The notes beneath the pieces are model-generated. The model ran no database searches. It worked only from the letters and a program-made list of their open reading frames with translations, and was not told the origin of the DNA. This document shows, piece by piece, positions 1 to 64,000 of a stretch of 64,000 nt of DNA. Source of the stretch: Crocinitomicaceae bacterium. Its GTDB lineage: Bacteria > Bacteroidota > Bacteroidia > Flavobacteriales_D > Crocinitomicaceae. Positions within the stretch are counted from its first letter, which is position 1. The number at the start of each line of letters is the position of its first letter. The stretch is from NCBI GenBank assembly GCA_029252405.1, contig JAQXBM010000002.1:1-64000 (forward strand), in the 5' to 3' direction. A program made the translations under genes and the position numbers.

Positions 1-50
1 CTGCAGTGATCGTGCTGGAGAAGAAGTAATTTCAACTTAACCATTGTGAA

Positions 51-84
51 AACCGCCTCGAAGAAATTTGAGGCGGTTTTTTGT
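51..84 (+). terminator. Rho-independent terminator of an upstream plus-strand gene
   Basis: A 9-bp perfect stem (AACCGCCTC at 51-59 with GAGGCGGTT at 70-78) is followed by a T run. It implies that a plus-strand gene begun left of the window ends just before it. Two reading frames stop there, at 27-29 and 38-40, and too little is present to say which is the real end or what the protein is. Confidence 0.85.
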
Positions 85-312
85 TAGAACAATGAGAAGC
101 GTGCTTTCTATGCTTGGAAAGCACAGCTTATAGCTGTGTGTATTTCAAAACCTTTTATTCCTTTTTGCACAGCCGTGAATAAAAGTATTTCGGAGAGGAG
201 TTTAGAGTCTGCGTTAAGAAGGTTCTTCTGCCATGAGCGTTTTTAAGTATGTCTCAGCAGCGTCACTGCTAAAATAACAGCTATAAAATACAATGGCTGT
301 AACCTTTGATAA
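85..312. other. Gene-free stretch with several hairpins
   Basis: No convincing ORF. It holds an 8-bp hairpin (101-108 with 117-124), a 7-bp hairpin (122-128 with 132-138) and a 9-bp hairpin (152-160 with 177-185), with weaker stems further right. The first two share bases 122-124, so they cannot both form fully. Whether this is a structured RNA, a degenerate repeat or chance is unknown. Confidence 0.4.
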
Positions 313-347
313 TAAAGAAAGAGGCACTAGCAGCACCTCTTTCTTTA
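313..347 (-). terminator. Terminator of the secreted-protein gene, possibly bidirectional
   Basis: A 12-bp perfect stem (313-324 with 336-347) with an 11-base loop lies about 30 bases past the stop codon of the minus-strand gene at 376-1755. A/T-rich sequence on both sides of the stem would allow it to act in either direction. Confidence 0.75.
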
Positions 348-375
348 TCAAATTTAATTCTTAAATAAATTGCTT

Positions 376-1755
376 TTATTTATATTTTAGAGCCTCAGTG
401 CAGTCTACAGGATAGATTCGTTGAGAATTTCCATTCCAATATGTGTTTCCATAATTAGCACCGTCATAGTTTTGTCTCATGGTCACTTGCTCCCACTTAC
501 ATTTGCCTGTATCAGTTTTCATAACCACAATAGCTGCTAACTCTCTTCCAGTTATTATGCCTGTATTTTTGTTCCGAATAGTATACCACTCCGTGCTTTG
601 CACATAAGCGTATAAGATTTCTTCTTTCCATCCACGAGAAGCCGCTCCATTAATTGCCGCATTAGAAACATTCGCTTGTAGTTTTGCGTCCGACATTCCT
701 CTTTTAGGCATTGGGTTACTCGACTCTCTGTATACATTCCAGTACTCACATTCTTTGATTTGGGCTGCAAGTGCTAATTCCTGAACTTTTTCTGGGTTGC
801 CCATAAGTGCTTTAATTCTGGTTGTGTCTTTTCCTAACAGTACATAATGATTCTCGATTCCGTCGCGCGTATGAGGCTGCCACTTTGGTTTGTCACAGTC
901 CGAATTAACATAGGGTGTTGAGGAATAATGTACGAAAAACATTCCTGGTTCTATTAGTGTAAGTGTTCTTGATTTAAGAAACTCAATTAAATTCATGTTT
1001 GAGTTGGAGAACACTATTGGACTTGGCATAACTTCATTATCAATCAATTCCTTCATCTCAGATCTAAAGCCACCATGATCCGTTTTTCCTGGACCGTAAT
1101 GAATATTAAGATGGCGCTCTTCATAATCAAACTCAAGATTAATTCCTTTTATATATTTTTCCTGCTGGCCAGAGGCTCCGTAGTGAATTTCTTCCGAAAG
1201 CTGACTAAAATAATATACACCAGAAATACCAAATCTATCGCTATAATTACCTTCTGGTATTTCAAAGGTATTGGCAATAATTTCCGCCTGGTCCTCACTA
1301 GCCTTAAACTCGTCTAATTTGACATCAATTTTTAATAAAGCTTCATCGTATTTAGCGCCCCCAGTTTTAGCACTAAGTGTTTTTGCTGTTTTTTTATCTG
1401 AATGCGCTGCCGCTGTAATTACTAGTTTGCCATCTTCTTTAGCATAAACATATAAAGCGTCATTGGCTTCGATGATTAAACCACGTTCTTTTTTTTCGGA
1501 GTAAAAAACTTTTTCAGAATCTAAAATAGACCCTAACGCTACAATTTCAATTTCCTTGGTACAACCTATACTCTTTATGGTGTAGGTCATTTTTTCTACA
1601 TCGTCTAGGCTTACTGTTATTTTTTTTGCTGAATTTACCGCTACATTGCCGTTGTAACAATCATTATCATAGATACCTTTAAAGAAGTAATCTGTTTGTG
1701 CTACGCTTGTTAGGGCTATTCCAATAACAAAAACACTAGTTATTAATACTTTCAT
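376..1755 (-). CDS. Secreted protein of unknown function
   Basis: This 459-residue protein starts with a typical signal peptide (about residues 1-19, cleaved after SVAQ), so it is exported to the periplasm or beyond. I recognise no domain. The mature part has no lipobox and no T9SS sorting domain. Near the C-terminus the chain is rich in aromatic residues, including an NYGNTYWNGN stretch. It has a few cysteines (in CYNGN, IGCTK, NSDCDKP, KECEY, GKCKW and VDCTE) that could form disulfides. The gene stands alone: it diverges from the sensor kinase gene and ends at its own terminator (313-347). The start ATG is directly followed by the signal peptide, which supports it. Confidence 0.75.
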   Translation of the reverse strand: MKVLITSVFVIGIALTSVAQTDYFFKGIYDNDCYNGNVAVNSAKKITVSLDDVEKMTYTIKSIGCTKEIEIVALGSILDSEKVFYSEKKERGLIIEANDALYVYAKEDGKLVITAAAHSDKKTAKTLSAKTGGAKYDEALLKIDVKLDEFKASEDQAEIIANTFEIPEGNYSDRFGISGVYYFSQLSEEIHYGASGQQEKYIKGINLEFDYEERHLNIHYGPGKTDHGGFRSEMKELIDNEVMPSPIVFSNSNMNLIEFLKSRTLTLIEPGMFFVHYSSTPYVNSDCDKPKWQPHTRDGIENHYVLLGKDTTRIKALMGNPEKVQELALAAQIKECEYWNVYRESSNPMPKRGMSDAKLQANVSNAAINGAASRGWKEEILYAYVQSTEWYTIRNKNTGIITGRELAAIVVMKTDTGKCKWEQVTMRQNYDGANYGNTYWNGNSQRIYPVDCTEALKYK

Positions 1756-1894
1756 ATTTTCTATTGTTTATTGAGATCCAAATTTGTGGATGTTATTCCT
1801 CAAAAGGAAGAGATAACTTCTCAACGAGGGGTTTATTTTCTAAGCGTTACATTTTTTACTTTAGGAGAGTTACAAAATCAGTTACTTTGTACCT

Positions 1895-4735
1895 GTGAAA
1901 TATGTGCTGACAATATTGTTGATTATCTCGTTGACCTATTTTGGTTTTGGGCAGGTAGAGGTGCAGCACTATTCTTACAATGAGGATAATAGTACCCTTG
2001 GTTCTTCGGTTTGCTACAACTGGCATCAACTGCCCAATGGCGAGTTTTATGTTTCAGGTAATTCAGGGATCTCGAGGTTTGACGGAGCTCAGCTTTATCC
2101 CTTTAAAACAGAGGGGGTAGGAAAGGCTATTTCTTCATCTTTCCATGACGCCAATAATAGATTGTGGTGTAATTCTTTCCATGGAGATATCTACTATTTA
2201 GACAATGGTTCTTTTGTTCGTCACCCAATAAGTGAAGAGTTAAAGGAGGTGACATCTTTTGTGCGACTGGAGGATCGGTTTTTTTTACGAACCTATAGTG
2301 CAGTTTATGAATTGAATGAGGAGACTCTTCACTTCAATAGAGTAATTGAGGGTAATTATATTGCGGGGTTATTTTCATATCAAGAGAGCGTCATGGTTCT
2401 CTTTAGGAACGATAAAAAAAGTCATTCAGTCTATAATTTAAATACGCAAGAGCAACATAATTTAAACTTGAATAATGCTTTTGACGGTGGCTTCAGATTC
2501 CTCAACAATCAAAAAGAATCTTATTTGTTGTTTCGGGAAAGTAAGAAAATGATTCGAACGGAAGATTTCTTTCAAGAAAATTTCGAAAGGTCAATTGATA
2601 TTAATTACAGTGGTAAAATCAACCACTCTGTGATAATTGATAATCAACTGTATGTGTCGGGTATGGCCGGTGTTTGCAGCTATTCTCTGAATGGAATTGA
2701 AACTTCTCAATTTTTACCTCAGGTTCAAGTCACGCGCTTTGGTAGAGATGTGGAAGGGAATTATTGGGCTACTTCTTCAGGTAATGGATTAATTCAAATT
2801 CCAGCTTTAAATGTGCATACTTACGATTACGCTTCGATTTTAGAAAACGAGAATATTATCACAACAATACAACTAGATTCTTCAATTCTTGTTCATGGAA
2901 CAAATGCAGGAAAAATTATTCGTCATAATTTAAATGGAAATAAAATTGACGTTTTGAATTTGAATTTAAGAAGTGAAGTTCAAGCTCTAACCATTTCAAC
3001 TAATCAGGATACGCTTTACGCCTATTGTGACGCCCTTTACCAAATCAATTTACGGGAATTGAAAGTCTTGAAAACAGTAACGGTAACCTCGATAAAAAAC
3101 ATGGAGGTGTTTGAAAATAACCTTGTTTTGGGTTCAAGAAATCGAATGGTAAGATTTGTTAAAGGTCAAATTATACAAGAAGAAAAGTTGGGTTGGAACT
3201 TATCGTTATTATTTATTCCGGATAAAAAACAATTTTTAACTTCTACGAAAAAGGGCCTCTTTTGGTATGAACCAGTTTCTTCTAATATTGACACGGTTAA
3301 GTTGGGGGGGATAGAAACTGACCGCAGTATAACCGATCTGCATTTGAGTCGGGAGTACGTTTATTTCTTGCATGATTTTAAGAATATTTATCGTTTCAAT
3401 AAAGAGTTTTCAGAAAAGGAAATAATCTATAGTCATCCCACTAGAAATATTGATGGTATTAGTTTAATTGACAGTTCATTATTCGTAAACCTAAGAGATA
3501 CTACTTTGGTTTTAAACGCTCATACAGGCCATACTCGAATCTTATCAAGAAATAATGGGTTAAATGAATCGCACACGAATGGCGTATTCAAGGCTGAGCA
3601 AAATATGGTTTTTGTTCATCGCAACTCATTAACGATATTGCGTGATTTTCCAGATGCGAATAAAACTACCCCTGAATTGAATTATATACTTGATGGGAAA
3701 AGTACTTTCTCTAATCAATATGGAGTCCTCATTTCTGATTATCGAGACAATTACTTGGGTATTCAACTGAATATCCGAAAAGCTTTGAGATCAAGAGGAA
3801 TGGTTCAAGTATTTTATAGTATTAAAGGATCAAATAGCGAATGGAAGAAGCACGATAATCCATTTTCTAAACTTGAACTTGAGCGGCTTCCTATCGGTAA
3901 AGGAACTTTATTGATTAAAGTCAAAAATGAGGATGGAAAATTTTCGGATATTCTTGAAATTCCTTTCGAAGTACTTCCTCCTTTTTATTTAACGGTTTGG
4001 TTTATTGTTGCTTGTGTGTTGCTTGTAACATTCTTAGTTGTTATGATTGTAAGATGGCGCATTTCTAGAATTAGAAGACTTTCACTTGAACGCTTAAAGA
4101 AGAAACAACTAGAAGCGAGAACTTTGAAAGCGGAATTAACCGCTATACGTTCACAAATGAATCCACACTTTATTTTTAATGTTCTTACTGCTATTCAGGC
4201 AAAAGTTATTGAAGGCAAGGCAGATGAGGCCTACGAAAACATTGGCGATTTTGCAGAGTTGATACGGAATGTATTGGATAAATCTGGTAGGGAATATATC
4301 TATCTGAAAGAAGAAATCGCATTAATGCAAAACTATGTGGAATTAGAAAATTCTCGATTAGCAATTCCTGTTGTGTTTGAGGTAGTGTTGGATGATTCTG
4401 AGTATTTTGATGGAACGCTAATCCCAACTTTAATCACACAGCCGATTATCGAAAATGCCATTAGGCATGCTTTCCCAAGGGACTATCAAAAAGAAAAGCG
4501 AATTAAATTTGTTGCGAAAAGAAAAGAGAATGGTTTTGTAATTTCTATTTGTGATACTGGTATTGGAATGGAGCAGTCTGAAGAGGTTTCTGGTAGTCAA
4601 CATAAATCTTTTGCTCTTAAGGCTTTAAAAGACCGGGTTACAATACTTTCAGAGCAATCTGACTATTCAATTACAATACTTCAGGACTCATCAACCCAGG
4701 GCACAGAAGTTTCATTTAACTTTGTTTACAAATGA
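1895..4735 (+). CDS. Propeller-type sensor histidine kinase (LytS/YehU-like)
   Basis: A 946-residue membrane sensor. A signal peptide (ending YFGFGQ) is followed by a long periplasmic region of about 570 residues that reads as two-component-regulator propeller blades, then a Y_Y_Y-like immunoglobulin segment (about 600-690), one membrane helix (about 697-719, VWFIVACVLLVTF) and a cytoplasmic kinase. The kinase has the His_kinase motif NPHFIFN (histidine near residue 757), the N-box PIIENAIRHA (about 850) and the G-box DTGIGM (about 887). This is the LytS-type arrangement, which normally signals to a LytTR regulator, and such a regulator follows with a 4-base overlap. The start is GTG at 1895, five bases after a TACTTTG promoter-like box. 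The ligand is unknown. Confidence 0.93.
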   Translation: MKYVLTILLIISLTYFGFGQVEVQHYSYNEDNSTLGSSVCYNWHQLPNGEFYVSGNSGISRFDGAQLYPFKTEGVGKAISSSFHDANNRLWCNSFHGDIYYLDNGSFVRHPISEELKEVTSFVRLEDRFFLRTYSAVYELNEETLHFNRVIEGNYIAGLFSYQESVMVLFRNDKKSHSVYNLNTQEQHNLNLNNAFDGGFRFLNNQKESYLLFRESKKMIRTEDFFQENFERSIDINYSGKINHSVIIDNQLYVSGMAGVCSYSLNGIETSQFLPQVQVTRFGRDVEGNYWATSSGNGLIQIPALNVHTYDYASILENENIITTIQLDSSILVHGTNAGKIIRHNLNGNKIDVLNLNLRSEVQALTISTNQDTLYAYCDALYQINLRELKVLKTVTVTSIKNMEVFENNLVLGSRNRMVRFVKGQIIQEEKLGWNLSLLFIPDKKQFLTSTKKGLFWYEPVSSNIDTVKLGGIETDRSITDLHLSREYVYFLHDFKNIYRFNKEFSEKEIIYSHPTRNIDGISLIDSSLFVNLRDTTLVLNAHTGHTRILSRNNGLNESHTNGVFKAEQNMVFVHRNSLTILRDFPDANKTTPELNYILDGKSTFSNQYGVLISDYRDNYLGIQLNIRKALRSRGMVQVFYSIKGSNSEWKKHDNPFSKLELERLPIGKGTLLIKVKNEDGKFSDILEIPFEVLPPFYLTVWFIVACVLLVTFLVVMIVRWRISRIRRLSLERLKKKQLEARTLKAELTAIRSQMNPHFIFNVLTAIQAKVIEGKADEAYENIGDFAELIRNVLDKSGREYIYLKEEIALMQNYVELENSRLAIPVVFEVVLDDSEYFDGTLIPTLITQPIIENAIRHAFPRDYQKEKRIKFVAKRKENGFVISICDTGIGMEQSEEVSGSQHKSFALKALKDRVTILSEQSDYSITILQDSSTQGTEVSFNFVYK

Positions 4736-5481
4736 TGATCAGGGGATATATCATAGACGATGAATCTGCACCACGTGTTACGTTGAAACACTTGTTAAGT
4801 AAGATAGAGCCGGAAGTACAAATTGTCGGAGAAGCCGATTCATTAAAACAAGGGCTTGCTGAAATTCGAAAAGCAAAAGTAGATGTTTTATTTCTGGATA
4901 TTGAAATGCCGGATCATAAAGGATTAGAGATTATTGATCTCATTGATTTCTCTTTTGATTTTGAGATTGTTTTTGTAACCGCTTACAGTGAATATGCAAT
5001 TCGAGCATTTAAACTCTCTGCTTTTGATTATCTGCTGAAACCCGTTAGGCAAAATGAAATTCAGGAGACGCTTCTTCGTTTGCAGACGCGATTGACTAAA
5101 AAACTGAGCTCACCATCTTTAGCGGTTTTAAGTGCCAATTTAAAAGATGCTGGAAATGAAAAATACTTACTTCGAACACATTCGGAAGAGTTTCTCATTA
5201 ATGTAAATGATATTATTAGCCTTGAGGCTGATGGTATGTATACACACATCGTTTTGGCAAATAAAAAGATTACAGCATCCAAGCCAATGAAAGAAATTTT
5301 AGAAGATTTACCGAATTTCTTTTTCCGAACACATCGAAGTTACTCCGTAAATCTGAAGCAAGTAGGGCATCCTGTTCGTTTGAGTTCAGCAGGAGTTAAA
5401 ACTAAAATTGATCACTACGTTGCAGTATCTTCTCGTAATAGGAGCCCGTTTTTGGAAGCACTTAGAAACTATAACTATTAA
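4732..5481 (+). CDS. LytTR-family response regulator
   Basis: A 249-residue regulator. The N-terminal receiver domain (about 1-125) has the acidic pair in IDDES, the phospho-acceptor aspartate in VLFLDIEMPD (about residue 60) and the lysine in YLLKPV. The C-terminal LytTR DNA-binding domain (about 145-249) shows the typical DIISLEADGMYTHI and FFRTHRSYSVNL segments. The start codon overlaps the kinase stop codon (ATGA), so the two are co-translated and almost certainly form one two-component system. No target promoter can be named from the sequence. The transcript ends at the hairpin at 5612-5640. Confidence 0.95.
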   Translation: MMIRGYIIDDESAPRVTLKHLLSKIEPEVQIVGEADSLKQGLAEIRKAKVDVLFLDIEMPDHKGLEIIDLIDFSFDFEIVFVTAYSEYAIRAFKLSAFDYLLKPVRQNEIQETLLRLQTRLTKKLSSPSLAVLSANLKDAGNEKYLLRTHSEEFLINVNDIISLEADGMYTHIVLANKKITASKPMKEILEDLPNFFFRTHRSYSVNLKQVGHPVRLSSAGVKTKIDHYVAVSSRNRSPFLEALRNYNY

Positions 5482-5611
5482 TATAGATTCATTTTGGGGG
5501 CTATTATGTCTATTGTTTAAGCGCTTTCTTCTAGTCGTTGTTTCGGGTTCTCTAATTATAAGTCAAGAATGTGTCAACTTATTTTAGGACGGGACATATC
5601 TAAAATAAAAT

Positions 5612-5640
5612 GGCGGAGTTTTAACTCCGCCTTTTGTTGT
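5612..5640 (+). terminator. Terminator of the two-component operon
   Basis: A 9-bp perfect stem (GGCGGAGTT at 5612-5620 with AACTCCGCC at 5623-5631) with a two-base loop is followed by a T-rich tail. It lies about 130 bases past the response regulator stop codon. Confidence 0.85.
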
Positions 5641-5707
5641 TTTTTGAACTCATGGTAAAGAGCTCAATATTTCAGTAATTAAACCGATTAATTTTACCGA
5701 AGATCTT

Positions 5708-6691
5708 TTATCTCTTGATTATTTTTTGCTGATATAAACCATTAGCTGTTTCTGCGCTCAAGATGTAAGACCCAGATGACAGATGGCTTATATCGTATGT
5801 CTCTTTTGCCGTTGACTGAAATACGAGCGTTCCACTTAAGTCGTAAATACTAACATTCAACACATCTTTTGTCGATAGATTAAACGAATTATTAGTAGGA
5901 TTAGGGTATGCCTTAATTTGTTCGCTGAAATTCTCTTCAATTGATGCTGTGCCTGGAATGAAATTATAAAGTTGAGCAACCTCTTGGCCAGACAGCGCTC
6001 TATTGTACAATCGAAGTTCATCAATACTACCATTAAACTCTCGCTCATTTTCGCCTGGGCTTCTAGATGAACCCAGTGCCCATAAATTGCTTTGTTCTGC
6101 AAAACTGTTCGTCAGGTCTTGACCTATTTGATTCCCATTTAAGTACAATGTTTGCAGTGCTCCAATTTGGGTAAAGCATACAAAATACCATTGATTAGTA
6201 GAAATTATTCCTGATTCGATATTGTATTGAAGGCCAAGAAGTCCTCCAGTAATTTTTCTTCCAGCTACTTGAAGAGTATTAAATGGATCTTTTCTGATGG
6301 CAAACTCTATACCTCCAGCCTCACTGCCCGTTAAAGTTCGTCTAGAAGACAATATAATCATCGGTTGATTTAGGTTATAATCAGTTAGTCTAAACCAAAA
6401 AGAAATCGTGAAGTCTTGGTCAAAAGCTACAATAGAGTCTTCTATTACTCCTTTATTTACTATTGCTTGTGGATCAGTACCATCAAAACCATTGAAACCG
6501 ATAGCTTTTCCAGTTCCATAACCACTAAAATTGTATATTCCGTTTAAGGTTGTTCCATTATTATTTCCAATTACATCTTCGATGCTGTCTTGATCGAAAG
6601 TGTATTTAGATACCAAACCACTGGTTATGTCTTGGGCGTTTGAAACAAATGCTGTTAAAGCAATTGCAGTTGAAAGTATAATTTTTTTCAT
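5708..6691 (-). CDS. LamG/concanavalin-fold T9SS cargo protein
   Basis: A 327-residue exported protein. It has a signal peptide (residues 1-19, ending SNAQ), a LamG-like jelly-roll domain (about 40-245, with typical strands such as FTISFWFRL and GSIDELRLYNRALSGQEV), a short linker and a type A T9SS sorting domain (about 257-327, beginning AYPNPTNNSF and ending QKIIKR). LamG domains usually bind glycans or mediate adhesion; the ligand here cannot be told. The sorting domain predicts transport across the outer membrane and surface anchoring or release. It is monocistronic, with a -7 box just upstream. Confidence 0.9.
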   Translation of the reverse strand: MKKIILSTAIALTAFVSNAQDITSGLVSKYTFDQDSIEDVIGNNNGTTLNGIYNFSGYGTGKAIGFNGFDGTDPQAIVNKGVIEDSIVAFDQDFTISFWFRLTDYNLNQPMIILSSRRTLTGSEAGGIEFAIRKDPFNTLQVAGRKITGGLLGLQYNIESGIISTNQWYFVCFTQIGALQTLYLNGNQIGQDLTNSFAEQSNLWALGSSRSPGENEREFNGSIDELRLYNRALSGQEVAQLYNFIPGTASIEENFSEQIKAYPNPTNNSFNLSTKDVLNVSIYDLSGTLVFQSTAKETYDISHLSSGSYILSAETANGLYQQKIIKR

Positions 6692-6708
6692 TTAGATATA
6701 TTTTTCAC

Positions 6709-6716
6709 CAAAATTA
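6709..6716 (-). promoter_or_regulatory. -7 box (TAATTTTG) for the LamG cargo gene
   Basis: A perfect match to the Bacteroidota -7 consensus TAnnTTTG, 17 bases before the ATG at 6691, giving a very short leader. No clear -33 TTG is seen at the usual spacing. Confidence 0.5.
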
Positions 6717-6942
6717 ATATGGTTCTAAGTTGCTTTCATTAATTCTTTCTGAATGAATGAAATTATTTCTAAACGAAAAATATACTGTTTATGGGGTGTT
6801 TGTAATTAGCTAATGTCGAATTAGTAAGTCGTATTCACTATTTGAATCTAATTGTTCCTAACAATTCTTGTATGTTTTGTAGGGCATTGAAAAGCGCTTT
6901 GTTCTAAGCCAAATTGTAATTTTGGCGGTGTTAGTAGGAAAC

Positions 6943-7098
6943 ATGAAAAAAGTGAGTGTTATCGATATAAATGGAACATTGGTAAAGCAGTTTGAACCAG
7001 CATCCATTTACCCTGCTGATGATTTGAATGCAGGTATCTATTTGATAACAGTTTTAACCAAAAAGGGAATAAGTACCCACGGTTTGGTGAAAATGTAA
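6943..7098 (+). pseudogene. Orphan fragment of a T9SS type A sorting domain
   Basis: A 51-codon ORF reads as the last two thirds of a T9SS type A sorting domain: the strand VSVIDINGTLVKQF, the turn LNAGIYLITV and an ending HGLVKM. It lacks a signal peptide and the usual YPNP start of such domains. In-frame sequence upstream runs only to a TAG at 6880-6882 and shows no domain. The hairpin terminator right after it supports this being the true 3' end of a former plus-strand cargo gene whose body has been deleted. It differs in sequence from the neighbouring LamG cargo domain, so it is not a simple copy of it. Confidence 0.6.
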
Positions 7099-7120
7099 TG
7101 TCCCTTTTTACTTATTAAAA

Positions 7121-7149
7121 GACTCAGTGCTAGAGCTGGGTCTTTTTTT
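7121..7149 (+). terminator. Terminator after the orphan sorting-domain fragment
   Basis: A 7-bp stem (GACTCAG at 7121-7127 with CTGGGTC at 7136-7142, one G-T pair) is followed by seven T. It lies 22 bases past the fragment's stop codon. Confidence 0.75.
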
Positions 7150-7213
7150 GTTTGAATATTCTGTTCGTTCTTGATTTAATTCAGTTGAGACAAACATGAA
7201 CCTACACAAAACA

Positions 7214-7240
7214 AAAAAGCTCACCGTCAGGTGAGCTTTT
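7214..7240 (-). terminator. Terminator of the tRNA-Arg gene
   Basis: The stem AAAGCTCACC/GGTGAGCTTT with a four-base loop lies immediately 3' of the tRNA on the minus strand and is followed there by a T run. A/T-rich flanks on both sides could make it bidirectional. Confidence 0.8.
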
Positions 7241-7242
7241 AG

Positions 7243-7316
7243 TGACCCCGACAGGATTCAAACCTGTAACCGCTGGAGCCGAAATCCAGTGCGCTATTCA
7301 GTTGCGCCACGGGGCC
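7243..7316 (-). tRNA. tRNA-Arg (anticodon UCG)
   Basis: The 74-base sequence folds as a full cloverleaf. The acceptor stem is GGCCCCG with CGGGGTC (one G-U) and the discriminator is A. The anticodon stem CTGGA/TCCAG encloses the loop TTTCGGC, giving anticodon UCG, which reads arginine CGA and related codons. The T-arm is ACAGG TTTGAAT CCTGT. CCA is not encoded. A terminator follows directly. A copy of the first 18 bases lies 37 bases upstream of the gene. Confidence 0.95.
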
Positions 7317-7353
7317 TTTTTTGGCTGAGGGGCAACTAAATGTTTCAACGAAA

Positions 7354-7371
7354 CAGCTGCGCCACGGGGCC
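7354..7371 (-). repeat. Partial duplicate of the tRNA-Arg 5' end
   Basis: Eighteen bases match the acceptor and D-stem 5' end of the tRNA-Arg gene (7299-7316) with one mismatch, in the same orientation and offset by 55 bases. The rest of a tRNA is absent. This is either a leftover of a tandem tRNA duplication or a scar of recombination at the tRNA. Confidence 0.7.
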
Positions 7372-7475
7372 AATAAATCAAGCGTTTAACCGCGAGACAG
7401 CTCAAAATTAACAGATCACTGCGAAATACAAGCAAAAACAATCACTTTGTTCGCCCATTTACCCGTAAAATCAAA

Positions 7476-7483
7476 TATTTTTG
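7476..7483 (+). promoter_or_regulatory. -7 box (TATTTTTG) of the porZ-recO unit
   Basis: A perfect TAnnTTTG match. Transcription would begin near 7487-7490, which excludes the upstream in-frame ATG at 7447 and supports translation starting at 7519. Confidence 0.6.
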
Positions 7484-7518
7484 TGCTAATGCCGTTCTTA
7501 ACGCAAATATTCCTTAGA

Positions 7519-9834
7519 ATGCGATTACTACTTTTATGTCTTTTACTGTCATCATTCTCCGCTTTTGCCCAGATTGGGACAGGTGAATGGCGCCTTCATA
7601 TTCCTGCAAAACGCGCACTCGACCTCGTCAAAACATCAGGAAAAGTCTTCACGGCCTTCTCGAATGGAGTATCTGAATACGACGAAAGTTCAAGCGAGCT
7701 TTCTACATGGGATGTGGTAACAGGACTCTCCGACATCACAATCGGTTGTATGGGACATTCTTCAGTGAATGATGCTGTATTCATCGGGTACAAGAATGGA
7801 AATATCGACCGCATTCTCAACAATAAGGTAACGAACATTCCCGCCATAAAATTAGCGGAAATTCAAGGGTCCAAGGAAATTTTCAAAATTGTTGAATATG
7901 AGGGCTTTCTCTATTTCGCAACTGGTTTTGGGATCGTTAAAATAGATCCAGAACGAAGCGAAGTAAAGGACACCTACTATCCGTCAAACGGGAACGTGGC
8001 TATTGTGGATGTCAATTTTCGAAATGACACCATTTTTGCTCTTGGAGAGAACGTTATGTATTATGGTGACATCAATAATGTGGCGCTGCCAGATCCTGCC
8101 CAATGGACAATTGACACGCGAGTGCCCACTCTGGCATCAAATGCATACAAGGAGTTTGAGAAGGTTGATGATGAGCTTTATTTGCTTTACAAAAGTGAGA
8201 ATTTCGGTGAGGACTCAGTTTACAGGTTAACTTCCACTGATTTACAATCCGTGATTTCTGAAACATTTACCATGGAGATTCGTGCAATTGATGTCGTGGA
8301 CGGTGAGCTCGCCGTTCATTATTCTGGAGCTTCCATCATTTACGATCAGAATTATCAGAGCGATTACATTCTTGCGGCATACCCCTTTGGAAGTCCAGAA
8401 ACCAATAAAATGCTGAGTGTAGATGGTAAGTATTGGCTTGCCGATAACTCATTCGGTTTGGTGCGTATTGATGGAGGACTAATCGATAACCTTGTTTTTT
8501 CTGGACCACCAAGAGGCGAATTTTATGGGATGGATTGGTCACGCGACAAATTGGTTGTTACCTGTGGTGCGGCATCGTCGAGTACAGCAACATTTAAAAG
8601 TAGTGGCGTTTATACCTTCGAAGATGAAGAGTGGGCGCTTTACAATGATCTAAACACAGACGTTTGGGAATCAGGAAGAATTTGGGATTACTTGGCTGTT
8701 GCCATTGATCCAACCGACAACAAAAAGTTCGCGATCGGTTCTTGGTCGTACACGCCATTGACCATTTTTGATGAAAATACTGGTGCAATTGACACCTTAA
8801 CTCCTTACAATTCAGCTTTGGAACCTACGAATGTCGGCTCTGGGTCGATATTGGTTACCGATTTGATGTATGATGTTCAAGGAAACTTATGGGTTTTCAA
8901 TGGTGGTACAAACGAGCCGCTGAAAGTGCTTACCAGCGATGGCGATTGGCAAAGCTTCAGTCTTGGAAGTAGCGCAATTGGAGAGTTCTCACAGCGCTTA
9001 GTAATCGACAATGAAGGAAATAAGTGGTTGGCATTTTTGAATGGCGGTCTTTATGGGTACAAGGACAACGGAACCCCAACGGATTTAAGCGATGACGAAG
9101 TGATTTGGCTCAATTCGGGAGAGAGCACAGGTGATTTACCATCGAACCGCGTGCAAGCCGTTGCAGTTGATTTGGACAATGAAGTTTGGATTGGGACGGA
9201 TGCGGGCTTCGCCGTTTTGTACAATGCTGGAAATGCCTTTGGTGCTTCCTTTGGCGATTACAACGCACAACGCATCAAGGTGGAGTTTGAAGGGAATGTT
9301 GAATTTGTGCTTGGCGCAACCGGAATTACTGACATCGAAGTGGATGGGGCCAATCGCAAATGGATGGCAACCGAAAATGCCGGAATTGTTCTACTCTCTC
9401 CAGATGGATTGGAAATTATCGAGCAGTTCACCGTTGAGAATTCACCGTTGATTTCTAACAATGTCATCAACCTAGAAATAGACCACAACACAGGAGAATT
9501 ATTCATTGTAACTGACAAAGGATTGATTTCGTACAGAACTGACGCGAGTGCAGGTAAAAGCCGCGATTACGCTGAGGTAAATGTATTTCCAAACCCAGTT
9601 CGACCAGACTTCACAGGAGTAATCACCATGCAAGGAATTCAATATGATTCCGATGTAAAGGTGACAGATGCCGCAGGAAACCTTGTTTACAAAACGACGT
9701 CAAATGGTGGTACCGCTACTTGGAATGGAAGAGCGCTGAATGGTGATCCTGTAGCAACGGGAGTCTACTTCATCTGGACAGCTCCAAACGAAGGAAAAGG
9801 AAGAAAAGTAGGTAAAGTCTTGGTGGTACGTTAA
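7519..9834 (+). CDS. porZ: PorZ-like T9SS component (beta-propeller with C-terminal domain)
   Basis: A 771-residue exported protein from the ATG at 7519, where a clean signal peptide begins (MRLLLLCLLLSSFSAFAQ). In-frame ATGs at 7447 and 7489 lie at or before the predicted transcription start. Two large propeller regions (about 25-670) contain two-component-regulator-type blades such as GNKWLAFLNGGLYGY, EVWIGTDAGFAVLY and RKWMATENAGIVLL. A C-terminal FlgD/CTD-like domain follows (about 688-771, VFPNPVRPDF, TWNGRALNGDPVATGVYFIW, VGKVLVVR). This is the PorZ arrangement; in Porphyromonas gingivalis PorZ is a surface part of the T9SS attachment complex that delivers anionic LPS to cargo. recO follows 21 bases later. 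I favour PorZ over an ordinary cargo protein because of the domain order and the recO neighbour. Confidence 0.75.
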   Translation: MRLLLLCLLLSSFSAFAQIGTGEWRLHIPAKRALDLVKTSGKVFTAFSNGVSEYDESSSELSTWDVVTGLSDITIGCMGHSSVNDAVFIGYKNGNIDRILNNKVTNIPAIKLAEIQGSKEIFKIVEYEGFLYFATGFGIVKIDPERSEVKDTYYPSNGNVAIVDVNFRNDTIFALGENVMYYGDINNVALPDPAQWTIDTRVPTLASNAYKEFEKVDDELYLLYKSENFGEDSVYRLTSTDLQSVISETFTMEIRAIDVVDGELAVHYSGASIIYDQNYQSDYILAAYPFGSPETNKMLSVDGKYWLADNSFGLVRIDGGLIDNLVFSGPPRGEFYGMDWSRDKLVVTCGAASSSTATFKSSGVYTFEDEEWALYNDLNTDVWESGRIWDYLAVAIDPTDNKKFAIGSWSYTPLTIFDENTGAIDTLTPYNSALEPTNVGSGSILVTDLMYDVQGNLWVFNGGTNEPLKVLTSDGDWQSFSLGSSAIGEFSQRLVIDNEGNKWLAFLNGGLYGYKDNGTPTDLSDDEVIWLNSGESTGDLPSNRVQAVAVDLDNEVWIGTDAGFAVLYNAGNAFGASFGDYNAQRIKVEFEGNVEFVLGATGITDIEVDGANRKWMATENAGIVLLSPDGLEIIEQFTVENSPLISNNVINLEIDHNTGELFIVTDKGLISYRTDASAGKSRDYAEVNVFPNPVRPDFTGVITMQGIQYDSDVKVTDAAGNLVYKTTSNGGTATWNGRALNGDPVATGVYFIWTAPNEGKGRKVGKVLVVR

Positions 9835-9855
9835 AAGCCGAGAACACGGTATACT

Positions 9856-10548
9856 ATGAAATCTACTGATTTTGGCATCTTTCTACACCGGGTATCTTAT
9901 TCCAACACGAGTTTAATCATCTCCTTTTACACCAAAGAGAACGGCCTAAAAAAATTCATTTTTAAAGGGGGAAAGAAGAAAGCGCACAACCTGTTTCCGA
10001 TGGGCTTGAGCGAATTATCGTTTTACGATAGACGAGAAAGTGAGCTCTTGCAACTAACGGCTGCAGAACCTGCATTTCCAACTGATTTTCAATTTGATCC
10101 CATTAAAGGAACGATCGCATTTTTCATGGCTGAGGTCATTCGAAAAGTGGTGCATGTAAATGAAAAAGATCCTGCCCTGTTTCGGTTTTTGGAAGAAGCC
10201 GTTCACAACCTAAACGACTCGCAAGATTCGCAATTAATCCCCGTGCTGTTCATGATTGATCTTGCCGAATGGTTGGGAGTCCAGCCCTTCATCGAAAACA
10301 ATGCCTACGAGCACTTCAACCTCGATGAAGGAAGATATGAAGGTGTTCGCAAAGCACAATACAATGTTGTTTCAGGTGAAATTGCTGATTTAATCAAAGC
10401 ACACATACTCGGATTAGAAGTACAATCACTTGCCAAACAGAAGCGTGTTGAAGCATTGGAAACAATGATCAATTATTTCCGTATTCATGTCCCAGGATTT
10501 GGGAAGATTGAAGCCTATGAAATTGTAAAAGAAGTATTGAACGCCTAG
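9856..10548 (+). CDS. recO: DNA repair protein RecO
   Basis: A 230-residue protein matching the Bacteroidota RecO length. It has an N-terminal OB-fold (about 1-80; GIFLHRVSYSNTSLIISFYTKENGLKKFIFKGGKK) and an all-helical C-terminal part. RecO loads RecA onto SSB-coated single strands with RecR in the RecFOR pathway. The zinc-binding cysteines seen in some RecO proteins are absent here; in fact the chain shows no cysteine. It probably shares a transcript with porZ, 21 bases upstream. Its stop overlaps by 4 bases the 3' end of the convergent peptide-binding protein gene. Confidence 0.92.
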   Translation: MKSTDFGIFLHRVSYSNTSLIISFYTKENGLKKFIFKGGKKKAHNLFPMGLSELSFYDRRESELLQLTAAEPAFPTDFQFDPIKGTIAFFMAEVIRKVVHVNEKDPALFRFLEEAVHNLNDSQDSQLIPVLFMIDLAEWLGVQPFIENNAYEHFNLDEGRYEGVRKAQYNVVSGEIADLIKAHILGLEVQSLAKQKRVEALETMINYFRIHVPGFGKIEAYEIVKEVLNA

Positions 10549-12278
10549 TTTAAAGGTTCCTCTTTCAGCGGTTGTTTGATGTACACTGATGTCAGATTCA
10601 ACGACTCCAACGGACTTGCCTTGAAGTTTCGAACTCGAGCGTTGATCATCACTACGTGATCGTCTGTAAGAACAGGCATCACAACAGCTTCGTTAATCAC
10701 CATTTGATCACATTGCTGATACAACTTTTCGCGTTTCTCAGCATCTTCCTCATGGCTTGCCGCCTCGAATAATGCATCGAATTTATCGCTTCGGTAATTG
10801 AAACGGTTCATTTGTGTGTTTTCACCAACGTTTCCACCATAGAACAACCCAAGGAAGTTTTCTGGAGCAGGGTAATCAGCAACCCATCCAGCACGCCAGA
10901 TTTTGGCATCACCACTAGCGATAGCTTGTGTTCTTTCTTCCAATGTACACAACTTAATATTCAAGTTGATGTTGATGTTATCCTTCAATTGTTTTTGGAT
11001 CGCCAAGCACATTTTGTGAGCTCCTGATCCTTCTTTACTGTTCACGTAAAAATCAAGCGTTGGGAAATTGGCACCATTTGCGTGTCCAGCCGCACTCATC
11101 AATGATTTTGCTCTTTCGACGTTGTACGAATGACCTTTCACTACGCTGTTGTCGTAGTTCGACATTTCTGGGGCGAACCCATTTTCTGCAGCCCAACCTT
11201 CACCTTCAAGCCACGTGTCGATAATCGCATTTCTGTCAATTGCCAAGTTGAAAGCTTGACGTACACGAACATCACTAAACTCATCGCTCTCGTGAGCCAT
11301 TGCCACGTATGCCATGCTCATACTTGCTTCGCCGTCTACCTTGTGCTTGATGTTTTTTCCTTCTTGAGCTTCTTTGAGTGACCCAAGGATGTTTTCAATG
11401 TTCTCAACTGGAATTTCCAAAACGAGATCAGCTTCAGCCTTTCTAAATGAAAGCAACTCACTTTTCTTGTTCTTCGCGTACTTTACAGCGATTCTTCCTA
11501 AGAATGGCAGTTGATTTCCGAATTCATCTTTCTTCCAGTAGTTTGGATTGCGCTTCAAGGTAACTTGATCCGCTGTCATTTCATCTAGCATGAAAGGCCC
11601 TGATCCAACTGCATGTTTGTCAATCTTTCCTTTGTAATGTTCAAATGCTTTCTTTGAAACAATTCCAAGGCTAGGGTTGGTAAGAATCACTTCAAAACCA
11701 GGAGAAGGATTCAACAATGTAATTTGCAATGTTTGATCATCAATCACCTTGATTCCTGAAACACCCGATGCAGGCATGGTCTTTTTACCTTTTGTTTGCT
11801 CGTAAAACTCTTTCGCTCCAACAATTCGAAGTTTGAAAATGTGTCCTACTTGGTTTTTTTCCAAACCTGAACACGCCATGTCCAAAGTATACTTTACATC
11901 CTCAGCGGTAAGTTTTCTTGAATCTTTACCGAAGCAATCATCTTCGTGAAATTCAATTCCTTTTCGGATTTTGAAAGTGTAAACTTTTGAATCAGAGCTT
12001 TTTTTGAAGCTTTCAGCAACAGCAGGAACAACGGTTTCCGTATTCGGATCGTATACCATTAACGGGTCATAAATTTGAGATGTGACGCGAGAATTGTAGA
12101 TGTCACCAACGTAGGCAGGAATAAGAACATTGATTCTTTCGTGTGTCATGAATGTGAATTCACCACCATATAGTTTACCGCCTTTGGCTTCTAATTCTTC
12201 GGTTGCAGGTTCAGAATCACCACAGTAGGTGAAGACCATCGCCATTAAGGCGAAAAGGGTTAAGAGGAGATAACGCAT
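10545..12278 (-). CDS. Peptide/nickel-type ABC transporter substrate-binding lipoprotein (SBP_bac_5)
   Basis: A 577-residue protein from the ATG at 12278. A longer version would begin at a TTG at 12299, but that codon lies inside a perfect -7 promoter box (12297-12304) and so cannot be the start. The lipoprotein signal ends in the lipobox FTYC, so it is anchored in a membrane. The body is a family 5 extracellular solute-binding protein (DppA/OppA type), with SRVTSQIYDPLMVYDPNTETVVPAVAESF near the start broken up across residues 60-100, VGSGPFMLDE near the middle and VRQAFNLAIDRNAI. It would bind oligopeptides or a similar ligand for uptake. No permease or ATPase genes are adjacent, so its transporter must be elsewhere. 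Confidence 0.9.
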   Translation of the reverse strand: MRYLLLTLFALMAMVFTYCGDSEPATEELEAKGGKLYGGEFTFMTHERINVLIPAYVGDIYNSRVTSQIYDPLMVYDPNTETVVPAVAESFKKSSDSKVYTFKIRKGIEFHEDDCFGKDSRKLTAEDVKYTLDMACSGLEKNQVGHIFKLRIVGAKEFYEQTKGKKTMPASGVSGIKVIDDQTLQITLLNPSPGFEVILTNPSLGIVSKKAFEHYKGKIDKHAVGSGPFMLDEMTADQVTLKRNPNYWKKDEFGNQLPFLGRIAVKYAKNKKSELLSFRKAEADLVLEIPVENIENILGSLKEAQEGKNIKHKVDGEASMSMAYVAMAHESDEFSDVRVRQAFNLAIDRNAIIDTWLEGEGWAAENGFAPEMSNYDNSVVKGHSYNVERAKSLMSAAGHANGANFPTLDFYVNSKEGSGAHKMCLAIQKQLKDNININLNIKLCTLEERTQAIASGDAKIWRAGWVADYPAPENFLGLFYGGNVGENTQMNRFNYRSDKFDALFEAASHEEDAEKREKLYQQCDQMVINEAVVMPVLTDDHVVMINARVRNFKASPLESLNLTSVYIKQPLKEEPLN

Positions 12279-12296
12279 TAACAATTGTTTAGGGCG

Positions 12297-12304
12297 CAAA
12301 GATA
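12297..12304 (-). promoter_or_regulatory. -7 box (TATCTTTG) for the peptide-binding lipoprotein gene
   Basis: A perfect TAnnTTTG match on the minus strand, 18 bases before the ATG at 12278. It contains the TTG that would otherwise be read as an upstream start, and so decides the start codon. Confidence 0.6.
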
Positions 12305-12329
12305 CGAAAAAAAGGAGATTATGAAAGTC

Positions 12330-13298
12330 CTAATAACCAACTCTTGATCGCACGCGCTGAAGGACTTCCGAAGCAACTTCTCGCGCTTTTTCTTGGCCAA
12401 TTTTTAGGGCTGATTCGATCTCTTGAGGATTCGCCATTAAGTGATCATAAAGTTCGCGTTGCACCGCAAATTTATTTTTAATTAGTTCAAAAAGAGCCTG
12501 TTTCGCATGACCGTAACCGTATCCGCCTGACGCATAGTTCTTACGCATTTCAGCTTGATCCTCCTGTGAAGCAAGAATTCGGTACAGCGCAAAAATGTTA
12601 CACGTGTCAGGATCTTTCACATCATCCAGACCTTTTGAGTCCGTTTCGATGCGCATAACCTGCTTGCGTAATTTTTTATCTGAAAGGAAAATATTGATTT
12701 CGTTTCCGCGCGATTTACTCATTTTGTTTCCATCGATACCAGGGATCAACATTGTTTCTTCGGAGTGACTTACTTCAGGAACCACGAAGGTCTCACCCAT
12801 TTCATTGTTGAATCGTCGGGCAACATCTTGCGTAAATTCAAGGTGCTGCTTTTGATCTTTCCCTACGGGAACAATTTCTGCATCGTACAGCAAAATGTCA
12901 GCTGCCATCAAAATGGGGTAAGTAAACAATCCCGAATTGACATCATCCAAACGATCTGCTTTGTCTTTGAAACTGTGCGCCAACTTCAGCCTAGAGTAGG
13001 GGAAGTAGCACATCAAGTACCATGTTAACTCCGTTACTTCGGCAACATCACTTTGGCGGTAAAAAATGGATTCTTCAGGATTTAACCCAAACGCCAACCA
13101 TGTTGCGGCAGTTGAAAGCGTATTCTCTCGCATGGTATCACCATCTTTAATTTGGGTCAAAGAGTGAAGGTCAGCGATAAACAGGAAGGAGTCATTTTTT
13201 GGATCATTTGCCAAATCAATGGCAGGGATAATTGCACCAAGAAGGTTTCCCAAGTGAGGAGTTCCTGTACTTTGTATCCCTGTAAGAATGCGAGCCAT
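12330..13298 (-). CDS. trpS: Tryptophanyl-tRNA synthetase
   Basis: A 322-residue class I aminoacyl-tRNA synthetase that charges tRNA-Trp. The HIGH-like signature is TGTPHLGN (residues 11-18) and the KMSKS signature is intact in GNKMSKSRGN (about 193-202). The segments GKDQKQHLEFTQDVARRFN and TYPILMAADILLYDA are typical of TrpRS. The length matches the bacterial family. It appears monocistronic, with a TAATTTCG box 18 bases upstream of the ATG. Confidence 0.97.
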   Translation of the reverse strand: MARILTGIQSTGTPHLGNLLGAIIPAIDLANDPKNDSFLFIADLHSLTQIKDGDTMRENTLSTAATWLAFGLNPEESIFYRQSDVAEVTELTWYLMCYFPYSRLKLAHSFKDKADRLDDVNSGLFTYPILMAADILLYDAEIVPVGKDQKQHLEFTQDVARRFNNEMGETFVVPEVSHSEETMLIPGIDGNKMSKSRGNEINIFLSDKKLRKQVMRIETDSKGLDDVKDPDTCNIFALYRILASQEDQAEMRKNYASGGYGYGHAKQALFELIKNKFAVQRELYDHLMANPQEIESALKIGQEKAREVASEVLQRVRSRVGY

Positions 13299-13316
13299 AA
13301 CGGTAATAATTTTTAA

Positions 13317-13324
13317 CGAAATTA
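13317..13324 (-). promoter_or_regulatory. -7 box variant (TAATTTCG) for trpS
   Basis: TAnnTTCG, one base from the consensus, 18 bases before the trpS start. The same TTCG variant recurs upstream of several genes in this window. Confidence 0.4.
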
Positions 13325-13402
13325 GTTATTTCGGAGGTATTACACTAACATGAATTCAATTTTAAAATTGCGCTTAGGTCGAACCTAACGAAAGGGAATT
13401 TC

Positions 13403-13410
13403 TATATTTG
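13403..13410 (+). promoter_or_regulatory. -7 box (TATATTTG) for the acyltransferase gene
   Basis: A perfect TAnnTTTG match that ends only four bases before the ATG at 13415. Initiation at the usual distance would give an mRNA beginning at or next to the start codon. Confidence 0.6.
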
Positions 13411-13414
13411 ATTC

Positions 13415-14176
13415 ATGAACAAAATCCTGGGTGTTTTCTCGCTGATTTGGAAGCTTTACGTAGGCATCCTTTTTGTCGTGATGGCGCTCCTGTTTTTTCC
13501 GTTCATATACCCATTGTTGTTCAGTGAGCGCAATAAGAAACGGGCATTCAAGGTGTTCAAGGTTTGGAGTTGGACCTTTAGAATTATTTGTTTTTATCAT
13601 GTGAAGAAAATTCGAAAAGCGGATTTGCCCAAAGGGCCTTATGTCATCCTGGCGAATCACATTTCTTATTTAGACATCTTTTTGATGTACACAATCTTGC
13701 ACGAAAACGCGTTTTTGTTTTTGGGAAAGGGCGAGTTGCTGAAGTACCCAATTATCGGAGCTTACTTCAAAACGCTCAACATTCCTGTGCACAGAGGAAA
13801 CCGAATGAAGGCAGCGCGTTCTATTGTTGAGGCGAGTAGAAAAGTAAATATGGGGTGGTCGATCGTTATTTTTCCGGAAGGAGGAATTCCCGATGTCAAT
13901 CCAAAAATGAAACACTTCAAATCAGGAGCGTTTCAATTGGCGAAGAACTTGAAGTTGCCTATCGTTCCGCTGACATTCATCAACAATCACATTTTGTTTT
14001 CGGACCCAACTTTTATTCTTGGGCCAGCTCGACCTGGAATCAGTAAAGTGTACATGCACGATTACATTTCTGCAGAAAAAGTGGAAGCCATGGAGCAGAA
14101 GGAACTGAGAGCGTATTGTTATGAACTTCTCAATGGTCCGCTTTTGGAACACTATCCAGAATTGAGAAAGATCTAA
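13415..14176 (+). CDS. Lysophospholipid acyltransferase (PlsC family)
   Basis: A 253-residue membrane enzyme, probably 1-acyl-glycerol-3-phosphate acyltransferase, which makes phosphatidic acid for phospholipid synthesis. An N-terminal hydrophobic helix (about 12-37) precedes the catalytic HX4D motif NHISYLD (H82, D87), the block NIPVHRGN and the glycerol-phosphate-binding motif FPEGG (about 152-156). A lyso-ornithine-lipid or lysophosphatidate substrate cannot be told apart by eye. The gene stands alone between the divergent trpS and the carbonic anhydrase gene. Its promoter box sits four bases before the ATG, suggesting a leaderless mRNA. Confidence 0.9.
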   Translation: MNKILGVFSLIWKLYVGILFVVMALLFFPFIYPLLFSERNKKRAFKVFKVWSWTFRIICFYHVKKIRKADLPKGPYVILANHISYLDIFLMYTILHENAFLFLGKGELLKYPIIGAYFKTLNIPVHRGNRMKAARSIVEASRKVNMGWSIVIFPEGGIPDVNPKMKHFKSGAFQLAKNLKLPIVPLTFINNHILFSDPTFILGPARPGISKVYMHDYISAEKVEAMEQKELRAYCYELLNGPLLEHYPELRKI

Positions 14177-14226
14177 TCCCCACATAGATTTCTGAATGGA
14201 TTATCGAAAATTCAAGTGATTTCTTG

Positions 14227-14234
14227 TATATTCG
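14227..14234 (+). promoter_or_regulatory. -7 box variant (TATATTCG) for the carbonic anhydrase gene
   Basis: TAnnTTCG, 60 bases upstream of the ATG at 14295, leaving a leader of about 57 bases. Confidence 0.35.
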
Positions 14235-14294
14235 AAATCGATGAACGAAACATATCGCGTTGAGCGATTTTAAAGAATCAGACAAAAATAACGG

Positions 14295-14888
14295 ATGAAA
14301 AAAGACATGACAATTGAAGAAATTTTAGCCAAGCTAAAAGAAGGGAACGAGAAATTTACACAAGACAAATTATCCCATAATAATCAAGATGCGGCGAGAA
14401 GAGCAGAGCTTGTTGATGGCCAAGATCCATTCGCTATTATTTTGAGCTGCGCCGATAGCCGCGTAGTTCCAGAATTAGCATTCGACACAGGACTTGGAGA
14501 GTTATTCGTGGCGCGTGTTGCAGGAAACGTTGCAAATACATCAACTATCGCGAGTATCGAGTATTCGGTTTTTGCATTGAAAACGAAAGTAATCGTTGTA
14601 ATGGGACACGAGAGTTGTGGAGCAGTTGGTGCTGCAGTAAACGGGGGTGACCTCGGACATAACTTGAACATGTTATTGGCACACGTTACTCCAGCTTTAG
14701 CAGCTGCACCAGACGGAGCCTCTGTAAATGATATTGTTAAAATTAACGCCAAACTTACCGTTAAAGAATTGATCGGACGATCTTCAATTATTGGAAACGC
14801 CGTGAAAGACGGTAAATTGGCAGTTGTACCAGCGTACTACAATTTTGCATCTGGAAAGGTTGATTTTCTTGACGAAGCGGTAGCATAA
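14295..14888 (+). CDS. Beta-class carbonic anhydrase
   Basis: A 197-residue zinc enzyme that interconverts CO2 and bicarbonate in the cytoplasm. The zinc ligands are visible: the cysteine and the Asp/Arg pair in SCADSRVVPE (cysteine near residue 52) and the histidine and cysteine in GHESCGAV (about 105-108). ARVAGNVA is the usual dimer-core block. The length fits the bacterial beta class. No signal peptide is present. The next gene is 137 bases downstream, so it is probably transcribed alone. Confidence 0.95.
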   Translation: MKKDMTIEEILAKLKEGNEKFTQDKLSHNNQDAARRAELVDGQDPFAIILSCADSRVVPELAFDTGLGELFVARVAGNVANTSTIASIEYSVFALKTKVIVVMGHESCGAVGAAVNGGDLGHNLNMLLAHVTPALAAAPDGASVNDIVKINAKLTVKELIGRSSIIGNAVKDGKLAVVPAYYNFASGKVDFLDEAVA

Positions 14889-15025
14889 TTGCCAATTTCG
14901 CTTCTTGGGTTTCAAATTTTGCAAGAATTTTTTTTGTAGAAAGCAGGTGAACATCGAAACATACTGCGTATAAACACGTACCTTTACAAAAAAGCACAGA
15001 CTGTGCGAATAACGAAAAATTAAGA

Positions 15026-15478
15026 ATGGCAAAATCCCAAGAAACCTTTAACAAGAAGGAAAAAGAAAAAAAACGATTAAAGAAGCGACAAGAGAAGCAA
15101 CTAAAAAAGGAAGAGCGTAGAGCGAATTCTGATGGTGGCGGACTTGAAAACATGATGGCGTACGTAGATGAATTTGGAAACATTTCAGATACTCCACCGG
15201 ATGAGACGAAGAAGAAGAAAGTGATCAAAGCTGAGAACATTGAATTAGGTGTTCCAAAGCGTGAAAGAGAAGAAATGTCTCCTTTCAAAACAGGTCGAAT
15301 TGATTTCTTTAATCACGATAAAGGATTTGGGTTTATCAAAGAAAAAGGAACTGGTGAAAGTTACTTTGTTCACATCAACGGAATTGAATTCGATGATGTT
15401 GCTGAGGGTAATACAGTAGAATTTGAACTAGAACGCGGTATGAAAGGTATGAATGCCGTTCGCGTAAAGAAAGTTTAA
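15026..15478 (+). CDS. Cold-shock-domain protein with basic N-terminal extension
   Basis: A 150-residue RNA-binding protein. The C-terminal cold-shock domain (about 87-150) carries both RNA-binding motifs, KGFGFI and YFVHI. The first 40 residues are a very Lys/Glu/Arg-rich helix (EKEKKRLKKRQEK), followed by an acidic linker. This long architecture is known in Bacteroidota, where such proteins are thought to act as RNA chaperones. It is followed by a strong terminator and seems monocistronic. Confidence 0.9.
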   Translation: MAKSQETFNKKEKEKKRLKKRQEKQLKKEERRANSDGGGLENMMAYVDEFGNISDTPPDETKKKKVIKAENIELGVPKREREEMSPFKTGRIDFFNHDKGFGFIKEKGTGESYFVHINGIEFDDVAEGNTVEFELERGMKGMNAVRVKKV

Positions 15479-15499
15479 GATAGATTGAAATTAAAAGTA

Positions 15500-15535
15500 A
15501 GCGCGACTTCGATTTTCGGAGTCGCGCTTTTTTTG
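15500..15535 (+). terminator. Terminator of the cold-shock-domain gene
   Basis: A 9-bp stem (AGCGCGACT at 15500-15508 with AGTCGCGCT at 15520-15528) is followed by seven T. Confidence 0.9.
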
Positions 15536-15567
15536 TTTCTTTAGGTCAAACCAAAAAAAAACTAACG

Positions 15568-16011
15568 ATGGCTTTAACAGAAACCCAAGATTACGTCTGC
15601 TATGATAGCGGAATGATGATGAACTCAAAACAACCAATGAAAAATGTTGACGTGTGTCTTGTCAGCACTAAGGATTACGTTTTCTACGTGCCGAAGAAAT
15701 CAGTAGGGATGTTTGTCGTTTTGAACACAATTAAAACTCACCAATACTTTGAAGGCGTGAGCATTGAACAAGGTGTTCGCAATCTCATCGAAAAATCTGA
15801 GTCTGTTGAAGAATTGCACAAATCAATGATTGCCTTGCTCGAAGATGATGACAAATACGTTCACAAAATCGCTGACAAGAAGTCCTTCAAGTTTAAAGGA
15901 TTCTTCGGAAAACACACTGTCAGAATGAGCACAGGTGGAACAAATTGGTCTTCTGTAATGGCAAATGGAAAGGGTAACAGCAAAGCCTTTAGAGAATTTC
16001 ACGGACAATAG
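15568..16011 (+). CDS. Small cytoplasmic protein of unknown function
   Basis: A 147-residue soluble protein without signal peptide or membrane helix. I recognise no family. It has a helical middle (QGVRNLIEKSESVEELHKSM) and a basic, glycine-rich C-terminal third (KFKGFFGKHTVRMSTGG). It starts 32 bases after the T run of the previous terminator, and the next gene starts six bases after its stop, so these two are very likely co-transcribed. Codon use looks like the neighbours. Confidence 0.75.
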   Translation: MALTETQDYVCYDSGMMMNSKQPMKNVDVCLVSTKDYVFYVPKKSVGMFVVLNTIKTHQYFEGVSIEQGVRNLIEKSESVEELHKSMIALLEDDDKYVHKIADKKSFKFKGFFGKHTVRMSTGGTNWSSVMANGKGNSKAFREFHGQ

Positions 16012-16017
16012 CAGTAT

Positions 16018-16362
16018 ATGATTAGTTGGGGAACGAAATACGATCCAATTGGAGAATTGAATGATTTTCCACCCGAGAAATGCCAAATCTGTAACGAATC
16101 AAATAGAGCAACTTATAAGGTTGAACAGGGTTACTTCAGCCTTTACGGACTATCGCTTTTTCCTTCTTCTAAGAAGTATTACAAAATCTGTCCCGATTGC
16201 AAAACCCGTTTGAAAATTCGTTCCAATGATCCGAACTTGACAGATGTTAAGCGAAAGATTAAAGGCGGAGTAAAGTTCAAGTACGTCTGGGGTTGGTTGA
16301 TCTTGGGTCCGGTTTTGGTCGGAATTGTGATGTTTCTGATGTGGGCGAAGTCTTTGAATTGA
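16018..16362 (+). CDS. Small zinc-ribbon-like membrane protein
   Basis: A 114-residue protein. Two CxxC pairs (KCQIC near residue 22 and ICPDC near residue 58) suggest a zinc-binding site. A single C-terminal membrane helix (about 92-110, GWLILGPVLVGIVMFLMW) would anchor it with the zinc part in the cytoplasm. No family recognised. It follows the preceding unknown gene by six bases, which suggests a two-gene operon. Confidence 0.75.
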   Translation: MISWGTKYDPIGELNDFPPEKCQICNESNRATYKVEQGYFSLYGLSLFPSSKKYYKICPDCKTRLKIRSNDPNLTDVKRKIKGGVKFKYVWGWLILGPVLVGIVMFLMWAKSLN

Positions 16363-16507
16363 GTTGAATACTGAACCCTTTTCTTATGAGCGGAAAACCC
16401 GCGGAAAATTGGTACGTTATCACAAGTTGATAATTCATGAGTAGGATCTATTCCGTTGAGCACCAGCGAGAAATTATATATTTAAAAGACATAATAAAAA
16501 CATATCT

Positions 16508-17017
16508 ATGAAACAGTTTCTACTTATAGCATCGTTCTTTATAGGACTTACCGTCTTTTCTCAAACGACAATTACGCTGCCTGGGGAAGGGAATAAGACC
16601 AAGGCGATTCAAGGCGAGATGCTTGGTGAAATGATTCGCTCTACGGGCGGGGTGGACAAGAAATCAGAAAAATACTATTATCACTTTTCTGGCACTACAT
16701 TAACAATTTGGAAGCACATCTACTTACTCGAAGAAGATAAAACAGAGTCGCTATACATTACTCAGATGCCTTTGAATGAGATTGATTGGGCTTATTTGGA
16801 GTCATCTTTTCCAGAAGGACCTAAAACAAAAAAAGTCGCCGGCCGTGAATATTCTATTTTGAGCATCAATACGCAACGAGGGAAGCGGTTCAAACAGGCG
16901 AAATATTACCTCAAATCAACGTTCTCAGATGTAACTGTGGGCAATGTCGACATTAATTTGATGGACGCTGAAGCGTTGAATGCATTTCATGTCAAATTAT
17001 TGGCAGCAAAGAAATAA
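16508..17017 (+). CDS. Exported protein of unknown function
   Basis: A 169-residue protein with a signal peptide (about 1-19, ending TVFSQ). The mature chain has no cysteine, no lipobox and no sorting domain, so a periplasmic location is likely. The segment YYYHFSGTTLTIWKH and the C-terminal DVTVGNVDINLMD read as beta strands. No family recognised. It stands alone, 145 bases after the zinc-ribbon gene and 143 bases before gatC. Confidence 0.75.
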   Translation: MKQFLLIASFFIGLTVFSQTTITLPGEGNKTKAIQGEMLGEMIRSTGGVDKKSEKYYYHFSGTTLTIWKHIYLLEEDKTESLYITQMPLNEIDWAYLESSFPEGPKTKKVAGREYSILSINTQRGKRFKQAKYYLKSTFSDVTVGNVDINLMDAEALNAFHVKLLAAKK

Positions 17018-17148
17018 AACAATTCTTGCGCGAGTCCCGTTAGCGGATTGATTCTACTCTGAGCAAGAGACATCAGAAGGAATCTTACCTGTTTCCAGTG
17101 AGAGGGTAGTTTTCGTTCTTGACTTAATTCCATCTTCATGAAAATTCG

Positions 17149-17156
17149 TAACTTCG
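17149..17156 (+). promoter_or_regulatory. -7 box variant (TAACTTCG) for gatC
   Basis: TAnnTTCG ending four bases before the ATG at 17161, which predicts a leaderless or nearly leaderless gatC mRNA. Confidence 0.45.
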
Positions 17157-17160
17157 CATC

Positions 17161-17457
17161 ATGAAAATCACCGAAGAAACAGTTGATCACATCGCTCACC
17201 TAGCGCGTTTGGAGTTCGAAGGAGAGCGAAAAGTCGCGATTCAAGAAGATTTGGAGCGGATCATTACGTTTATGGATAAATTGCAAGAGGTAGACACGGA
17301 AAACGTAGAGCCTTTGATTTTCATGTCTTCAGAAATTAATCGTTTGCGTGATGATGTTCCTGCGAGAACTGTTACACAAGACGAAGCGTTGAAGAACGCA
17401 CCACAGCGCGATTCAGATTACTTCCGCATTCCAAAGGTTTTGGATAAGGACGTTTAA
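17161..17457 (+). CDS. gatC: Asp-tRNA(Asn)/Glu-tRNA(Gln) amidotransferase subunit C
   Basis: A 98-residue protein of normal GatC length. The N-terminal segment ITEETVDHIAHLARLEF and the C-terminal LRDDVPARTVTQDEALKNAP are typical. GatC stabilises the GatA-GatB pair that amidates misacylated tRNAs. gatA and gatB are not adjacent, as is common in this phylum. Its stop overlaps by four bases the 3' end of the convergent MCE gene. Confidence 0.95.
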   Translation: MKITEETVDHIAHLARLEFEGERKVAIQEDLERIITFMDKLQEVDTENVEPLIFMSSEINRLRDDVPARTVTQDEALKNAPQRDSDYFRIPKVLDKDV

Positions 17458-17873
17458 TTCTTTAGCATTTCTTTTACTTCATCCAGCAATTTGGGTTTGC
17501 CATGTTCTGGTGGCATTAGGTCTAATGGATCTATCGTCATAATTCCCTGAATCGTATCGCCCGTTTGAATCATCGTTTCCGACTCGCCGAGCGTCACAAG
17601 AATGATCTTCGTAAACACATCTTGGCTCTGAATTTCAAATTGCGTATCCTTGGGAAAATCGACTGATTCTGAAAGTTCGACTGTGCTGATTACCTCATTT
17701 TTGTCAGTGAGATCAACATCGAGAACTTTTCCAACACTCACACCATTTAGCAGAACGTCCTGACCTTCACTCAATCCTTCAGAGTCAAAAAAAAGAATGT
17801 ACACGACCTTATCATCTCTTTGACAAGAAGCCAAAAGCAGCAAGAGAAAACCGATAAACGCGAGGCTGCGCAT
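17454..17873 (-). CDS. MCE-domain (MlaD-like) lipoprotein
   Basis: A 139-residue lipoprotein (lipobox LLASC, about residues 13-17). A single MCE domain (about 22-105) shows the core VLLNGVSVGKVLDVDL. MCE domains form rings that move lipids between membranes, as in MlaD. Typical Bacteroidota MlaD proteins are about 300 residues with a membrane helix and a long helical tail; this one is short and lipid-anchored, and no Mla permease or ATPase gene is adjacent. It is the last gene of a four-gene minus-strand operon, five bases after PPK2. Confidence 0.85.
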   Translation of the reverse strand: MRSLAFIGFLLLLLASCQRDDKVVYILFFDSEGLSEGQDVLLNGVSVGKVLDVDLTDKNEVISTVELSESVDFPKDTQFEIQSQDVFTKIILVTLGESETMIQTGDTIQGIMTIDPLDLMPPEHGKPKLLDEVKEMLKN

Positions 17874-17878
17874 ATCGA

Positions 17879-18658
17879 CTAGTATCGATATTTAGATTTC
17901 GAATAATCTGGAGTGAATTTCTCCGTGTCCAAATCGGGGAATTGTGGGTCCATTTCCTTTAGAGTGTCAATCACAATTTTGGCTGTAGAATACAATTTCG
18001 TCCAGTTGTGATCACATGGGATGATGTGCCATGGAATCGAGTTACAACGCTCGAAAATGGTATCGTAAACGTCCATGAATTCGTTCCAAGAGTCACGCGT
18101 TTCCCAATCACCGTCGCTGTGTTTCCAATGCTTTTCTTTGGTGTTGATGCGCTCTGTGAGTTTTTGATGTTGTTTGTCGTAACTCACATTCAAATAGAAT
18201 TTCAAAACCTTCGTTCCGTTTGCCTCTAAGTACTGCTCGAACTGATTGATTTGATCGTATCGCTTGTCAATTGTTTCCTGATCAATGTATCCGTAAACGG
18301 AAGGCACCAAAATATCTTCGTAGTGCGATCGGTTGAACACGGTAATCATTCCTTTTTCAGGTGTTCGCTTGTGAATTCGCCACAAGAAGTCGTGCGCAAA
18401 TTCTTCGTCTGTAGGTTTTTTGAACGAGTGCACATTAACCCACGCCGGACTCACCTTTTGAAAAAGCGATCGAGTTAAACCATCTTTTCCCGAAGCGTCC
18501 ATTCCTTGTAGAACGATCAATACACTCTGTTTTCCTTCAGCGTAGATGCGCTTTGCATACTCGTACAACTCATCCAATAAAGGCTCCGTCGCCTTCTTGA
18601 TTTCCTTTTTATTCCAGTTTTCTGGTCCGTTAGGACGGTGATTGTCAAGTAGTGCCAT
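17879..18658 (-). CDS. Polyphosphate kinase 2 family protein
   Basis: A 259-residue cytoplasmic kinase that uses polyphosphate to phosphorylate nucleotides. The Walker A loop is GMDASGKDG (residues 52-60), the Walker B-like aspartate region is FNRSHYED and the lid is RIHKRTPEKG. The length is that of one-domain PPK2 enzymes. Whether it favours AMP, ADP or both cannot be settled by eye. It sits between the phosphatase-like lipoprotein (four bases upstream) and the MCE gene (five bases downstream), so co-expression is near certain. Confidence 0.93.
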   Translation of the reverse strand: MALLDNHRPNGPENWNKKEIKKATEPLLDELYEYAKRIYAEGKQSVLIVLQGMDASGKDGLTRSLFQKVSPAWVNVHSFKKPTDEEFAHDFLWRIHKRTPEKGMITVFNRSHYEDILVPSVYGYIDQETIDKRYDQINQFEQYLEANGTKVLKFYLNVSYDKQHQKLTERINTKEKHWKHSDGDWETRDSWNEFMDVYDTIFERCNSIPWHIIPCDHNWTKLYSTAKIVIDTLKEMDPQFPDLDTEKFTPDYSKSKYRY

Positions 18659-18661
18659 ATC

Positions 18662-19735
18662 TTACTTTAAAATGATGTAAACAGGAAGATGGTCAGAATA
18701 TCCTCCGTAATATTTTCGTCCACCATAGGTGGCATTTGGTTTTTCTTCACCTGTACTTCTGTTTCTGAAGATGAGGTCGGCGTCTCTCAAAATTTCAGCA
18801 TCATTTCCTTTGATACCTAGCCCTGATCGTTTGTCGTAGATTGCTTGAGAAATGATAATCTGATCGATTACGGCCCAATCTCCACGATGAACAGATGTTC
18901 CTTCGCCGTTTTGGTGTTCGTCAAAAAGTAGGTTGATTAAATCTCCCTCTCCTTCATAACCAGATTCTTTGGCGCGCAATACCGTTTGTAGACTTTTGTC
19001 GGTTGGATGATCATTGAAGTCTCCCAAAATGATGATGTTCGCATCGGCATCTTGCCCTAATATCTCATCGACTTTCTCGCGGAGCGTTTCCGCTGCTTCC
19101 AATCGTTTGTGTTCGGTTTCCTTTTGTCCTTCGCGGCGCGATGACCAGTGATTGACAAATACATGTGTGTGCACTCCGCCGGAAAGTTCCCCCTCGACGT
19201 ACAGAATATCACGAGTCGCAAACCGTGGGTTGTTTGCCAATCGCACGCTGATTTTCGTACTGTTGATTACTGAAAAAGCATCTTCATCATAGAGCAGTGC
19301 GACATCAATTCCACGTCTGTCGGGAGAGTCGAAATGTGCGATTCCGTAGTTCGTTTTATCGAAATCACCTTCTTCAACAAGATCTTTGAGTACGGCACGG
19401 TTTTCAATCTCCGCCAAGCCAATCAACAATGGAGCCTTTTGAAATTCAGACAGAGCGTCTTCAATGCGTTCCAACTTCGTTTCGTAGCGATCTTCATCCC
19501 ATTCTTTATATCCGTATGGCGTGAAATCTTCGTCGTTTGTGCGAGGATCGTTTTTAGTGTCGAAGAGATTTTCAACGTTGTAAAATACCACAGGTCTTCC
19601 TGAGAATGCGCTCATATCGTCATTGTTTAGTGTTTGATGTTGATCGAGCTCTTCCAATAAATCATCGGCTAGAGTTCCATCGCCGCACGAAAACAATGTT
19701 CCTGCGAGTGTACAAAGTACAAAGTATTTTTTCAT
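18662..19735 (-). CDS. Endonuclease/exonuclease/phosphatase-family lipoprotein
   Basis: A 357-residue protein from the ATG at 19735. The reading frame extends 18 codons further upstream, but the lipoprotein signal peptide (lipobox TLFSC) begins here and the start lies two bases after the previous stop. The EEP fold is shown by NVENLFDTKNDP, the catalytic glutamate in GLAEIENRAV, the ILGDFNDHP block and the terminal YSDHLPV. Being a lipoprotein, it acts outside the cytoplasm, so nucleic acid, a sugar phosphate or a lipid phosphate are all possible substrates. Confidence 0.88.
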   Translation of the reverse strand: MKKYFVLCTLAGTLFSCGDGTLADDLLEELDQHQTLNNDDMSAFSGRPVVFYNVENLFDTKNDPRTNDEDFTPYGYKEWDEDRYETKLERIEDALSEFQKAPLLIGLAEIENRAVLKDLVEEGDFDKTNYGIAHFDSPDRRGIDVALLYDEDAFSVINSTKISVRLANNPRFATRDILYVEGELSGGVHTHVFVNHWSSRREGQKETEHKRLEAAETLREKVDEILGQDADANIIILGDFNDHPTDKSLQTVLRAKESGYEGEGDLINLLFDEHQNGEGTSVHRGDWAVIDQIIISQAIYDKRSGLGIKGNDAEILRDADLIFRNRSTGEEKPNATYGGRKYYGGYSDHLPVYIILK

Positions 19736-19737
19736 TA

Positions 19738-21435
19738 TTATTTTCCTTTCAGTATACCAAGAAGCCCTCGTGTGAGGTCTCCGAGCCAACCACCACCTCT
19801 GCTACTTGTCGCGCCTTTGGTCACGTTTCTGGTTACGTCTTTCCACATGCGCTCTCGTTCACGAGATTCGCGCTCTGCTTCGCGCTCTTGTGCTTTGCGC
19901 AGGCGTTCCAATTCTTTGATTTCTTCACGCTCGCGCTTTGCTTCTTCTCGTTCGAGTTTCTTCAATTCTGCATCACGCAACTTTGCTTCCTTGGCGCGCA
20001 TTTTTTCTTCTTTTTCGCGTAGAATTTCTTCCGCTTTTTCCTGCTCCGCTCGAGCTTCGGCTTGTTTTTCTTCCGTTGCGGCGCGTTCAATTTTTCCTGT
20101 TAGGATTTCGTACGCACTTTCACGGTCGATTTCCTCGTTGTATTTCTGCGCAATGGTCGATTTAGCTATCAAAGCATCAACCTCCGCCTGTTCGAGTACA
20201 TCCATACGTGAGAGTGGAGCACGGCAAATAGTTGCGGCAAGTGGCGTCGGAATTCCTTTTTCGTTTAAGGCTGTGATTAATGCTTCTCCAATTCCGAGTT
20301 GCGTAATCAAATCCTCGGTATCGTAGAATTCAGAAATTGGATAGTTTTCAGCTGCTTTTTTGATGGCTTTTCGATCTTTTTCTGTGAAAGCACGAAGCGC
20401 GTGTTGAACTTTCAAACCAAGCTGAGCTAAGATATCATCAGGGACATCAACAGGATTTTGTGTGCAGAAAAATACACCCACACCTTTCGAACGAATCAAC
20501 TTTACAATAACTTCTAATTGGTCGAGCAGTGCTGAAGATGCTTCATCAAACACAAGGTGCGCCTCATCAATGAAGATGCACAATTTAGGTTTTTCAACGT
20601 CTCCTTCTTCTGGGAAGCTTCCGTAGATTTCAGCTAACAAGCTCAACATGAATGTCGAGAATAATTTAGGCTGACTTTGAATATCCATCAAACGCAAAAC
20701 AGAAATAATTCCGTGTCCGTTTGCGTCCGTTCTCAACAAATCTTGTGGGTCAAAAGAGCGCTCACCAAAGAAGGTTTCAGCTCCCTGCTGCTCCAATTCG
20801 ATCACTTTTCGCATGATCGTATTTACCGTTGCGGAGGCAACTGCGCCGTATTCTGCGGAGATTTCTTCTTTCCCTTCATTCACGACATACTGCAACATTT
20901 TGCGCAGATCTTTCAAGTCGATAATTGGAAGTTTCTTCTTGTCAGCGAAGACAAAAATCAATGAAATCACACTGGATTGTGTGTCGTTTAATCCTAATAT
21001 TTTCGAGAGAAGTACTGGCCCAAACTCCGTAACTGTTGCTTTTAAGCGTGTTCCGTCTCCATTCGAAATGGTCATCAACTCAACAGGTAGCGGCATTGGC
21101 TCGTAGGGCAATCCAATTCCTGCGTGTCGGTTTTCAATGAAATCGTTGTTTGATCCTGGTGCTGCCAATCCACTTAAATCCCCTTTGATATCCATCAACA
21201 AGGAAGGAACGCCTTTCTTTGAAAGCTGCTCTGCAATTACTTGCAAAGATTTGGTTTTACCCGTTCCCGTTGCTCCGGCAATCAAGCCGTGTCGGTTGAG
21301 GGTTTTTAATGGAACTTTGATGTGTGTATTCGGAACGGCTTTGTCTCCCAGTTTTCCTCCACCTAATGTGATTGAGTCACCTTTGAATGTGTATCCCTTT
21401 TCAATTGCTTCTTGAAACTTGGCAGTTTTTGACAT
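19738..21435 (-). CDS. HerA-like ATPase (DUF853 family)
   Basis: A 565-residue ATPase of the HerA/FtsK superfamily, cytoplasmic. The Walker A motif is GATGTGKT (residues 54-61) and the Walker B motif CIFIDEAH (about 287-294). The DUF853 core spans about 20-420. The C-terminal region (about 430-545) is an extremely charged Glu/Arg/Lys helix, probably a coiled coil, and the end is glycine-rich (SSRGGGWLGDLTRGLLG). Bacterial DUF853 proteins are poorly characterised; DNA translocation or end processing is inferred from the superfamily. It is the first gene of the operon with the EEP lipoprotein, PPK2 and MCE genes. Confidence 0.9.
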   Translation of the reverse strand: MSKTAKFQEAIEKGYTFKGDSITLGGGKLGDKAVPNTHIKVPLKTLNRHGLIAGATGTGKTKSLQVIAEQLSKKGVPSLLMDIKGDLSGLAAPGSNNDFIENRHAGIGLPYEPMPLPVELMTISNGDGTRLKATVTEFGPVLLSKILGLNDTQSSVISLIFVFADKKKLPIIDLKDLRKMLQYVVNEGKEEISAEYGAVASATVNTIMRKVIELEQQGAETFFGERSFDPQDLLRTDANGHGIISVLRLMDIQSQPKLFSTFMLSLLAEIYGSFPEEGDVEKPKLCIFIDEAHLVFDEASSALLDQLEVIVKLIRSKGVGVFFCTQNPVDVPDDILAQLGLKVQHALRAFTEKDRKAIKKAAENYPISEFYDTEDLITQLGIGEALITALNEKGIPTPLAATICRAPLSRMDVLEQAEVDALIAKSTIAQKYNEEIDRESAYEILTGKIERAATEEKQAEARAEQEKAEEILREKEEKMRAKEAKLRDAELKKLEREEAKREREEIKELERLRKAQEREAERESRERERMWKDVTRNVTKGATSSRGGGWLGDLTRGLLGILKGK

Positions 21436-21457
21436 AATTCTGTATTCTGATTAATCG

Positions 21458-21493
21458 AAAAAAAAGAGGAAACCGACATCGGAGTCCTCTTTG
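21458..21493 (-). terminator. Terminator of the gene at 21553-22035
   Basis: An 8-bp stem AAAGAGGA/TCCTCTTT (21463-21470 with 21485-21492) with a nested CCGA/TCGG stem is followed on the minus strand by eight T. It separates the unknown gene from the HerA operon. Confidence 0.85.
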
Positions 21494-21552
21494 TAAAAAT
21501 ATAAAAACCTGAGTTAAAGTTGTATTAACCGGTTAACTTAAACGTATGTTCT

Positions 21553-22035
21553 TTACTTTCCGAAGAACTTGCTGAATAGTCCTGCTAAACCGCCCGACTT
21601 TTTCTTCTGAGGATTTCCTTCTTTCGTGGAAGCATCATTATCGTCACCATCAAACATGTCTGTGATGTTCGATAACATTCCAGCGATTCCGCCTTCATCG
21701 TTTCCGCCACCTGCTGATAATTTGCTTGTAACTTGACTTAAAATTCCTGGGATCGCTCCTTTTGCTTGGCTTGCCATTCCTTCAGGAATACCGACTTTTT
21801 TAATCAGTCTTTCGATAAAATCTTCCTCAACTTCTTTTGCCATTACTTCGTCTTCATCCGTGTTTGGATTTTCAGACAACAAGCTTGACATTTGCTTTGG
21901 GTTTTTATCGAATTTTGATTTAATTGCTGTCAGTGCTTGGTTCGCAACTGATTCAGCCATCGCTGGTGATACGCCAAATTTCTTAAGCAATCCTTTAATT
22001 GTGTCGTTTTCTAATAAGTCTTTTACGTCAATCAT
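21553..22035 (-). CDS. Small acidic helical protein of unknown function
   Basis: A 160-residue cytoplasmic protein from the ATG at 22035 (MIDVKDLLEND); an in-frame start 13 codons upstream adds a less typical N-terminus. Two related helical segments are visible, KGLLKKFGVSPAMAESVANQA and ERLIKKVGIPEGMASQAKGA (about 12-32 and 77-96), which look like an internal duplication. The C-terminus is an acidic glycine-rich linker ending in a small hydrophobic GGLAGLFSKFFGK. I do not recognise a characterised family. Confidence 0.75.
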   Translation of the reverse strand: MIDVKDLLENDTIKGLLKKFGVSPAMAESVANQALTAIKSKFDKNPKQMSSLLSENPNTDEDEVMAKEVEEDFIERLIKKVGIPEGMASQAKGAIPGILSQVTSKLSAGGGNDEGGIAGMLSNITDMFDGDDNDASTKEGNPQKKKSGGLAGLFSKFFGK

Positions 22036-22145
22036 CTTATAGTAAAGTTTAGTGAGTCGAATGTACGAATCCAAGCCCTATTTTACGTGTAAAGCCTTGA
22101 CTATTCTGTGAATAGGTCTAAATCGTCGACAAATGGTCGTAAAGT

Positions 22146-23198
22146 CTATTTAAAACTCCAGTCGAAAGTGGCGATATCGTGCATACACGCTGTTAATAGG
22201 TCAATGCTTCCTTGGATATCATCCTTATGCGCCATCTCAATTACTTGGTGTAGATGTCGAGTTGGAATGGAAACGGCACCCGCAATCGATCCGCCTTCTG
22301 TCATTCGCTGAATTCCCGCAGTGTCGGTTCCTCCCGCCGTCAAGATTTCGGGTTGCCAAGTGATCTTGTGTTTGTCAGCCGTTTCTTTCATGAATTTCAC
22401 CATGCGGTAATCGCAAATGGTTGAAGCGTCCATGATTTTAATTGCTGTTCCTTTTCCAAGTTCAGTGATCTTCTCGTGCGCTGCTGCCCCTGGGAGGTCA
22501 AAAGCAATCGTTGTATCCAATCCAAAACCGAAATCTGGGTTAATGCGCAGTGCTGAAACATTCGCTCCACGAATTCCCACTTCTTCTTGGACAGTAAAAA
22601 CACCGTAAATATCATAAGGAACTTCTTTTCCCTTGAGGTTTTTGAGTGTTTCGATTAAAATGAAAACGGCCAAACGGTTATCCAACGATTTTCCGTTGAC
22701 GCAGTTCCCCATTTCAATGAATTCGCGTTCGCGCGTAATCGAATCTCCGATCGAAACGATTTCTTTCACCTCTTCCACAGGCAATCCCGTATCGATGAAG
22801 TAGTCTTTCGTTTTGGCAATTTTGTTTCGTTCTTCAGGCGTCATAACGTGAATAGGCTTTGAAGCCATTACGCCAATTATGTCCTTTTTTCCATGAACGA
22901 GTACACGCTGGGCGGTTAATGTTTTCGGGTCGAATCCTCCGAGTGTATGAAAACGAATAAAGCCGTTATCGTCAATGTGCGTCACGATGAAACCGATTTC
23001 ATCCATGTGAGCTCCAATCATTACTTTTTTGTCGCCTGTCCCGCGCTTAATTGCATAGACATTTCCCATGTTATCAACTTCTACTTCGTCTACGAGAGGA
23101 GTTACCTCTTTGATAACTAATTCGCGCACTTTTTGTTCGAATCCAGGAGCGCCAGGAGTGGCGCAAATTTCTGAGAGTAATGATGTATTCATTGCCAT
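22146..23198 (-). CDS. M42-family metallo-aminopeptidase
   Basis: A 350-residue cytoplasmic enzyme of the glutamyl/tetrahedral aminopeptidase family. The metal ligands are seen in GAHMDEIGF, LDNRLAVF, TVQEEVGIRGA and the C-terminal TRHLHQ. It would trim small peptides in a two-metal reaction. The reading frame opens at a TTG at 23216, but the ATG at 23198 (or 23192) aligns better with the family start, which follows closely with the SEICATPGAPGFE block. Confidence 0.93.
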   Translation of the reverse strand: MAMNTSLLSEICATPGAPGFEQKVRELVIKEVTPLVDEVEVDNMGNVYAIKRGTGDKKVMIGAHMDEIGFIVTHIDDNGFIRFHTLGGFDPKTLTAQRVLVHGKKDIIGVMASKPIHVMTPEERNKIAKTKDYFIDTGLPVEEVKEIVSIGDSITREREFIEMGNCVNGKSLDNRLAVFILIETLKNLKGKEVPYDIYGVFTVQEEVGIRGANVSALRINPDFGFGLDTTIAFDLPGAAAHEKITELGKGTAIKIMDASTICDYRMVKFMKETADKHKITWQPEILTAGGTDTAGIQRMTEGGSIAGAVSIPTRHLHQVIEMAHKDDIQGSIDLLTACMHDIATFDWSFK

Positions 23199-23265
23199 TT
23201 GATTTTCGTTTTTCAATAAAAGTAAGAAAGTTCATTCAATTAGTGGAGGCTCAATTCGGAAAGCT

Positions 23266-23273
23266 TAAATTTG
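23266..23273 (+). promoter_or_regulatory. -7 box (TAAATTTG) for the SCO gene
   Basis: A perfect TAnnTTTG match ending four bases before the ATG at 23278; a leaderless mRNA is predicted. Confidence 0.6.
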
Positions 23274-23277
23274 CATT

Positions 23278-23934
23278 ATGAAACGTATTATTGCGCTCGC
23301 TTTGTTGTTTGCTGTAGGGGTTACAATTGGCTATTTCATATTAAAAGATAAGGAAGAGCCGCTTCCAGTCATCAACCCAATTGATTTGGATGAAGAAATG
23401 GTCGATCCAGAGATGTTGCGGGTTGGGAACAAACACCGCGTTGGAGACTTTTCTTTCTTGAATCAAGATGGAGAAACGATTACTCAAGCAGAGGTCGAGG
23501 GAAAGGTTTACGTTGCTGAATACTTCTTCACTACCTGCGGAACGATTTGCCCCAAAATGAACAAACAAATGCGTAGAATTCAATTTGAATTTGCAGATAA
23601 TGATGAGGTTCGCCTGATGAGTTTTACAGTGGATCCTGAAGTCGACACCGTCCAGCAAATGAAACGCTACGCTGAAGATCACGGAGCAAAGACGGGTCAA
23701 TGGCATTTCTTAACTGGTGCAAAAGAAGATTTGTATGCACTTGCTCGGAAATCATTTTTCGTTCTCAAACCAGCCGAAGCACAAAATTTGGGAGATGTTG
23801 GAAGTGATTTCATTCACACCAACAATTTCGTTTTGGTTGATCGAGTTGGCAGAATCCGCGGATATTACGATGGAACAAGTAAAACGGAGGTCGACGAATT
23901 GATGCTGGATATTGAACGACTGTTAGAGGAGTAG
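23278..23934 (+). CDS. SCO1/SenC-family protein
   Basis: A 218-residue protein with an N-terminal membrane anchor (about 4-21) and a thioredoxin-like periplasmic domain. The copper site is intact: CGTIC (about residues 87-91) and the histidine in SDFIHTNNF (about 180). SCO proteins deliver copper to, or reduce, the CuA site of cytochrome oxidase. No oxidase genes adjoin it, though a cytochrome c lipoprotein gene lies 1.3 kb away on the other strand. Its stop codon is two bases from the convergent AAA_14 gene. Confidence 0.93.
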   Translation: MKRIIALALLFAVGVTIGYFILKDKEEPLPVINPIDLDEEMVDPEMLRVGNKHRVGDFSFLNQDGETITQAEVEGKVYVAEYFFTTCGTICPKMNKQMRRIQFEFADNDEVRLMSFTVDPEVDTVQQMKRYAEDHGAKTGQWHFLTGAKEDLYALARKSFFVLKPAEAQNLGDVGSDFIHTNNFVLVDRVGRIRGYYDGTSKTEVDELMLDIERLLEE

Positions 23935-23936
23935 GT

Positions 23937-25145
23937 TTAGTCAATAAAGTACTCGTGTCCGGGCACAACTTGTATTGTGAAGTCATCAGTTTCGAATTTG
24001 TCCGCCTGATTTAACGTTACTATTTTCCCTTTTTTCAGATTGAAAAACTTCATCGCTTCGAAGAGGCCGTTGTATTCACGATCGAAATTGTGATCGTTAA
24101 TTTGGTAGCACACCTGAATGAGTTCTGTTATTTCATTCTTCTCTTTTATGACAAAGTCGCATTCACCTTCTCCTTTAAAATAGTATAAATCGCTGTGCTT
24201 TCTTCGCAGGTGGATATATACAAGATTCTCAAAATTTCGACCCAAGTCCTCTGTAGACGAAGTAGAAACAACGTCAGAAAATCCTGTGTCGATTGCGTAA
24301 ACTTTCTTGGGGTTCCTGATTTGTGCTTTTGGTGAATCATTGAATTGAGGGAGAAATTCAACGAGGTAAGAATCGCTGTAATGCGCAAAGTATTCCAATA
24401 TAGTTGTTGTAGATTTCACCGAGAAAAGACGTTTCAAGTTGTTGGCTGAAACTGCTTTCCCGATGTTCGTTAACAAATAGACAGCGAGTTTTTTTAAGGT
24501 TTCAACATCCCGAACTTTATGGCGAACAGCTATATCTCGAATTAGGAGATCTTCCAATAATCGAGCGAGAATACGGCGATCTTGATGTTTAACGTATTCT
24601 GGCATTCCACCCGTTTTGAGGTAGTCAAACAGGCTATCTTTACCCGCTTTTTCGTTTTTACACAGCAGAAATTCATTGTAGGAAAAGGGAAACAACTCCA
24701 TAGAAATATTTCTTCCCGTAAGATGTGTCCCCAATTCTCTGCTTAAAAGAGAAGCGTTTGAACCAGTAATGAAGATGTTATAGCCTTGATCCAATAGTTG
24801 ATGAATGAATATTTCCCACTTTTCTATGAGTTGTATCTCATCAAAGAACAAGGTGTTGATGTAGCGTCGGTCTATTTCATTTTGAAGTCTGATAAAGTCC
24901 GAAGCTTCGAACCCTACTAATCGGATGTCTTCAAAATTCAAAAAAAGAGCATCGGTAAATCTTGATTTGAGAACTTGGAGCAGTAATGTGCTTTTCCCGC
25001 AACGACGAATTCCTGTAATTATGGTTGCAAATGATTCTATTCTCGGTACTTCCGATAGAGTGTCGCGCTCAACCTGCTGAGGTTTATTTCTAAACCTTTC
25101 ATTCTGAATGTCGAGCACCTCTTGTATTTGTTCTTGGCGGATCAT
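23937..25145 (-). CDS. AAA_14/DUF4143 ATP-binding protein
   Basis: A 402-residue cytoplasmic protein. The N-terminal AAA_14 ATPase has Walker A GIRRCGKST (about 46-54), Walker B FFDEIQ (about 98-103) and the sensor segment ITGSNASLL. The C-terminal DUF4143 region (about 205-400) ends in a nuclease-like core (YYFKGEGECDFVI, about 315-330). This family is widespread, often patchily distributed, and of unknown function; roles in genome defence or toxin-antitoxin-like control have been suggested but not proved. It is transcribed from its own promoter with repeated upstream elements (25187-25223). Confidence 0.9.
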   Translation of the reverse strand: MIRQEQIQEVLDIQNERFRNKPQQVERDTLSEVPRIESFATIITGIRRCGKSTLLLQVLKSRFTDALFLNFEDIRLVGFEASDFIRLQNEIDRRYINTLFFDEIQLIEKWEIFIHQLLDQGYNIFITGSNASLLSRELGTHLTGRNISMELFPFSYNEFLLCKNEKAGKDSLFDYLKTGGMPEYVKHQDRRILARLLEDLLIRDIAVRHKVRDVETLKKLAVYLLTNIGKAVSANNLKRLFSVKSTTTILEYFAHYSDSYLVEFLPQFNDSPKAQIRNPKKVYAIDTGFSDVVSTSSTEDLGRNFENLVYIHLRRKHSDLYYFKGEGECDFVIKEKNEITELIQVCYQINDHNFDREYNGLFEAMKFFNLKKGKIVTLNQADKFETDDFTIQVVPGHEYFID

Positions 25146-25160
25146 CTTAAATGTCTTTCA

Positions 25161-25179
25161 GTACAAATGTACAAAATTA
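25161..25179 (-). promoter_or_regulatory. Promoter and dyad upstream of the AAA_14 gene
   Basis: A perfect -7 box TAATTTTG (25172-25179, minus strand) is followed at the expected transcription start by a dyad GTACA-N2-TGTAC (25161-25172) that could bind a repressor. The leader to the ATG at 25145 is about 20 bases. Confidence 0.5.
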
Positions 25180-25186
25180 TCCAATG

Positions 25187-25223
25187 CTAACGAACAACAT
25201 CTTTCATTACTAATGAACAACAT
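25187..25223 (-). repeat. Paired 14-base direct repeats upstream of the AAA_14 promoter
   Basis: CTAACGAACAACAT (25187-25200) and CTAATGAACAACAT (25210-25223) differ at one base and are offset by 23 bases, about two helical turns. They lie just upstream of the -7 box, where an activator or repressor would bind. The second copy abuts the cytochrome c stop codon. Confidence 0.6.
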
Positions 25224-25613
25224 TTATTGGGTAATATAGCTCATCAAGGTATCAAGGTCCTTTTTCTCCAAGTCATTGTAATCATGTGCCCATTTGGTGG
25301 GTTTACGCTCCATAACCTCTAACGTGTATTTATCCTCAATTTCAATCAAAGAATCTTGATTGGTGATGAAGGTGATCAACCATTCTTCAGAAGGAGATCG
25401 CTCTAAAACACCATTCATTTTTGGTCCTGTCCCATCCTTATGGAAATTATGGCAGGTCGCGCAATTTGCCTTGAATACTCCAGGCGCTGGAATGTTTGTA
25501 CTGTACATATTAATAACTCCACAGAAAGGAATAGGCTCTTCTTTTACTTCTGTTTTATTGAAACAGCTAGCGCAAGTGAGTAGACAAAGACCTATGACTG
25601 TGAGTGTTTTCAA
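25224..25613 (-). CDS. Mono-heme cytochrome c lipoprotein
   Basis: A 129-residue lipoprotein (lipobox TCASC). One heme site, CATCH (about 49-53), is followed by the likely axial methionine in GPKMNGV. Small class I cytochromes of this kind carry electrons outside the cytoplasm. It lies five bases after the preceding lipoprotein gene, so the two are one operon. A redox partner cannot be named. Confidence 0.92.
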   Translation of the reverse strand: MKTLTVIGLCLLTCASCFNKTEVKEEPIPFCGVINMYSTNIPAPGVFKANCATCHNFHKDGTGPKMNGVLERSPSEEWLITFITNQDSLIEIEDKYTLEVMERKPTKWAHDYNDLEKKDLDTLMSYITQ

Positions 25614-25618
25614 AACGA

Positions 25619-26017
25619 CTAATAATCTGTTTCACCAACAATGTAGCTTTGTGCTTTCAAAAAGCCCATGATTCCTCCCGGACACGGCCCATTCGATTCA
25701 ATACTGCGGCTTGTCATGTATCCAGTCACGGTGATTTTCTCACAACTTGCAACTTCCTCATCAAAACAAACAGCAGTAACCACACGGTCTTCAGCAGTAA
25801 CGTATCCTCCGTTCGAGCAGTAGCAACTCAATTCATTCATCACACCAGCGACACTTCGAAACGATCCTGTTAGCGTAATTTGGTTCAGCACAGGTTCAGT
25901 CGTTTGTTCATCCGTGTTCTCAGTTGGCTGAGTTTCTGTTATGGGCGTTGTTTTTTCAGAACATGAACTGAAAGCCGACAAACCAATAATTAGAATGGTT
26001 GAAAAAAGAAGTTTCAT
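25619..26017 (-). CDS. Small cysteine-containing lipoprotein of unknown function
   Basis: A 132-residue lipoprotein (lipobox FSSC, about residues 16-19), followed by a Thr/Glu-rich linker and a compact domain with several cysteines (SCYCSNGG, TAVCFDEE, ASCEK, GPCPGG). The beta-strand segments ITLTGSFRSVAG and KITVTGYM suggest an OB-like or lipocalin-like fold, but I recognise no family. It is the first gene of the operon with cytochrome c. Confidence 0.8.
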   Translation of the reverse strand: MKLLFSTILIIGLSAFSSCSEKTTPITETQPTENTDEQTTEPVLNQITLTGSFRSVAGVMNELSCYCSNGGYVTAEDRVVTAVCFDEEVASCEKITVTGYMTSRSIESNGPCPGGIMGFLKAQSYIVGETDY

Positions 26018-26032
26018 GAGAAAGTGTTTTTA

Positions 26033-26040
26033 CGAAAGTA
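26033..26040 (-). promoter_or_regulatory. -7 box variant (TACTTTCG) for the lipoprotein-cytochrome operon
   Basis: TAnnTTCG, with 15 bases between it and the ATG at 26017. Confidence 0.4.
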
Positions 26041-26075
26041 CGGATTAATTATATGGGCAATCTTCTGGAATCAAG

Positions 26076-27650
26076 CTACAATTTGAAGATCGAAACGTGT
26101 TCAGTCCCACCCACTTTGTTCTCAAAATACGGCATCAAGCTTTCATCTTGCAACAAATTAACATTGCTGATCACGAGGAATTTTGCACCCCATTTTTTTG
26201 CCTTCTCGACCTGTTCGGCGCGCGTGTCCGTATGACCAAAATCATTGTAACCCTCGCGGTTCATCAAGTACAAGCTAATGTTAATACTCCCGTCAGGGAA
26301 AGAAACGACGCGGTCTTTTGGCTTCACTCCTGCTTTTTCAAACACGGGTTCAATCGTTTCGAGTTCCTTCAAGGTAACGCTGTAATCCCAATGGTACCAT
26401 TCCCAGAACTTCACTTCTTCCTTGTCTAGAACAAAGGAATTTTTCGCCCATTTCTTTCCAATGTCGTACTTCACAACTGTTTGAACTGCTGCTGAGTATA
26501 CGAGAAAGAGTAATCCGAGGCTCGCCGTTATTTTGACAGCCTTAGATTGGAAAATTGTCTCAAAATGATTTCGGAGGTAATCCAAAAAGAAAATGGAAAT
26601 GAGCGGAATGAAAATCAACAGGTTCGTCAAATAGTATTCGTGAACATTGAATACTTGGAAGAAGAGTAGAAAGTACCCGACAATTCCGAGCGTAATCAAA
26701 ATGCTGAGTGCCAAGAAATAGCGGTTTGCTTTTTTGTAGTTGATGATCAATCCAACGAAAATGATTCCAAGCAATGACAATGCAGGAACATTGAAATACG
26801 CTGGTTTCAAATCGCTGTGGAGCAATTTCCAGTTAGAGTAAATGTCATCCCATCCGAGTTCCCAAATTGGCAACAATCCTTGAAGGAACACAAGTGACAT
26901 GTTGTTCGCGTTGTAAGATCCAGCGTAGCTGTACCAACCAAATATCAGTGCAAGTGTCGCGGCATAAGGTAAGAGTTCTTTCCAACGTTCTTTGAGCGAT
27001 TTCTCCTTCACCAACATTTCGTAGAGGAAGATAGCACCCAATCCGAAGAAGAGCAGGAGAGATGTGATTTTCAGTAACCCCGCAAAGAGGAACAAAATGC
27101 AGGCATAAACCAAGTGCTTGTAGGACTTTTCGGCTCGATGTCGATAGAAGTGATACGCCGCGATCAATGCTAAACCGAAAGCATTTGTGTTCATCATAAA
27201 GCTGTTCCCGTAGTAAGCCAAAATTGGAGAACTGAACAGCAGAAGTGGAATAAAGATTGCCCAGAAGTCATCTTTTAAGAAGCGTTGAACAAGCTTTTTC
27301 AGGTAGAAAAGTCCAATGGCCAAGATCAGAAAACTGATGCCTCGAAAAATCCAATAGTGCTTTCCAGTAACTTGCCAAATCTTACCTACAGAATAGTAAA
27401 CGATTGGAAATTCACTAATCGTTTTACCAGATTGTCCTTCTCCGCGCCAGTGAATTTCAGGCTCTAAAAACGGCAGATTATCTTGATAATAGTGCTGCGT
27501 GATGGAAAGGCAATCTGATTGTCTCCACTGATGGCGCGAATATGGTCCGCGATCCATCGTTTCAAATGTTCCGTAAAACCAGGCAACCATCAAAAACAGA
27601 ACGCCGTAAATGAGATTGATTTGTAGTGGAGAAAATTTGCGACCCATCAT
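26076..27650 (-). CDS. GT-C-type integral membrane glycosyltransferase, putative
   Basis: A 524-residue protein with about 10-12 membrane helices and an extracytoplasmic loop after the first helix (MDRGPYSRHQWRQSDC), where GT-C enzymes keep their acidic catalytic residue. The C-terminal 120 residues are soluble. Family-39-like enzymes use polyprenyl-phosphate sugars to modify lipids or proteins; donor and acceptor here are unknown. The start overlaps the xseB stop by four bases, so it is the last gene of the xseA-xseB transcript. Confidence 0.7.
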   Translation of the reverse strand: MMGRKFSPLQINLIYGVLFLMVAWFYGTFETMDRGPYSRHQWRQSDCLSITQHYYQDNLPFLEPEIHWRGEGQSGKTISEFPIVYYSVGKIWQVTGKHYWIFRGISFLILAIGLFYLKKLVQRFLKDDFWAIFIPLLLFSSPILAYYGNSFMMNTNAFGLALIAAYHFYRHRAEKSYKHLVYACILFLFAGLLKITSLLLFFGLGAIFLYEMLVKEKSLKERWKELLPYAATLALIFGWYSYAGSYNANNMSLVFLQGLLPIWELGWDDIYSNWKLLHSDLKPAYFNVPALSLLGIIFVGLIINYKKANRYFLALSILITLGIVGYFLLFFQVFNVHEYYLTNLLIFIPLISIFFLDYLRNHFETIFQSKAVKITASLGLLFLVYSAAVQTVVKYDIGKKWAKNSFVLDKEEVKFWEWYHWDYSVTLKELETIEPVFEKAGVKPKDRVVSFPDGSINISLYLMNREGYNDFGHTDTRAEQVEKAKKWGAKFLVISNVNLLQDESLMPYFENKVGGTEHVSIFKL

Positions 27651-27853
27651 TCGTTTTCAGCTTCGAGTTCTTTCAAAATTTGATTGACGTCTTCTTCGGT
27701 GGAAGTCAGTTTTTTCTTACAAACAGCGATCAATTCTGAAGCGCGCTTCACCTTTTCGCTGAGTTCATCAACGGAAATTTCACCGTCTTCAATGTCAGCA
27801 ACAATTTGTTGCAATTCCGCGAATGCGTCCGAATATGTTTGTTCTTTACTCAT
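27647..27853 (-). CDS. xseB: Exodeoxyribonuclease VII small subunit
   Basis: A 68-residue helical protein of normal XseB length, with the family motif YSDAFAELQQIVADIEDGEISVDEL split over residues 7-31. It overlaps xseA by eight bases. With XseA it forms exonuclease VII, which degrades single-stranded DNA from both ends. Confidence 0.95.
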   Translation of the reverse strand: MSKEQTYSDAFAELQQIVADIEDGEISVDELSEKVKRASELIAVCKKKLTSTEEDVNQILKELEAENE

Positions 27854-29237
27854 CTGATTGATCCTTCACCTCGGTGATTTCTGATTCCACCGTAAATGTA
27901 GCAGTTCTTGTGATAACTTTCTCGCCAATAGCCGGTCGATTATCTGCTCCAATGGTTTTTTTGTTCAGCGTTGTGATGGAATATCCGCGTTTCAAGACCT
28001 TAATTGGGTCCATCAATTCGACAGATCGAACGAGTTGAGCAAGCTTGTTTTCCTCTGAAACTAAACTTGCTTTAACGTGAATGGGAATTCGTTCTTGGAT
28101 TGATTTCAGTTCAAAATCACGCCGTTTGAGTGAAGTCTGAAACGCATTGATCCCCATTCGCTCCATGCGTTGCAGGTTGAGTGATTCTGTTTTCAAAGAG
28201 AGTTTGGCAAGATGAATTAATTCTTGTTGCTTCTTACGAACCAGGTAATGTTCTTCTTGTAACCTTCTTCGAGAAACAGTGCTAAATTTTTCAAAAGTTC
28301 GATTGAAACGATGGTTCGCTTCACTCAAAATAGAGATCGATTGTCGCTTGATACTTTTCCCCGCGTCTTTCAATGGGACGGAGAATTCATGGAACGATTG
28401 AATCAAGAAGTCGCCCAATTCTGTAGGTGTGATTGCATTGCGAAACGAGATCATTTCTGCCACCGTCAAGTTGGTTGAATGTCCAATTCCCGTCAATACA
28501 GGAAGCGAAAATGAGGCAATCGCCGCGCACAAATCGTAATTATTATAGCACGAAAGACCGACTTCACCACCGCCGCCACGAACGATCACAACCACATCGA
28601 AATGATCTTTGACCTTTTCAATTTGTCGCAATTGATGAACAATCGATGACACCGCATTATCACCTTGAACGTATGCAGGAAAGAGCATTTTGAAAAAAGC
28701 ATAGTTCCATTGATTCTGATCAATTACTTTGTAAAAGTCAGAAAGTCCCTTGCTCGATTCGGCCGAAATCACGGCAATTCTTTGTGGCAATAATGGAAAT
28801 TTCAATTGCTGATTTGCATTCAACAAACCTTCTTTTTGCAGTCGTTTGAGCGTTTCTTGACGTTCACGTTGTAATTCTCCTAGCGCATAATTTGGGTCGA
28901 TGTCCAAAATTTGCAAGCTCAAACCATAGGTTTCATGAAAGGCAATTTTAACTTGCATGAGCAGGGTAGTGTCGTCCTTCAAAGGTTCTTTCACCACTTG
29001 CATAAACCGCTGATTGATGCGTTCGAAATTGTGTTTCCAAATCGACCCGGATATTTGAGCAACGATCTTTCCATCCTCTTTTTGCAATAATTCTGGGAAG
29101 CAATGTCCGCTTGGAAAGCGATTCAGTTTGTGCATTTCCGCCTTAACCCAATACGTTTGGTGGTATCGCTCTTCGATCGTTTTTCGTATCGAGCTAACAA
29201 CTTGTTTGAGGGTAAATATTTTGGGTTCGTTGGACAT
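27846..29237 (-). CDS. xseA: Exodeoxyribonuclease VII large subunit
   Basis: A 463-residue nuclease subunit. An N-terminal OB-fold (about 1-110) precedes the catalytic region with RIAVISAESSKGLSDF, VVIVRGGGG and GIGHSTNLTVAE, then a long helical C-terminal part for oligomerisation with XseB. The family usually has GIGHETD; here the motif reads GIGHSTN, a difference found in Bacteroidota but worth noting. A TATCTTCG box ends five bases before the ATG, so the transcript may be leaderless. Confidence 0.94.
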   Translation of the reverse strand: MSNEPKIFTLKQVVSSIRKTIEERYHQTYWVKAEMHKLNRFPSGHCFPELLQKEDGKIVAQISGSIWKHNFERINQRFMQVVKEPLKDDTTLLMQVKIAFHETYGLSLQILDIDPNYALGELQRERQETLKRLQKEGLLNANQQLKFPLLPQRIAVISAESSKGLSDFYKVIDQNQWNYAFFKMLFPAYVQGDNAVSSIVHQLRQIEKVKDHFDVVVIVRGGGGEVGLSCYNNYDLCAAIASFSLPVLTGIGHSTNLTVAEMISFRNAITPTELGDFLIQSFHEFSVPLKDAGKSIKRQSISILSEANHRFNRTFEKFSTVSRRRLQEEHYLVRKKQQELIHLAKLSLKTESLNLQRMERMGINAFQTSLKRRDFELKSIQERIPIHVKASLVSEENKLAQLVRSVELMDPIKVLKRGYSITTLNKKTIGADNRPAIGEKVITRTATFTVESEITEVKDQSDE

Positions 29238-29242
29238 TGGAA

Positions 29243-29250
29243 CGAAGATA
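29243..29250 (-). promoter_or_regulatory. -7 box variant (TATCTTCG) for xseA
   Basis: TAnnTTCG five bases before the xseA ATG and just after the stop of the upstream kinase gene; predicts a leaderless transcript. Confidence 0.4.
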
Positions 29251-29257
29251 ATGGAAA

Positions 29258-30133
29258 TTAGTGGTAGGGTTCTACATTCTTTAAAATGATGTTTTTACAC
29301 GAGTTTGTGTAATGTCCTCCGAATAAATTGGCGTGAACAAGCAAGGGGTACAATTGACACATTTCGAGACGATCACGCCAATTCTTTTCCAAGGGAAAAA
29401 GCTGATTATAGGCTTCGTAGAAAAGTTCGTCGAAACCACCGAATAACAACGTCATTGCCAAATCCATTTCCCGATGCCCGTAATACACAGCTGGATCAAT
29501 CAGGACAGGTTTGTTTCGTTCATCGGACATGCAATTGCCCGACCATAAATCGCCATGAAGAAGACTTGATGGCTGGTCACTAAAAAGTAGCTCAATTCGT
29601 TCATTCAGTGCATTCAATTGTTGGGGGTTAAATGACAGTTGTTGCTTCGCGTCCAATAACTCAAGTTGCTTTAAAATGCGCTCATGGAAGTAGAAGGACG
29701 ACCATTTTTTGTGAAATTCATTCGGCTGATTCAGACTACCAATGTAGTTGTTGTGATCCAGTCCAAAGTAATCGTGAGTATTCTGGTGCATTGACGCAAG
29801 TTGTTCGCCAAATTCTTTCCAATAGCCCGGAGTTTTCTCTCCGGAAGAGATGTATTCCAAGAGGATGAATTGACCGTCAAGGAAGGAGTCTACTGCTAGA
29901 ATAGTAGGAATTCGGAAGGCAGCATTCTTCGTCAAAAGTTCCAGTCCTTTAGCTTCTTTTTCAAAAAGTTCGGGTGAAGAACTTTGATTGATTTTTATGA
30001 GAAAAGTACCTTCACTCGTAAGAAGTTTATACACCTGATTGTTATCACCACCATGAACAGGAAGCCCTTGATCAATTGTAAAGTCGCTGCCAAAATGGTT
30101 TTTTAAAACTGACTCGATGGAATCAAAAAGCAT
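29258..30133 (-). CDS. Fructosamine kinase family protein
   Basis: A 291-residue cytoplasmic small-molecule kinase of the APH-like fold. ATP-binding residues lie in QVYKLLTSEGTFLIKIN (about 33-49); the catalytic loop is LHGDLWSGNC (about 197-206) and the metal-binding segment VLIDPAVYYGHREMDLA follows. These proteins phosphorylate ketosamines on glycated amines or proteins, aiding their removal. A TATCTTCG box lies 38 bases upstream. Confidence 0.9.
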   Translation of the reverse strand: MLFDSIESVLKNHFGSDFTIDQGLPVHGGDNNQVYKLLTSEGTFLIKINQSSSPELFEKEAKGLELLTKNAAFRIPTILAVDSFLDGQFILLEYISSGEKTPGYWKEFGEQLASMHQNTHDYFGLDHNNYIGSLNQPNEFHKKWSSFYFHERILKQLELLDAKQQLSFNPQQLNALNERIELLFSDQPSSLLHGDLWSGNCMSDERNKPVLIDPAVYYGHREMDLAMTLLFGGFDELFYEAYNQLFPLEKNWRDRLEMCQLYPLLVHANLFGGHYTNSCKNIILKNVEPYH

Positions 30134-30171
30134 AGTAAAATCGTCCGTTTGGGAGAGTTAGATGTCGGAAC

Positions 30172-30179
30172 GAAGATAT
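30172..30179 (-). promoter_or_regulatory. -7 box variant (TATCTTCG) for the fructosamine kinase gene
   Basis: TAnnTTCG identical to the xseA box, 38 bases before the ATG at 30133. Confidence 0.4.
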
Positions 30180-30195
30180 GGAATTTCAAGATATC

Positions 30196-30269
30196 GGGGT
30201 TCGGCTCCGCTCACCCCTCGCGTTACTCTTTCAACGACTTCAACTGAGGGGTGAGCGGAGCCGAACTCC
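30196..30269. repeat. Long inverted repeat (24-base arms)
   Basis: Arms at 30196-30219 and 30246-30269 are complementary over 24 bases with a single mismatch (20 consecutive pairs include CGGCTCCGCTCACCCCTC) and enclose a 26-base loop that can itself pair through CGTT/AACG. The arms are much more GC-rich than their surroundings. It lies between two minus-strand genes and has no T run, so it is not an ordinary terminator. It may belong to a dispersed palindromic family. Confidence 0.85.
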
Positions 30270-30274
30270 GCAAT

Positions 30275-32599
30275 CTATTCCATTGACAAAATCATCTTCT
30301 TCAATTCCTCCTCTTCTTCATCCTTCGGAGTGAAATTTCTCGCCATTTGAATCAATTTTTCATCCGTCAGATCTCCGTTAAAAACAGAGTCTCTGAGAGT
30401 CAAACCAAAAGCAGTAACGAGATTAACCAAATCGTTTTGAATGATTTCACTACTTTGATTCAGGCTGAATTTTCGTTCAATACTCGTCGAGTCCTCGAAA
30501 GGCTTGTAGCGTAATTTCACAAAGGCCAATTCTTCTCGGTTAAACGTTGATTTCGTTTTAGTAAAGTGGCTTTCCGTTTTAGTTTCTTTTCCTCGTTCGA
30601 TTTCATAAACTGCAATCACTGAATGGCTGTATCCCATCTCTCCGCCATCTTTCGTGTCATCGTCGAAGTCTTTGGCTGGCATCAAACGATTTTCGTAACC
30701 AATCAATCGGTAGTTTTTGACCAATGCTGGATTGAATTCAACGTTCAATTTCACATCGCGGGCTATGTTGATGAGGTTTCCTATATCTCCACAAAGTACT
30801 TGCGAAGCAGTTTTCAGATCGTTGATGTAGAAATGATTTCCATCGCCACGATCGGCAAGCGTTTCGAGAATATCGTCGCGGTAATTTCCCATTCCATACC
30901 CCAAGGCCGTTAAATAAATTCCTTTTCCGCGTTTCTGAGAAATGTAATCTTCTAACTCAGACGTAGAGTTAATTCCAACATTGAAATCTCCGTCAGTCGC
31001 CAATAGAATTCGGTTATTGAATTGAGGATCGTAATAGCGCTCCGCTAGATCGTAAGCAGTTTGAATTCCTCCAGCTCCGTTTGTCGAGCCATTCGCTACG
31101 AGGCTAGATAATGCTCTGTAAATTTTTGCTTTTTGATCACAGGTTGTTGGTTTCAAAGCGATCCCAACTTTTCCAGAGTAAGTTACAATTGAAATTCGAT
31201 CTCCCTGCTGCAAACCTTTCACGAATTCTTTAAAAGATGCGATGACCAATGGTAACTTGTTATTGCTCGACATCGATCCAGAAACATCCACCAACAGCAC
31301 AATGTTGTGGTATTTTCTAGGTTGATCTTCAGGGATATCTGCTGCTCGAACGCGAATGGTCAACAATTCATTTTGTGGATTCCATACACAGTTGTTTCGC
31401 TCTAATTCCACACCGATTAACTCATCTTTTTCGATGGCCGCAGGTTTATGTTTGAAAGAATTCAGCATTTCCTCGAGTCGCACTGCATCGCGATGGATGG
31501 TTTGACCTAGACCGAATTTCGTTTTGATGTAAGTCCAAGATGCGCGATCGACATCCAGCCCAAACGTCGAGTTCGGTGAGGTAAGCGGAGAAAGGAAATC
31601 GTTTTCATAGATTTCTGAGAAGCGATCAAAACTCAACCTGTTTTCTGTCGCTTCCATATAAACTGTTGGTGGCCGATACTGAGGTGTTGGGCTTGAGTAC
31701 GTATGAGCATAGCTGTACGTCGAGCGGTTCAGGGCTCGTGCTCTTCGCTCTCGAATAACTTGCTGGCGCGTCATGCCATTCACAAGGATAACTCCGCCCG
31801 TTGCATCGCCATAACAGGCAGGGACTCCTCCAGTAATCACTTGAACATTTTTAATGAATGATTTTGGAATTCCGTCCAACGAATTCACGCGTATCCCATC
31901 AATATAGTAGGCATTTTGACCTGCACGGGCACCACGAATATTGACACCTGAAAAATCATTAGTTGCATTTACACTCCCAACAGTTCCGGCTATTCCCAGA
32001 GCACTTCTATTAGGCATTTTACCGATATCCTCACGTGTAACTGTCGTTCCTGTAGCCGATGCGTCTTTGTTGATAAGGGGGCTGGAGTAAGCGACGATCG
32101 ATACGGATTCAATCTGTTGAACGTTGTTTGAAATCACATTATTCGCGTCAAATTTCATAGGATTCTGAGGAATGTCCTCTCGTTTGACAGCGTTAACAGG
32201 TAATACATTTGATAACCTTTCGATTATAGCGGGGTCATTGGATTGGGAAAACTTGCCCTCGCCCTTACCTTGAATAGCCAACAAACTCGAATCTACTTCG
32301 TAAGAATGATATACCAACTGATTGGGTTGAATGTACACGGCTTGTTTGTAGATGAAAAAGCTATCACGATACGAGCAGTATAAATCTACTCTTCCCGCGG
32401 GAAGTTTTCGAGAAATGACTTTTTCTAGGGTGTTTTCTTTGAATAGCAAGGTTGAATCCTGCCAGATCTGAACGGAAATACTGTCATCAGAAATGGAACT
32501 AGCTCGATCGAAAGAAACAATAACTCCTCCCGTTTGAGAAAAGGCGTTTGAAGCGAAAAACAAAGTCAAAAAGGCAAGTGCGAATTTCATAGGCGTCAT
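30275..32599 (-). CDS. TonB-plug/VWA chimeric surface protein
   Basis: A 774-residue exported protein (signal ending SNAFSQ; start at 32599 or 32590). After an N-terminal beta domain (about 22-115) comes a TonB-receptor plug-like domain (about 170-275: TVTREDIGKMPNRSA, GVNIRGARAGQNAYYIDGIRV, GGVPACYGDATGGVI). Then a YfbK-type region with RLEEMLNSF, a von Willebrand A domain (about 430-600) with a MIDAS motif DVSGSMS, and a C-terminal DUF3520-like part. No beta-barrel follows the plug, so it cannot be a working TonB transporter. VWA domains bind partners through a metal ion; the plug may serve as a docking module. Likely outer-membrane or periplasmic. Confidence 0.85.
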   Translation of the reverse strand: MTPMKFALAFLTLFFASNAFSQTGGVIVSFDRASSISDDSISVQIWQDSTLLFKENTLEKVISRKLPAGRVDLYCSYRDSFFIYKQAVYIQPNQLVYHSYEVDSSLLAIQGKGEGKFSQSNDPAIIERLSNVLPVNAVKREDIPQNPMKFDANNVISNNVQQIESVSIVAYSSPLINKDASATGTTVTREDIGKMPNRSALGIAGTVGSVNATNDFSGVNIRGARAGQNAYYIDGIRVNSLDGIPKSFIKNVQVITGGVPACYGDATGGVILVNGMTRQQVIRERRARALNRSTYSYAHTYSSPTPQYRPPTVYMEATENRLSFDRFSEIYENDFLSPLTSPNSTFGLDVDRASWTYIKTKFGLGQTIHRDAVRLEEMLNSFKHKPAAIEKDELIGVELERNNCVWNPQNELLTIRVRAADIPEDQPRKYHNIVLLVDVSGSMSSNNKLPLVIASFKEFVKGLQQGDRISIVTYSGKVGIALKPTTCDQKAKIYRALSSLVANGSTNGAGGIQTAYDLAERYYDPQFNNRILLATDGDFNVGINSTSELEDYISQKRGKGIYLTALGYGMGNYRDDILETLADRGDGNHFYINDLKTASQVLCGDIGNLINIARDVKLNVEFNPALVKNYRLIGYENRLMPAKDFDDDTKDGGEMGYSHSVIAVYEIERGKETKTESHFTKTKSTFNREELAFVKLRYKPFEDSTSIERKFSLNQSSEIIQNDLVNLVTAFGLTLRDSVFNGDLTDEKLIQMARNFTPKDEEEEELKKMILSME

Positions 32600-32640
32600 T
32601 TCCAGTTAGGATGATGATGCACTAAGAATTCCATAAAACG

Positions 32641-32746
32641 ATTGTCAGATTGTCCGAGACGCTTCGCTGCGATTGTCTGATAGTTTCAGGGAAGGACTAA
32701 AAGTCTTGATATTCGGAAAATCGGATAATCTGAACATCGGAAAATC
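32641..32746. repeat. Short repeats between pgk and the VWA gene
   Basis: The 147-base gap between the genes has TCGGAAAATC at 32713-32722 and again at 32737-32746, and a segment at 32641-32686 where ATTGTCAGATTGTC and CGATTGTCTGATAG partly echo each other around GCTTCGCTGCG. No T-rich terminator is seen after pgk. The meaning is unclear. Confidence 0.3.
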
Positions 32747-33940
32747 CTATTCACGCACAGCCTTAATCCCTGGTAATTCCTTTCCTTCCAAGTACTCCAA
32801 CATAGCACCACCACCAGTAGAAACATAGCTAACCTCGTCCGCTAAATTGAATTGATTAATCGCTGCCACTGAATCACCACCACCGATTAAAGAAAAGGCT
32901 CCATTAGATGTTGCGTCCACAATAGCATTCGCCACAGAAACTGTTCCTTTTTGGAAGCTTTCCATCTCGAAAACGCCCATAGGGCCGTTCCACAAAATCA
33001 CTTTTGAGTTGACGATTACTTCACGACAAGCGTCAATTGTATTCGGTCCTACATCTAATCCCATCCATCCATCAGGAATGGCGTCAATTTGAACTTCTTG
33101 TGTGTTTGCGTCGTTTGAGAATTCGTCTGCAATAATCGTGTCGGTTGGAATCACCAAGTTCACACCTTTCGCTTTCGCTTGCTCCATGATGGATTTCGCC
33201 ATTTCCAAGAAATCGTCTTCTACTAAAGAGTTCCCAATTTGTCCTCCACTTGCTTTTACAAAGGTGTAGGCCATTCCACCGCCGATAATCAAGTTGTCAA
33301 CGCGGTCCAGTAAACGTTCAATGATCACAATTTTGGAAGAAACCTTCGCACCACCAACAATCGCAGTCACAGGTTTTTCGGCGCTATTCAGTACTTTGTC
33401 TACACTTTCAATTTCTCCCTCGATGAGGAATCCAAACAACTTGTCATTTGGGAAGAATTTCGCCGCGACTGTTGTGCTCGCATGAGCTCGGTGTGCTGTT
33501 CCAAAGGCGTCATTCACGTAAACGTCTCCATGCTTGGATAATTTTTCAGCAAATGCTTCATCTCCCGCAGTTTCTTCTTTGTAGAAACGCACGTTATCCA
33601 AAATCATCACTTCTCCAGCCTTTAGAGCTTTGCTCATTTCGTAAGCGCCTTCGCCGATGCAATCTCCTCCAAATTTCACAGGAGTTCCAATCACTTTCGA
33701 CACGTGATCAACGATGTTTTCCATTGAAAACTTCTGTTCGTATCCATCTTTTGGTCGACCGAGGTGCGACATCAAAACTACGCTTCCGCCTTGATCAATA
33801 ATGTGTTTGATAGTTGGAGCAGCAGCACGAATACGTGTATCATCAGTTACTTCAAGTGTTTCCTTGTTTATAGGAACATTAAAATCTACACGAATTAAAG
33901 CGCGTTTACCAGCAAAATTGTACGAATGAATGGAAGCCAT
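32747..33940 (-). CDS. pgk: Phosphoglycerate kinase
   Basis: A 397-residue glycolytic enzyme transferring phosphate from 1,3-bisphosphoglycerate to ADP. The signature RVDFNVP is near the N-terminus, followed by [40 protein letters not shown] and the C-terminal GGGDSVAAI and [13 protein letters not shown] blocks. The length is that of bacterial PGK. It has its own promoter and no adjacent glycolytic gene. Confidence 0.98.
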
Positions 33941-33959
33941 GAAAATCTGTTTTAGGCTG

Positions 33960-33967
33960 CAAAACTA
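33960..33967 (-). promoter_or_regulatory. -7 box (TAGTTTTG) for pgk
   Basis: A perfect TAnnTTTG match on the minus strand with 19 bases to the ATG at 33940. Confidence 0.5.
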
Positions 33968-34106
33968 TGAAATTGAGAGGGATTATTGAAAGATGTTGAA
34001 TTGAAAGATTGACGAGCGGAGTTATGTTTTGGATTTTCAATCTCCGAATTTTTTAATCTTTTAATTTTTCAATGCGTTAAAGGCACAAATTCCTTACTTT
34101 AATAGT

Positions 34107-35447
34107 ATGAAATCAATCTGGCGGACCCACAAGAAAAAAATCATTCTCTCATCGATCTTAGTTCTATTGCTGATCGGATTTCGATATGTCTATGTTCGAT
34201 TACCCATCATAACAGGTTATGCAGCGAAGGACATGTGTTCGTGTGTTTTCATTGGAGATCGGGATCCAGAGTCCGTTGCGAATAATGAATTTCAATTCAG
34301 TTTGATCAAACATGCTTCTTATGAAGTAAATGAAAAAGATAAATCAGTAAGCTCTTCTGTTTTCGGAATGGGCGATAAAACTGCGTACTATACGCCTCAA
34401 AACGGATGCGTTATTTTAAACGACACGGAGCGCAAAAACTGGAAGTATCACAAGGAAAAGTTGTATCCTGTGCGTGAGATTCCTTTGGAAGAATGGCCTT
34501 CAGATAAGGAGTCGTTCGTAAAGCGAACAAAAGTGGAGATGTCAATTCAAAAACACTTTGAAGACAAGAATCCAGAAGAACCATTTGGTGCGCGAGCGGT
34601 TGTCGTATTGAAGGATGGAAAGTTAATCGCCGAGCAGTATGCAGAAGGATTCGACAAAGATTCCAAGCACATTGGATGGTCCATGACCAAGAGTATTTTC
34701 AACGCATTGATTGGAATTGCAATTCAAGAAGGAAAGTTGGACGGCTTGGATCAGAAAAACTTATTCCCGGAATGGAAGGATAAGCGCAAGAACATTTCAC
34801 TGAGACACATTCTTCAAATGAACACCGGCCTGCAATGGGAAGAAGATTATGGAACCGTTTCTGAAGCCGTAACCATGCTTTACAATCGAGACAACATGGT
34901 CGATTATGCCATCAGTCAAGATTTCGAAGGAAAGATTGGGAGCCATTGGGAATACTCCAGTGGAACGAGCAACATGCTTTCTGGTATCCTGCGAGATCGA
35001 ATGAGTGACAAAGAATATTTCGACTTCCCTTACACGTTTTTTGATAAAATCGGAGCGTCAAGCTTTAGAATGGAAACAGACGCTTCAGGCAATTTTGTGT
35101 CTTCTTCGTATGCGTGGGCGACAGCAAGAGATTGGGCAAAGTTTGGCCAGTTTTTCTTGGATGAAGGCGTAGTGGATAGTACGCGTTTGTTACCTAAAGG
35201 CTGGATCGATTTCACAACGCAAGTAGCGAAAGGTTCGAAAGGAGAATACGGAGCGCATTTCTGGTTACCAACGAATAAAGACTATCCGAATTCACCTAAA
35301 GACATGTACTTCGCAGACGGTTTTCAAGGACAAAGAGTGTTCATTATTCCTAGTGAAGGACTGGTCATTGTTCGATTAGGCTTGACTCGATTTGATCATC
35401 CTGTTTATGATGATTTGGTAATGAGCGTGATCAAGGCTTTGGAGTAA
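34107..35447 (+). CDS. Serine beta-lactamase-fold hydrolase, membrane-anchored
   Basis: A 446-residue protein with an N-terminal membrane helix (about 11-29) and a class C beta-lactamase-like domain facing outward. The catalytic SxxK is SMTK (S192, K195) and the second motif YSSGTSN (about 287-293) carries the Tyr-x-Asn-like element. Such proteins are mostly peptidases or esterases, and true beta-lactamase activity should not be assumed. The approximately 90 residues between the helix and the fold, with two close cysteines (CSC), have no family I recognise. It stands alone, divergent from pgk. Confidence 0.88.
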   Translation: MKSIWRTHKKKIILSSILVLLLIGFRYVYVRLPIITGYAAKDMCSCVFIGDRDPESVANNEFQFSLIKHASYEVNEKDKSVSSSVFGMGDKTAYYTPQNGCVILNDTERKNWKYHKEKLYPVREIPLEEWPSDKESFVKRTKVEMSIQKHFEDKNPEEPFGARAVVVLKDGKLIAEQYAEGFDKDSKHIGWSMTKSIFNALIGIAIQEGKLDGLDQKNLFPEWKDKRKNISLRHILQMNTGLQWEEDYGTVSEAVTMLYNRDNMVDYAISQDFEGKIGSHWEYSSGTSNMLSGILRDRMSDKEYFDFPYTFFDKIGASSFRMETDASGNFVSSSYAWATARDWAKFGQFFLDEGVVDSTRLLPKGWIDFTTQVAKGSKGEYGAHFWLPTNKDYPNSPKDMYFADGFQGQRVFIIPSEGLVIVRLGLTRFDHPVYDDLVMSVIKALE

Positions 35448-35471
35448 TCACGGTATTAGTTTCAATTGTTT

Positions 35472-35491
35472 TTAACCACAAAGAACACAAA
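35472..35491. repeat. Candidate member of a dispersed 'ACCACAAAGAACACAAA' element
   Basis: The segment TTAACCACAAAGAACACAAA resembles a dispersed intergenic sequence seen in many environmental bacterial genomes. It is followed by a small CCAGC/GCTGG hairpin. The whole 174-base gap between the hydrolase gene and the next minus-strand gene holds no ORF. A single copy in this window cannot prove that it is repeated. Confidence 0.3.
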
Positions 35492-35621
35492 CCAGCAAAG
35501 CTGGCACAAAAAAAACGTGTATAAATAGCAAGTAATACCTACAAAAGGAATCCTTGTGGCGAAGCTTGCGCATCTTGTGTTAAAGACGTTCGAGTAATTG
35601 AGTTGAAATTCAACACTGAAA

Positions 35622-36257
35622 TTACCACTTAACCATATCCAACTTCAACCCAAAATGCATCTGTAATCCAAAGGATTGACCAGAACTAATTCTGTTCGAA
35701 GGTAATGGGTTCGAATACGATCCTTCAATCGTGTATTGTCGCTCAAACAGGTTGAGGTTCACTCCTACTTCATAATACCAACTCAAAATAGGTAATCGTC
35801 TTAAAGATTTACTGAAGATATAACTGAGCCCAATCTCGTGTTTCTGCATGGCATACTCTGCGTATTCTGATTGGTTTGACCCACCATTTTTTCCCGCGTC
35901 ATAGATGATATTGTCAGCCGACAAATATCGATACGATGTTGAGAGACTCTGCGTTGCCCAGTCTGACGAGCGAAAGTTTAAAATGAATGGGCGAACAGAA
36001 AAACCAGAATAGGCACGATTCATCCAATACAACTGAACAGGGTAGCTAATCACGCCATATGGAACGTAAGCCTCTTCAGTAAATCGAAAGCGGTATCCCA
36101 CTTCTGCAGCTATGCTAAATTCAGCGTTCAATTCTTTTTGAAACCCAATGCTTGGTTCACACGCGCGAATTCTAGTGTATAGGATATTCGTTTTACCGTC
36201 TTGGGAAAATGCTATAGCTGATGCGAAAAGAAGATAGATAAGGGATAGCGTTTTCAT
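35622..36257 (-). CDS. Exported, possibly outer-membrane beta-barrel protein
   Basis: A 211-residue protein with a signal peptide (about 1-18, ending AIAFSQ). The mature chain alternates polar and aromatic residues in strand-sized blocks (FSIAAEVGYRFRF, GVISYPVQLYWMN, SWYYEVGVNLNLF) and ends in a strand FGLQMHFGLKLDMVKW, as small outer-membrane barrels do. No specific family recognised. It stands alone, divergent from the ECF sigma gene. Confidence 0.75.
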   Translation of the reverse strand: MKTLSLIYLLFASAIAFSQDGKTNILYTRIRACEPSIGFQKELNAEFSIAAEVGYRFRFTEEAYVPYGVISYPVQLYWMNRAYSGFSVRPFILNFRSSDWATQSLSTSYRYLSADNIIYDAGKNGGSNQSEYAEYAMQKHEIGLSYIFSKSLRRLPILSWYYEVGVNLNLFERQYTIEGSYSNPLPSNRISSGQSFGLQMHFGLKLDMVKW

Positions 36258-36410
36258 GGTAAATAAAGTAGGTTCATTCGTCTAAAACAACGCCACAAAT
36301 GAAAGCATTATTGTGTTTAGATTTCCATTATCTTCTCGTCGAATAAAAAAAAGTTCACTCCTCCTGTAACTTTTCAGTAACTTGTAAGTCTTACCTCTGA
36401 AAACGGTACA

Positions 36411-36893
36411 ATGACTACAAAAGAATACAACCTGGCAGTTGACGAATATTCGGATAATATCTTCCGATTCGCGTTGAAGCAACTCAGAAATGAGATGTCT
36501 GCTAAGGATATTGTTCAGGAAACATTTACCAAGGTGTGGGCGAAGCACGAAGAAGTGCAATACGAGAAAGTAAAATCGTATCTCTTCACAACTGCTTACC
36601 ACGCAATAGTTGATTGGGTGAAGAAGGAAAAACGTTCGGGAGACATCGAAACAGCTGGGCAGGAAGCAACACATGTTGATGCTGAGGTGGATTTACAGGA
36701 AGTACTCCACGAAGCCTTGAACCGTTTACCGGAAGTGCAAAAGACTGTTGTCTTACTCCGTGATTACGAGGGATACAATTACTCGGAAATTGCAGAGATC
36801 ACCGAATTAAGTGAGTCACAAGTAAAAGTGTACATCTTCAGAGCGCGAAAAGCACTCAAGGCGTACGTAAAACGATTGGATTTAGTAATATGA
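36411..36893 (+). CDS. ECF RNA polymerase sigma factor
   Basis: A 160-residue sigma-70 family protein with region 2 (about 15-75; MSAKDIVQETFTKVWAKHEEV) and region 4 (about 103-155; LPEVQKTVVLLRDYEGYNYSEIAEI, then a recognition helix ESQVKVYIFRARKAL, residues given in parts). It lacks region 3, as ECF factors do. It overlaps by four bases a membrane protein gene that is very likely its anti-sigma partner. The promoter it recognises is unknown. Confidence 0.95.
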   Translation: MTTKEYNLAVDEYSDNIFRFALKQLRNEMSAKDIVQETFTKVWAKHEEVQYEKVKSYLFTTAYHAIVDWVKKEKRSGDIETAGQEATHVDAEVDLQEVLHEALNRLPEVQKTVVLLRDYEGYNYSEIAEITELSESQVKVYIFRARKALKAYVKRLDLVI

Positions 36894-37924
36894 AATCAGA
36901 GAGAATAAGCATATTTAATTACGAGGCATTTTACCTTGATCACCTAGAAGGAAATCTGGGCGAGGAGGATACTGCCTTGTTATTGGCTTTTCTCGAAGAG
37001 CACCCCGACCTCTTTGAAGAAGAGGGAGATTTCGTCATGCTCGATGCAACGGTTGATGCGCCAACTTTCGATGATAAAGATTCGTTGAAAATTGTGAGTG
37101 ATGAAGCAGGTATTGTGCTATCCAATGTCGAACATTTCTTAATTGCTGAATCGGAAGGACAATTACCAGTTGCGAAGCAAGAAGAATTGAATGCCTTTGT
37201 AGCTCAGCATCCTCATTTAGAGAAAGAACGCAAGTATTTAGCAGCGATGTTCTTGAAAGCAGATCAGTCGATTGTATATGCTGAGAAATCTGGATTGAAA
37301 CGAAAAGGAGCGGTTATTTTCTGGCCGTATATCGCTTTGGCAGCCGCGAGTATTTTGATTGCGTTCTTCTTTGTGATGAACAATGACCCTAAAACGGATG
37401 AGTTTGCAGAGAATCCAAATACAATTGAAAAGAACGAAGATCAAAAACAAGAACGTCCAGTAGTTGAAAAAGACAACATTCAACTAGTGAATAATGTAGT
37501 TCATGAGAACTCAACACCAGAGCAAGACACGGAGAATTCGTCTCCAAGTCCGAGAGTGAATGTGAGTCCATCTAACACCCCAAATCGTCAAGCGATTGCA
37601 TCAGTGAATTCGATCAAACATCGTCAAGCGCGCCGAGTGATCAACTCAATTGGAAATGCTGATTTACAACCTGTAGCTTCGAAAATTGATCCACCTGCAC
37701 TTACGGCGATACCAGAAAACGATTATGCTCAGGCGAGCGCAGGAGCTGAAAGCTATCAAATGAAAAATCCAATCAAACCAATTACATCTCGATTGGAAAA
37801 AACACTCAATACAGATGTCGATTTCAAAACAGGAAAGGCTGCAAACAATACTGGGGCTGGTTTCTTCCTGAAGATTGGGAAATTCGAACTCTCTCGTAAA
37901 AAAGGGAAACGTAGCAAAAAGTAG
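36890..37924 (+). CDS. Putative membrane-bound anti-sigma factor
   Basis: A 344-residue single-pass protein. The acidic N-terminal cytoplasmic part (about 1-130) contains two repeats of a LxxFLxEHPxL-type helix (LLAFLEEHPDLFEEE and LNAFVAQHPHLEKER). One membrane helix follows (about 144-162, FWPYIALAAASILIAFFFVM), then a long Asn/Gln/Pro-rich, probably disordered periplasmic tail with a basic end (SRKKGKRSKK). Position after the ECF sigma gene with a four-base overlap is the main reason for calling it the anti-sigma factor; it has no obvious zinc-binding ZAS motif. Confidence 0.7.
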   Translation: MKSERISIFNYEAFYLDHLEGNLGEEDTALLLAFLEEHPDLFEEEGDFVMLDATVDAPTFDDKDSLKIVSDEAGIVLSNVEHFLIAESEGQLPVAKQEELNAFVAQHPHLEKERKYLAAMFLKADQSIVYAEKSGLKRKGAVIFWPYIALAAASILIAFFFVMNNDPKTDEFAENPNTIEKNEDQKQERPVVEKDNIQLVNNVVHENSTPEQDTENSSPSPRVNVSPSNTPNRQAIASVNSIKHRQARRVINSIGNADLQPVASKIDPPALTAIPENDYAQASAGAESYQMKNPIKPITSRLEKTLNTDVDFKTGKAANNTGAGFFLKIGKFELSRKKGKRSKK

Positions 37925-37974
37925 GGAGCGCTTCTTCAATATTCGTTTCTACGGACATCTTTAGATTATTCATT

Positions 37975-37982
37975 TATCTTTG
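37975..37982 (+). promoter_or_regulatory. -7 box (TATCTTTG) for the membrane protein gene
   Basis: A perfect TAnnTTTG match, 30 bases before the ATG at 38013. Confidence 0.5.
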
Positions 37983-38012
37983 GGCATCAACAGAGCAATC
38001 TAAGCGCTTTAT

Positions 38013-39818
38013 ATGTTCAAAAAATCGCCCTTAACGTCAATAACCATTTTCGTGATAATAGCCGTGGCGTTCTTCACTGTTTTCAAGAATGAAAATTGGA
38101 ACAGAGAAGGAGGAGTTATTGAATCGGACACAAAATTTTACTACCCGTATTTACCCGCAATTTTCATCAATGATGACCTTAGCTTTGAGGACGTAGAGCC
38201 GTATATTTACGAGAACAATCTATATCTCTGGCACAATGAAACGGAAGATGGGACGCGCTACATAAGAGGAACGTATGGGCTGTCACTGTTCTATTCGCCG
38301 TTTTTCTTTGCGGGACATGGACTCGCAGCTGCGCTTGGAGAACCCATGAATGGCTTCAGCTATCCGTATCGACTCTGTCTGAATTTTTCTGGTCTGTTTT
38401 ATTTGTTCTTCGGACTGCTTTTTTTGAGCAAACTGCTGAAGAAGTTTTTTGAAGATCATGTCATATCCATCACCCTGTTGATCGTTGCGTTGGGGACGAA
38501 CCTGTTGTTCTATTCAACGGACTACGCCATGTACTCGCATGCACCCAATTTTATGCTGGGCTCACTGATGCTCTACGGTTCCATGATGTGGTTCGAAACG
38601 CATCGCTGGAAGTGGACGATAATCATTGGTGTTTGTGGTGCCCTGATGGCACTCATCCGACCGATCGATTTCCTCTTCATTTTGTTCCTTCCACTAATCG
38701 GTATAGCCGCAGTCAAAGATGTCAGGGAGCGAATCAAGGAGATTTGGCAAAAAAAAATGCACTTCATTGTCATCGGAATCATTTTTGTGCTCGTCTTCAC
38801 GCCGCAGTTTATCTATAATTACAGCGTTTCAGGAAGTATCTTCTTTTATTCGTACAACAACGAGAGCTTTTTCTTCGGGGACCCGCGCATTTTGGACGCG
38901 ATGTTCAGTTACCGAAATGGTTGGCTCTTGTACAGTCCCCTGATGATTTTTTCATTATTGGGAATGGCAGCATTGATCAAGCAGAAAAGAAAACTCGGCC
39001 TTTTTGTAGTCGTCACTTTTGGTCTCTACCTATACGTATTGGCATCCTGGTGGTGCTGGTGGTATGTCGGTTTTGGGAACAGGGCATTTATCAATGCGTA
39101 TCCTATTTTGGCAATTCCTTTAGCAGCCTTCGTTCATTTCATTGTCAGCCGAGGAATCGTGGTGCACTTTGTGTTTAAAGCAGTTGTAATTTTGGGGTTG
39201 ATCGTATCGGCCTATCAAACCTATCAATATCATGTTGTTTATATTCATTGGAGTGACATGACAGAGAAGGCGTATTGGGATTCCTTTTTGAATTTGGAGC
39301 CTTCGCAACTTTATCACACGTATATGGAGCCAGTGGTGATTGATCGCCGACAGAACGGGGAAAATTGCGTTTACAAGCCCAAGGTGGAAGTCCTGCAGCG
39401 TAACACCTTCGATTTTGAAGACGCCAACGGTATTGACTCCACCTTACTGCGTTTTTGGGAAGAATCCAAAGGAGAAGTTCGTGCTCCAGAGGGGGTAGAG
39501 TTCCTAGGAGATATTAAAATACCCGCACCCGCTGATGCGAATGAAATTTACCTCACTGCATGGGTGAGTGAACAAGGATGGGGTGCTAAACACATTGTCG
39601 CCAGTTATCCTGAAATAGGTTATTCTCGAAGCTCATACGAGGTGATAAAACGCGAGGACGGTAAGTTGAAAATACACCTCTACATGACCATTCCCGAAGA
39701 AGTTAAAGGGAAAGATATTAGCGTGTATTTCTGGAACGAAAATAAGAGCCCATTTACATGGTACGATTTCTCGATCGCCTTTAGGAAAAGATCACAATAC
39801 GTGAAATGTTATGATTGA
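38013..39818 (+). CDS. Polytopic membrane protein, GT-C-like
   Basis: A 601-residue protein with about 10 membrane helices between residues 8 and 410 and a soluble C-terminal domain (about 420-601). The first extracytoplasmic loop has an acidic element (GGVIESDTKFYYPYLPA) at the place where GT-C glycosyltransferases keep their catalytic acid. A histidine/aromatic-rich segment (WWCWWYVGFGNRAF) precedes the later helices. It is likely a polyprenyl-linked-sugar glycosyltransferase or relative, but substrate and pathway are unknown. The SpoIIM-led unit starts 112 bases downstream. Confidence 0.7.
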   Translation: MFKKSPLTSITIFVIIAVAFFTVFKNENWNREGGVIESDTKFYYPYLPAIFINDDLSFEDVEPYIYENNLYLWHNETEDGTRYIRGTYGLSLFYSPFFFAGHGLAAALGEPMNGFSYPYRLCLNFSGLFYLFFGLLFLSKLLKKFFEDHVISITLLIVALGTNLLFYSTDYAMYSHAPNFMLGSLMLYGSMMWFETHRWKWTIIIGVCGALMALIRPIDFLFILFLPLIGIAAVKDVRERIKEIWQKKMHFIVIGIIFVLVFTPQFIYNYSVSGSIFFYSYNNESFFFGDPRILDAMFSYRNGWLLYSPLMIFSLLGMAALIKQKRKLGLFVVVTFGLYLYVLASWWCWWYVGFGNRAFINAYPILAIPLAAFVHFIVSRGIVVHFVFKAVVILGLIVSAYQTYQYHVVYIHWSDMTEKAYWDSFLNLEPSQLYHTYMEPVVIDRRQNGENCVYKPKVEVLQRNTFDFEDANGIDSTLLRFWEESKGEVRAPEGVEFLGDIKIPAPADANEIYLTAWVSEQGWGAKHIVASYPEIGYSRSSYEVIKREDGKLKIHLYMTIPEEVKGKDISVYFWNENKSPFTWYDFSIAFRKRSQYVKCYD

Positions 39819-39930
39819 GCTTTAACTCACGTGATCAGAACGTGAAAAAACAACAGTCGTGCGTCAATCGTGGGCTTTATTCTTTTATATTTAACGTTTG
39901 GCTTTTCCCAAAAGGAACGATTAAGATCAT

Positions 39931-41865
39931 TTGAAAGAAACCTCATTCATAGAGCAGAATAAGAAAAAGTGGAATCGCTTTGAGCAACTGTACGAATCTA
40001 AATCTCACGACCCCGAGGAACTGAGTGATTTGTACATGGACATCACCGACGATTTGAGCTATGCTCAAACCTTCTACAAAAGAAGAACCGTTCGTGTTTA
40101 TCTGAATCAATTAGCCCAAAAAGTCTACACGGGAGTCCATAAGCAAAAAGGAGAATCATTTCGGAAGTTTTTGACCGTTTGGAAAACATCTTTGCCACTT
40201 GAAATTTATCGCGCTCGAAAAAGTTTGCTCGTTGCGCTGGTTTCATTTCTCGTCTATGTGTTGATCGGGGTTCTAAGTACGTACATCGACCCAGATTTCA
40301 CGAGACTAGTGCTCGGCGATGGCTACGTCAACTTAACCAACCAAAATATTGCCGAAGGAAATCCCCTAGCGATTTACGGAATGGCAGAAAGTCAATTGCA
40401 GATGTTCATGGACATCACCACCAACAACATGAAGGTGGCATTTTTGACCTTTTTCCTTGGGTTTTTCTTTACGCTCGGAACACACCTGGTCATATTCTAC
40501 AACGGAATAATGCTTGGTACTTTCCAGTATTTCTTCCATACCAAAGGGCTGCTAATCACAAGTTTTTTAGGGATTTGGATTCATGGAGCCTTCGAAATTT
40601 CAGCGATTGTGTTGGCTGCAGGAGCAGGTATTACTGCTGGGAATGGATGGTTATTTCCAAAGAGTTACACACGCTTGCAATCGCTTCAGCTTTCGACAAA
40701 ACGAGGATTGAAAATCATGATGAGCCTTGTGCCCTTCATCATCGCCGCAGGATTTTTAGAGAGTTACGTAACGCACAATTACCAGCGCTTACCTGATTGG
40801 TCGAAATGGGCATTGATCCTTTTCTCATTCGCACTTATTCTCGTTTACTATGTTTTCTATCCAATGTATGTGGCTAGAAAACACCCGGAATTATTGCACG
40901 AAGAGCAGGTCGGAAATTTCAAGCCGAAAACAACGTTCAACTTCGCCAAGATTCGAAGCTTTGGTGAAACAATGGCGGATTCGTTCAGAATGTATCGACT
41001 GCAGTTTGGGAAATTCATGAAAGTAATCATGCTGATTGTCTTTCCGTTGATCGCAGGAATTGTCGCTTTTCAAGATTTCACTCACCCAGAAATGATGCAA
41101 ACCGAGCATTGGTACGATTGGGCCACCCAATTTGAATTGATGATGGGCTATGGCTTTATGAGCGGTTATTGGAATGTATTAGACTTAGTTGCAATGGGAG
41201 GATGGAGCATCGTTTACACCTTGATTGTTGCGGCGGTTCTCTGGAGTGTTCAAACTTTGGGCGAGAAATTTTCATGGAAGAGCTTCTTTCAATATACGGC
41301 GAAGAAAGGTGCAGGGATTTGGTTAGCGAACTTCTTCATTTTACTCTTTGTATTCACACTTCCGTGGTGGGCATTGTTGATTGGAATGTTCTTGTTCCCA
41401 TTGTTCCTTCTGAACAGTGCGGCCGTAGGTCTTGACGAGAATAATTTCGCAACACGACTCCGTCGAGGATTCAAATACAGCTCTCAACATTACGGAAACA
41501 ACTTATTGATGCTGATCATTCTTTTGCTGCTCGTCACCTTGTTGATGCAGCCAATTGCGTCAATTTTCAGTATTCATAATTGGCAAGGAGAACCAACGGT
41601 CATGAGCGATTTGCTCGACCTTGTTGCAGGTTTTGTGAAAAGAGTAGCACTTGCAATGGACGGCGATTATATTTTCTGGAGCAATGTCACCCGCCAATTA
41701 GTGTATGTTCTCTTCATCATCATGTTCATTCCATTGGTGATTATCATGACGTCTTTTGGTTATTTCTCAGAGCGTGAGCGAACGGAAGCAACAGGGCTAA
41801 GGAATGAATTCAGGAAATTCGGAAAAAGAAGTAGAACCAAAGAATCGAGTGTAGATTTTGAATAA
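39931..41865 (+). CDS. SpoIIM/DUF95 integral membrane protein
   Basis: A 644-residue protein. The first half (about 1-310) is a SpoIIM (DUF95) domain: a soluble helical N-terminus (FIEQNKKKWNRFEQL) and about five membrane helices with the typical NNMKVAFLTFFLG and GIWIHGAFEISAIVLAAGAG blocks. The second half carries about six more helices and a basic tail, a long form seen in Bacteroidota. The start is TTG at 39931; the family N-terminus begins here and no ATG fits. It is the first gene of the five-gene MoxR/DUF58 unit. The function is unknown; a role in envelope stress or membrane assembly is inferred only from the company it keeps. Confidence 0.88.
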   Translation: MKETSFIEQNKKKWNRFEQLYESKSHDPEELSDLYMDITDDLSYAQTFYKRRTVRVYLNQLAQKVYTGVHKQKGESFRKFLTVWKTSLPLEIYRARKSLLVALVSFLVYVLIGVLSTYIDPDFTRLVLGDGYVNLTNQNIAEGNPLAIYGMAESQLQMFMDITTNNMKVAFLTFFLGFFFTLGTHLVIFYNGIMLGTFQYFFHTKGLLITSFLGIWIHGAFEISAIVLAAGAGITAGNGWLFPKSYTRLQSLQLSTKRGLKIMMSLVPFIIAAGFLESYVTHNYQRLPDWSKWALILFSFALILVYYVFYPMYVARKHPELLHEEQVGNFKPKTTFNFAKIRSFGETMADSFRMYRLQFGKFMKVIMLIVFPLIAGIVAFQDFTHPEMMQTEHWYDWATQFELMMGYGFMSGYWNVLDLVAMGGWSIVYTLIVAAVLWSVQTLGEKFSWKSFFQYTAKKGAGIWLANFFILLFVFTLPWWALLIGMFLFPLFLLNSAAVGLDENNFATRLRRGFKYSSQHYGNNLLMLIILLLLVTLLMQPIASIFSIHNWQGEPTVMSDLLDLVAGFVKRVALAMDGDYIFWSNVTRQLVYVLFIIMFIPLVIIMTSFGYFSERERTEATGLRNEFRKFGKRSRTKESSVDFE

Positions 41866-42706
41866 ACTATTGCTCTATATCTTTTTGGTGATGCTTCCAG
41901 TCACGTTATCTGCTCAGGATAAAAAGGCGAAAGCTTGGGAGACGGAGCGCGAGTATCTGAAGTACAAAAAGGAAAAAGGATACAAAGGTCCGACCGAATG
42001 GTACGGATCGACACCAGCCGAAATGGACGCGGAAGATCCGGGTGGATACAGCAATTACGGTTCAGGACAAGGAATTCAATACGTACCTCAAAAACTTCGA
42101 AGAGACCGAGGAAGAAGAGGATACCGCGGCGGCGGAGGTGGGGGTGGAACATTGCCTTCTGATCCAAAAGTAAAGCGTCCACCACCTGTTCAGTTAGATA
42201 TTGATCCACCAGATATTGATTTACCCGATGTTGATGCACCAAACGTTAGCGGTTCATTCTGGAAGGTGCTGTTGTTTATTTTGATCGCTGCGCTGGTGAT
42301 TCTCATCTTGTACCTCATTTTCAAAAATGCGAAGCCAGTTGAGAAGAAAATTATTGTTGATGTTGACGACGACTGGAACCCAGAGGTGATTACCAAAACG
42401 GAATTGGAACTGCGTTTAGAAGCAGCCATGTCCAAAGAGGATTACCGCGAATGTGTGCGAATCTATTTCACCTTTATTCTGAAGGAGCTAATTCGTAAAG
42501 GCTGGATTTCTTGGAAAAAGGAAAAAACGAATCATCATTATGTGATGGAAATGGCCGGTAAGCCCAATCAGTTGGTGTTCATGGAATGCGTTCGAATTTA
42601 TGATTTGGTTTGGTACGGTGAGTACGAAATCGATCAGGAGATTTTCGAAATGCTGCGACCAACACTCCAAGATTACTACAAAACACTCGATCCTGTAAAT
42701 GAATAG
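41858..42706 (+). CDS. DUF4129 membrane protein
   Basis: A 282-residue protein starting at TTG (41858), eight bases inside the end of the SpoIIM gene, where a clean signal peptide begins (ending LSAQ). The periplasmic part has a Gly/Arg-rich stretch (GRRGYRGGGGGGG) and a Pro-Asp repeat (DIDPPDIDLPDVDAPNV). One membrane helix (about 134-155) leads to a cytoplasmic DUF4129 domain (about 175-282, ECVRIYFTFILKELIRKGW). DUF4129 proteins nearly always sit beside MoxR and DUF58 genes. Confidence 0.88.
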   Translation: MNKLLLYIFLVMLPVTLSAQDKKAKAWETEREYLKYKKEKGYKGPTEWYGSTPAEMDAEDPGGYSNYGSGQGIQYVPQKLRRDRGRRGYRGGGGGGGTLPSDPKVKRPPPVQLDIDPPDIDLPDVDAPNVSGSFWKVLLFILIAALVILILYLIFKNAKPVEKKIIVDVDDDWNPEVITKTELELRLEAAMSKEDYRECVRIYFTFILKELIRKGWISWKKEKTNHHYVMEMAGKPNQLVFMECVRIYDLVWYGEYEIDQEIFEMLRPTLQDYYKTLDPVNE

Positions 42707-44420
42707 ACAGACGCAAATAGGGGTGTTTTTTGGGACCATTGTTTTCATGGTGCTCATGGTCTGGATCTTTTCCGCAGGGGGAGATGAAGAACGAAAAGTA
42801 GGGAAGAAATCACGCCCAACGTTTGTCTCATCAGATTGGGAGCCTCAATATGAAATCAACGATAAAAATCCGCTTGGACTTTACCTTTTCACAACACTTA
42901 CGCAGGCGCATCTTGACAAACAACACGACGTTAAGGTCATCAACACGAGCTATGAATTAGATAGCCTGCAACAAAAGGACAGCACCGAAAAAACCTACAT
43001 GTTCGTTGGGAATTACTTCGGAATGGACCTCGATGATCTTGATTCCGTACTGAGCGATGTGCGCAGAGGGTCTCGCTTATTCATCAGTTTTGACAACCTT
43101 TACGACGAGCATTATTTTTCGCTATTCGACTCGGTTGACTTCCAGTTTGATTACGACCAAGAGGTCAATGTCTACGCGAACGGCAAGCCTCACAACATGA
43201 TCAGTCTTTATCAAAAAGATACCATCGCTAGGAAATGGTGGGCTTTTGGTAATTATGGTTTCCCAGGAGGAAGCGAAGAATTATCCTCCTTCATGGAGAT
43301 GCCGAACTTCCTCAAAGTTGAATATGGTGATGGTTACCTTTACCTGCACTCAACACCGAATTTATTCTTCAATTACCAAATCAAGCGTAAACCGGGTTAT
43401 CGCTATGCGGCCTTTGTGTTGAACAATCTTCCGAAGGATCAAGATGTTCATTTATTGGAGGTTGGGCGTCTTCCCGATGATGATGGAGAATACGATCTCG
43501 AAGACTTCTTAGAAGACAATGGCGAGGGTGACATGGAGAAGCAGGATGATAGTTTGCTTCAGTTCATTTTCAAAGAGCCAAACCTACTGACGGCCTTGTT
43601 GCTTTGTATTTTGGGACTTATTCTCTTTGTGATTTTTAGATCGAAGCGAACGCGACCTGTCGTTCCATTCATTCCAAAGAAGAAAAACATGACCATGGCA
43701 TTTGCCGAAACAATCACGTCGATTTATCTCTCGAAGAGAAACCCATACGGTTTGCTTCAAGTACAGCGGAAGAATTTTTACGATACCATTCACCGTTATT
43801 TCTTTGTTGATTTGAACCACAGAAATGGAGATCGCGAGCTGCAGATTTTGTCAGAAAAGAGCAACACGCCAATTGAAGAAATTAAGGCAATTATCGATAA
43901 GTATGAAACCAAGCAAGCCGCTTCTGTAAGCGAAGAGTTTGTGGCGAACTTGGCGAAACAACGACATGCGTTCTACCGAAGAGTAGGAATTATTTCCGAT
44001 AAATTAGTCGATCGTCTGCAAATGCGCGAAATGGTATTCAAACGCGCCATGTGGCTTCCAGCATTGATGATCCTTGTCGGTATTGTGATTGTTCTCGTCG
44101 GAATTTACTTCCTGACTACCTCAGTGGGAATTGGAATTGCGCTGTGGCCGATCGGAATGATTTTAACTACACTCGGTGTTTTACGTTTATCGAAACCGTA
44201 TCTTACCGTGACCAAAGAACACTTGACGTATTATTCTCCTTTAGCACGAAAACACGTCTTTAACCGCGCTGATTTAAATTCAACGGAAGTCCTTGGGACA
44301 GGCGTTGTTTTAAACTTTAACAACAATAGAAAATTGATTATTAACTACTGGGATTTGAGTGCGTTCGATCGGAAACAATTCGAGCGATTCGTGTCCAGAC
44401 TTCATATTCAGGAATTATGA
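42699..44420 (+). CDS. DUF4350 membrane protein
   Basis: A 573-residue protein that overlaps the DUF4129 gene by eight bases. An N-terminal helix (about 6-25) is followed by an extracytoplasmic DUF4350 domain (about 35-260; KNPLGLYLFTTLTQ, GSRLFISFDNLYDEHYF), a second membrane helix (about 288-305), a cytoplasmic helical region and two further helices near 450-490, ending in a small beta domain. DUF4350 has a GATase-like fold without known activity. It is a constant member of this gene set in Bacteroidota. Confidence 0.88.
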   Translation: MNRQTQIGVFFGTIVFMVLMVWIFSAGGDEERKVGKKSRPTFVSSDWEPQYEINDKNPLGLYLFTTLTQAHLDKQHDVKVINTSYELDSLQQKDSTEKTYMFVGNYFGMDLDDLDSVLSDVRRGSRLFISFDNLYDEHYFSLFDSVDFQFDYDQEVNVYANGKPHNMISLYQKDTIARKWWAFGNYGFPGGSEELSSFMEMPNFLKVEYGDGYLYLHSTPNLFFNYQIKRKPGYRYAAFVLNNLPKDQDVHLLEVGRLPDDDGEYDLEDFLEDNGEGDMEKQDDSLLQFIFKEPNLLTALLLCILGLILFVIFRSKRTRPVVPFIPKKKNMTMAFAETITSIYLSKRNPYGLLQVQRKNFYDTIHRYFFVDLNHRNGDRELQILSEKSNTPIEEIKAIIDKYETKQAASVSEEFVANLAKQRHAFYRRVGIISDKLVDRLQMREMVFKRAMWLPALMILVGIVIVLVGIYFLTTSVGIGIALWPIGMILTTLGVLRLSKPYLTVTKEHLTYYSPLARKHVFNRADLNSTEVLGTGVVLNFNNNRKLIINYWDLSAFDRKQFERFVSRLHIQEL

Positions 44421-45622
44421 TAAACGAAGAAAATAACAACGGGGCTAATCCGGAAAACTCGGAAAACAAAGATCATTCAAGCTACATGCCTTCGAATGAT
44501 CCAGGCGCACCAACGCCAACACCTCCGACGCCTCCATCGACACCAGACCTTCCTTCAACAGGATCGGAAACTCCGCCTGCGGCACCTGCACCTGCGGAAG
44601 ATCCATTTGCGCCGATACCTGCTCCAGAAGCTGCTCCAGCCCCGACAAATTACGGTTTTGAGCGACAAAATGCAGAGCTTTTATGGGTTGCACAAAAAGT
44701 GAACGATGTTAGAAATGAATTGGCGAAGTACATCATTGGTCAATCGGAAATGGTTGATTTATTGATGACAGGAATCTTCTCGAACGGTCACGTTCTACTT
44801 GAAGGTGCACCAGGTGTTGCGAAAACATTGTCAGCGAAAGTACTTTCGAAGTCACTTAATGTTGATTTCTCTAGAATTCAGTTCACGCCAGATATGATGC
44901 CTTCGGACGTATTGGGAACTTCCGTTTTCAACATGAAGGAATCTTCATTCTCGTTCAAAAAGGGACCAATTTTCTCAAACATCGTGCTGATTGATGAGAT
45001 TAACCGTGCTCCAGCAAAGACGCAAGCCGCTTTGTTTGAAGTAATGGAAGAACGCCAAATCACCTATGATGGTGACAAGTATCCAATGGAATTCCCGTTC
45101 TTGGTAATTGCTACGCAAAACCCAATTGATCAGGAAGGAACATACAACTTACCAGAGGCACAACTCGATCGATTCTTGTTCAAAATTAAGGTGGGATATC
45201 CAGAATTAGAAGAAGAAGAGCAAATCTTACAGCGTTACAAAAACAACATTAAAACGCCTGCGTTGGATGATATCACGGCGGTATTTAGCGCTGATGAAAT
45301 TGCCAAAATTCAAGGAGCTGTTGAAAAGGTAATTGTTGAAGACAACCTTGTGAAATACATTGCTGCGGTAACGCATAAAACAAGAAATCACGGTAAAATC
45401 TACCTTGGCGGATCACCACGTGCTTCTTTAGCGATGATCAGATCAGCGAAGGCCATGGCAGCAATTCGCGGACGTGATTTTGTAACGCCAGAGGACATTC
45501 AGTTTGTGGCAATTCACGTACTCAACCACCGTTTGATTTTAACTCCAGAAGCGGAAATGGAAGGAACAGTGGTCGAAGAAGTGATTGATGAAATCATCAA
45601 AACAATTGAAGTTCCACGTTAA
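44417..45622 (+). CDS. MoxR-family AAA+ ATPase
   Basis: A 401-residue cytoplasmic ATPase. The MoxR core (about 85-400) has Walker A GAPGVAKT, Walker B VLIDEINRAP and the sensor segment ATQNPIDQEGTY. The first 80 residues are a low-complexity Pro/Ala/Thr-rich extension (TPTPPTPPSTPDLP, APAPAEDP) not present in most MoxR proteins. MoxR ATPases act as chaperones for VWA-type partners; the next gene encodes a DUF58 protein with such a fold. The start overlaps the DUF4350 stop by four bases. Confidence 0.95.
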   Translation: MINEENNNGANPENSENKDHSSYMPSNDPGAPTPTPPTPPSTPDLPSTGSETPPAAPAPAEDPFAPIPAPEAAPAPTNYGFERQNAELLWVAQKVNDVRNELAKYIIGQSEMVDLLMTGIFSNGHVLLEGAPGVAKTLSAKVLSKSLNVDFSRIQFTPDMMPSDVLGTSVFNMKESSFSFKKGPIFSNIVLIDEINRAPAKTQAALFEVMEERQITYDGDKYPMEFPFLVIATQNPIDQEGTYNLPEAQLDRFLFKIKVGYPELEEEEQILQRYKNNIKTPALDDITAVFSADEIAKIQGAVEKVIVEDNLVKYIAAVTHKTRNHGKIYLGGSPRASLAMIRSAKAMAAIRGRDFVTPEDIQFVAIHVLNHRLILTPEAEMEGTVVEEVIDEIIKTIEVPR

Positions 45623-45638
45623 TAGATGAAAGCATAAT

Positions 45639-46970
45639 TTGAAGGTTCTTTCCAATATATATTTAACACGGTTGTTTTTCGTGGCGTTTGCAGGAGTTAT
45701 TTTGCTCTATGTGATTGCCTACGCGATTCCGTCAATTACGTTCATTGCGCACGTGACTCTTGCGTCCTTGTTTGGTTTGACGATGCTCGATATTCTATTG
45801 GTTTTCTCGAATAGAGAGCCATTGAAAGTTGAACGCGAAGTACAGGATCGTTTGAATCTTGGAGATGCGAACGAAGTGGCATTGACGATTACGAATTTGG
45901 GTGCACAACCGATCAACTTCACAATGATTGAAGGATACCCGAATGAAATGCAAGATCGCTCCTCAGAATTAAAAGGAACGCTGCTCGGGAATACCTACAA
46001 GTCGTTCAATTATACCTTCACTCCGAAGGCAAGAGGAACGTTTGAGTTTGGCGATGTGTTCATCATCATCCGCTCCTTGTTCTTCATGGCGTCAAGAAGA
46101 ATAGATTTTCCTTTGTCGCAATCGATTGAAGTGTATCCGTCGGTATTGCAAATGAAAAAGTACGAATTGCTCGTTTTCCAACAGCAAAAGACAAGCATGG
46201 GAATCAAGAAGATTCGCCGACTTGGAAACAATAGCGAATTCGAACAGATCAAAAGCTACGTTCAGGGAGATGGAATCCGAACGATCAACTGGAAAGCGAC
46301 AAGTCGACGGAACGAGTTGATGGTAAATCAATACCAAGAGGAAAAGTCGCAAAGCATTTACTGTATTTTGGATAAAAGCCGAAGCATGCAAATGGAGTTT
46401 GATAACCTTTCCATGCTCGATTACTCGATTAATTCAGCGCTTGTTTTCTCGAACATTGCTCTCAGAAAAGGAGACCGCGCTGGACTGATTACCTACTCTG
46501 ATAAAATTGGAACGATGCTCGCTGCGGATAAATCTTCGGGGCAAATGCGCCGCATTCAAGAGTCATTGTTCAACCAAAAAACACACTACAAGGAGGGAAA
46601 CTACGAAGTATTGTACAATTCCATCCGAAGAACAATTAAGCAACGTGCCCTGTTGATGTTATTCACCAATTTCGAAACGGAGTTCGCTATGCGACGTGCA
46701 CTTCCTATGCTTCGCAGGTTGAATCAAAAGCACGTCTTAGTGGTTGTCTTCTTCCAAAACAGCGAGCTGCAAGAATTAGCGTATAAACCATCAAAATCTA
46801 TTCAAGAGGTGTATCAATCCACCGTTGCAGAACGAATGATTTCCTTGAAATCCAAAATGGCACGTGAATTGCGCCAAAATGGTATCCAAGCGGTTCTTAC
46901 ACTTCCAGAAGATTTGTCGATCAATACAATCAATAAGTACCTGGAATTGAAGGCGAAAGGAGCACTTTAA
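45639..46970 (+). CDS. DUF58 (VWA-like) protein
   Basis: A 443-residue protein starting at TTG (45639), 16 bases after the MoxR stop. Two N-terminal membrane helices (about 9-50) precede a beta domain and the DUF58 region, whose VWA-like part (about 240-430) has a metal-binding DKSRSMQ motif and the conserved GIRTINWKATSRRNELMV segment (in parts). DUF58 proteins are the usual partners of MoxR ATPases. It is the last gene of the five-gene unit. Confidence 0.93.
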   Translation: MKVLSNIYLTRLFFVAFAGVILLYVIAYAIPSITFIAHVTLASLFGLTMLDILLVFSNREPLKVEREVQDRLNLGDANEVALTITNLGAQPINFTMIEGYPNEMQDRSSELKGTLLGNTYKSFNYTFTPKARGTFEFGDVFIIIRSLFFMASRRIDFPLSQSIEVYPSVLQMKKYELLVFQQQKTSMGIKKIRRLGNNSEFEQIKSYVQGDGIRTINWKATSRRNELMVNQYQEEKSQSIYCILDKSRSMQMEFDNLSMLDYSINSALVFSNIALRKGDRAGLITYSDKIGTMLAADKSSGQMRRIQESLFNQKTHYKEGNYEVLYNSIRRTIKQRALLMLFTNFETEFAMRRALPMLRRLNQKHVLVVVFFQNSELQELAYKPSKSIQEVYQSTVAERMISLKSKMARELRQNGIQAVLTLPEDLSINTINKYLELKAKGAL

Positions 46971-47072
46971 TCAGAAGCATAACATCTTCTTGCCAATCAA
47001 GAAAGTGTAATAAATGGGTCTTACTTTTTCAAAGATGTTACTTTATCCAGAAACCGCATTAGATATATAGTA

Positions 47073-47687
47073 ATGAACGTTTTAATGATCAAAAGAACGA
47101 TGATTCAGTATTTAAAATTTGCAGTAATTGCGTTGGCTTTTTCATCTTGTGCACAAACAGGAGATAATGATTTAGATCCAATTGTTGAAGCAGAGGTTCC
47201 TCAAACACCACTTTTAGAGCAAGTTCGAGCAAACAATTATTCAGCAAAGAACTTGGAAATCTTGATTGATAAATCAGATTACACGCTTCAAGTCTATCAC
47301 AAAGATTCCTTGTTGATTACCTATCCATGTGTCTTCGGATTCGATGCGGTAAGCGACAAAATGAAAGAAGGCGATGGAGCAACGCCAGAAGGAGAATTTG
47401 GTATCAGAAGCATGTACCCGCATAAAAGCTGGGAGTATTTTATTTGGATTGATTATCCAAATGCAGAGTCTTGGAGTCGTTTCAGAAAGCGCAAGGCAGA
47501 TGGAACCATCGAAAGCAGCGCGACCATTGGCGGAGAAGTTGGAATTCATGGCGTTCCCGAAGGAACAGACGACATGATCGCCAACAGAACGAACTGGACA
47601 TTGGGCTGCATTTCCTTAACGAATAAGCACATTACTGACTTGTACAAATCGATTAACTCTTCGACGAAAATCAAAATTATTCCGTAA
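47073..47687 (+). CDS. L,D-transpeptidase (YkuD) lipoprotein
   Basis: A 204-residue lipoprotein (lipobox AFSSC, cysteine near residue 26). The YkuD domain (about 58-204) has the catalytic motifs GIHGVPEG and LGCISLTN with the nucleophilic cysteine near residue 180. These enzymes make 3-3 crosslinks in peptidoglycan or attach proteins to it. It seems monocistronic; the 102-base gap upstream contains no clear -7 box. Confidence 0.92.
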   Translation: MNVLMIKRTMIQYLKFAVIALAFSSCAQTGDNDLDPIVEAEVPQTPLLEQVRANNYSAKNLEILIDKSDYTLQVYHKDSLLITYPCVFGFDAVSDKMKEGDGATPEGEFGIRSMYPHKSWEYFIWIDYPNAESWSRFRKRKADGTIESSATIGGEVGIHGVPEGTDDMIANRTNWTLGCISLTNKHITDLYKSINSSTKIKIIP

Positions 47688-47786
47688 AAGAGAGCAAAAA
47701 GCGACGGATTCAGTTAAGATTCTGTCATTAATTTTTTTTGCTAGCTCTTTCTTCTTAGCTTTAGTTTGAATCTAAAAACTTAGAGT

Positions 47787-50387
47787 ATGAAAACAACACT
47801 ACTTTCACTGATAAGCTCTGCCGTGATTTCCTTCGGCGGATTTTCTCAGGCAGAATTGACAATTACGGCGCCAACCGCCAATACATCGACGACACTTCGA
47901 GCCCCCAATGGGACAACAGCCCATACAACTGTTCGGGGGGTGATTATCATTCCAGCGTCTGAGTTAGCGTCTATTCCTCCGGGAACAACGATCACAAAAT
48001 TGAGCATGTTAATGAATGCTGGAGCGACACCCGGACCTGCAGGAGGAAACATACAATTCTACCTGGAAAACACGGGAGACGTAACCAATTTGAAATCTAC
48101 GAATTGGGCAACAGTTATCACGCCAATGACAAGTGTGTACAATGGACCGTATTCAGTTCCAGATGTTGCAGGACCAACAGCCGATGTGACACTCACAACT
48201 GGGTTTGTTTACACAGGTGGTTCTGTTTATGCCGCGTACGATTATCTCGGTTCGACCTTTACGACAACCGCAGGTTCATATAGCGCCAATAACTCTATCA
48301 CAGGTGGATGGCTAGGGCAAGTGGATCCAACCACAACCCCTCCAGCGACATTAGGTCAAACATCTTCTTGGAGACCTTGTTTCAACTTTACGTTTACCAA
48401 TCCATTCACGAACGAATTAAACGTTGCTGGATTAGCAGGAGAAAAAGGAATTTTGAACCGTAATCTTCAATCAACTCAAACGGTAACTTCGTTTATTGCG
48501 AATACTTCGCAGACTGCGCTTACGAATGTTCCAGTAACGCTAACAGTAACAGGAGCCAATCCTTATACCAACACGCAGACGGTCCCCTCGGTTCCTGCAG
48601 GTGGAACGGAAACGGTTCTGTTTACAGCAGTACCTTCCGATAACTTAGGGGCTCAAACGCTTACGGTAAGTATTCCTGCCGATCAGTTGCCATTGAATAA
48701 TTCACAGACCTTTGATCAACAAGTTCAATGTGACACGATCAGTTACGCACAAAGTCCAGTTCAATCTGGTGGCGTCGGATTTAATACTGGAGCGGGACTT
48801 ATTGCCAATCGCCATGAAATTCCATCGGGTGTTTTTACGAATGTGAAAAGCGTTTCAAATTACTTCCCAAATAATGCGGCTATCACGGGTAATACATTGC
48901 AAGGATTTCTTCTAGACGGCAATGGAGTCATTATCGATTCGACAAGTCTGATTACAACCACAGCAGCAATGTTGGGTACAAAGCAAGACTTTGACTTCCT
49001 CAATGGCGCAATCGATGTTTCGGGAGATACAATCTACGTTGGTTTCCGACAATCGGCCAATGCAACAACTGGATATTTCCCATTTGCGAACCAGGACAAC
49101 TCTTATGTTGATCCTATTGCGGCCGTCACTTTCCCTCTTTTCGGTGGGGCACCTGCACCTCTTGGTTCAGGTTTGGGCTACATGATGATTGATGCAACGC
49201 TTACATTTGATGATTTCCCAGTTCCGAACAGCTCAGCGAACGGTGTTGTATGTTTGAACTCAACATTGGATATTACGCCTCAGCTAGGAGCATCGAGTTA
49301 CGAATTTTTCGTGGATGGAGCGAGTGTGCAAAGCGGACCAAGTGCAACTTATACGACTGGACCTCTCACAGCAACAACTACCATTTATGTAGAGATTTCA
49401 AACGGTGCGTGCCCAATAGCTAGTAGCGTTGATACGATTACTGTTGCCAGCGCATTGATTAACAACCTTACTGTGGGACTCTGTCCTGGTCAGACGTTCA
49501 CGCTTGGTACTCAGACTTTGTCAACTGCAGGGTCTTATACGGATACGCTTCCATCGGTAGCTGGTTGTGATAGTATTATCAATTTAACGCTGACGAATGC
49601 TACGCCAACAACGAGTACTTTAAATGAGTCTATTTGTCAAGGTCAATCCTTCACATTTGGAACTCAAACGGTTTCAACGGCAGGAACATACACTGAGGTT
49701 ATCCAGAATGCTGCTGGGTGTGACAGTACAATTACACTCAACTTAACAGTTAATCAACCTACGTCTTCGAACATCTCATTGATCGTATGTGAAAATGTGT
49801 ACCAGTTTGGGACTCAAACATTAACTACGGGAGGTACTTACACAGAAACCTTCCAGAGTGCAGCAGGTTGTGACAGTGTAGTTACACTCGACTTGACCTT
49901 GAATCCACCAATCTCAGTGACGGCATTCGCATCTGGAACGAATATTACTGCAACAGCTTCGGCATCAGTAGATACGTATCAGTGGATTGATTGTGCAACG
50001 AATGACCCAGTAGCAGGAGCAACATCAGCTTCTTTCGATCCTACTGCGAATGGATCTTACGCCGTGATCGTGGGGAACCCAGCAGGTTGTATTGACACTT
50101 CGAACTGTGCTACAGTGAGCACAATTGGATTGGACGAGCAATTGTTGGATGCTTCGATTCAAGTGTATCCAAATCCAGCGGTGAGTTCGATTAACATTAT
50201 TTCAAGTGATGCACAAATCTTGAGTTACGTAGTAACGGACATGAACGGACGCGAGGTAACGAGAGAAACAATTGATTCAAGTGTGACTGAAATAGAACTC
50301 TCATTAGAATCAATCAGCGAAGGAACGTACATTTTGGAAGTGGAAACAACCAAAGGAAAAGTTTACAAGCCCTTCGTTAAGAAATGA
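47787..50387 (+). CDS. T9SS cargo protein with repeated cysteine-containing modules
   Basis: An 866-residue exported protein: a signal peptide (ending FGGFSQ), a beta-rich N-terminal half (about 21-480) containing an Ig-like segment (TNVPVTLTVTGANPY), three related modules of about 50 residues with GTQTLSTAGSYT and AGCDS cores (about 560-705), a further beta segment and a type A T9SS sorting domain (about 790-866; VYPNPAVSSINI, ending VYKPFVKK). No catalytic domain is seen; adhesin or matrix protein is a reasonable guess. It ends at a strong terminator. Confidence 0.88.
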   Translation: MKTTLLSLISSAVISFGGFSQAELTITAPTANTSTTLRAPNGTTAHTTVRGVIIIPASELASIPPGTTITKLSMLMNAGATPGPAGGNIQFYLENTGDVTNLKSTNWATVITPMTSVYNGPYSVPDVAGPTADVTLTTGFVYTGGSVYAAYDYLGSTFTTTAGSYSANNSITGGWLGQVDPTTTPPATLGQTSSWRPCFNFTFTNPFTNELNVAGLAGEKGILNRNLQSTQTVTSFIANTSQTALTNVPVTLTVTGANPYTNTQTVPSVPAGGTETVLFTAVPSDNLGAQTLTVSIPADQLPLNNSQTFDQQVQCDTISYAQSPVQSGGVGFNTGAGLIANRHEIPSGVFTNVKSVSNYFPNNAAITGNTLQGFLLDGNGVIIDSTSLITTTAAMLGTKQDFDFLNGAIDVSGDTIYVGFRQSANATTGYFPFANQDNSYVDPIAAVTFPLFGGAPAPLGSGLGYMMIDATLTFDDFPVPNSSANGVVCLNSTLDITPQLGASSYEFFVDGASVQSGPSATYTTGPLTATTTIYVEISNGACPIASSVDTITVASALINNLTVGLCPGQTFTLGTQTLSTAGSYTDTLPSVAGCDSIINLTLTNATPTTSTLNESICQGQSFTFGTQTVSTAGTYTEVIQNAAGCDSTITLNLTVNQPTSSNISLIVCENVYQFGTQTLTTGGTYTETFQSAAGCDSVVTLDLTLNPPISVTAFASGTNITATASASVDTYQWIDCATNDPVAGATSASFDPTANGSYAVIVGNPAGCIDTSNCATVSTIGLDEQLLDASIQVYPNPAVSSINIISSDAQILSYVVTDMNGREVTRETIDSSVTEIELSLESISEGTYILEVETTKGKVYKPFVKK
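49478..49905 (+). repeat. Three coding repeats within the T9SS cargo gene
   Basis: Three copies encode a module beginning with cysteine (CPGQTFTLGTQTLS, CQGQSFTFGTQTVS, CENVYQFGTQTLTT) and ending AGCDS followed by a strand. The paired cysteines in each module could form a disulfide. Copies start near 49480, 49630 and 49785. Confidence 0.8.
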
Positions 50388-50410
50388 CAAGAAAGGCAAT
50401 CTATTAATTA

Positions 50411-50442
50411 GGAGGCTCCAAGGAATTGGGGCCTCTTTTTTT
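50411..50442 (+). terminator. Terminator of the T9SS cargo gene
   Basis: The stem GAGGCTCC/GGGGCCTC (50412-50419 with 50428-50435, one G-T pair) is followed by seven T. Confidence 0.85.
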
Positions 50443-50447
50443 GCGCA

Positions 50448-50480
50448 TAAAAAAAACCGTACAACTTAATGCACGGTCTT
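50448..50480 (-). terminator. Terminator of the lipocalin-like gene
   Basis: The stem ACCGTGCA/TGTACGGT (50456-50463 with 50470-50477, one G-T pair) is followed on the minus strand by eight T. It stands back to back with the previous terminator. Confidence 0.85.
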
Positions 50481-50500
50481 TAATAAGATTGAATCAACGC

Positions 50501-50932
50501 TTATTGAGCATTGTATTCGATAGTTGTTGTTGTTTCAGTACCCAAAATAGATCCTGTTTGTCTCAACTTCAATTCTTTGTTTTTCAATTTGATGATATCC
50601 CACGTGTCAACAGTGCTTCCTTCCGTCAACAAAAGTTGAGTTTTGTCAGAGTTGAATCCCCAAGTACCAGTCGTTGTTGAAGCTGGGAAAGGACTAATTG
50701 TAACTACGTTTGTGAACGTACCGTCTTTTTCAATTGTCAATTCTGAAGTGTTTGATGAAGTGTTACCCGCAGCAGTTTCATACACGTATGATGAAGACAC
50801 CCATGAATTTGTAACACGCATTTTTGCAGTCAAAAGTGAGATGTTCGCTCCTTCTTCGTATTTATCACATGCTGTGAATGAAATCGCAACGATGAAAAGG
50901 AACGCAAGTTTAGTTAATGTTGATTTAATCAT
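50501..50932 (-). CDS. Lipocalin-like lipoprotein
   Basis: A 143-residue lipoprotein from the ATG at 50932, where the signal begins (lipobox FTAC); the frame is open 18 codons further but that stretch precedes the signal and would overlap the promoter region. The mature part reads as a small beta-barrel (ELTIEKDGTFTNVV, TGTWGFNSDKTQLLLTEG, KNKELKLRQTG), like the lipocalin-like proteins common in Bacteroidota. Ligand unknown. Confidence 0.8.
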   Translation of the reverse strand: MIKSTLTKLAFLFIVAISFTACDKYEEGANISLLTAKMRVTNSWVSSSYVYETAAGNTSSNTSELTIEKDGTFTNVVTISPFPASTTTGTWGFNSDKTQLLLTEGSTVDTWDIIKLKNKELKLRQTGSILGTETTTTIEYNAQ

Positions 50933-50963
50933 TTTTAATAAGATTGATGGTTGATTTATGATG

Positions 50964-50971
50964 CAAAAATA
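50964..50971 (-). promoter_or_regulatory. -7 box (TATTTTTG) for the lipocalin-like gene
   Basis: A perfect TAnnTTTG match on the minus strand, 31 bases before the ATG at 50932. It lies inside the longer open frame, which argues for the shorter start. Confidence 0.5.
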
Positions 50972-51122
50972 CAGAATACGAAGCAAATGCCCGACTGATG
51001 CTCGAACATTGTTTAATGTTCAAACGGTTTATTTGGGTGTGAACATTAATTTTTAGTGCCTGAAGACCAGTGGAAACAGGAGATGTCGCACAGATTTGCG
51101 CGTCAACATTAAACAAGTTCAG

Positions 51123-51130
51123 TATATTTG
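51123..51130 (+). promoter_or_regulatory. -7 box (TATATTTG) for the carboxyltransferase gene
   Basis: A perfect TAnnTTTG match, 27 bases before the ATG at 51158. A TTG about 24 bases further upstream might be the -33 element. Confidence 0.55.
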
Positions 51131-51157
51131 TTCGCACTCGATCAATAGTGAAAAGCA

Positions 51158-52699
51158 ATGGATAGAAATCAGCACTTAATAGAAAAACGTGAATCTTCTA
51201 AAATTGGAGGAGGCGAAGCTCGTATCAAAAGACAGCACGATCAGGGAAAATTAACCGCTAGAGAGCGAGTTACATTGTTACTTGACGAAGGTTCTTTCCA
51301 AGAAATTGGAGCGCTTGTGGAACATACTTCAACTTCTTTTGGACTGGATAAAATGAAATTCCCAGGGGATGGAGTGGTAACCGGTTTCGGAACCATTCAC
51401 GGTAGGTTGATCTACGTTTTTTCTCAAGATTTCACAGTGCTTGGAGGTTCACTTTCGAAAACGCACGCAGACAAAATTTGTCGAATCATGGATTTAGCTA
51501 TGAAGAACGGTGCGCCATTAATTGGTTTGAATGATTCAGGTGGAGCTCGTATCCAGGAGGGGGTCGTTTCTCTTGCGGGTTACGCGGATATTTTCTATCG
51601 AAATACGCGTGCATCTGGTGTAATTCCTCAGTTGAGCGTGATTATGGGGCCATGTGCGGGAGGTGCAGTTTACTCTCCAGCATTGACAGATTTTGTGTTC
51701 ATGGTTGAAGATACTTCATACATGTTCGTTACAGGACCAAACGTTGTAAAAACGGTAACGCACGAAGAAGTGACATCTGAAGATTTGGGTGGAGCGAAAG
51801 CACACGCAGAGAAATCAGGAGTGAACCATTTTACAGCTGGAAACGATGTTGAGGTGATCAAGCAAGTGCGTGATATTTTGACTTACATGCCTCAGAATGC
51901 TGAGGAGCTTGCACCAATGACGACTCAATTTGAGTTTACGACTGCAAAGAACAAAGCCATTCAATCCATTCTTCCAGATAATGTCAATCTTCCTTATGAT
52001 ATTCGGAAAGTAGTTGATTCCTTAATTGATGATGATAGTTTCCGTGAGGTGCACGAAGATTTCGCCAAAAACATTGTGGTTGGTTTCGCTCGATTAGAGG
52101 GAAGAACAATTGGCGTTGTTGCCAATCAACCTGCGGCATTGGCAGGAGTCTTAGACATTGATTCTTCGCGAAAAGGAGCACGTTTTGTTCGTTTCTGTGA
52201 TGCCTTTAATATTCCATTACTGGTTGTTGAAGATGTTCCTGGATTCTTACCTGGAACGGACCAAGAGTGGCGAGGAATTATTTCTCATGGAGCGAAATTA
52301 TTGTACGCGTTTGCGGAAGCAACAGTTCCACGAATTACTGTTATCACCCGCAAAGCCTACGGAGGAGCATTTGATGTAATGAACTCTAAGAGTATCGGAG
52401 CAGACTTGAATTATGCTTGGCCAACTGCCGAAATTGCTGTAATGGGAGCAAAAGGAGCAGCCGAAATCATTTTCAAACGTGAAATTGCCGCTGCGGACAG
52501 CCCAGAGGATAAATGGAAAGAAAAGGAAGCAGAATACGCTGATATGTTCGCAAATCCGTACCGCGCTGCTGAACGTGGAATTATAGATGAGGTGATTCTT
52601 CCAGAGGAAACACGAGCGAAGCTAATTGTCGGATTCAAAATGTTGGAAAACAAGGTTGAGTCACTGCCAAAGAAAAAGCACGGGAATATTCCGCTTTAG
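51158..52699 (+). CDS. Acyl-CoA carboxylase carboxyltransferase (beta) subunit
   Basis: A 513-residue cytoplasmic enzyme with the two crotonase-like halves of the carboxyltransferase family: [10 protein letters not shown] and [14 protein letters not shown] in the first, [13 protein letters not shown] between, and [14 protein letters not shown] and [12 protein letters not shown] in the second. The closest match by eye is propionyl-CoA carboxylase beta or methylmalonyl-CoA carboxytransferase; it carries carboxybiotin CO2 to an acyl-CoA. The biotin carboxylase and biotin carrier genes are not adjacent, so its holoenzyme partners are encoded elsewhere. Confidence 0.94.
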
Positions 52700-52721
52700 T
52701 GATTTATGCTTATTTTCAAGG

Positions 52722-53375
52722 ATGCGCTTAATCGTTTCTTGTTTATTCCTGTTTGCACTTAGCACAAGCTTTGCGCAGGATCGCTTTTATTCTGAGGGGC
52801 CGTATTACAATTACGATTATTCTTACGACTTAGATGATTACAAGCGCAAATATCCTTACGCCAAAAATTACTCACCCTCTTTTCTAGGCTTGATTGTAGG
52901 CTACAATTTTTTGAAGGCGCAAGAAGTTCAACTCGGCTTGACCTATAATTTTGCGGAAACAACAACCGATTTTGGAATGACGAGTGGCTATCAGCTAATA
53001 TACCGAAGATCACTTGAGCGAGAATTAAATGCCGTTGATTTGGAAATAGGTGTTTATGGTCTTATCTCGCTTGGAATGGGCGTCAATTATAATTTTTCCA
53101 ATGATGTTTCAGCCTTTGGTTTCAAACCCTTCATTGGCACCTCTATTTATCATTTTCAATTGCTTTACGGATATAATTTCATCCGCAAGAAAAAGCAAGA
53201 ATGGTATCAGCTACCAAAACACAGCTTAAGCATCCGTTATGTGCTGCCGCTCAAGGCGAATAAACAAACGTACTTCTACTTACCTCCCGCACCGAGCTAC
53301 GATGACTTAAAAGGGCTGAATAGAAAACACCCTGGGCGAAATACACGAACATCAGGGAGCCGCTACTTAAACTAG
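52722..53375 (+). CDS. Exported, probably outer-membrane protein
   Basis: A 217-residue protein from the ATG at 52722, where a signal peptide begins (ending STSFAQ); the frame is open a further 32 codons into the carboxyltransferase gene, which is not credible. The mature part is rich in tyrosine and alternating strands (LGLIVGYNFLKAQEVQLGLTYNF given in parts, LISLGMGVNYNF, HFQLLYGYNFI), as in small outer-membrane barrels. It lies 22 bases after the carboxyltransferase stop and may share its transcript. Confidence 0.75.
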   Translation: MRLIVSCLFLFALSTSFAQDRFYSEGPYYNYDYSYDLDDYKRKYPYAKNYSPSFLGLIVGYNFLKAQEVQLGLTYNFAETTTDFGMTSGYQLIYRRSLERELNAVDLEIGVYGLISLGMGVNYNFSNDVSAFGFKPFIGTSIYHFQLLYGYNFIRKKKQEWYQLPKHSLSIRYVLPLKANKQTYFYLPPAPSYDDLKGLNRKHPGRNTRTSGSRYLN

Positions 53376-53453
53376 TTGCGAGTAATAAATTTCGAGACTG
53401 CAATCAAACGCAATAATCTCGCTGGGGAAGTGGTAAAACCTATTTTAGAGTAG

Positions 53454-53576
53454 ACATCTCAACAACAAGGTGAACATCAACAATTGATAGAATTAAATGA
53501 TGATTCATCACATGGAAACTACTTCTTAAAAGTTAAAACTTCATCTTCTTCATCCTCGATTGAAATCCACTTGTAG
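53454..53576 (+). pseudogene. Possible second orphan sorting-domain fragment
   Basis: Between two in-frame stops, 40 codons read ...LIELNDDSSHGNYFLKVKT... and end IEIHL, similar in shape to the last strands of a T9SS type A sorting domain. There is no start codon other than TTG and no signal peptide. The rest of the 285-base gap between the outer-membrane protein gene and aspS shows nothing I can name. The resemblance is short and could be chance. Confidence 0.25.
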
Positions 53577-53639
53577 AATAATCGATCCTAGCTTGTCATT
53601 TTATTCCTTCTGAGGGTTTATCCTTTCTAAGGCTTTCCT

Positions 53640-53647
53640 TACTTTTG
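53640..53647 (+). promoter_or_regulatory. -7 box (TACTTTTG) for aspS
   Basis: A perfect TAnnTTTG match, 13 bases before the ATG at 53661. Confidence 0.55.
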
Positions 53648-53660
53648 TGCCGAATAAATA

Positions 53661-55412
53661 ATGCACATGTACAGAACTCACACTTGCGGCGAATTGCGCA
53701 CAGAACATATTGGAACAAAAGTAACCTTAGCTGGTTGGGTACAAACAGTTAGAGATAAAGGAAACCTTGTTTGGGTCGATGTTAGAGATCGATATGGAAT
53801 TACTCAGATCGTTGCGGAAGATGATACCGCAGAGGATGTAATGGCTACTTTGAAGTCTTTGGGTCGTGAGTTCGTAGTACAACTAGTTGGAACAGTTTCG
53901 GCACGTAGTGCGGCAAATCCAAATATCCCAACAGGAGAAATCGAAGTGAAGATCGAAGAAGTGAAGGTGTTGAATGCATCTTTGACTCCTCCTTTTACCA
54001 TAGAAGACGAAACCGATGGTGGGGAAGAGCTTCGCGCTCAGTACCGCTACTTGGACTTAAGAAGAAACCCGGTTCAGGAAAAATTGAGATTGAGAAACAA
54101 AGTTTCACTCGAAACAAGAAAGTACTTGGATTCACAAGATTTCTTGGATGTTGAAACACCAGTATTGATCAAATCGACACCTGAAGGAGCGCGTGATTTC
54201 GTAGTGCCAAGTCGCATGAATGAAGGACAATTTTACGCCCTTCCGCAATCACCTCAAACCTTCAAGCAGTTATTGATGGTTTCTGGTTTTGATCGTTACT
54301 ACCAAATCGTGAAATGTTTCAGAGATGAAGATTTACGTGCGGATCGCCAACCAGAGTTTACGCAAATTGACTGCGAAATGGCGTTTGTTGATCAAGAAGA
54401 TGTTTTGAACACCTTCGAAGGAATGATTCAACATCTGTTCAATGCAGTGAAGGGAGTTGATTTGGAAGAGAGGTTCCCACGCATGACTTACGCCGAAGCA
54501 ATGAAGCGTTACGGATCAGATAAACCAGATATTCGCTTTGGAATGGAGTTCGTGGATTTGAGCGAAATCGCCAAAGGAAATGGGTTTGGAATCTTTGATT
54601 CTGCAGAGTCGATCTTAGGAATCAACGCTGAACAGTGCGCGGTGTATACGAGAAAGCAATTAGACAAACTCATCGATTGGGTACGCCGTCCACAAATTGG
54701 AGCGAAAGGAATGATCTACGTTAAATGCAACGAAGACGGATCTTTCAAATCATCTGTGGATAAATTCTACTCACAAGAAGATTTGGCAAAATGGGCTGAA
54801 GCGGCCAATGCGAAACCTGGAGATTTACTCCTCGTTTTGAGTGGTGATCTAGATAAAACGCGCAAGCAATTGAATGAACTTCGTTTGCACATGGGGAACG
54901 AATTGGGATTGAGAGATCCAAAGGTATTCAAACCTCTTTGGGTCGTTGACTTTCCATTGTTGGAGTGGGACGAAGAATCAGAACGATTCCATGCAATGCA
55001 CCACCCTTTCACCTCTCCAAAACCTGAGGACATGCACCTCTTGGATTCAGAGCCAGGAAAAGTTCGCGCAAACGCGTATGATTTGGCAATGAATGGTGTT
55101 GAACTTGGTGGAGGATCTATTCGTATCCACGACCGTGATGTACAATCGCGCATGTTTGATCTTCTCGGATTCACGAAAGAAGAAGCTGAAGCGCAATTTG
55201 GTTTCTTGATGTCAGCGTTTGAATACGGGGCGCCTCCTCACGGTGGTCTTGCCTTCGGATTGGATCGTTTAGTTGCAACAATGGGTGGATCAGAATCTAT
55301 CCGTGATTACATCGCTTTCCCGAAAAACAACAGCGGAAGAGATGTGATGATTGACGCACCATCTCCTTTGAACGAGGAGCAAATGGCAGAATTGAACATC
55401 AAGCCGCTCTAG
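53661..55412 (+). CDS. aspS: Aspartyl-tRNA synthetase
   Basis: A 583-residue class II synthetase of the bacterial type. The N-terminal OB-fold binds the anticodon ([21 protein letters not shown] in parts, about 22-42). Motif 2 is [20 protein letters not shown] (about 216-235) and motif 3 [11 protein letters not shown] near the C-terminus. The bacterial insertion domain lies between them (about 285-420). Start may be the first ATG or the one two codons later. It appears monocistronic or joined with the small YgjV-like gene 47 bases downstream. Confidence 0.98.
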
Positions 55413-55459
55413 TCGACGATTTTCGCGATATTGCAGCGCACAATCAACAGTAATACACT

Positions 55460-55702
55460 ATGGACTACATTGAACTAATTGGGTACGTGGCGAGCGCGTT
55501 TGTACTTTTATCCTTTGTCATGAAAGAAATGACGAAGCTGCGCATCGTAAATATTGTCGGGTGTGCCTTTTTCATCACCTACGGCATTCTGCTAGCTTCT
55601 TGGCCAATTATTATCACGAATACGGCGATTGTGTGCGTCAATGTCTTTTACCTGTTGAGGACAAAGAAGGAGGTAGATGCCGAGTTGATTGATCAGAAGT
55701 AA
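55460..55702 (+). CDS. YgjV-like small membrane protein
   Basis: An 80-residue inner-membrane protein with three hydrophobic helices (about 5-20, 29-45, 49-66) and a basic-acidic cytoplasmic tail. The pattern ELIGYVASAFVLLSFVMKEM, then RIVNIVGCAFFITYG, matches the YgjV-type family of unknown function, though family members are usually longer. It is 47 bases after aspS. Confidence 0.75.
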   Translation: MDYIELIGYVASAFVLLSFVMKEMTKLRIVNIVGCAFFITYGILLASWPIIITNTAIVCVNVFYLLRTKKEVDAELIDQK

Positions 55703-55831
55703 TTAGGTGCAGTACCTCACTTCTTAATTCGAGCATTAAGTTTTCACTATTGAGTAAAAAGCGTAATCAAAAAGCACCAATAGCACATTATCGAGTATCA
55801 TATTGAAACTAAAAATACACACTTTAGTTTC

Positions 55832-55839
55832 GATATTTG
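55832..55839 (+). promoter_or_regulatory. -7-like box (GATATTTG) for the first HTH gene
   Basis: One base from TAnnTTTG, ending five bases before the ATG at 55845. The second HTH gene has GACCTTTG at the matching place (56798-56805). Confidence 0.35.
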
Positions 55840-55844
55840 TTTAG

Positions 55845-56186
55845 ATGCAACACAAAGGTGAAATTATCGAGCAAGCAGTGCGCGAAAGTGGCTTTTCTAT
55901 TACGCGCCTGGCCAAAAGAATGGGCAAAAGTCGAAGATGGGTCTACCAGATCTTCAAAAGTCGAACCGTACCTGTGGATTATATTATCGCAATTGGAAAA
56001 GTCATTCATCATGATTTCAGTGAAGATATCGAAGATTTGAAGCACTACAAAGTGAGTATCGCTAAGCAAATCACCAACGATCCGCAACGAGGATTTGGAA
56101 CTGACAAGGACGAAGTAGAATATTGGAAGAATAAGTACCTGTCCGTATTGGAAAAATACAACGACCTACTCATTTCGTTGAAGTAG
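55845..56186 (+). CDS. HTH DNA-binding protein, first tandem paralogue
   Basis: A 113-residue protein. Residues 5-52 form an XRE/phage-repressor-like helix-turn-helix (SITRLAKRMGKSRRWVYQIF), followed by a segment VDYIIAIGKVIHHDFSEDI and a C-terminal helix YWKNKYLSVLEKYNDLLISL that would dimerise as a coiled coil. It lacks a ligand or receiver domain. About 93 of its 113 residues are identical to those of the gene at 56812. I recognise the fold but not a named family; a transcriptional repressor is the likeliest role. Confidence 0.85.
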   Translation: MQHKGEIIEQAVRESGFSITRLAKRMGKSRRWVYQIFKSRTVPVDYIIAIGKVIHHDFSEDIEDLKHYKVSIAKQITNDPQRGFGTDKDEVEYWKNKYLSVLEKYNDLLISLK

Positions 56187-56811
56187 GTATTCAATCTTTC
56201 ATCTCGGTCCGGAATTCCCTAATGTCACATTGTGCGAATAAATTATCACAAATGACGCATTTGTGTAAGTTGGTCTGTTTTTCACTTGAAAGTTCAGTCC
56301 AATTCTTGAGCATTCTCCATTTCTATTTTAACCAATTCGGAATACAAACCAAAAAGGGCAATTATCCGCTATTTGGTTGTAATAGTTAGTTTTAGTTGTG
56401 AAACACACCGAAATACCACACTGAAAGGATGAATTCATAGCTGAAATTCTCGAAGCTATCTGAGAACCATTGGGGTAGAGAGAGGTGATTGTTATCAAAA
56501 AGGTTTCATTTCTGTCCAAACCGCTGTCGATGACGTAAATTGCCTTTTTTACCTGAAAATTTCATTGAATCTCCCCTTCGGAATGCGAGTAAACGCTAAC
56601 GAATATGCGGAAAACCGCACCAATTTTTTCGGAATCACGAAAATTAGTATTTTCGCATTATAACTCCCAAATACCCGATATGCATTTAATATCTAGAAAA
56701 TTGCTATGCGCATTAGTGAGTATAAAGTGTAATTAAAAGGACACCATGTATACATTATTGTATTTTATACGAAATATTTATTTCACACCCAGTTTCAGAC
56801 CTTTGTAAAGT
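56187..56811. other. 625-base gene-free region between the two HTH genes
   Basis: No supported CDS; a 63-codon minus-strand frame (56328-56519) has no recognisable features. It contains a perfect 8-bp hairpin CACAAATG/CATTTGTG (56247-56254 with 56258-56265), a small TGCGG/CCGCA dyad near 56605-56618, and, from about 56705 on, the duplicated upstream region of the second HTH gene. The sequence is AT-rich near the second promoter. Confidence 0.5.
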
Positions 56812-57153
56812 ATGCAACATAAGGGTGAAATAATTGAAAAAGCTGTGCGCGAAAGTGGGTTTTCCATCACGCGGTTAGCTAACAGGATGGGTAAAAGCCG
56901 AAGATGGGTTTACCAGATATTCGAGAGTCGAACAGTGCCGGTTGATTACATCTTGGCAATTGGAAAAATCATTCATCACGACTTTACCGAAGACATCAAG
57001 GAATTGAAAACTTACAAGGTAAGTATGGCCAAACAAATGATGAATGAACCATCTCAGTCCTTTGGTAATGACAAAGAAGAAGTCGAATATTGGAAGAACA
57101 AATATTTGGCAGTACTCGAGCAATACAACGACCTTTTGATCTCCCTTAAGTAA
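56812..57153 (+). CDS. HTH DNA-binding protein, second tandem paralogue
   Basis: A 113-residue paralogue of the gene at 55845 with no length change and about 20 substitutions. The recognition-helix segment KSRRWVYQIF is unchanged except for the following residue (E for K), so both probably bind the same or similar sites; most differences lie in the linker and C-terminal part (TEDIKELKTYKVSMAKQMM), which may change partner choice. The upstream 100 bases resemble those of the first gene (GTAATnAAAA, CACCA and ACATTAT blocks in the same order). It converges on the OmpA-like gene 40 bases downstream. Confidence 0.85.
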   Translation: MQHKGEIIEKAVRESGFSITRLANRMGKSRRWVYQIFESRTVPVDYILAIGKIIHHDFTEDIKELKTYKVSMAKQMMNEPSQSFGNDKEEVEYWKNKYLAVLEQYNDLLISLK

Positions 57154-57192
57154 GCAGATAGCATACTACAACTAGAATAACCACTCCCCTTT

Positions 57193-59310
57193 TTACTTGC
57201 TTTTCAGAATGAAAGATTCGCCGACAACTTTAAATGCAGTTCGTCGGTTTCGTTGGTGATATTTCTCCCGAGTTTCCTCATCAGGCTGAGCATTAATGTA
57301 CGCTTCGGTTAATATCACGCGGTCTCCATTTTCGTCGAGGACGGGCTTTTTCTTCTCGTCTTTCAGGAAATTGGGTGTTGTTTCTCCAAATCCAATTGCC
57401 TTCAATCGACCTTCGTCAAGACCAAGAGTCAGCAAGTAATCAACACAGGATTTCGCTCTTCTTTTCGACAAAGACAGATTGTAACTATCGGATCCACGAG
57501 CATCAGTATGAGAGTTTATTTCGATGACTAAGTTGTTGTTCAGTTCAAGGAACTCGAATAACTCATCCAAGATTACTTTTGAACTAGGTCGGAGTTTTGC
57601 AGAGTTGAAGTCATACTCGATCCCATCAATCTCGATTTCATCTTGTGGAATCGGGTTCAAGTAGAAGTCCTGAATAAGCGTCGTTGATGAGGTGATCGGT
57701 TTCGTGTTAATCGTTGCAGCATCGGCAAAATACTTTTCTTTCGTGGCCTTAATGAAGATCTCCTGATTGTTATCCAACTCTGTTCGGTAGAACCCGTTCT
57801 CATCCGTCATAATTTCAAATGGCTCGAAAACGAACTCGATATCTTTGAACGTCAGTTTGGTTTCAGGCAAAGGATCACCCGTATCGTTGTCATAGGCATA
57901 ACCTTCTAAGAAAATGCGTATAGGTTCGTTCACAACTCGATAGATGTCATAACAATGACCGGCTTCACAGTCCTCGCGATCACTTGAGAAATATCCAATG
58001 TTCAACATCGCGTCCCAGATCATGTAAGCATCGTCTCGGCTCGAGTTGATCGGTGAGCCCATATTTACTGGATTATCGAAACCTTTATTTTGCTTGTTGT
58101 AAGGCGCTTTGAAGATGTCTAGTCCTCCCATTGAATTCAGTCCGTTCGAACTAAAGAACAATACAGACGACACTTCGTGAAAGAAAGGAGACATTTCATC
58201 CAATTCTGAATTAATGGGTCTTCCGATGTTTTTCGCCTCACCTGTTACGTTTCCAGTTTCATCAATTTCAATGGTCCAAATGTCCAATCCACCCTCGCCT
58301 CCAGGACGATCACTTGCAAAGTACAGCGTGCGTCCATCAGTAGATACAAACGGGTTGATACTTCGATAACCTGGAACATTCACGGATGCAGGCAACTTGA
58401 ACGCTTCGTAGAACTTCATGTCTACCATTCGTGCGAGGTAGATGCTTTGCTCTGATCGATCTTCGTCGTTCCAGCGGGTGTAATAGATGATGTTCTTGCT
58501 ACTGAGTGTTCCTGATGCGTCGTGTTGACCAGAATTCAGTGGGCGTCCAAAATTTCGTGCAGGGTTCCATGAACTGTCGGCATTCATTTCTGTCCAATAG
58601 AGATCACACAAATACGCTGATTCTTGCTTTTCAGGATCGAACAATACACCGCCTTCGCGAGCGCTGGTGAACATCAACTTGTTTTCACTACCAAAGTACA
58701 TGGGAGCAAAAGAAGCCGTTCCTCTGTTGAATACAGCCGTATCCGCTAATGCAACCGTGACCTTTTCGTGCTTGCTTGTTTTATCAAGCGCATAAAAACA
58801 ACCCGTAATGCTCAATTGGGCACTTCGCAGTAAGGAATCTGAATAATTTTCAGAGGCAATGTACTTCTCAAATGTTGTAATAGCATCCTCGTGGTGATTC
58901 ATGTTCATCTGAGCGACCGCCAAATGGTAAAGGTCTTCAGGATAAGAATCAACAGTCTTCTTCTCCGAAAAATGAGCCTCCGCCTTTTTGTAATCGAAGG
59001 TGTGAATCAAACACATTCCAATTTGATGTTCGATGTAGTCTTTAATCGGCACAACGTGATTTGAATCTACTTGAGTTGGTTTGTTTTTGAGTCGTTGTTT
59101 CGAATAATTGATGTCATACGGTATAATCATCGACTGAATACCGAAGGTATCACTCAATGCACTCTGATAATTTAAAAGGGCGTTGTGATAGTCCGCATGG
59201 CTGTAGAATTCATCGGCATTGAACAATGAAACTTTCCGCGATTGACTCGTTGCCAAAAACGGAAGCAAGGTCAAACAGATAATGAGGTATTTTTTCAAAG
59301 CGTTCTTCAT
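57193..59310 (-). CDS. OmpA-family protein of an adhesin/SprF cluster
   Basis: A 705-residue exported protein from the ATG at 59310, which overlaps the SprF-like stop by one base; the frame is open five codons further. After a signal peptide (ending ATSQS) come TPR-like helices (about 25-180), PD40/WD40-like repeats (about 200-455; LYFASDRPGGEGGLDIW, LFFSSNGLNSMGGLDIF), a carboxypeptidase-regulatory-like beta domain (about 465-560) and an OmpA C-terminal peptidoglycan-binding domain (about 575-705; INSHTDARGSDSYNLSLS). Such proteins pair with PorP/SprF and tether the secreted adhesin machinery to the cell wall. Confidence 0.93.
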   Translation of the reverse strand: MKNALKKYLIICLTLLPFLATSQSRKVSLFNADEFYSHADYHNALLNYQSALSDTFGIQSMIIPYDINYSKQRLKNKPTQVDSNHVVPIKDYIEHQIGMCLIHTFDYKKAEAHFSEKKTVDSYPEDLYHLAVAQMNMNHHEDAITTFEKYIASENYSDSLLRSAQLSITGCFYALDKTSKHEKVTVALADTAVFNRGTASFAPMYFGSENKLMFTSAREGGVLFDPEKQESAYLCDLYWTEMNADSSWNPARNFGRPLNSGQHDASGTLSSKNIIYYTRWNDEDRSEQSIYLARMVDMKFYEAFKLPASVNVPGYRSINPFVSTDGRTLYFASDRPGGEGGLDIWTIEIDETGNVTGEAKNIGRPINSELDEMSPFFHEVSSVLFFSSNGLNSMGGLDIFKAPYNKQNKGFDNPVNMGSPINSSRDDAYMIWDAMLNIGYFSSDREDCEAGHCYDIYRVVNEPIRIFLEGYAYDNDTGDPLPETKLTFKDIEFVFEPFEIMTDENGFYRTELDNNQEIFIKATKEKYFADAATINTKPITSSTTLIQDFYLNPIPQDEIEIDGIEYDFNSAKLRPSSKVILDELFEFLELNNNLVIEINSHTDARGSDSYNLSLSKRRAKSCVDYLLTLGLDEGRLKAIGFGETTPNFLKDEKKKPVLDENGDRVILTEAYINAQPDEETREKYHQRNRRTAFKVVGESFILKSK

Positions 59311-60305
59311 TATAGGCGAGGACAAATTTTAGCTGTTTTAGGTTTGTTCTTGATGTGGATGTAGGTGAAAGATAATTCCAATCCACCGCGACCAGAGGAA
59401 ACCGTTGAAAGCGTTGAAACATTAAAATCGTAACCAATTTTTGCTACAAAATGATCCATTTTCGCACCCACTGTAATAATTCCGGCGTCTGCTTCTCTGT
59501 AGATCAATCCTCCAATTAAATACAATTCAGCTCCTTTTAGGAAATAGCCAACGTCAACTGCGTAGGTTTGTTCCTGAAATTCACGCTGATACATGAAAAG
59601 TACTTTTGGAAGCACGTAAAAGGTCTCTGTAATATTGATTCTCGTTCCGATGTGTCCGAAAAATCGCATCGGAAGATCGTTGTCATTTCCAAGAAAGGTT
59701 TCGCGCGGTTCAATGAGGTTGAATGCTGAAACCCCCACAAACGGATTTAAAAAAGCTTGTTGTTTCGAAAAGAAGTACATCACCCCAGCATTCGTAACTG
59801 GAACAATGATCGACTGCCCTTGAAAGTCCTCACCTGAGGAAATGGTTTGATCGAAGCCACCACCATTGGAAGTCGTGTATTGGTTGTCGTAAGAGAGTAA
59901 TTGATACTCAACTGATTTTTGAGCCAAACCTGCTTGCAATCCAAAGGAAATGTTGTGTCCTTTTCCTTTATCGATCGGTGTGGTGTATGCCACAGATGCC
60001 ATTCCTTGTGCAGCATTGTAATTTCCAAAACCTGCTCGGAAATTCGAAATCTGTCCTCCAAATCCCCATTTTCCTTTCGGAACATCAAGGCTCAAAAGAG
60101 CGGAGTTATAAGGTTTGTAGTTAACAGATTTCCATTGCGTTCGATACTGAGCATGTAATCGCCAATTCCCTTCAAACACACCCGTCATGGCTGGATTCAA
60201 ATACAAGGGAGAAGCATCGTACATGGACAGGTGCGCATCCTGAGACCTTCCTAGAAAAGAAGCGCCCACAAAAATAATGATGATAAGTAGTCTTTTCATG
60301 ATCAT
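59310..60305 (-). CDS. PorP/SprF-family outer membrane protein
   Basis: A 331-residue protein with a signal peptide (ending FLGRSQ) and the family start QDAHLSMYDASPLYLNPAMTG, followed by beta-barrel strands to the C-terminus. SprF of Flavobacterium johnsoniae is needed for secretion of the adhesin SprB by the T9SS, and PorP-like proteins now appear to act as partners for type B sorting domains. The start ATG overlaps the adhesin stop by one base (TAATG); the second methionine, two codons later, is an alternative. It sits between the adhesin and OmpA-like genes in one operon. Confidence 0.95.
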   Translation of the reverse strand: MIMKRLLIIIIFVGASFLGRSQDAHLSMYDASPLYLNPAMTGVFEGNWRLHAQYRTQWKSVNYKPYNSALLSLDVPKGKWGFGGQISNFRAGFGNYNAAQGMASVAYTTPIDKGKGHNISFGLQAGLAQKSVEYQLLSYDNQYTTSNGGGFDQTISSGEDFQGQSIIVPVTNAGVMYFFSKQQAFLNPFVGVSAFNLIEPRETFLGNDNDLPMRFFGHIGTRINITETFYVLPKVLFMYQREFQEQTYAVDVGYFLKGAELYLIGGLIYREADAGIITVGAKMDHFVAKIGYDFNVSTLSTVSSGRGGLELSFTYIHIKNKPKTAKICPRL

Positions 60306-63300
60306 TATCGAATTAGGGTGACGTCACCAGATTGCTTAATAATTTTCCCATTCGCCAGAGTCACGACAAAAGTCCAAGTGTAAACACCCACTGGTGCGGG
60401 CTCTCCTTTGAAGTTTCCGTCCCAGCCAATCAAATCTCCGTTTGAGGTAAAGATGAGTTCACCCCAGTTGTTGTAGACTCTATAGTCGACAGATTGAAAG
60501 GGTCCTCCACGTATAATGTGTTCATCATTCTCACCGTCTCCGTTTGGCGTAAATCCAGTCGGTAAAACGGGAGGAAGTGCAATTGTAATGAGTTTCGTAA
60601 CGGTGTCCATACAGCCATTGGCATCCACGACAACAAGAGAAATTTCATACTCTCCACCTTCGGCATAATCATGAATCGGATTTTGAAGGTTGTTTCCTTC
60701 GCCATCACCGAAATTCCAAAGCCAATCAGTGATTCCATTCCCAAACGATTGATCTGAGAAGTATACGTTTTCCAACACAAGCGCCGGATTCGGAACAAAG
60801 GTAAAGTTGGCTACTGGCGCTGGGTTGATCGATAAATTGATTGTTGTATCATCGGTACAACCGAGATCAGATGTAACAGTTAAGGTTACAGGGAATCCTC
60901 CGGCACTGCTAAATACAAACGTTGGATCCGAAACGGCTGCGGTATTACCACTTCCAAAATCGTAGAGCCATTGATCGATGCTACCACTCGAAATAAAGCT
61001 CAGATCATTAAAGATAATAGGTGTATTCTCACAAGCCGTTGTCGGCGAGAAATCGGCAATTGGAACAGGGTTCACATTTACAGGATACGTTACGGTATCT
61101 GAACAGCCATTATTTGCCGTTGCGATCAGTGTTGCGTTATAAGAGCCACTTCCTGGATAAATATGTAAAGGATCTTGAGCAATGGATGAATCTCCGTCTC
61201 CAAATGCCCAATCCCAATTTGAGATAAACCCAGAAGAAATCGTCGAGGCATCCAAGAATTCACTATTCGATCCGAAGCAAGCGGTATTCACCGTAAAATC
61301 CGCTATCGGGGTTTCAAGGAAAGTAATCGTTAGGTCATCGTTGTCTGGAACACAACCGAATGCACTGGATGTGGTTAAAATCAAGTTGACAGACCCATTG
61401 GAAACATCTTGCGCCGATGGAATGTAGTTTGTAATTAAGAAGTTACTGCTCGGGCTAAACGATCCCGTTCCCATTGTCGACCACGAGCCCGTGGTATTTG
61501 CTCCAGAAATCACACCGTTTAATTGCACCACTTCGTTGCTACAGAAGTCTAAGTCGACACCAGCATCTGCAATAGGTGGTTCGATAAAGAATACACGGAA
61601 GGAATCCTCAATTGCGGGACAGATTCCCGCGTTTGTTGTTAAGAACAGATCAACAAAACCTGCAGTCGTATCTGGAGTTGTTATGGTGTATTGCGTGTTC
61701 AAGGAACTTGGATTGATGACAGAACCGAATCCGCCTGTTGTCCATGTAGATGAAAATCCTGCGGTTACCGTACCAGTGAGGTCCATCAAACTCAAATTGG
61801 CGCAGATACTGTCGTCACTTGTGATGGTCACTTCAGGTGCAGTTAAGAAGTTTATTTGAATGTCATCTTGCTCCGCAAGGCAGTTTCCGTTATTTGTGGA
61901 AGTCAATGTTAGAATGACATTTCCAACCGCAGTGTCAGCAGAACTGATATTGTATGTCGCTCCTAGATCGTTGGCATTTGGTGAATAACTTCCAGAACCC
62001 GAAGTTGTCCAAGTTCCTGTATTTGTTGACCCAGATACATTTCCACTCAGGATAACTTCTGACTCAGTTGCACACACAACCAGATCTGCTCCTGCAAAGA
62101 CAGTTGGTGCTTCAGTGAAGAAGATTGTCAAAGAATCTACGTCATCCGGACATGAGAAAAAGCTACCAGCCGAGGTGAGGTACAAGACCACACTGTCGTT
62201 GGCAATATCCGTTGGAGATGGTGTGTAAGTCGTCGATAGATTCCCTGGATTACCGAAGGCTCCACCATTTCCTCCTGTCCAATTCGCACCTGCCGCAAAA
62301 TTGACATTTCCAGAAATAGGCACTATACCCACGTTGTTGGTACAATACGAATCATCGTTTCCAGCTTCAGCAACGGGAGATTGAATGAAGTTGACAATCA
62401 CGGTATCGCTAACAGGGTTACAATTCCCCGTCGATTCCAAAATGAATGTCAAAGGACCTTGTGTGTAATCACCAGGACTGAAGTCGTAAGTGGTCGATAA
62501 GTTTGTTGGATTGTTGAGGGTTCCAGTTCCATTTTCAACAGTCCAGATACCGGTTGTGGCCCCTCCAGATACGCTTCCGTTCAAATCAATTGAAGCAACA
62601 CCGTTACACAGCGTAGTATCATTCCCAGCAGTTGTAATCACCTTTCTGTTAAAGGAAGACATGTAATGATAGAGGCAACCAGTTGTAGCTCCACCATTAA
62701 TCACCCCCAAAGAAAACAGTCCAGTTGAGTTCGTGATCAAGTTTTGCGTTCCAACGGCAATATCACCAGTCGGATAATCGATTTGAGCTCCACGCCATAC
62801 CCCACCAGTTCCTGGTACGATGTTGAACGCAGCTGCAGGAACCAAAGCTGGATTCCCGTTTAATTGGAAATTCGTGTGATCGCCATCTCGACAGAGAATG
62901 TTTAGCAAGAATGATTGAGCGTTGTTTCGTCCAAAGGCGACTTCATCAGAACCTGCACAATTCGAAGGAGGAATGATCGCCATACCAAGCTCACAACCGT
63001 ATCCTGACATGTGAACAACGTACACAGGATTATCAGAAGTAATCGAGGTGAGGGGTTGCAAGATCGAATATTGAAAGGTACTCCCTTGATTCATTAATTG
63101 AGTCGTAACGGCACCATCATCGATGGTCACATTTGTGAAATTCTCGCTTGCAATAATGAAAACGGATTCATCCGATCCAGGGTTCAGGAAGCCTCTGTTG
63201 ATGATGTAATCATTCCCGATTACATCAGTTGGCACAATTTGATCTCCCATTAAATCGAAACAGCCTCCTCCACCAGAGGGATTCACGGAATCGTCATTAA

Positions 63301-64000
63301 TGGTGACAGAAACAGGTTTATCAGATACGACAATTGATCCACTGAGCGTATTGCCCGGATCGCTAGTCAATTGGGTGGTGTTCTGGCAGGTGTAAACGTT
63401 TCCTGCGACAGGCAAAAACACTGAATATGTGACGTTAGCCGGGTGACCTCCAACAACGCTAGTGCGTGGGGTAATGTACACTGTTGTGTTGTCCTCCGTT
63501 GCAATAATCGAAAAATACTGATAAGGTTGTGTGACGACACCATCACCGTTTCTATCATTGGTAAGTAATCGATTGTTCCACAATGTCTGAAATGGCGTAA
63601 CAAATTCAGTTCCCATTCCATTTTGACCCTTTAATGAATAGGTCTCGGGGTTATTGGGTGTTCCTGGTGTAATGGTAATCGTATCAGAAACAAAGTCATA
63701 AACGACTGTGATTAATTCGTCTGAGGTAATTTTCACACCGGAAGTCAGAATGTTATCAGCGGGCTTACTTTCTAAGTCATCCACAATGTGATTCAAAGGA
63801 ATTGAACTCACCGTGCTAGCCGGAACAATAAAGGTTGTATCGTATCCTTGAGAAGGAAGTTGTAGTCGAACGTTTGAAGGTGTTGAGAAAGATGAAATAC
63901 GGAAAGCGAGTTGCGTATTGTTATCGTGATCAGGCGTCACCCAAGGCGCAGCAAACCAAAACAAGGTGTCAATTTGCGCGTGGACATTGCTCAACGTCAT
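60305..64000 (-). CDS. Giant adhesin with IgGFc-binding-like, repeat, PKD and type B sorting domains (partial)
   Basis: 1231 residues lie in the window. The first (MTLSNVHAQ) look like the end of a signal peptide, so the true start lies just beyond the right edge. An IgGFc-binding-like N-terminal domain (about 10-445; FSIIATEDNTTVYI, GNDYIINRGF, PVYVVHMSGYGCELGMAI) is followed by five degenerate repeats of about 85 residues (about 457-890), each with a cysteine near each end and a GxWT core. Three PKD domains (about 893-1135; WAFGDGDSS, WNFGDGEGNN) and a gliding-motility-associated type B sorting domain (about 1140-1231; PTGFTPNGDGEND, VYNNWGELIF) complete it. It is a surface adhesin exported by the T9SS, with the next two genes as dedicated helpers. 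Confidence 0.93.
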   Translation of the reverse strand: MTLSNVHAQIDTLFWFAAPWVTPDHDNNTQLAFRISSFSTPSNVRLQLPSQGYDTTFIVPASTVSSIPLNHIVDDLESKPADNILTSGVKITSDELITVVYDFVSDTITITPGTPNNPETYSLKGQNGMGTEFVTPFQTLWNNRLLTNDRNGDGVVTQPYQYFSIIATEDNTTVYITPRTSVVGGHPANVTYSVFLPVAGNVYTCQNTTQLTSDPGNTLSGSIVVSDKPVSVTINDDSVNPSGGGGCFDLMGDQIVPTDVIGNDYIINRGFLNPGSDESVFIIASENFTNVTIDDGAVTTQLMNQGSTFQYSILQPLTSITSDNPVYVVHMSGYGCELGMAIIPPSNCAGSDEVAFGRNNAQSFLLNILCRDGDHTNFQLNGNPALVPAAAFNIVPGTGGVWRGAQIDYPTGDIAVGTQNLITNSTGLFSLGVINGGATTGCLYHYMSSFNRKVITTAGNDTTLCNGVASIDLNGSVSGGATTGIWTVENGTGTLNNPTNLSTTYDFSPGDYTQGPLTFILESTGNCNPVSDTVIVNFIQSPVAEAGNDDSYCTNNVGIVPISGNVNFAAGANWTGGNGGAFGNPGNLSTTYTPSPTDIANDSVVLYLTSAGSFFSCPDDVDSLTIFFTEAPTVFAGADLVVCATESEVILSGNVSGSTNTGTWTTSGSGSYSPNANDLGATYNISSADTAVGNVILTLTSTNNGNCLAEQDDIQINFLTAPEVTITSDDSICANLSLMDLTGTVTAGFSSTWTTGGFGSVINPSSLNTQYTITTPDTTAGFVDLFLTTNAGICPAIEDSFRVFFIEPPIADAGVDLDFCSNEVVQLNGVISGANTTGSWSTMGTGSFSPSSNFLITNYIPSAQDVSNGSVNLILTTSSAFGCVPDNDDLTITFLETPIADFTVNTACFGSNSEFLDASTISSGFISNWDWAFGDGDSSIAQDPLHIYPGSGSYNATLIATANNGCSDTVTYPVNVNPVPIADFSPTTACENTPIIFNDLSFISSGSIDQWLYDFGSGNTAAVSDPTFVFSSAGGFPVTLTVTSDLGCTDDTTINLSINPAPVANFTFVPNPALVLENVYFSDQSFGNGITDWLWNFGDGEGNNLQNPIHDYAEGGEYEISLVVVDANGCMDTVTKLITIALPPVLPTGFTPNGDGENDEHIIRGGPFQSVDYRVYNNWGELIFTSNGDLIGWDGNFKGEPAPVGVYTWTFVVTLANGKIIKQSGDVTLIR

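Follow-up and report, generated by a model that had tools for sequence, protein, structure and literature searches.

A barrel-less TonB-dependent transporter plug joined to a YfbK-type VWA protein in a Crocinitomicaceae bacterium: a possible part of an envelope-sensing system

The plug-VWA gene and its product

The 64,000-nucleotide stretch of Crocinitomicaceae DNA analyzed here (the window) contains an open reading frame for a 774-residue protein, in which a plug domain of the kind found in TonB-dependent transporters (TBDTs) precedes a VWA domain. This plug-VWA gene is flanked by pgk and a fructosamine kinase gene on the same strand, and a sigma factor gene and a putative anti-sigma factor gene lie on the other strand (Table 1).

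Table 1. Coordinates of the plug-VWA gene, the parts of its product, neighboring genes, and small plug genes at related loci
Feature	Positions	Strand	Basis or remark
Fructosamine kinase gene	29258..30133	(-)	
Plug-VWA gene, 774 aa	30275..32599	(-)	ORF; architecture conserved in 9/199 genomes of the order
YfbK_C (PF12034), residues 608–764	30308..30778	(-)	Pfam, E 1e-40, over curated cut-off
VWA (PF00092), residues 432–594	30818..31306	(-)	Pfam, over curated cut-off; structure neighbors are VWA chains, Z up to 23.8
MIDAS DVSGS, residues 438–442	31274..31288	(-)	Invariant in 9/9
vWF_A (PF12450), residues 325–413	31361..31627	(-)	Pfam, over curated cut-off
Barrel-less TBDT plug, residues 178–274	31778..32068	(-)	Pfam Plug; identity to 38 TBDT plugs
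TonB-box-like segment IESVSIVAY, residues 163–171	32087..32113	(-)	Aligned to 38 TBDTs; predicted disordered
N-terminal beta-sandwich domain, residues 23–111	32267..32533	(-)	AlphaFold2 strands 23–111, pLDDT mostly 74–92
Signal peptide, residues 1–22	32534..32599	(-)	Sec type I by inspection: AFS-Q, no lipobox Cys
pgk	32747..33940	(-)	
ECF sigma factor gene, PG0214/GFO_1088-like	36411..36893	(+)	Neighbor
Putative single-pass anti-sigma factor gene, no plug	36890..37924	(+)	Overlaps sigma gene
Small plug genes	L166:7806–8336, L248:7572–8312, L249:4703–5299, L056:1157–1477, L165:3124–4347		

Pfam assigned residues 178–270 to Plug (PF07715) with an E-value of 1.2e-10 and 42.3 bits against a cut-off of 23.9. 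No barrel family was matched in the protein at E ≤ 1, and residues 325–764 carried vWF_A, VWA, and YfbK_C instead, in the order of a YfbK-type VWA protein. Thus, the half of the protein that follows the plug is not the 22-strand barrel of a TBDT, but a VWA part by both Pfam and structure. In PDB searches, the single sequence matched the colicin I receptor plug with an E-value of 1.3e-4, and a nine-sequence profile matched the same plug at 2.5e-9 and BtuB at 7e-6. The MIDAS residues D438-x-S440-x-S442 (DVSGSMS), T506, and D536 were invariant in all nine close homologues. A reading of the sequence made without database searches (the sequence-only reading) had placed a plug at about residues 165–280 and had joined it to an intact MIDAS and a YfbK-type tail with no barrel; the Pfam and PDB profile searches and the MIDAS conservation confirmed both points.

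The sole hydrophobic stretch of the protein is N-terminal and was read as a signal peptide, of which Met4 and Gln22 were invariant in the alignment of window-type plug-VWA homologues. No anti-sigma family was matched in the protein, which begins with this signal peptide and not with the cytoplasmic anti-sigma domain and transmembrane helix of an ECF anti-sigma factor. The protein was predicted from these features to be a Sec-exported, periplasmic YfbK-type VWA protein. Its N-terminal beta-sandwich domain occupies the same position as the NTE/CarboxypepD-reg domain of TBDTs; CarboxypepD_reg gave a weak match (E 0.005) in L036 only among the homologues scanned.

An AlphaFold2 model based on the nine homologues alone had a mean pLDDT of 55.8, with the plug mostly below 45, and was rejected. 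An alignment of 105 rows, including the N-termini of 38 TBDTs and VWA cores, gave a mean pLDDT of 80.2 and a pTM of 0.66. In this model, pLDDT was below 50 at residues 129–196 and about 70–79 in the plug, the linker at residues 294–321 was disordered, and the VWA/YfbK half was confident. VWA chains were among the matches listed in a fold search of the model, and inter-alpha-inhibitor heavy chain 1 was matched with a Z-score of 23.8 and an rmsd of 4.5 over 270 residues.

Origin, distribution, and repeated capture of the plug

The window plug (residues 178–274) was 49–59% identical (median 54%) to the plugs of 38 TBDTs of about 1250 residues, and the N-terminal domain was only 11–21% identical to that of the same TBDTs. 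The positions invariant in both the nine family members and the 38 TBDTs include R222, G223, R225, D234, G235, V254, G257, P260, A261, G264, D265, G268, and G269. Within the nine plug-VWA proteins, the plug had a mean pairwise identity of 0.50 and the VWA domain one of 0.69; the unconserved linkers on either side of the plug (residues 109–158 and 275–320) had 0.11–0.12. A tree built from 71 plugs placed the nine window-type plugs with the 1250-residue TBDTs (100/100) and the SusC-type plugs of other VWA proteins with SusC transporters (100/95). These results show that the window plug is of TBDT origin and of a non-SusC type; the SusC-type assignment of the sequence-only reading was not upheld.

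One TBDT of this type, about 1250 residues long, is encoded in the genome from which the window comes. The type (L032:3876–7643) was found order-wide and was kept even in genomes of about 2 Mb; it had no relative in the PDB at E ≤ 0.01, and NCBIfam gave it no specific name. BAM subunits were rejected as the source of this conserved TBDT because BamG is described as FadL-like in PMC12611786.

The window-type plug-VWA protein was found in 9 of the 199 genomes of the order, all in the family of the window's genome, and this recurrence argues against an assembly accident. The other eight proteins were 45–49% identical to the window protein. In a comparison over the order, 185 of the 199 genomes had some match to the window protein; plug-only matches, at about 40–59% identity and mostly in frames of about 1250 residues, ranked after full-length and VWA-only rows. 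Among 395 genomes sampled across the phylum, 81 had a match at E ≤ 1e-60, and only the window's own match was full length.

Other YfbK-type VWA proteins of Bacteroidota carried plugs by Pfam, and these were SusC-type, for example in L055 with EVVVVGYG. One truncated row labeled with the SusC-type set, L145, was placed with the window type in the 71-plug tree. Forcing all VWA plugs into one clade cost 205 log-likelihood units (AU p 3.4e-8) in a test of 64 rows with 20 VWA plugs, from which seven long or truncated rows were omitted and whose hypothesis was set after the first tree. On a VWA tree with 115 of 117 rows (the 117 rows represent 116 distinct genes, L095 being a duplicate of L166), plug presence required six changes, at least three of them forced by starred branches. 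The window family formed one starred clade of nine on this tree, and its long branch met another long branch, leaving its position unsure; the case for separate captures was therefore made from the plug tree. On this phylogenetic evidence, YfbK-type VWA proteins were shown to have captured plugs at least twice, separately, from different TBDT groups. The SusC part captured in G215 was 73% identical over 207 residues to a SusC protein of the same genome, and this capture looks recent.

Plugs were present in 18 of 60 Bacteroidota rows and in none of 21 other rows in a set of named genomes (best 80 matches). Most YfbK-VWA rows (93 of 117) lacked a full plug, which corresponds in a weak sense to the homologues without plug similarity that the sequence-only reading had named as evidence against its view; the trees and the truncated plugs argue that the similarity is not spurious, and they indicate that the plug was added to the VWA family and has been eroded in places. 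In L142, L145, L127, L169, L244, and L269, a TonB-box-like segment and the start of a plug lead directly into the VWA part, and the plug of L069 is truncated too. When 161 N-termini that lack a full plug were searched permissively, 24 showed plug-like or TonB-box stretches, against 0 in shuffled sequences. Small genes for a plug alone or for a CarboxypepD domain plus a plug (106–407 residues) adjoin or lie near plug-VWA genes in several genomes (Table 1).

Neighboring regulators, TonB-related features, and anchoring

Plug-VWA genes of relatives often adjoin a gene for an ECF anti-sigma factor or are fused to it. Near the 117 VWA rows, an ECF sigma gene was located within 300 bp in 32 and within 1.5 kb in 7 more; 49 had none, and 29 had too little flanking sequence. 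In the named genomes, a set that partly overlaps these rows, a sigma gene was within 1.5 kb in 27 of the 52 Bacteroidota rows with enough flank, as scored with a profile built from Bacteroidota loci, for which other phyla are not a fair control. Each of five genomes had 18–33 Sigma70_r4_2 matches, from which we calculate that proximity in a few percent of cases would be expected by chance.

The gene order of Flavobacterium-type loci is sigma factor, anti-sigma factor with a C-terminal half-plug, and plug-VWA protein. The half-plug matched the SusC-signature family with an E-value of 7e-7, under the cut-off of that family. In G215, G280, G398, G531, and two Chitinophagaceae records, an anti-sigma-like N-terminus, a plug, and a VWA part form a single protein, and the fusion genes abut or overlap a sigma gene. 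The 895-residue protein of G215, whose gene overlaps the ECF sigma gene, consists of an anti-sigma part (NF052375, E 6e-6, below cut-off), a SusC N-terminus (TIGR04056, E 1.6e-64), and a VWA part. The cytoplasmic anti-sigma domain and transmembrane helix of an ECF anti-sigma factor are present in relatives such as L166 and L169 (zf-HC2), and an anti-sigma-like N-terminus joined to a VWA part without a plug also occurs, as in L043. Among the 46 SusC-signature matches of G418, the barrel-less frames picked were a plug-VWA protein (734 residues), the neighboring anti-sigma factor (328 residues), and a 548-residue frame that by inspection reads as an M56-type peptidase; among the 26 of G350, frames of 727 and 316 residues were picked.

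In the window, the nearest sigma gene lies 3812 bp from the plug-VWA gene on the opposite strand, which places the latter outside any sigma operon. In G159 the same sigma gene abuts that of the plug-VWA protein, at 52 bp, and in G153 the two are 4.5 kb apart; in both genomes, a homologue of the window's putative anti-sigma gene adjoins the sigma gene. Among the nine family members, a sigma gene was found within 1.5 kb in G159 only; five had none, and three had too little flank. The window sigma factor was downgraded as a candidate partner of the plug-VWA protein: pgk and xseA share the same neighborhood, and since they travel with the sigma gene, its proximity may be plain synteny.

In G151, one of the nine family members, the plug-VWA gene is directly preceded on the same strand by genes for a BlaI repressor and for an M56 peptidase that carries a TonB C-terminal domain (PF03544, E 3e-16); this arrangement (L040:2957–4554) was found in this member only. 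TonB C-terminal domains are the type of domain that binds TonB boxes. No motor-protein family was matched among ten ORFs scanned around the window gene, and scans for promoters and terminators around it gave no excess over shuffled sequences. Elsewhere, a YfbK-type VWA protein with a type IX secretion sorting tail (L049:4588–6594) is flanked by several small proteins that resemble the TonB C-terminal domain.

The segment I163–Y171 aligned with L-E-E-V-E-V-V-x-Y of the 38 TBDTs. It forms a conserved island between the unconserved linker and the plug; A170, Y171, P174, and L175 were kept in eight of the nine family members, and the segment was degenerate in the remaining one (L037). The core LxEVVV was rejected as proof of a TonB box because it is generic, following an N-terminal domain in 11 of 16 DUF5686 control proteins. 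The extended SusC-type motif E-V-V-V-x-G-Y was present in 10 of the 93 VWA proteins that lack a full plug, versus 0.14 expected by shuffling, and in 0 of the 16 DUF5686 proteins. BT1763, a SusC protein, has a Ton box given as VDEVVV/DEVVVTG, which is required for growth on the substrate of BT1763 and is disordered in the substrate-bound structure (PMC7782687).

Bare VWA homologues frequently showed a lipobox pattern (37 of 56), and plug-bearing homologues resemble either plain Sec substrates or fusions to an anti-sigma part. The pattern was present in 7 of 42 plug rows, of which six were judged false on inspection of the N-terminus, with the Cys within the hydrophobic stretch and an A-Q type site after it (L051 being the least clear); L250 was the seventh. 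Many homologues with a long N-terminus showed neither a lipobox nor a full plug (68 of 97 signal-peptide-like).

Possible roles of the barrel-less plug

Plugs are taken to serve one purpose, the gating of a barrel, and Bacteroidota depend on dozens of TBDTs. The window protein resembles SusC/RagA and other TBDTs in its TonB-box-like segment and plug, but has a VWA/YfbK half in place of the barrel. Its entire C-terminal half resembles the YfbK-type VWA protein of E. coli (PF12450-VWA-PF12034), from which it differs by the N-terminal plug module. Cell-surface signaling of the FecA-FecR-FecI type, as outlined in PMC9249621, likewise employs a transporter-derived periplasmic module together with the ECF sigma and anti-sigma factors also seen in the relatives; here, however, the module is a plug and not an STN domain, the barrel is absent, and in relatives the module lies within the anti-sigma protein itself. 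The Dma anti-sigma factors of Bacteroides are also linked to outer-membrane parts and confined to Bacteroidota, but, by the account in PMC13088901, they have a C-terminal barrel and a long tether, in contrast to the barrel-less plug and VWA domain found here. The vWA force transducers of PMC12204202 share a periplasmic YfbK-like vWA fold and the TonB theme; as described there, they differ in having a transmembrane helix with an SHLS motif and adjacent tolQ/R-like genes, whereas the window protein begins with a signal peptide, and no tolQ/R-like genes were seen among the neighbors scanned. In the open-license literature, we encountered no account of VWA or anti-sigma proteins that bear a plug; the vWA force transducers and the Dma anti-sigma factors come closest in theme. 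PMC4571129 lists a YfbK protein from Flavobacterium psychrophilum as a 'probable outer membrane protein precursor'.

We tentatively propose, at somewhat less than even confidence, that the window protein forms the periplasmic arm of an envelope switch, with its plug reading the state of a transporter or of TonB. The N-terminus would correspond to the periplasm-facing part of a TBDT, namely the TonB-box-like segment and the plug, with the barrel left behind. As a recognition module, the captured plug might compete with real transporters for the handlers of plugs, either TonB or the barrel itself, and the VWA/MIDAS half would report the state of the transporter or of TonB to a regulator bound to the membrane. 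The family as a whole would supply the periplasmic arms of envelope-sensing switches, often with ECF sigma/anti-sigma pairs. The fusion of relatives to anti-sigma factors and their ECF sigma neighbors point to signaling rather than docking, and the M56-TonB gene of G151, the conservation of the plug, the sigma proximity in 27 of 52 rows, and the AU rejection of one clade also speak for the proposal. Against it stand the location of the window gene outside any sigma operon, the single family member of nine with an adjoining sigma gene, the single occurrence of the M56-TonB arrangement, and the weakness of the LxEVVV core as evidence for a TonB box. The regulatory role of the window copy, the partner of its plug, and the signal path are inferred, and the plug-VWA protein may belong to an envelope-sensing system not described before.

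The retention of TBDT-invariant plug residues in all nine homologues would also be expected if the plug inserted into or capped TBDT barrels and so parked the VWA protein at outer-membrane transporters, and the N-terminal module might have replaced a lipid anchor, given the lipobox patterns of bare homologues and the plain Sec or anti-sigma N-termini of plug-bearing ones. We consider such docking rather unlikely: no plug-less partner barrel was found, the TBDT of the matching type still has its plug, many homologues with long N-termini have neither lipobox nor full plug, and an isolated FepA plug behaved as unfolded according to the review PMC11658791. The plug could instead merely present the TonB-box-like segment to TonB, which would pull on the VWA protein or be titrated by it. 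The segment, conserved and predicted to be disordered like the Ton box of BT1763 (PMC7782687), is consistent with this, as are the SusC-type boxes kept in homologues without a full plug, the M56-TonB gene upstream in G151, and the proposal in PMC12204202 that vWA proteins of YfbK-like fold act as TonB/TolA-like force transducers. Such coupling is nevertheless unlikely in view of the generic LxEVVV core, the loss of the segment in one of nine family members, and the transmembrane helix and motor genes that the transducers of PMC12204202 possess and that were not seen here.

Quality control of outer-membrane proteins, in which the plug would mimic an unassembled TBDT and sense periplasmic chaperones or proteases while the VWA half transmits, fits the ECF sigma linkage of the family as an envelope stress response, and G196 has a tail-specific-protease gene one gene away from that for the plug-VWA protein. 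We regard it as improbable, as no chaperone or BAM gene recurred beside the family among the few neighbors scanned at the listed loci, and an Omp85 gene was found once only (L039). The truncated plugs of several homologues (L142, L145, and L069) would suit an inert spacer left by domain shuffling, yet in the window family the conservation of the plug is four times that of the two linkers and the TBDT-invariant residues are kept, which makes this explanation very improbable.

Returning to the envelope-switch proposal, its extension beyond the window family is more doubtful: YfbK-type VWA proteins and ECF anti-sigma factors of Bacteroidota, through repeated capture of the TonB-box/plug half of TBDTs from their own genomes for use as sensor modules, might form a TonB-coupled signaling class in which the regulator carries a decoy plug, rather than the receptor carrying a signaling domain. 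The acquisition of plugs by the VWA family from two TBDT groups and the 73% case in G215 argue that a barrel-less plug is useful in itself. The three-gene sigma/anti-sigma/plug-VWA loci of Flavobacterium offer a genetic handle on how Bacteroidota might monitor their TBDTs.

The window's own genome encodes a second YfbK-type VWA protein on contig C62 (L031:4841–7006), in which the VWA part is joined to an anti-sigma-like N-terminus that has a transmembrane helix; its gene begins 11 bp after an ECF sigma gene. It also encodes a second barrel-less plug on contig C22 (L033:3759–4493), a 244-residue protein that consists of a CarboxypepD-reg domain and a plug and nothing else, next to a CarboxypepD-reg protein of 148 residues.
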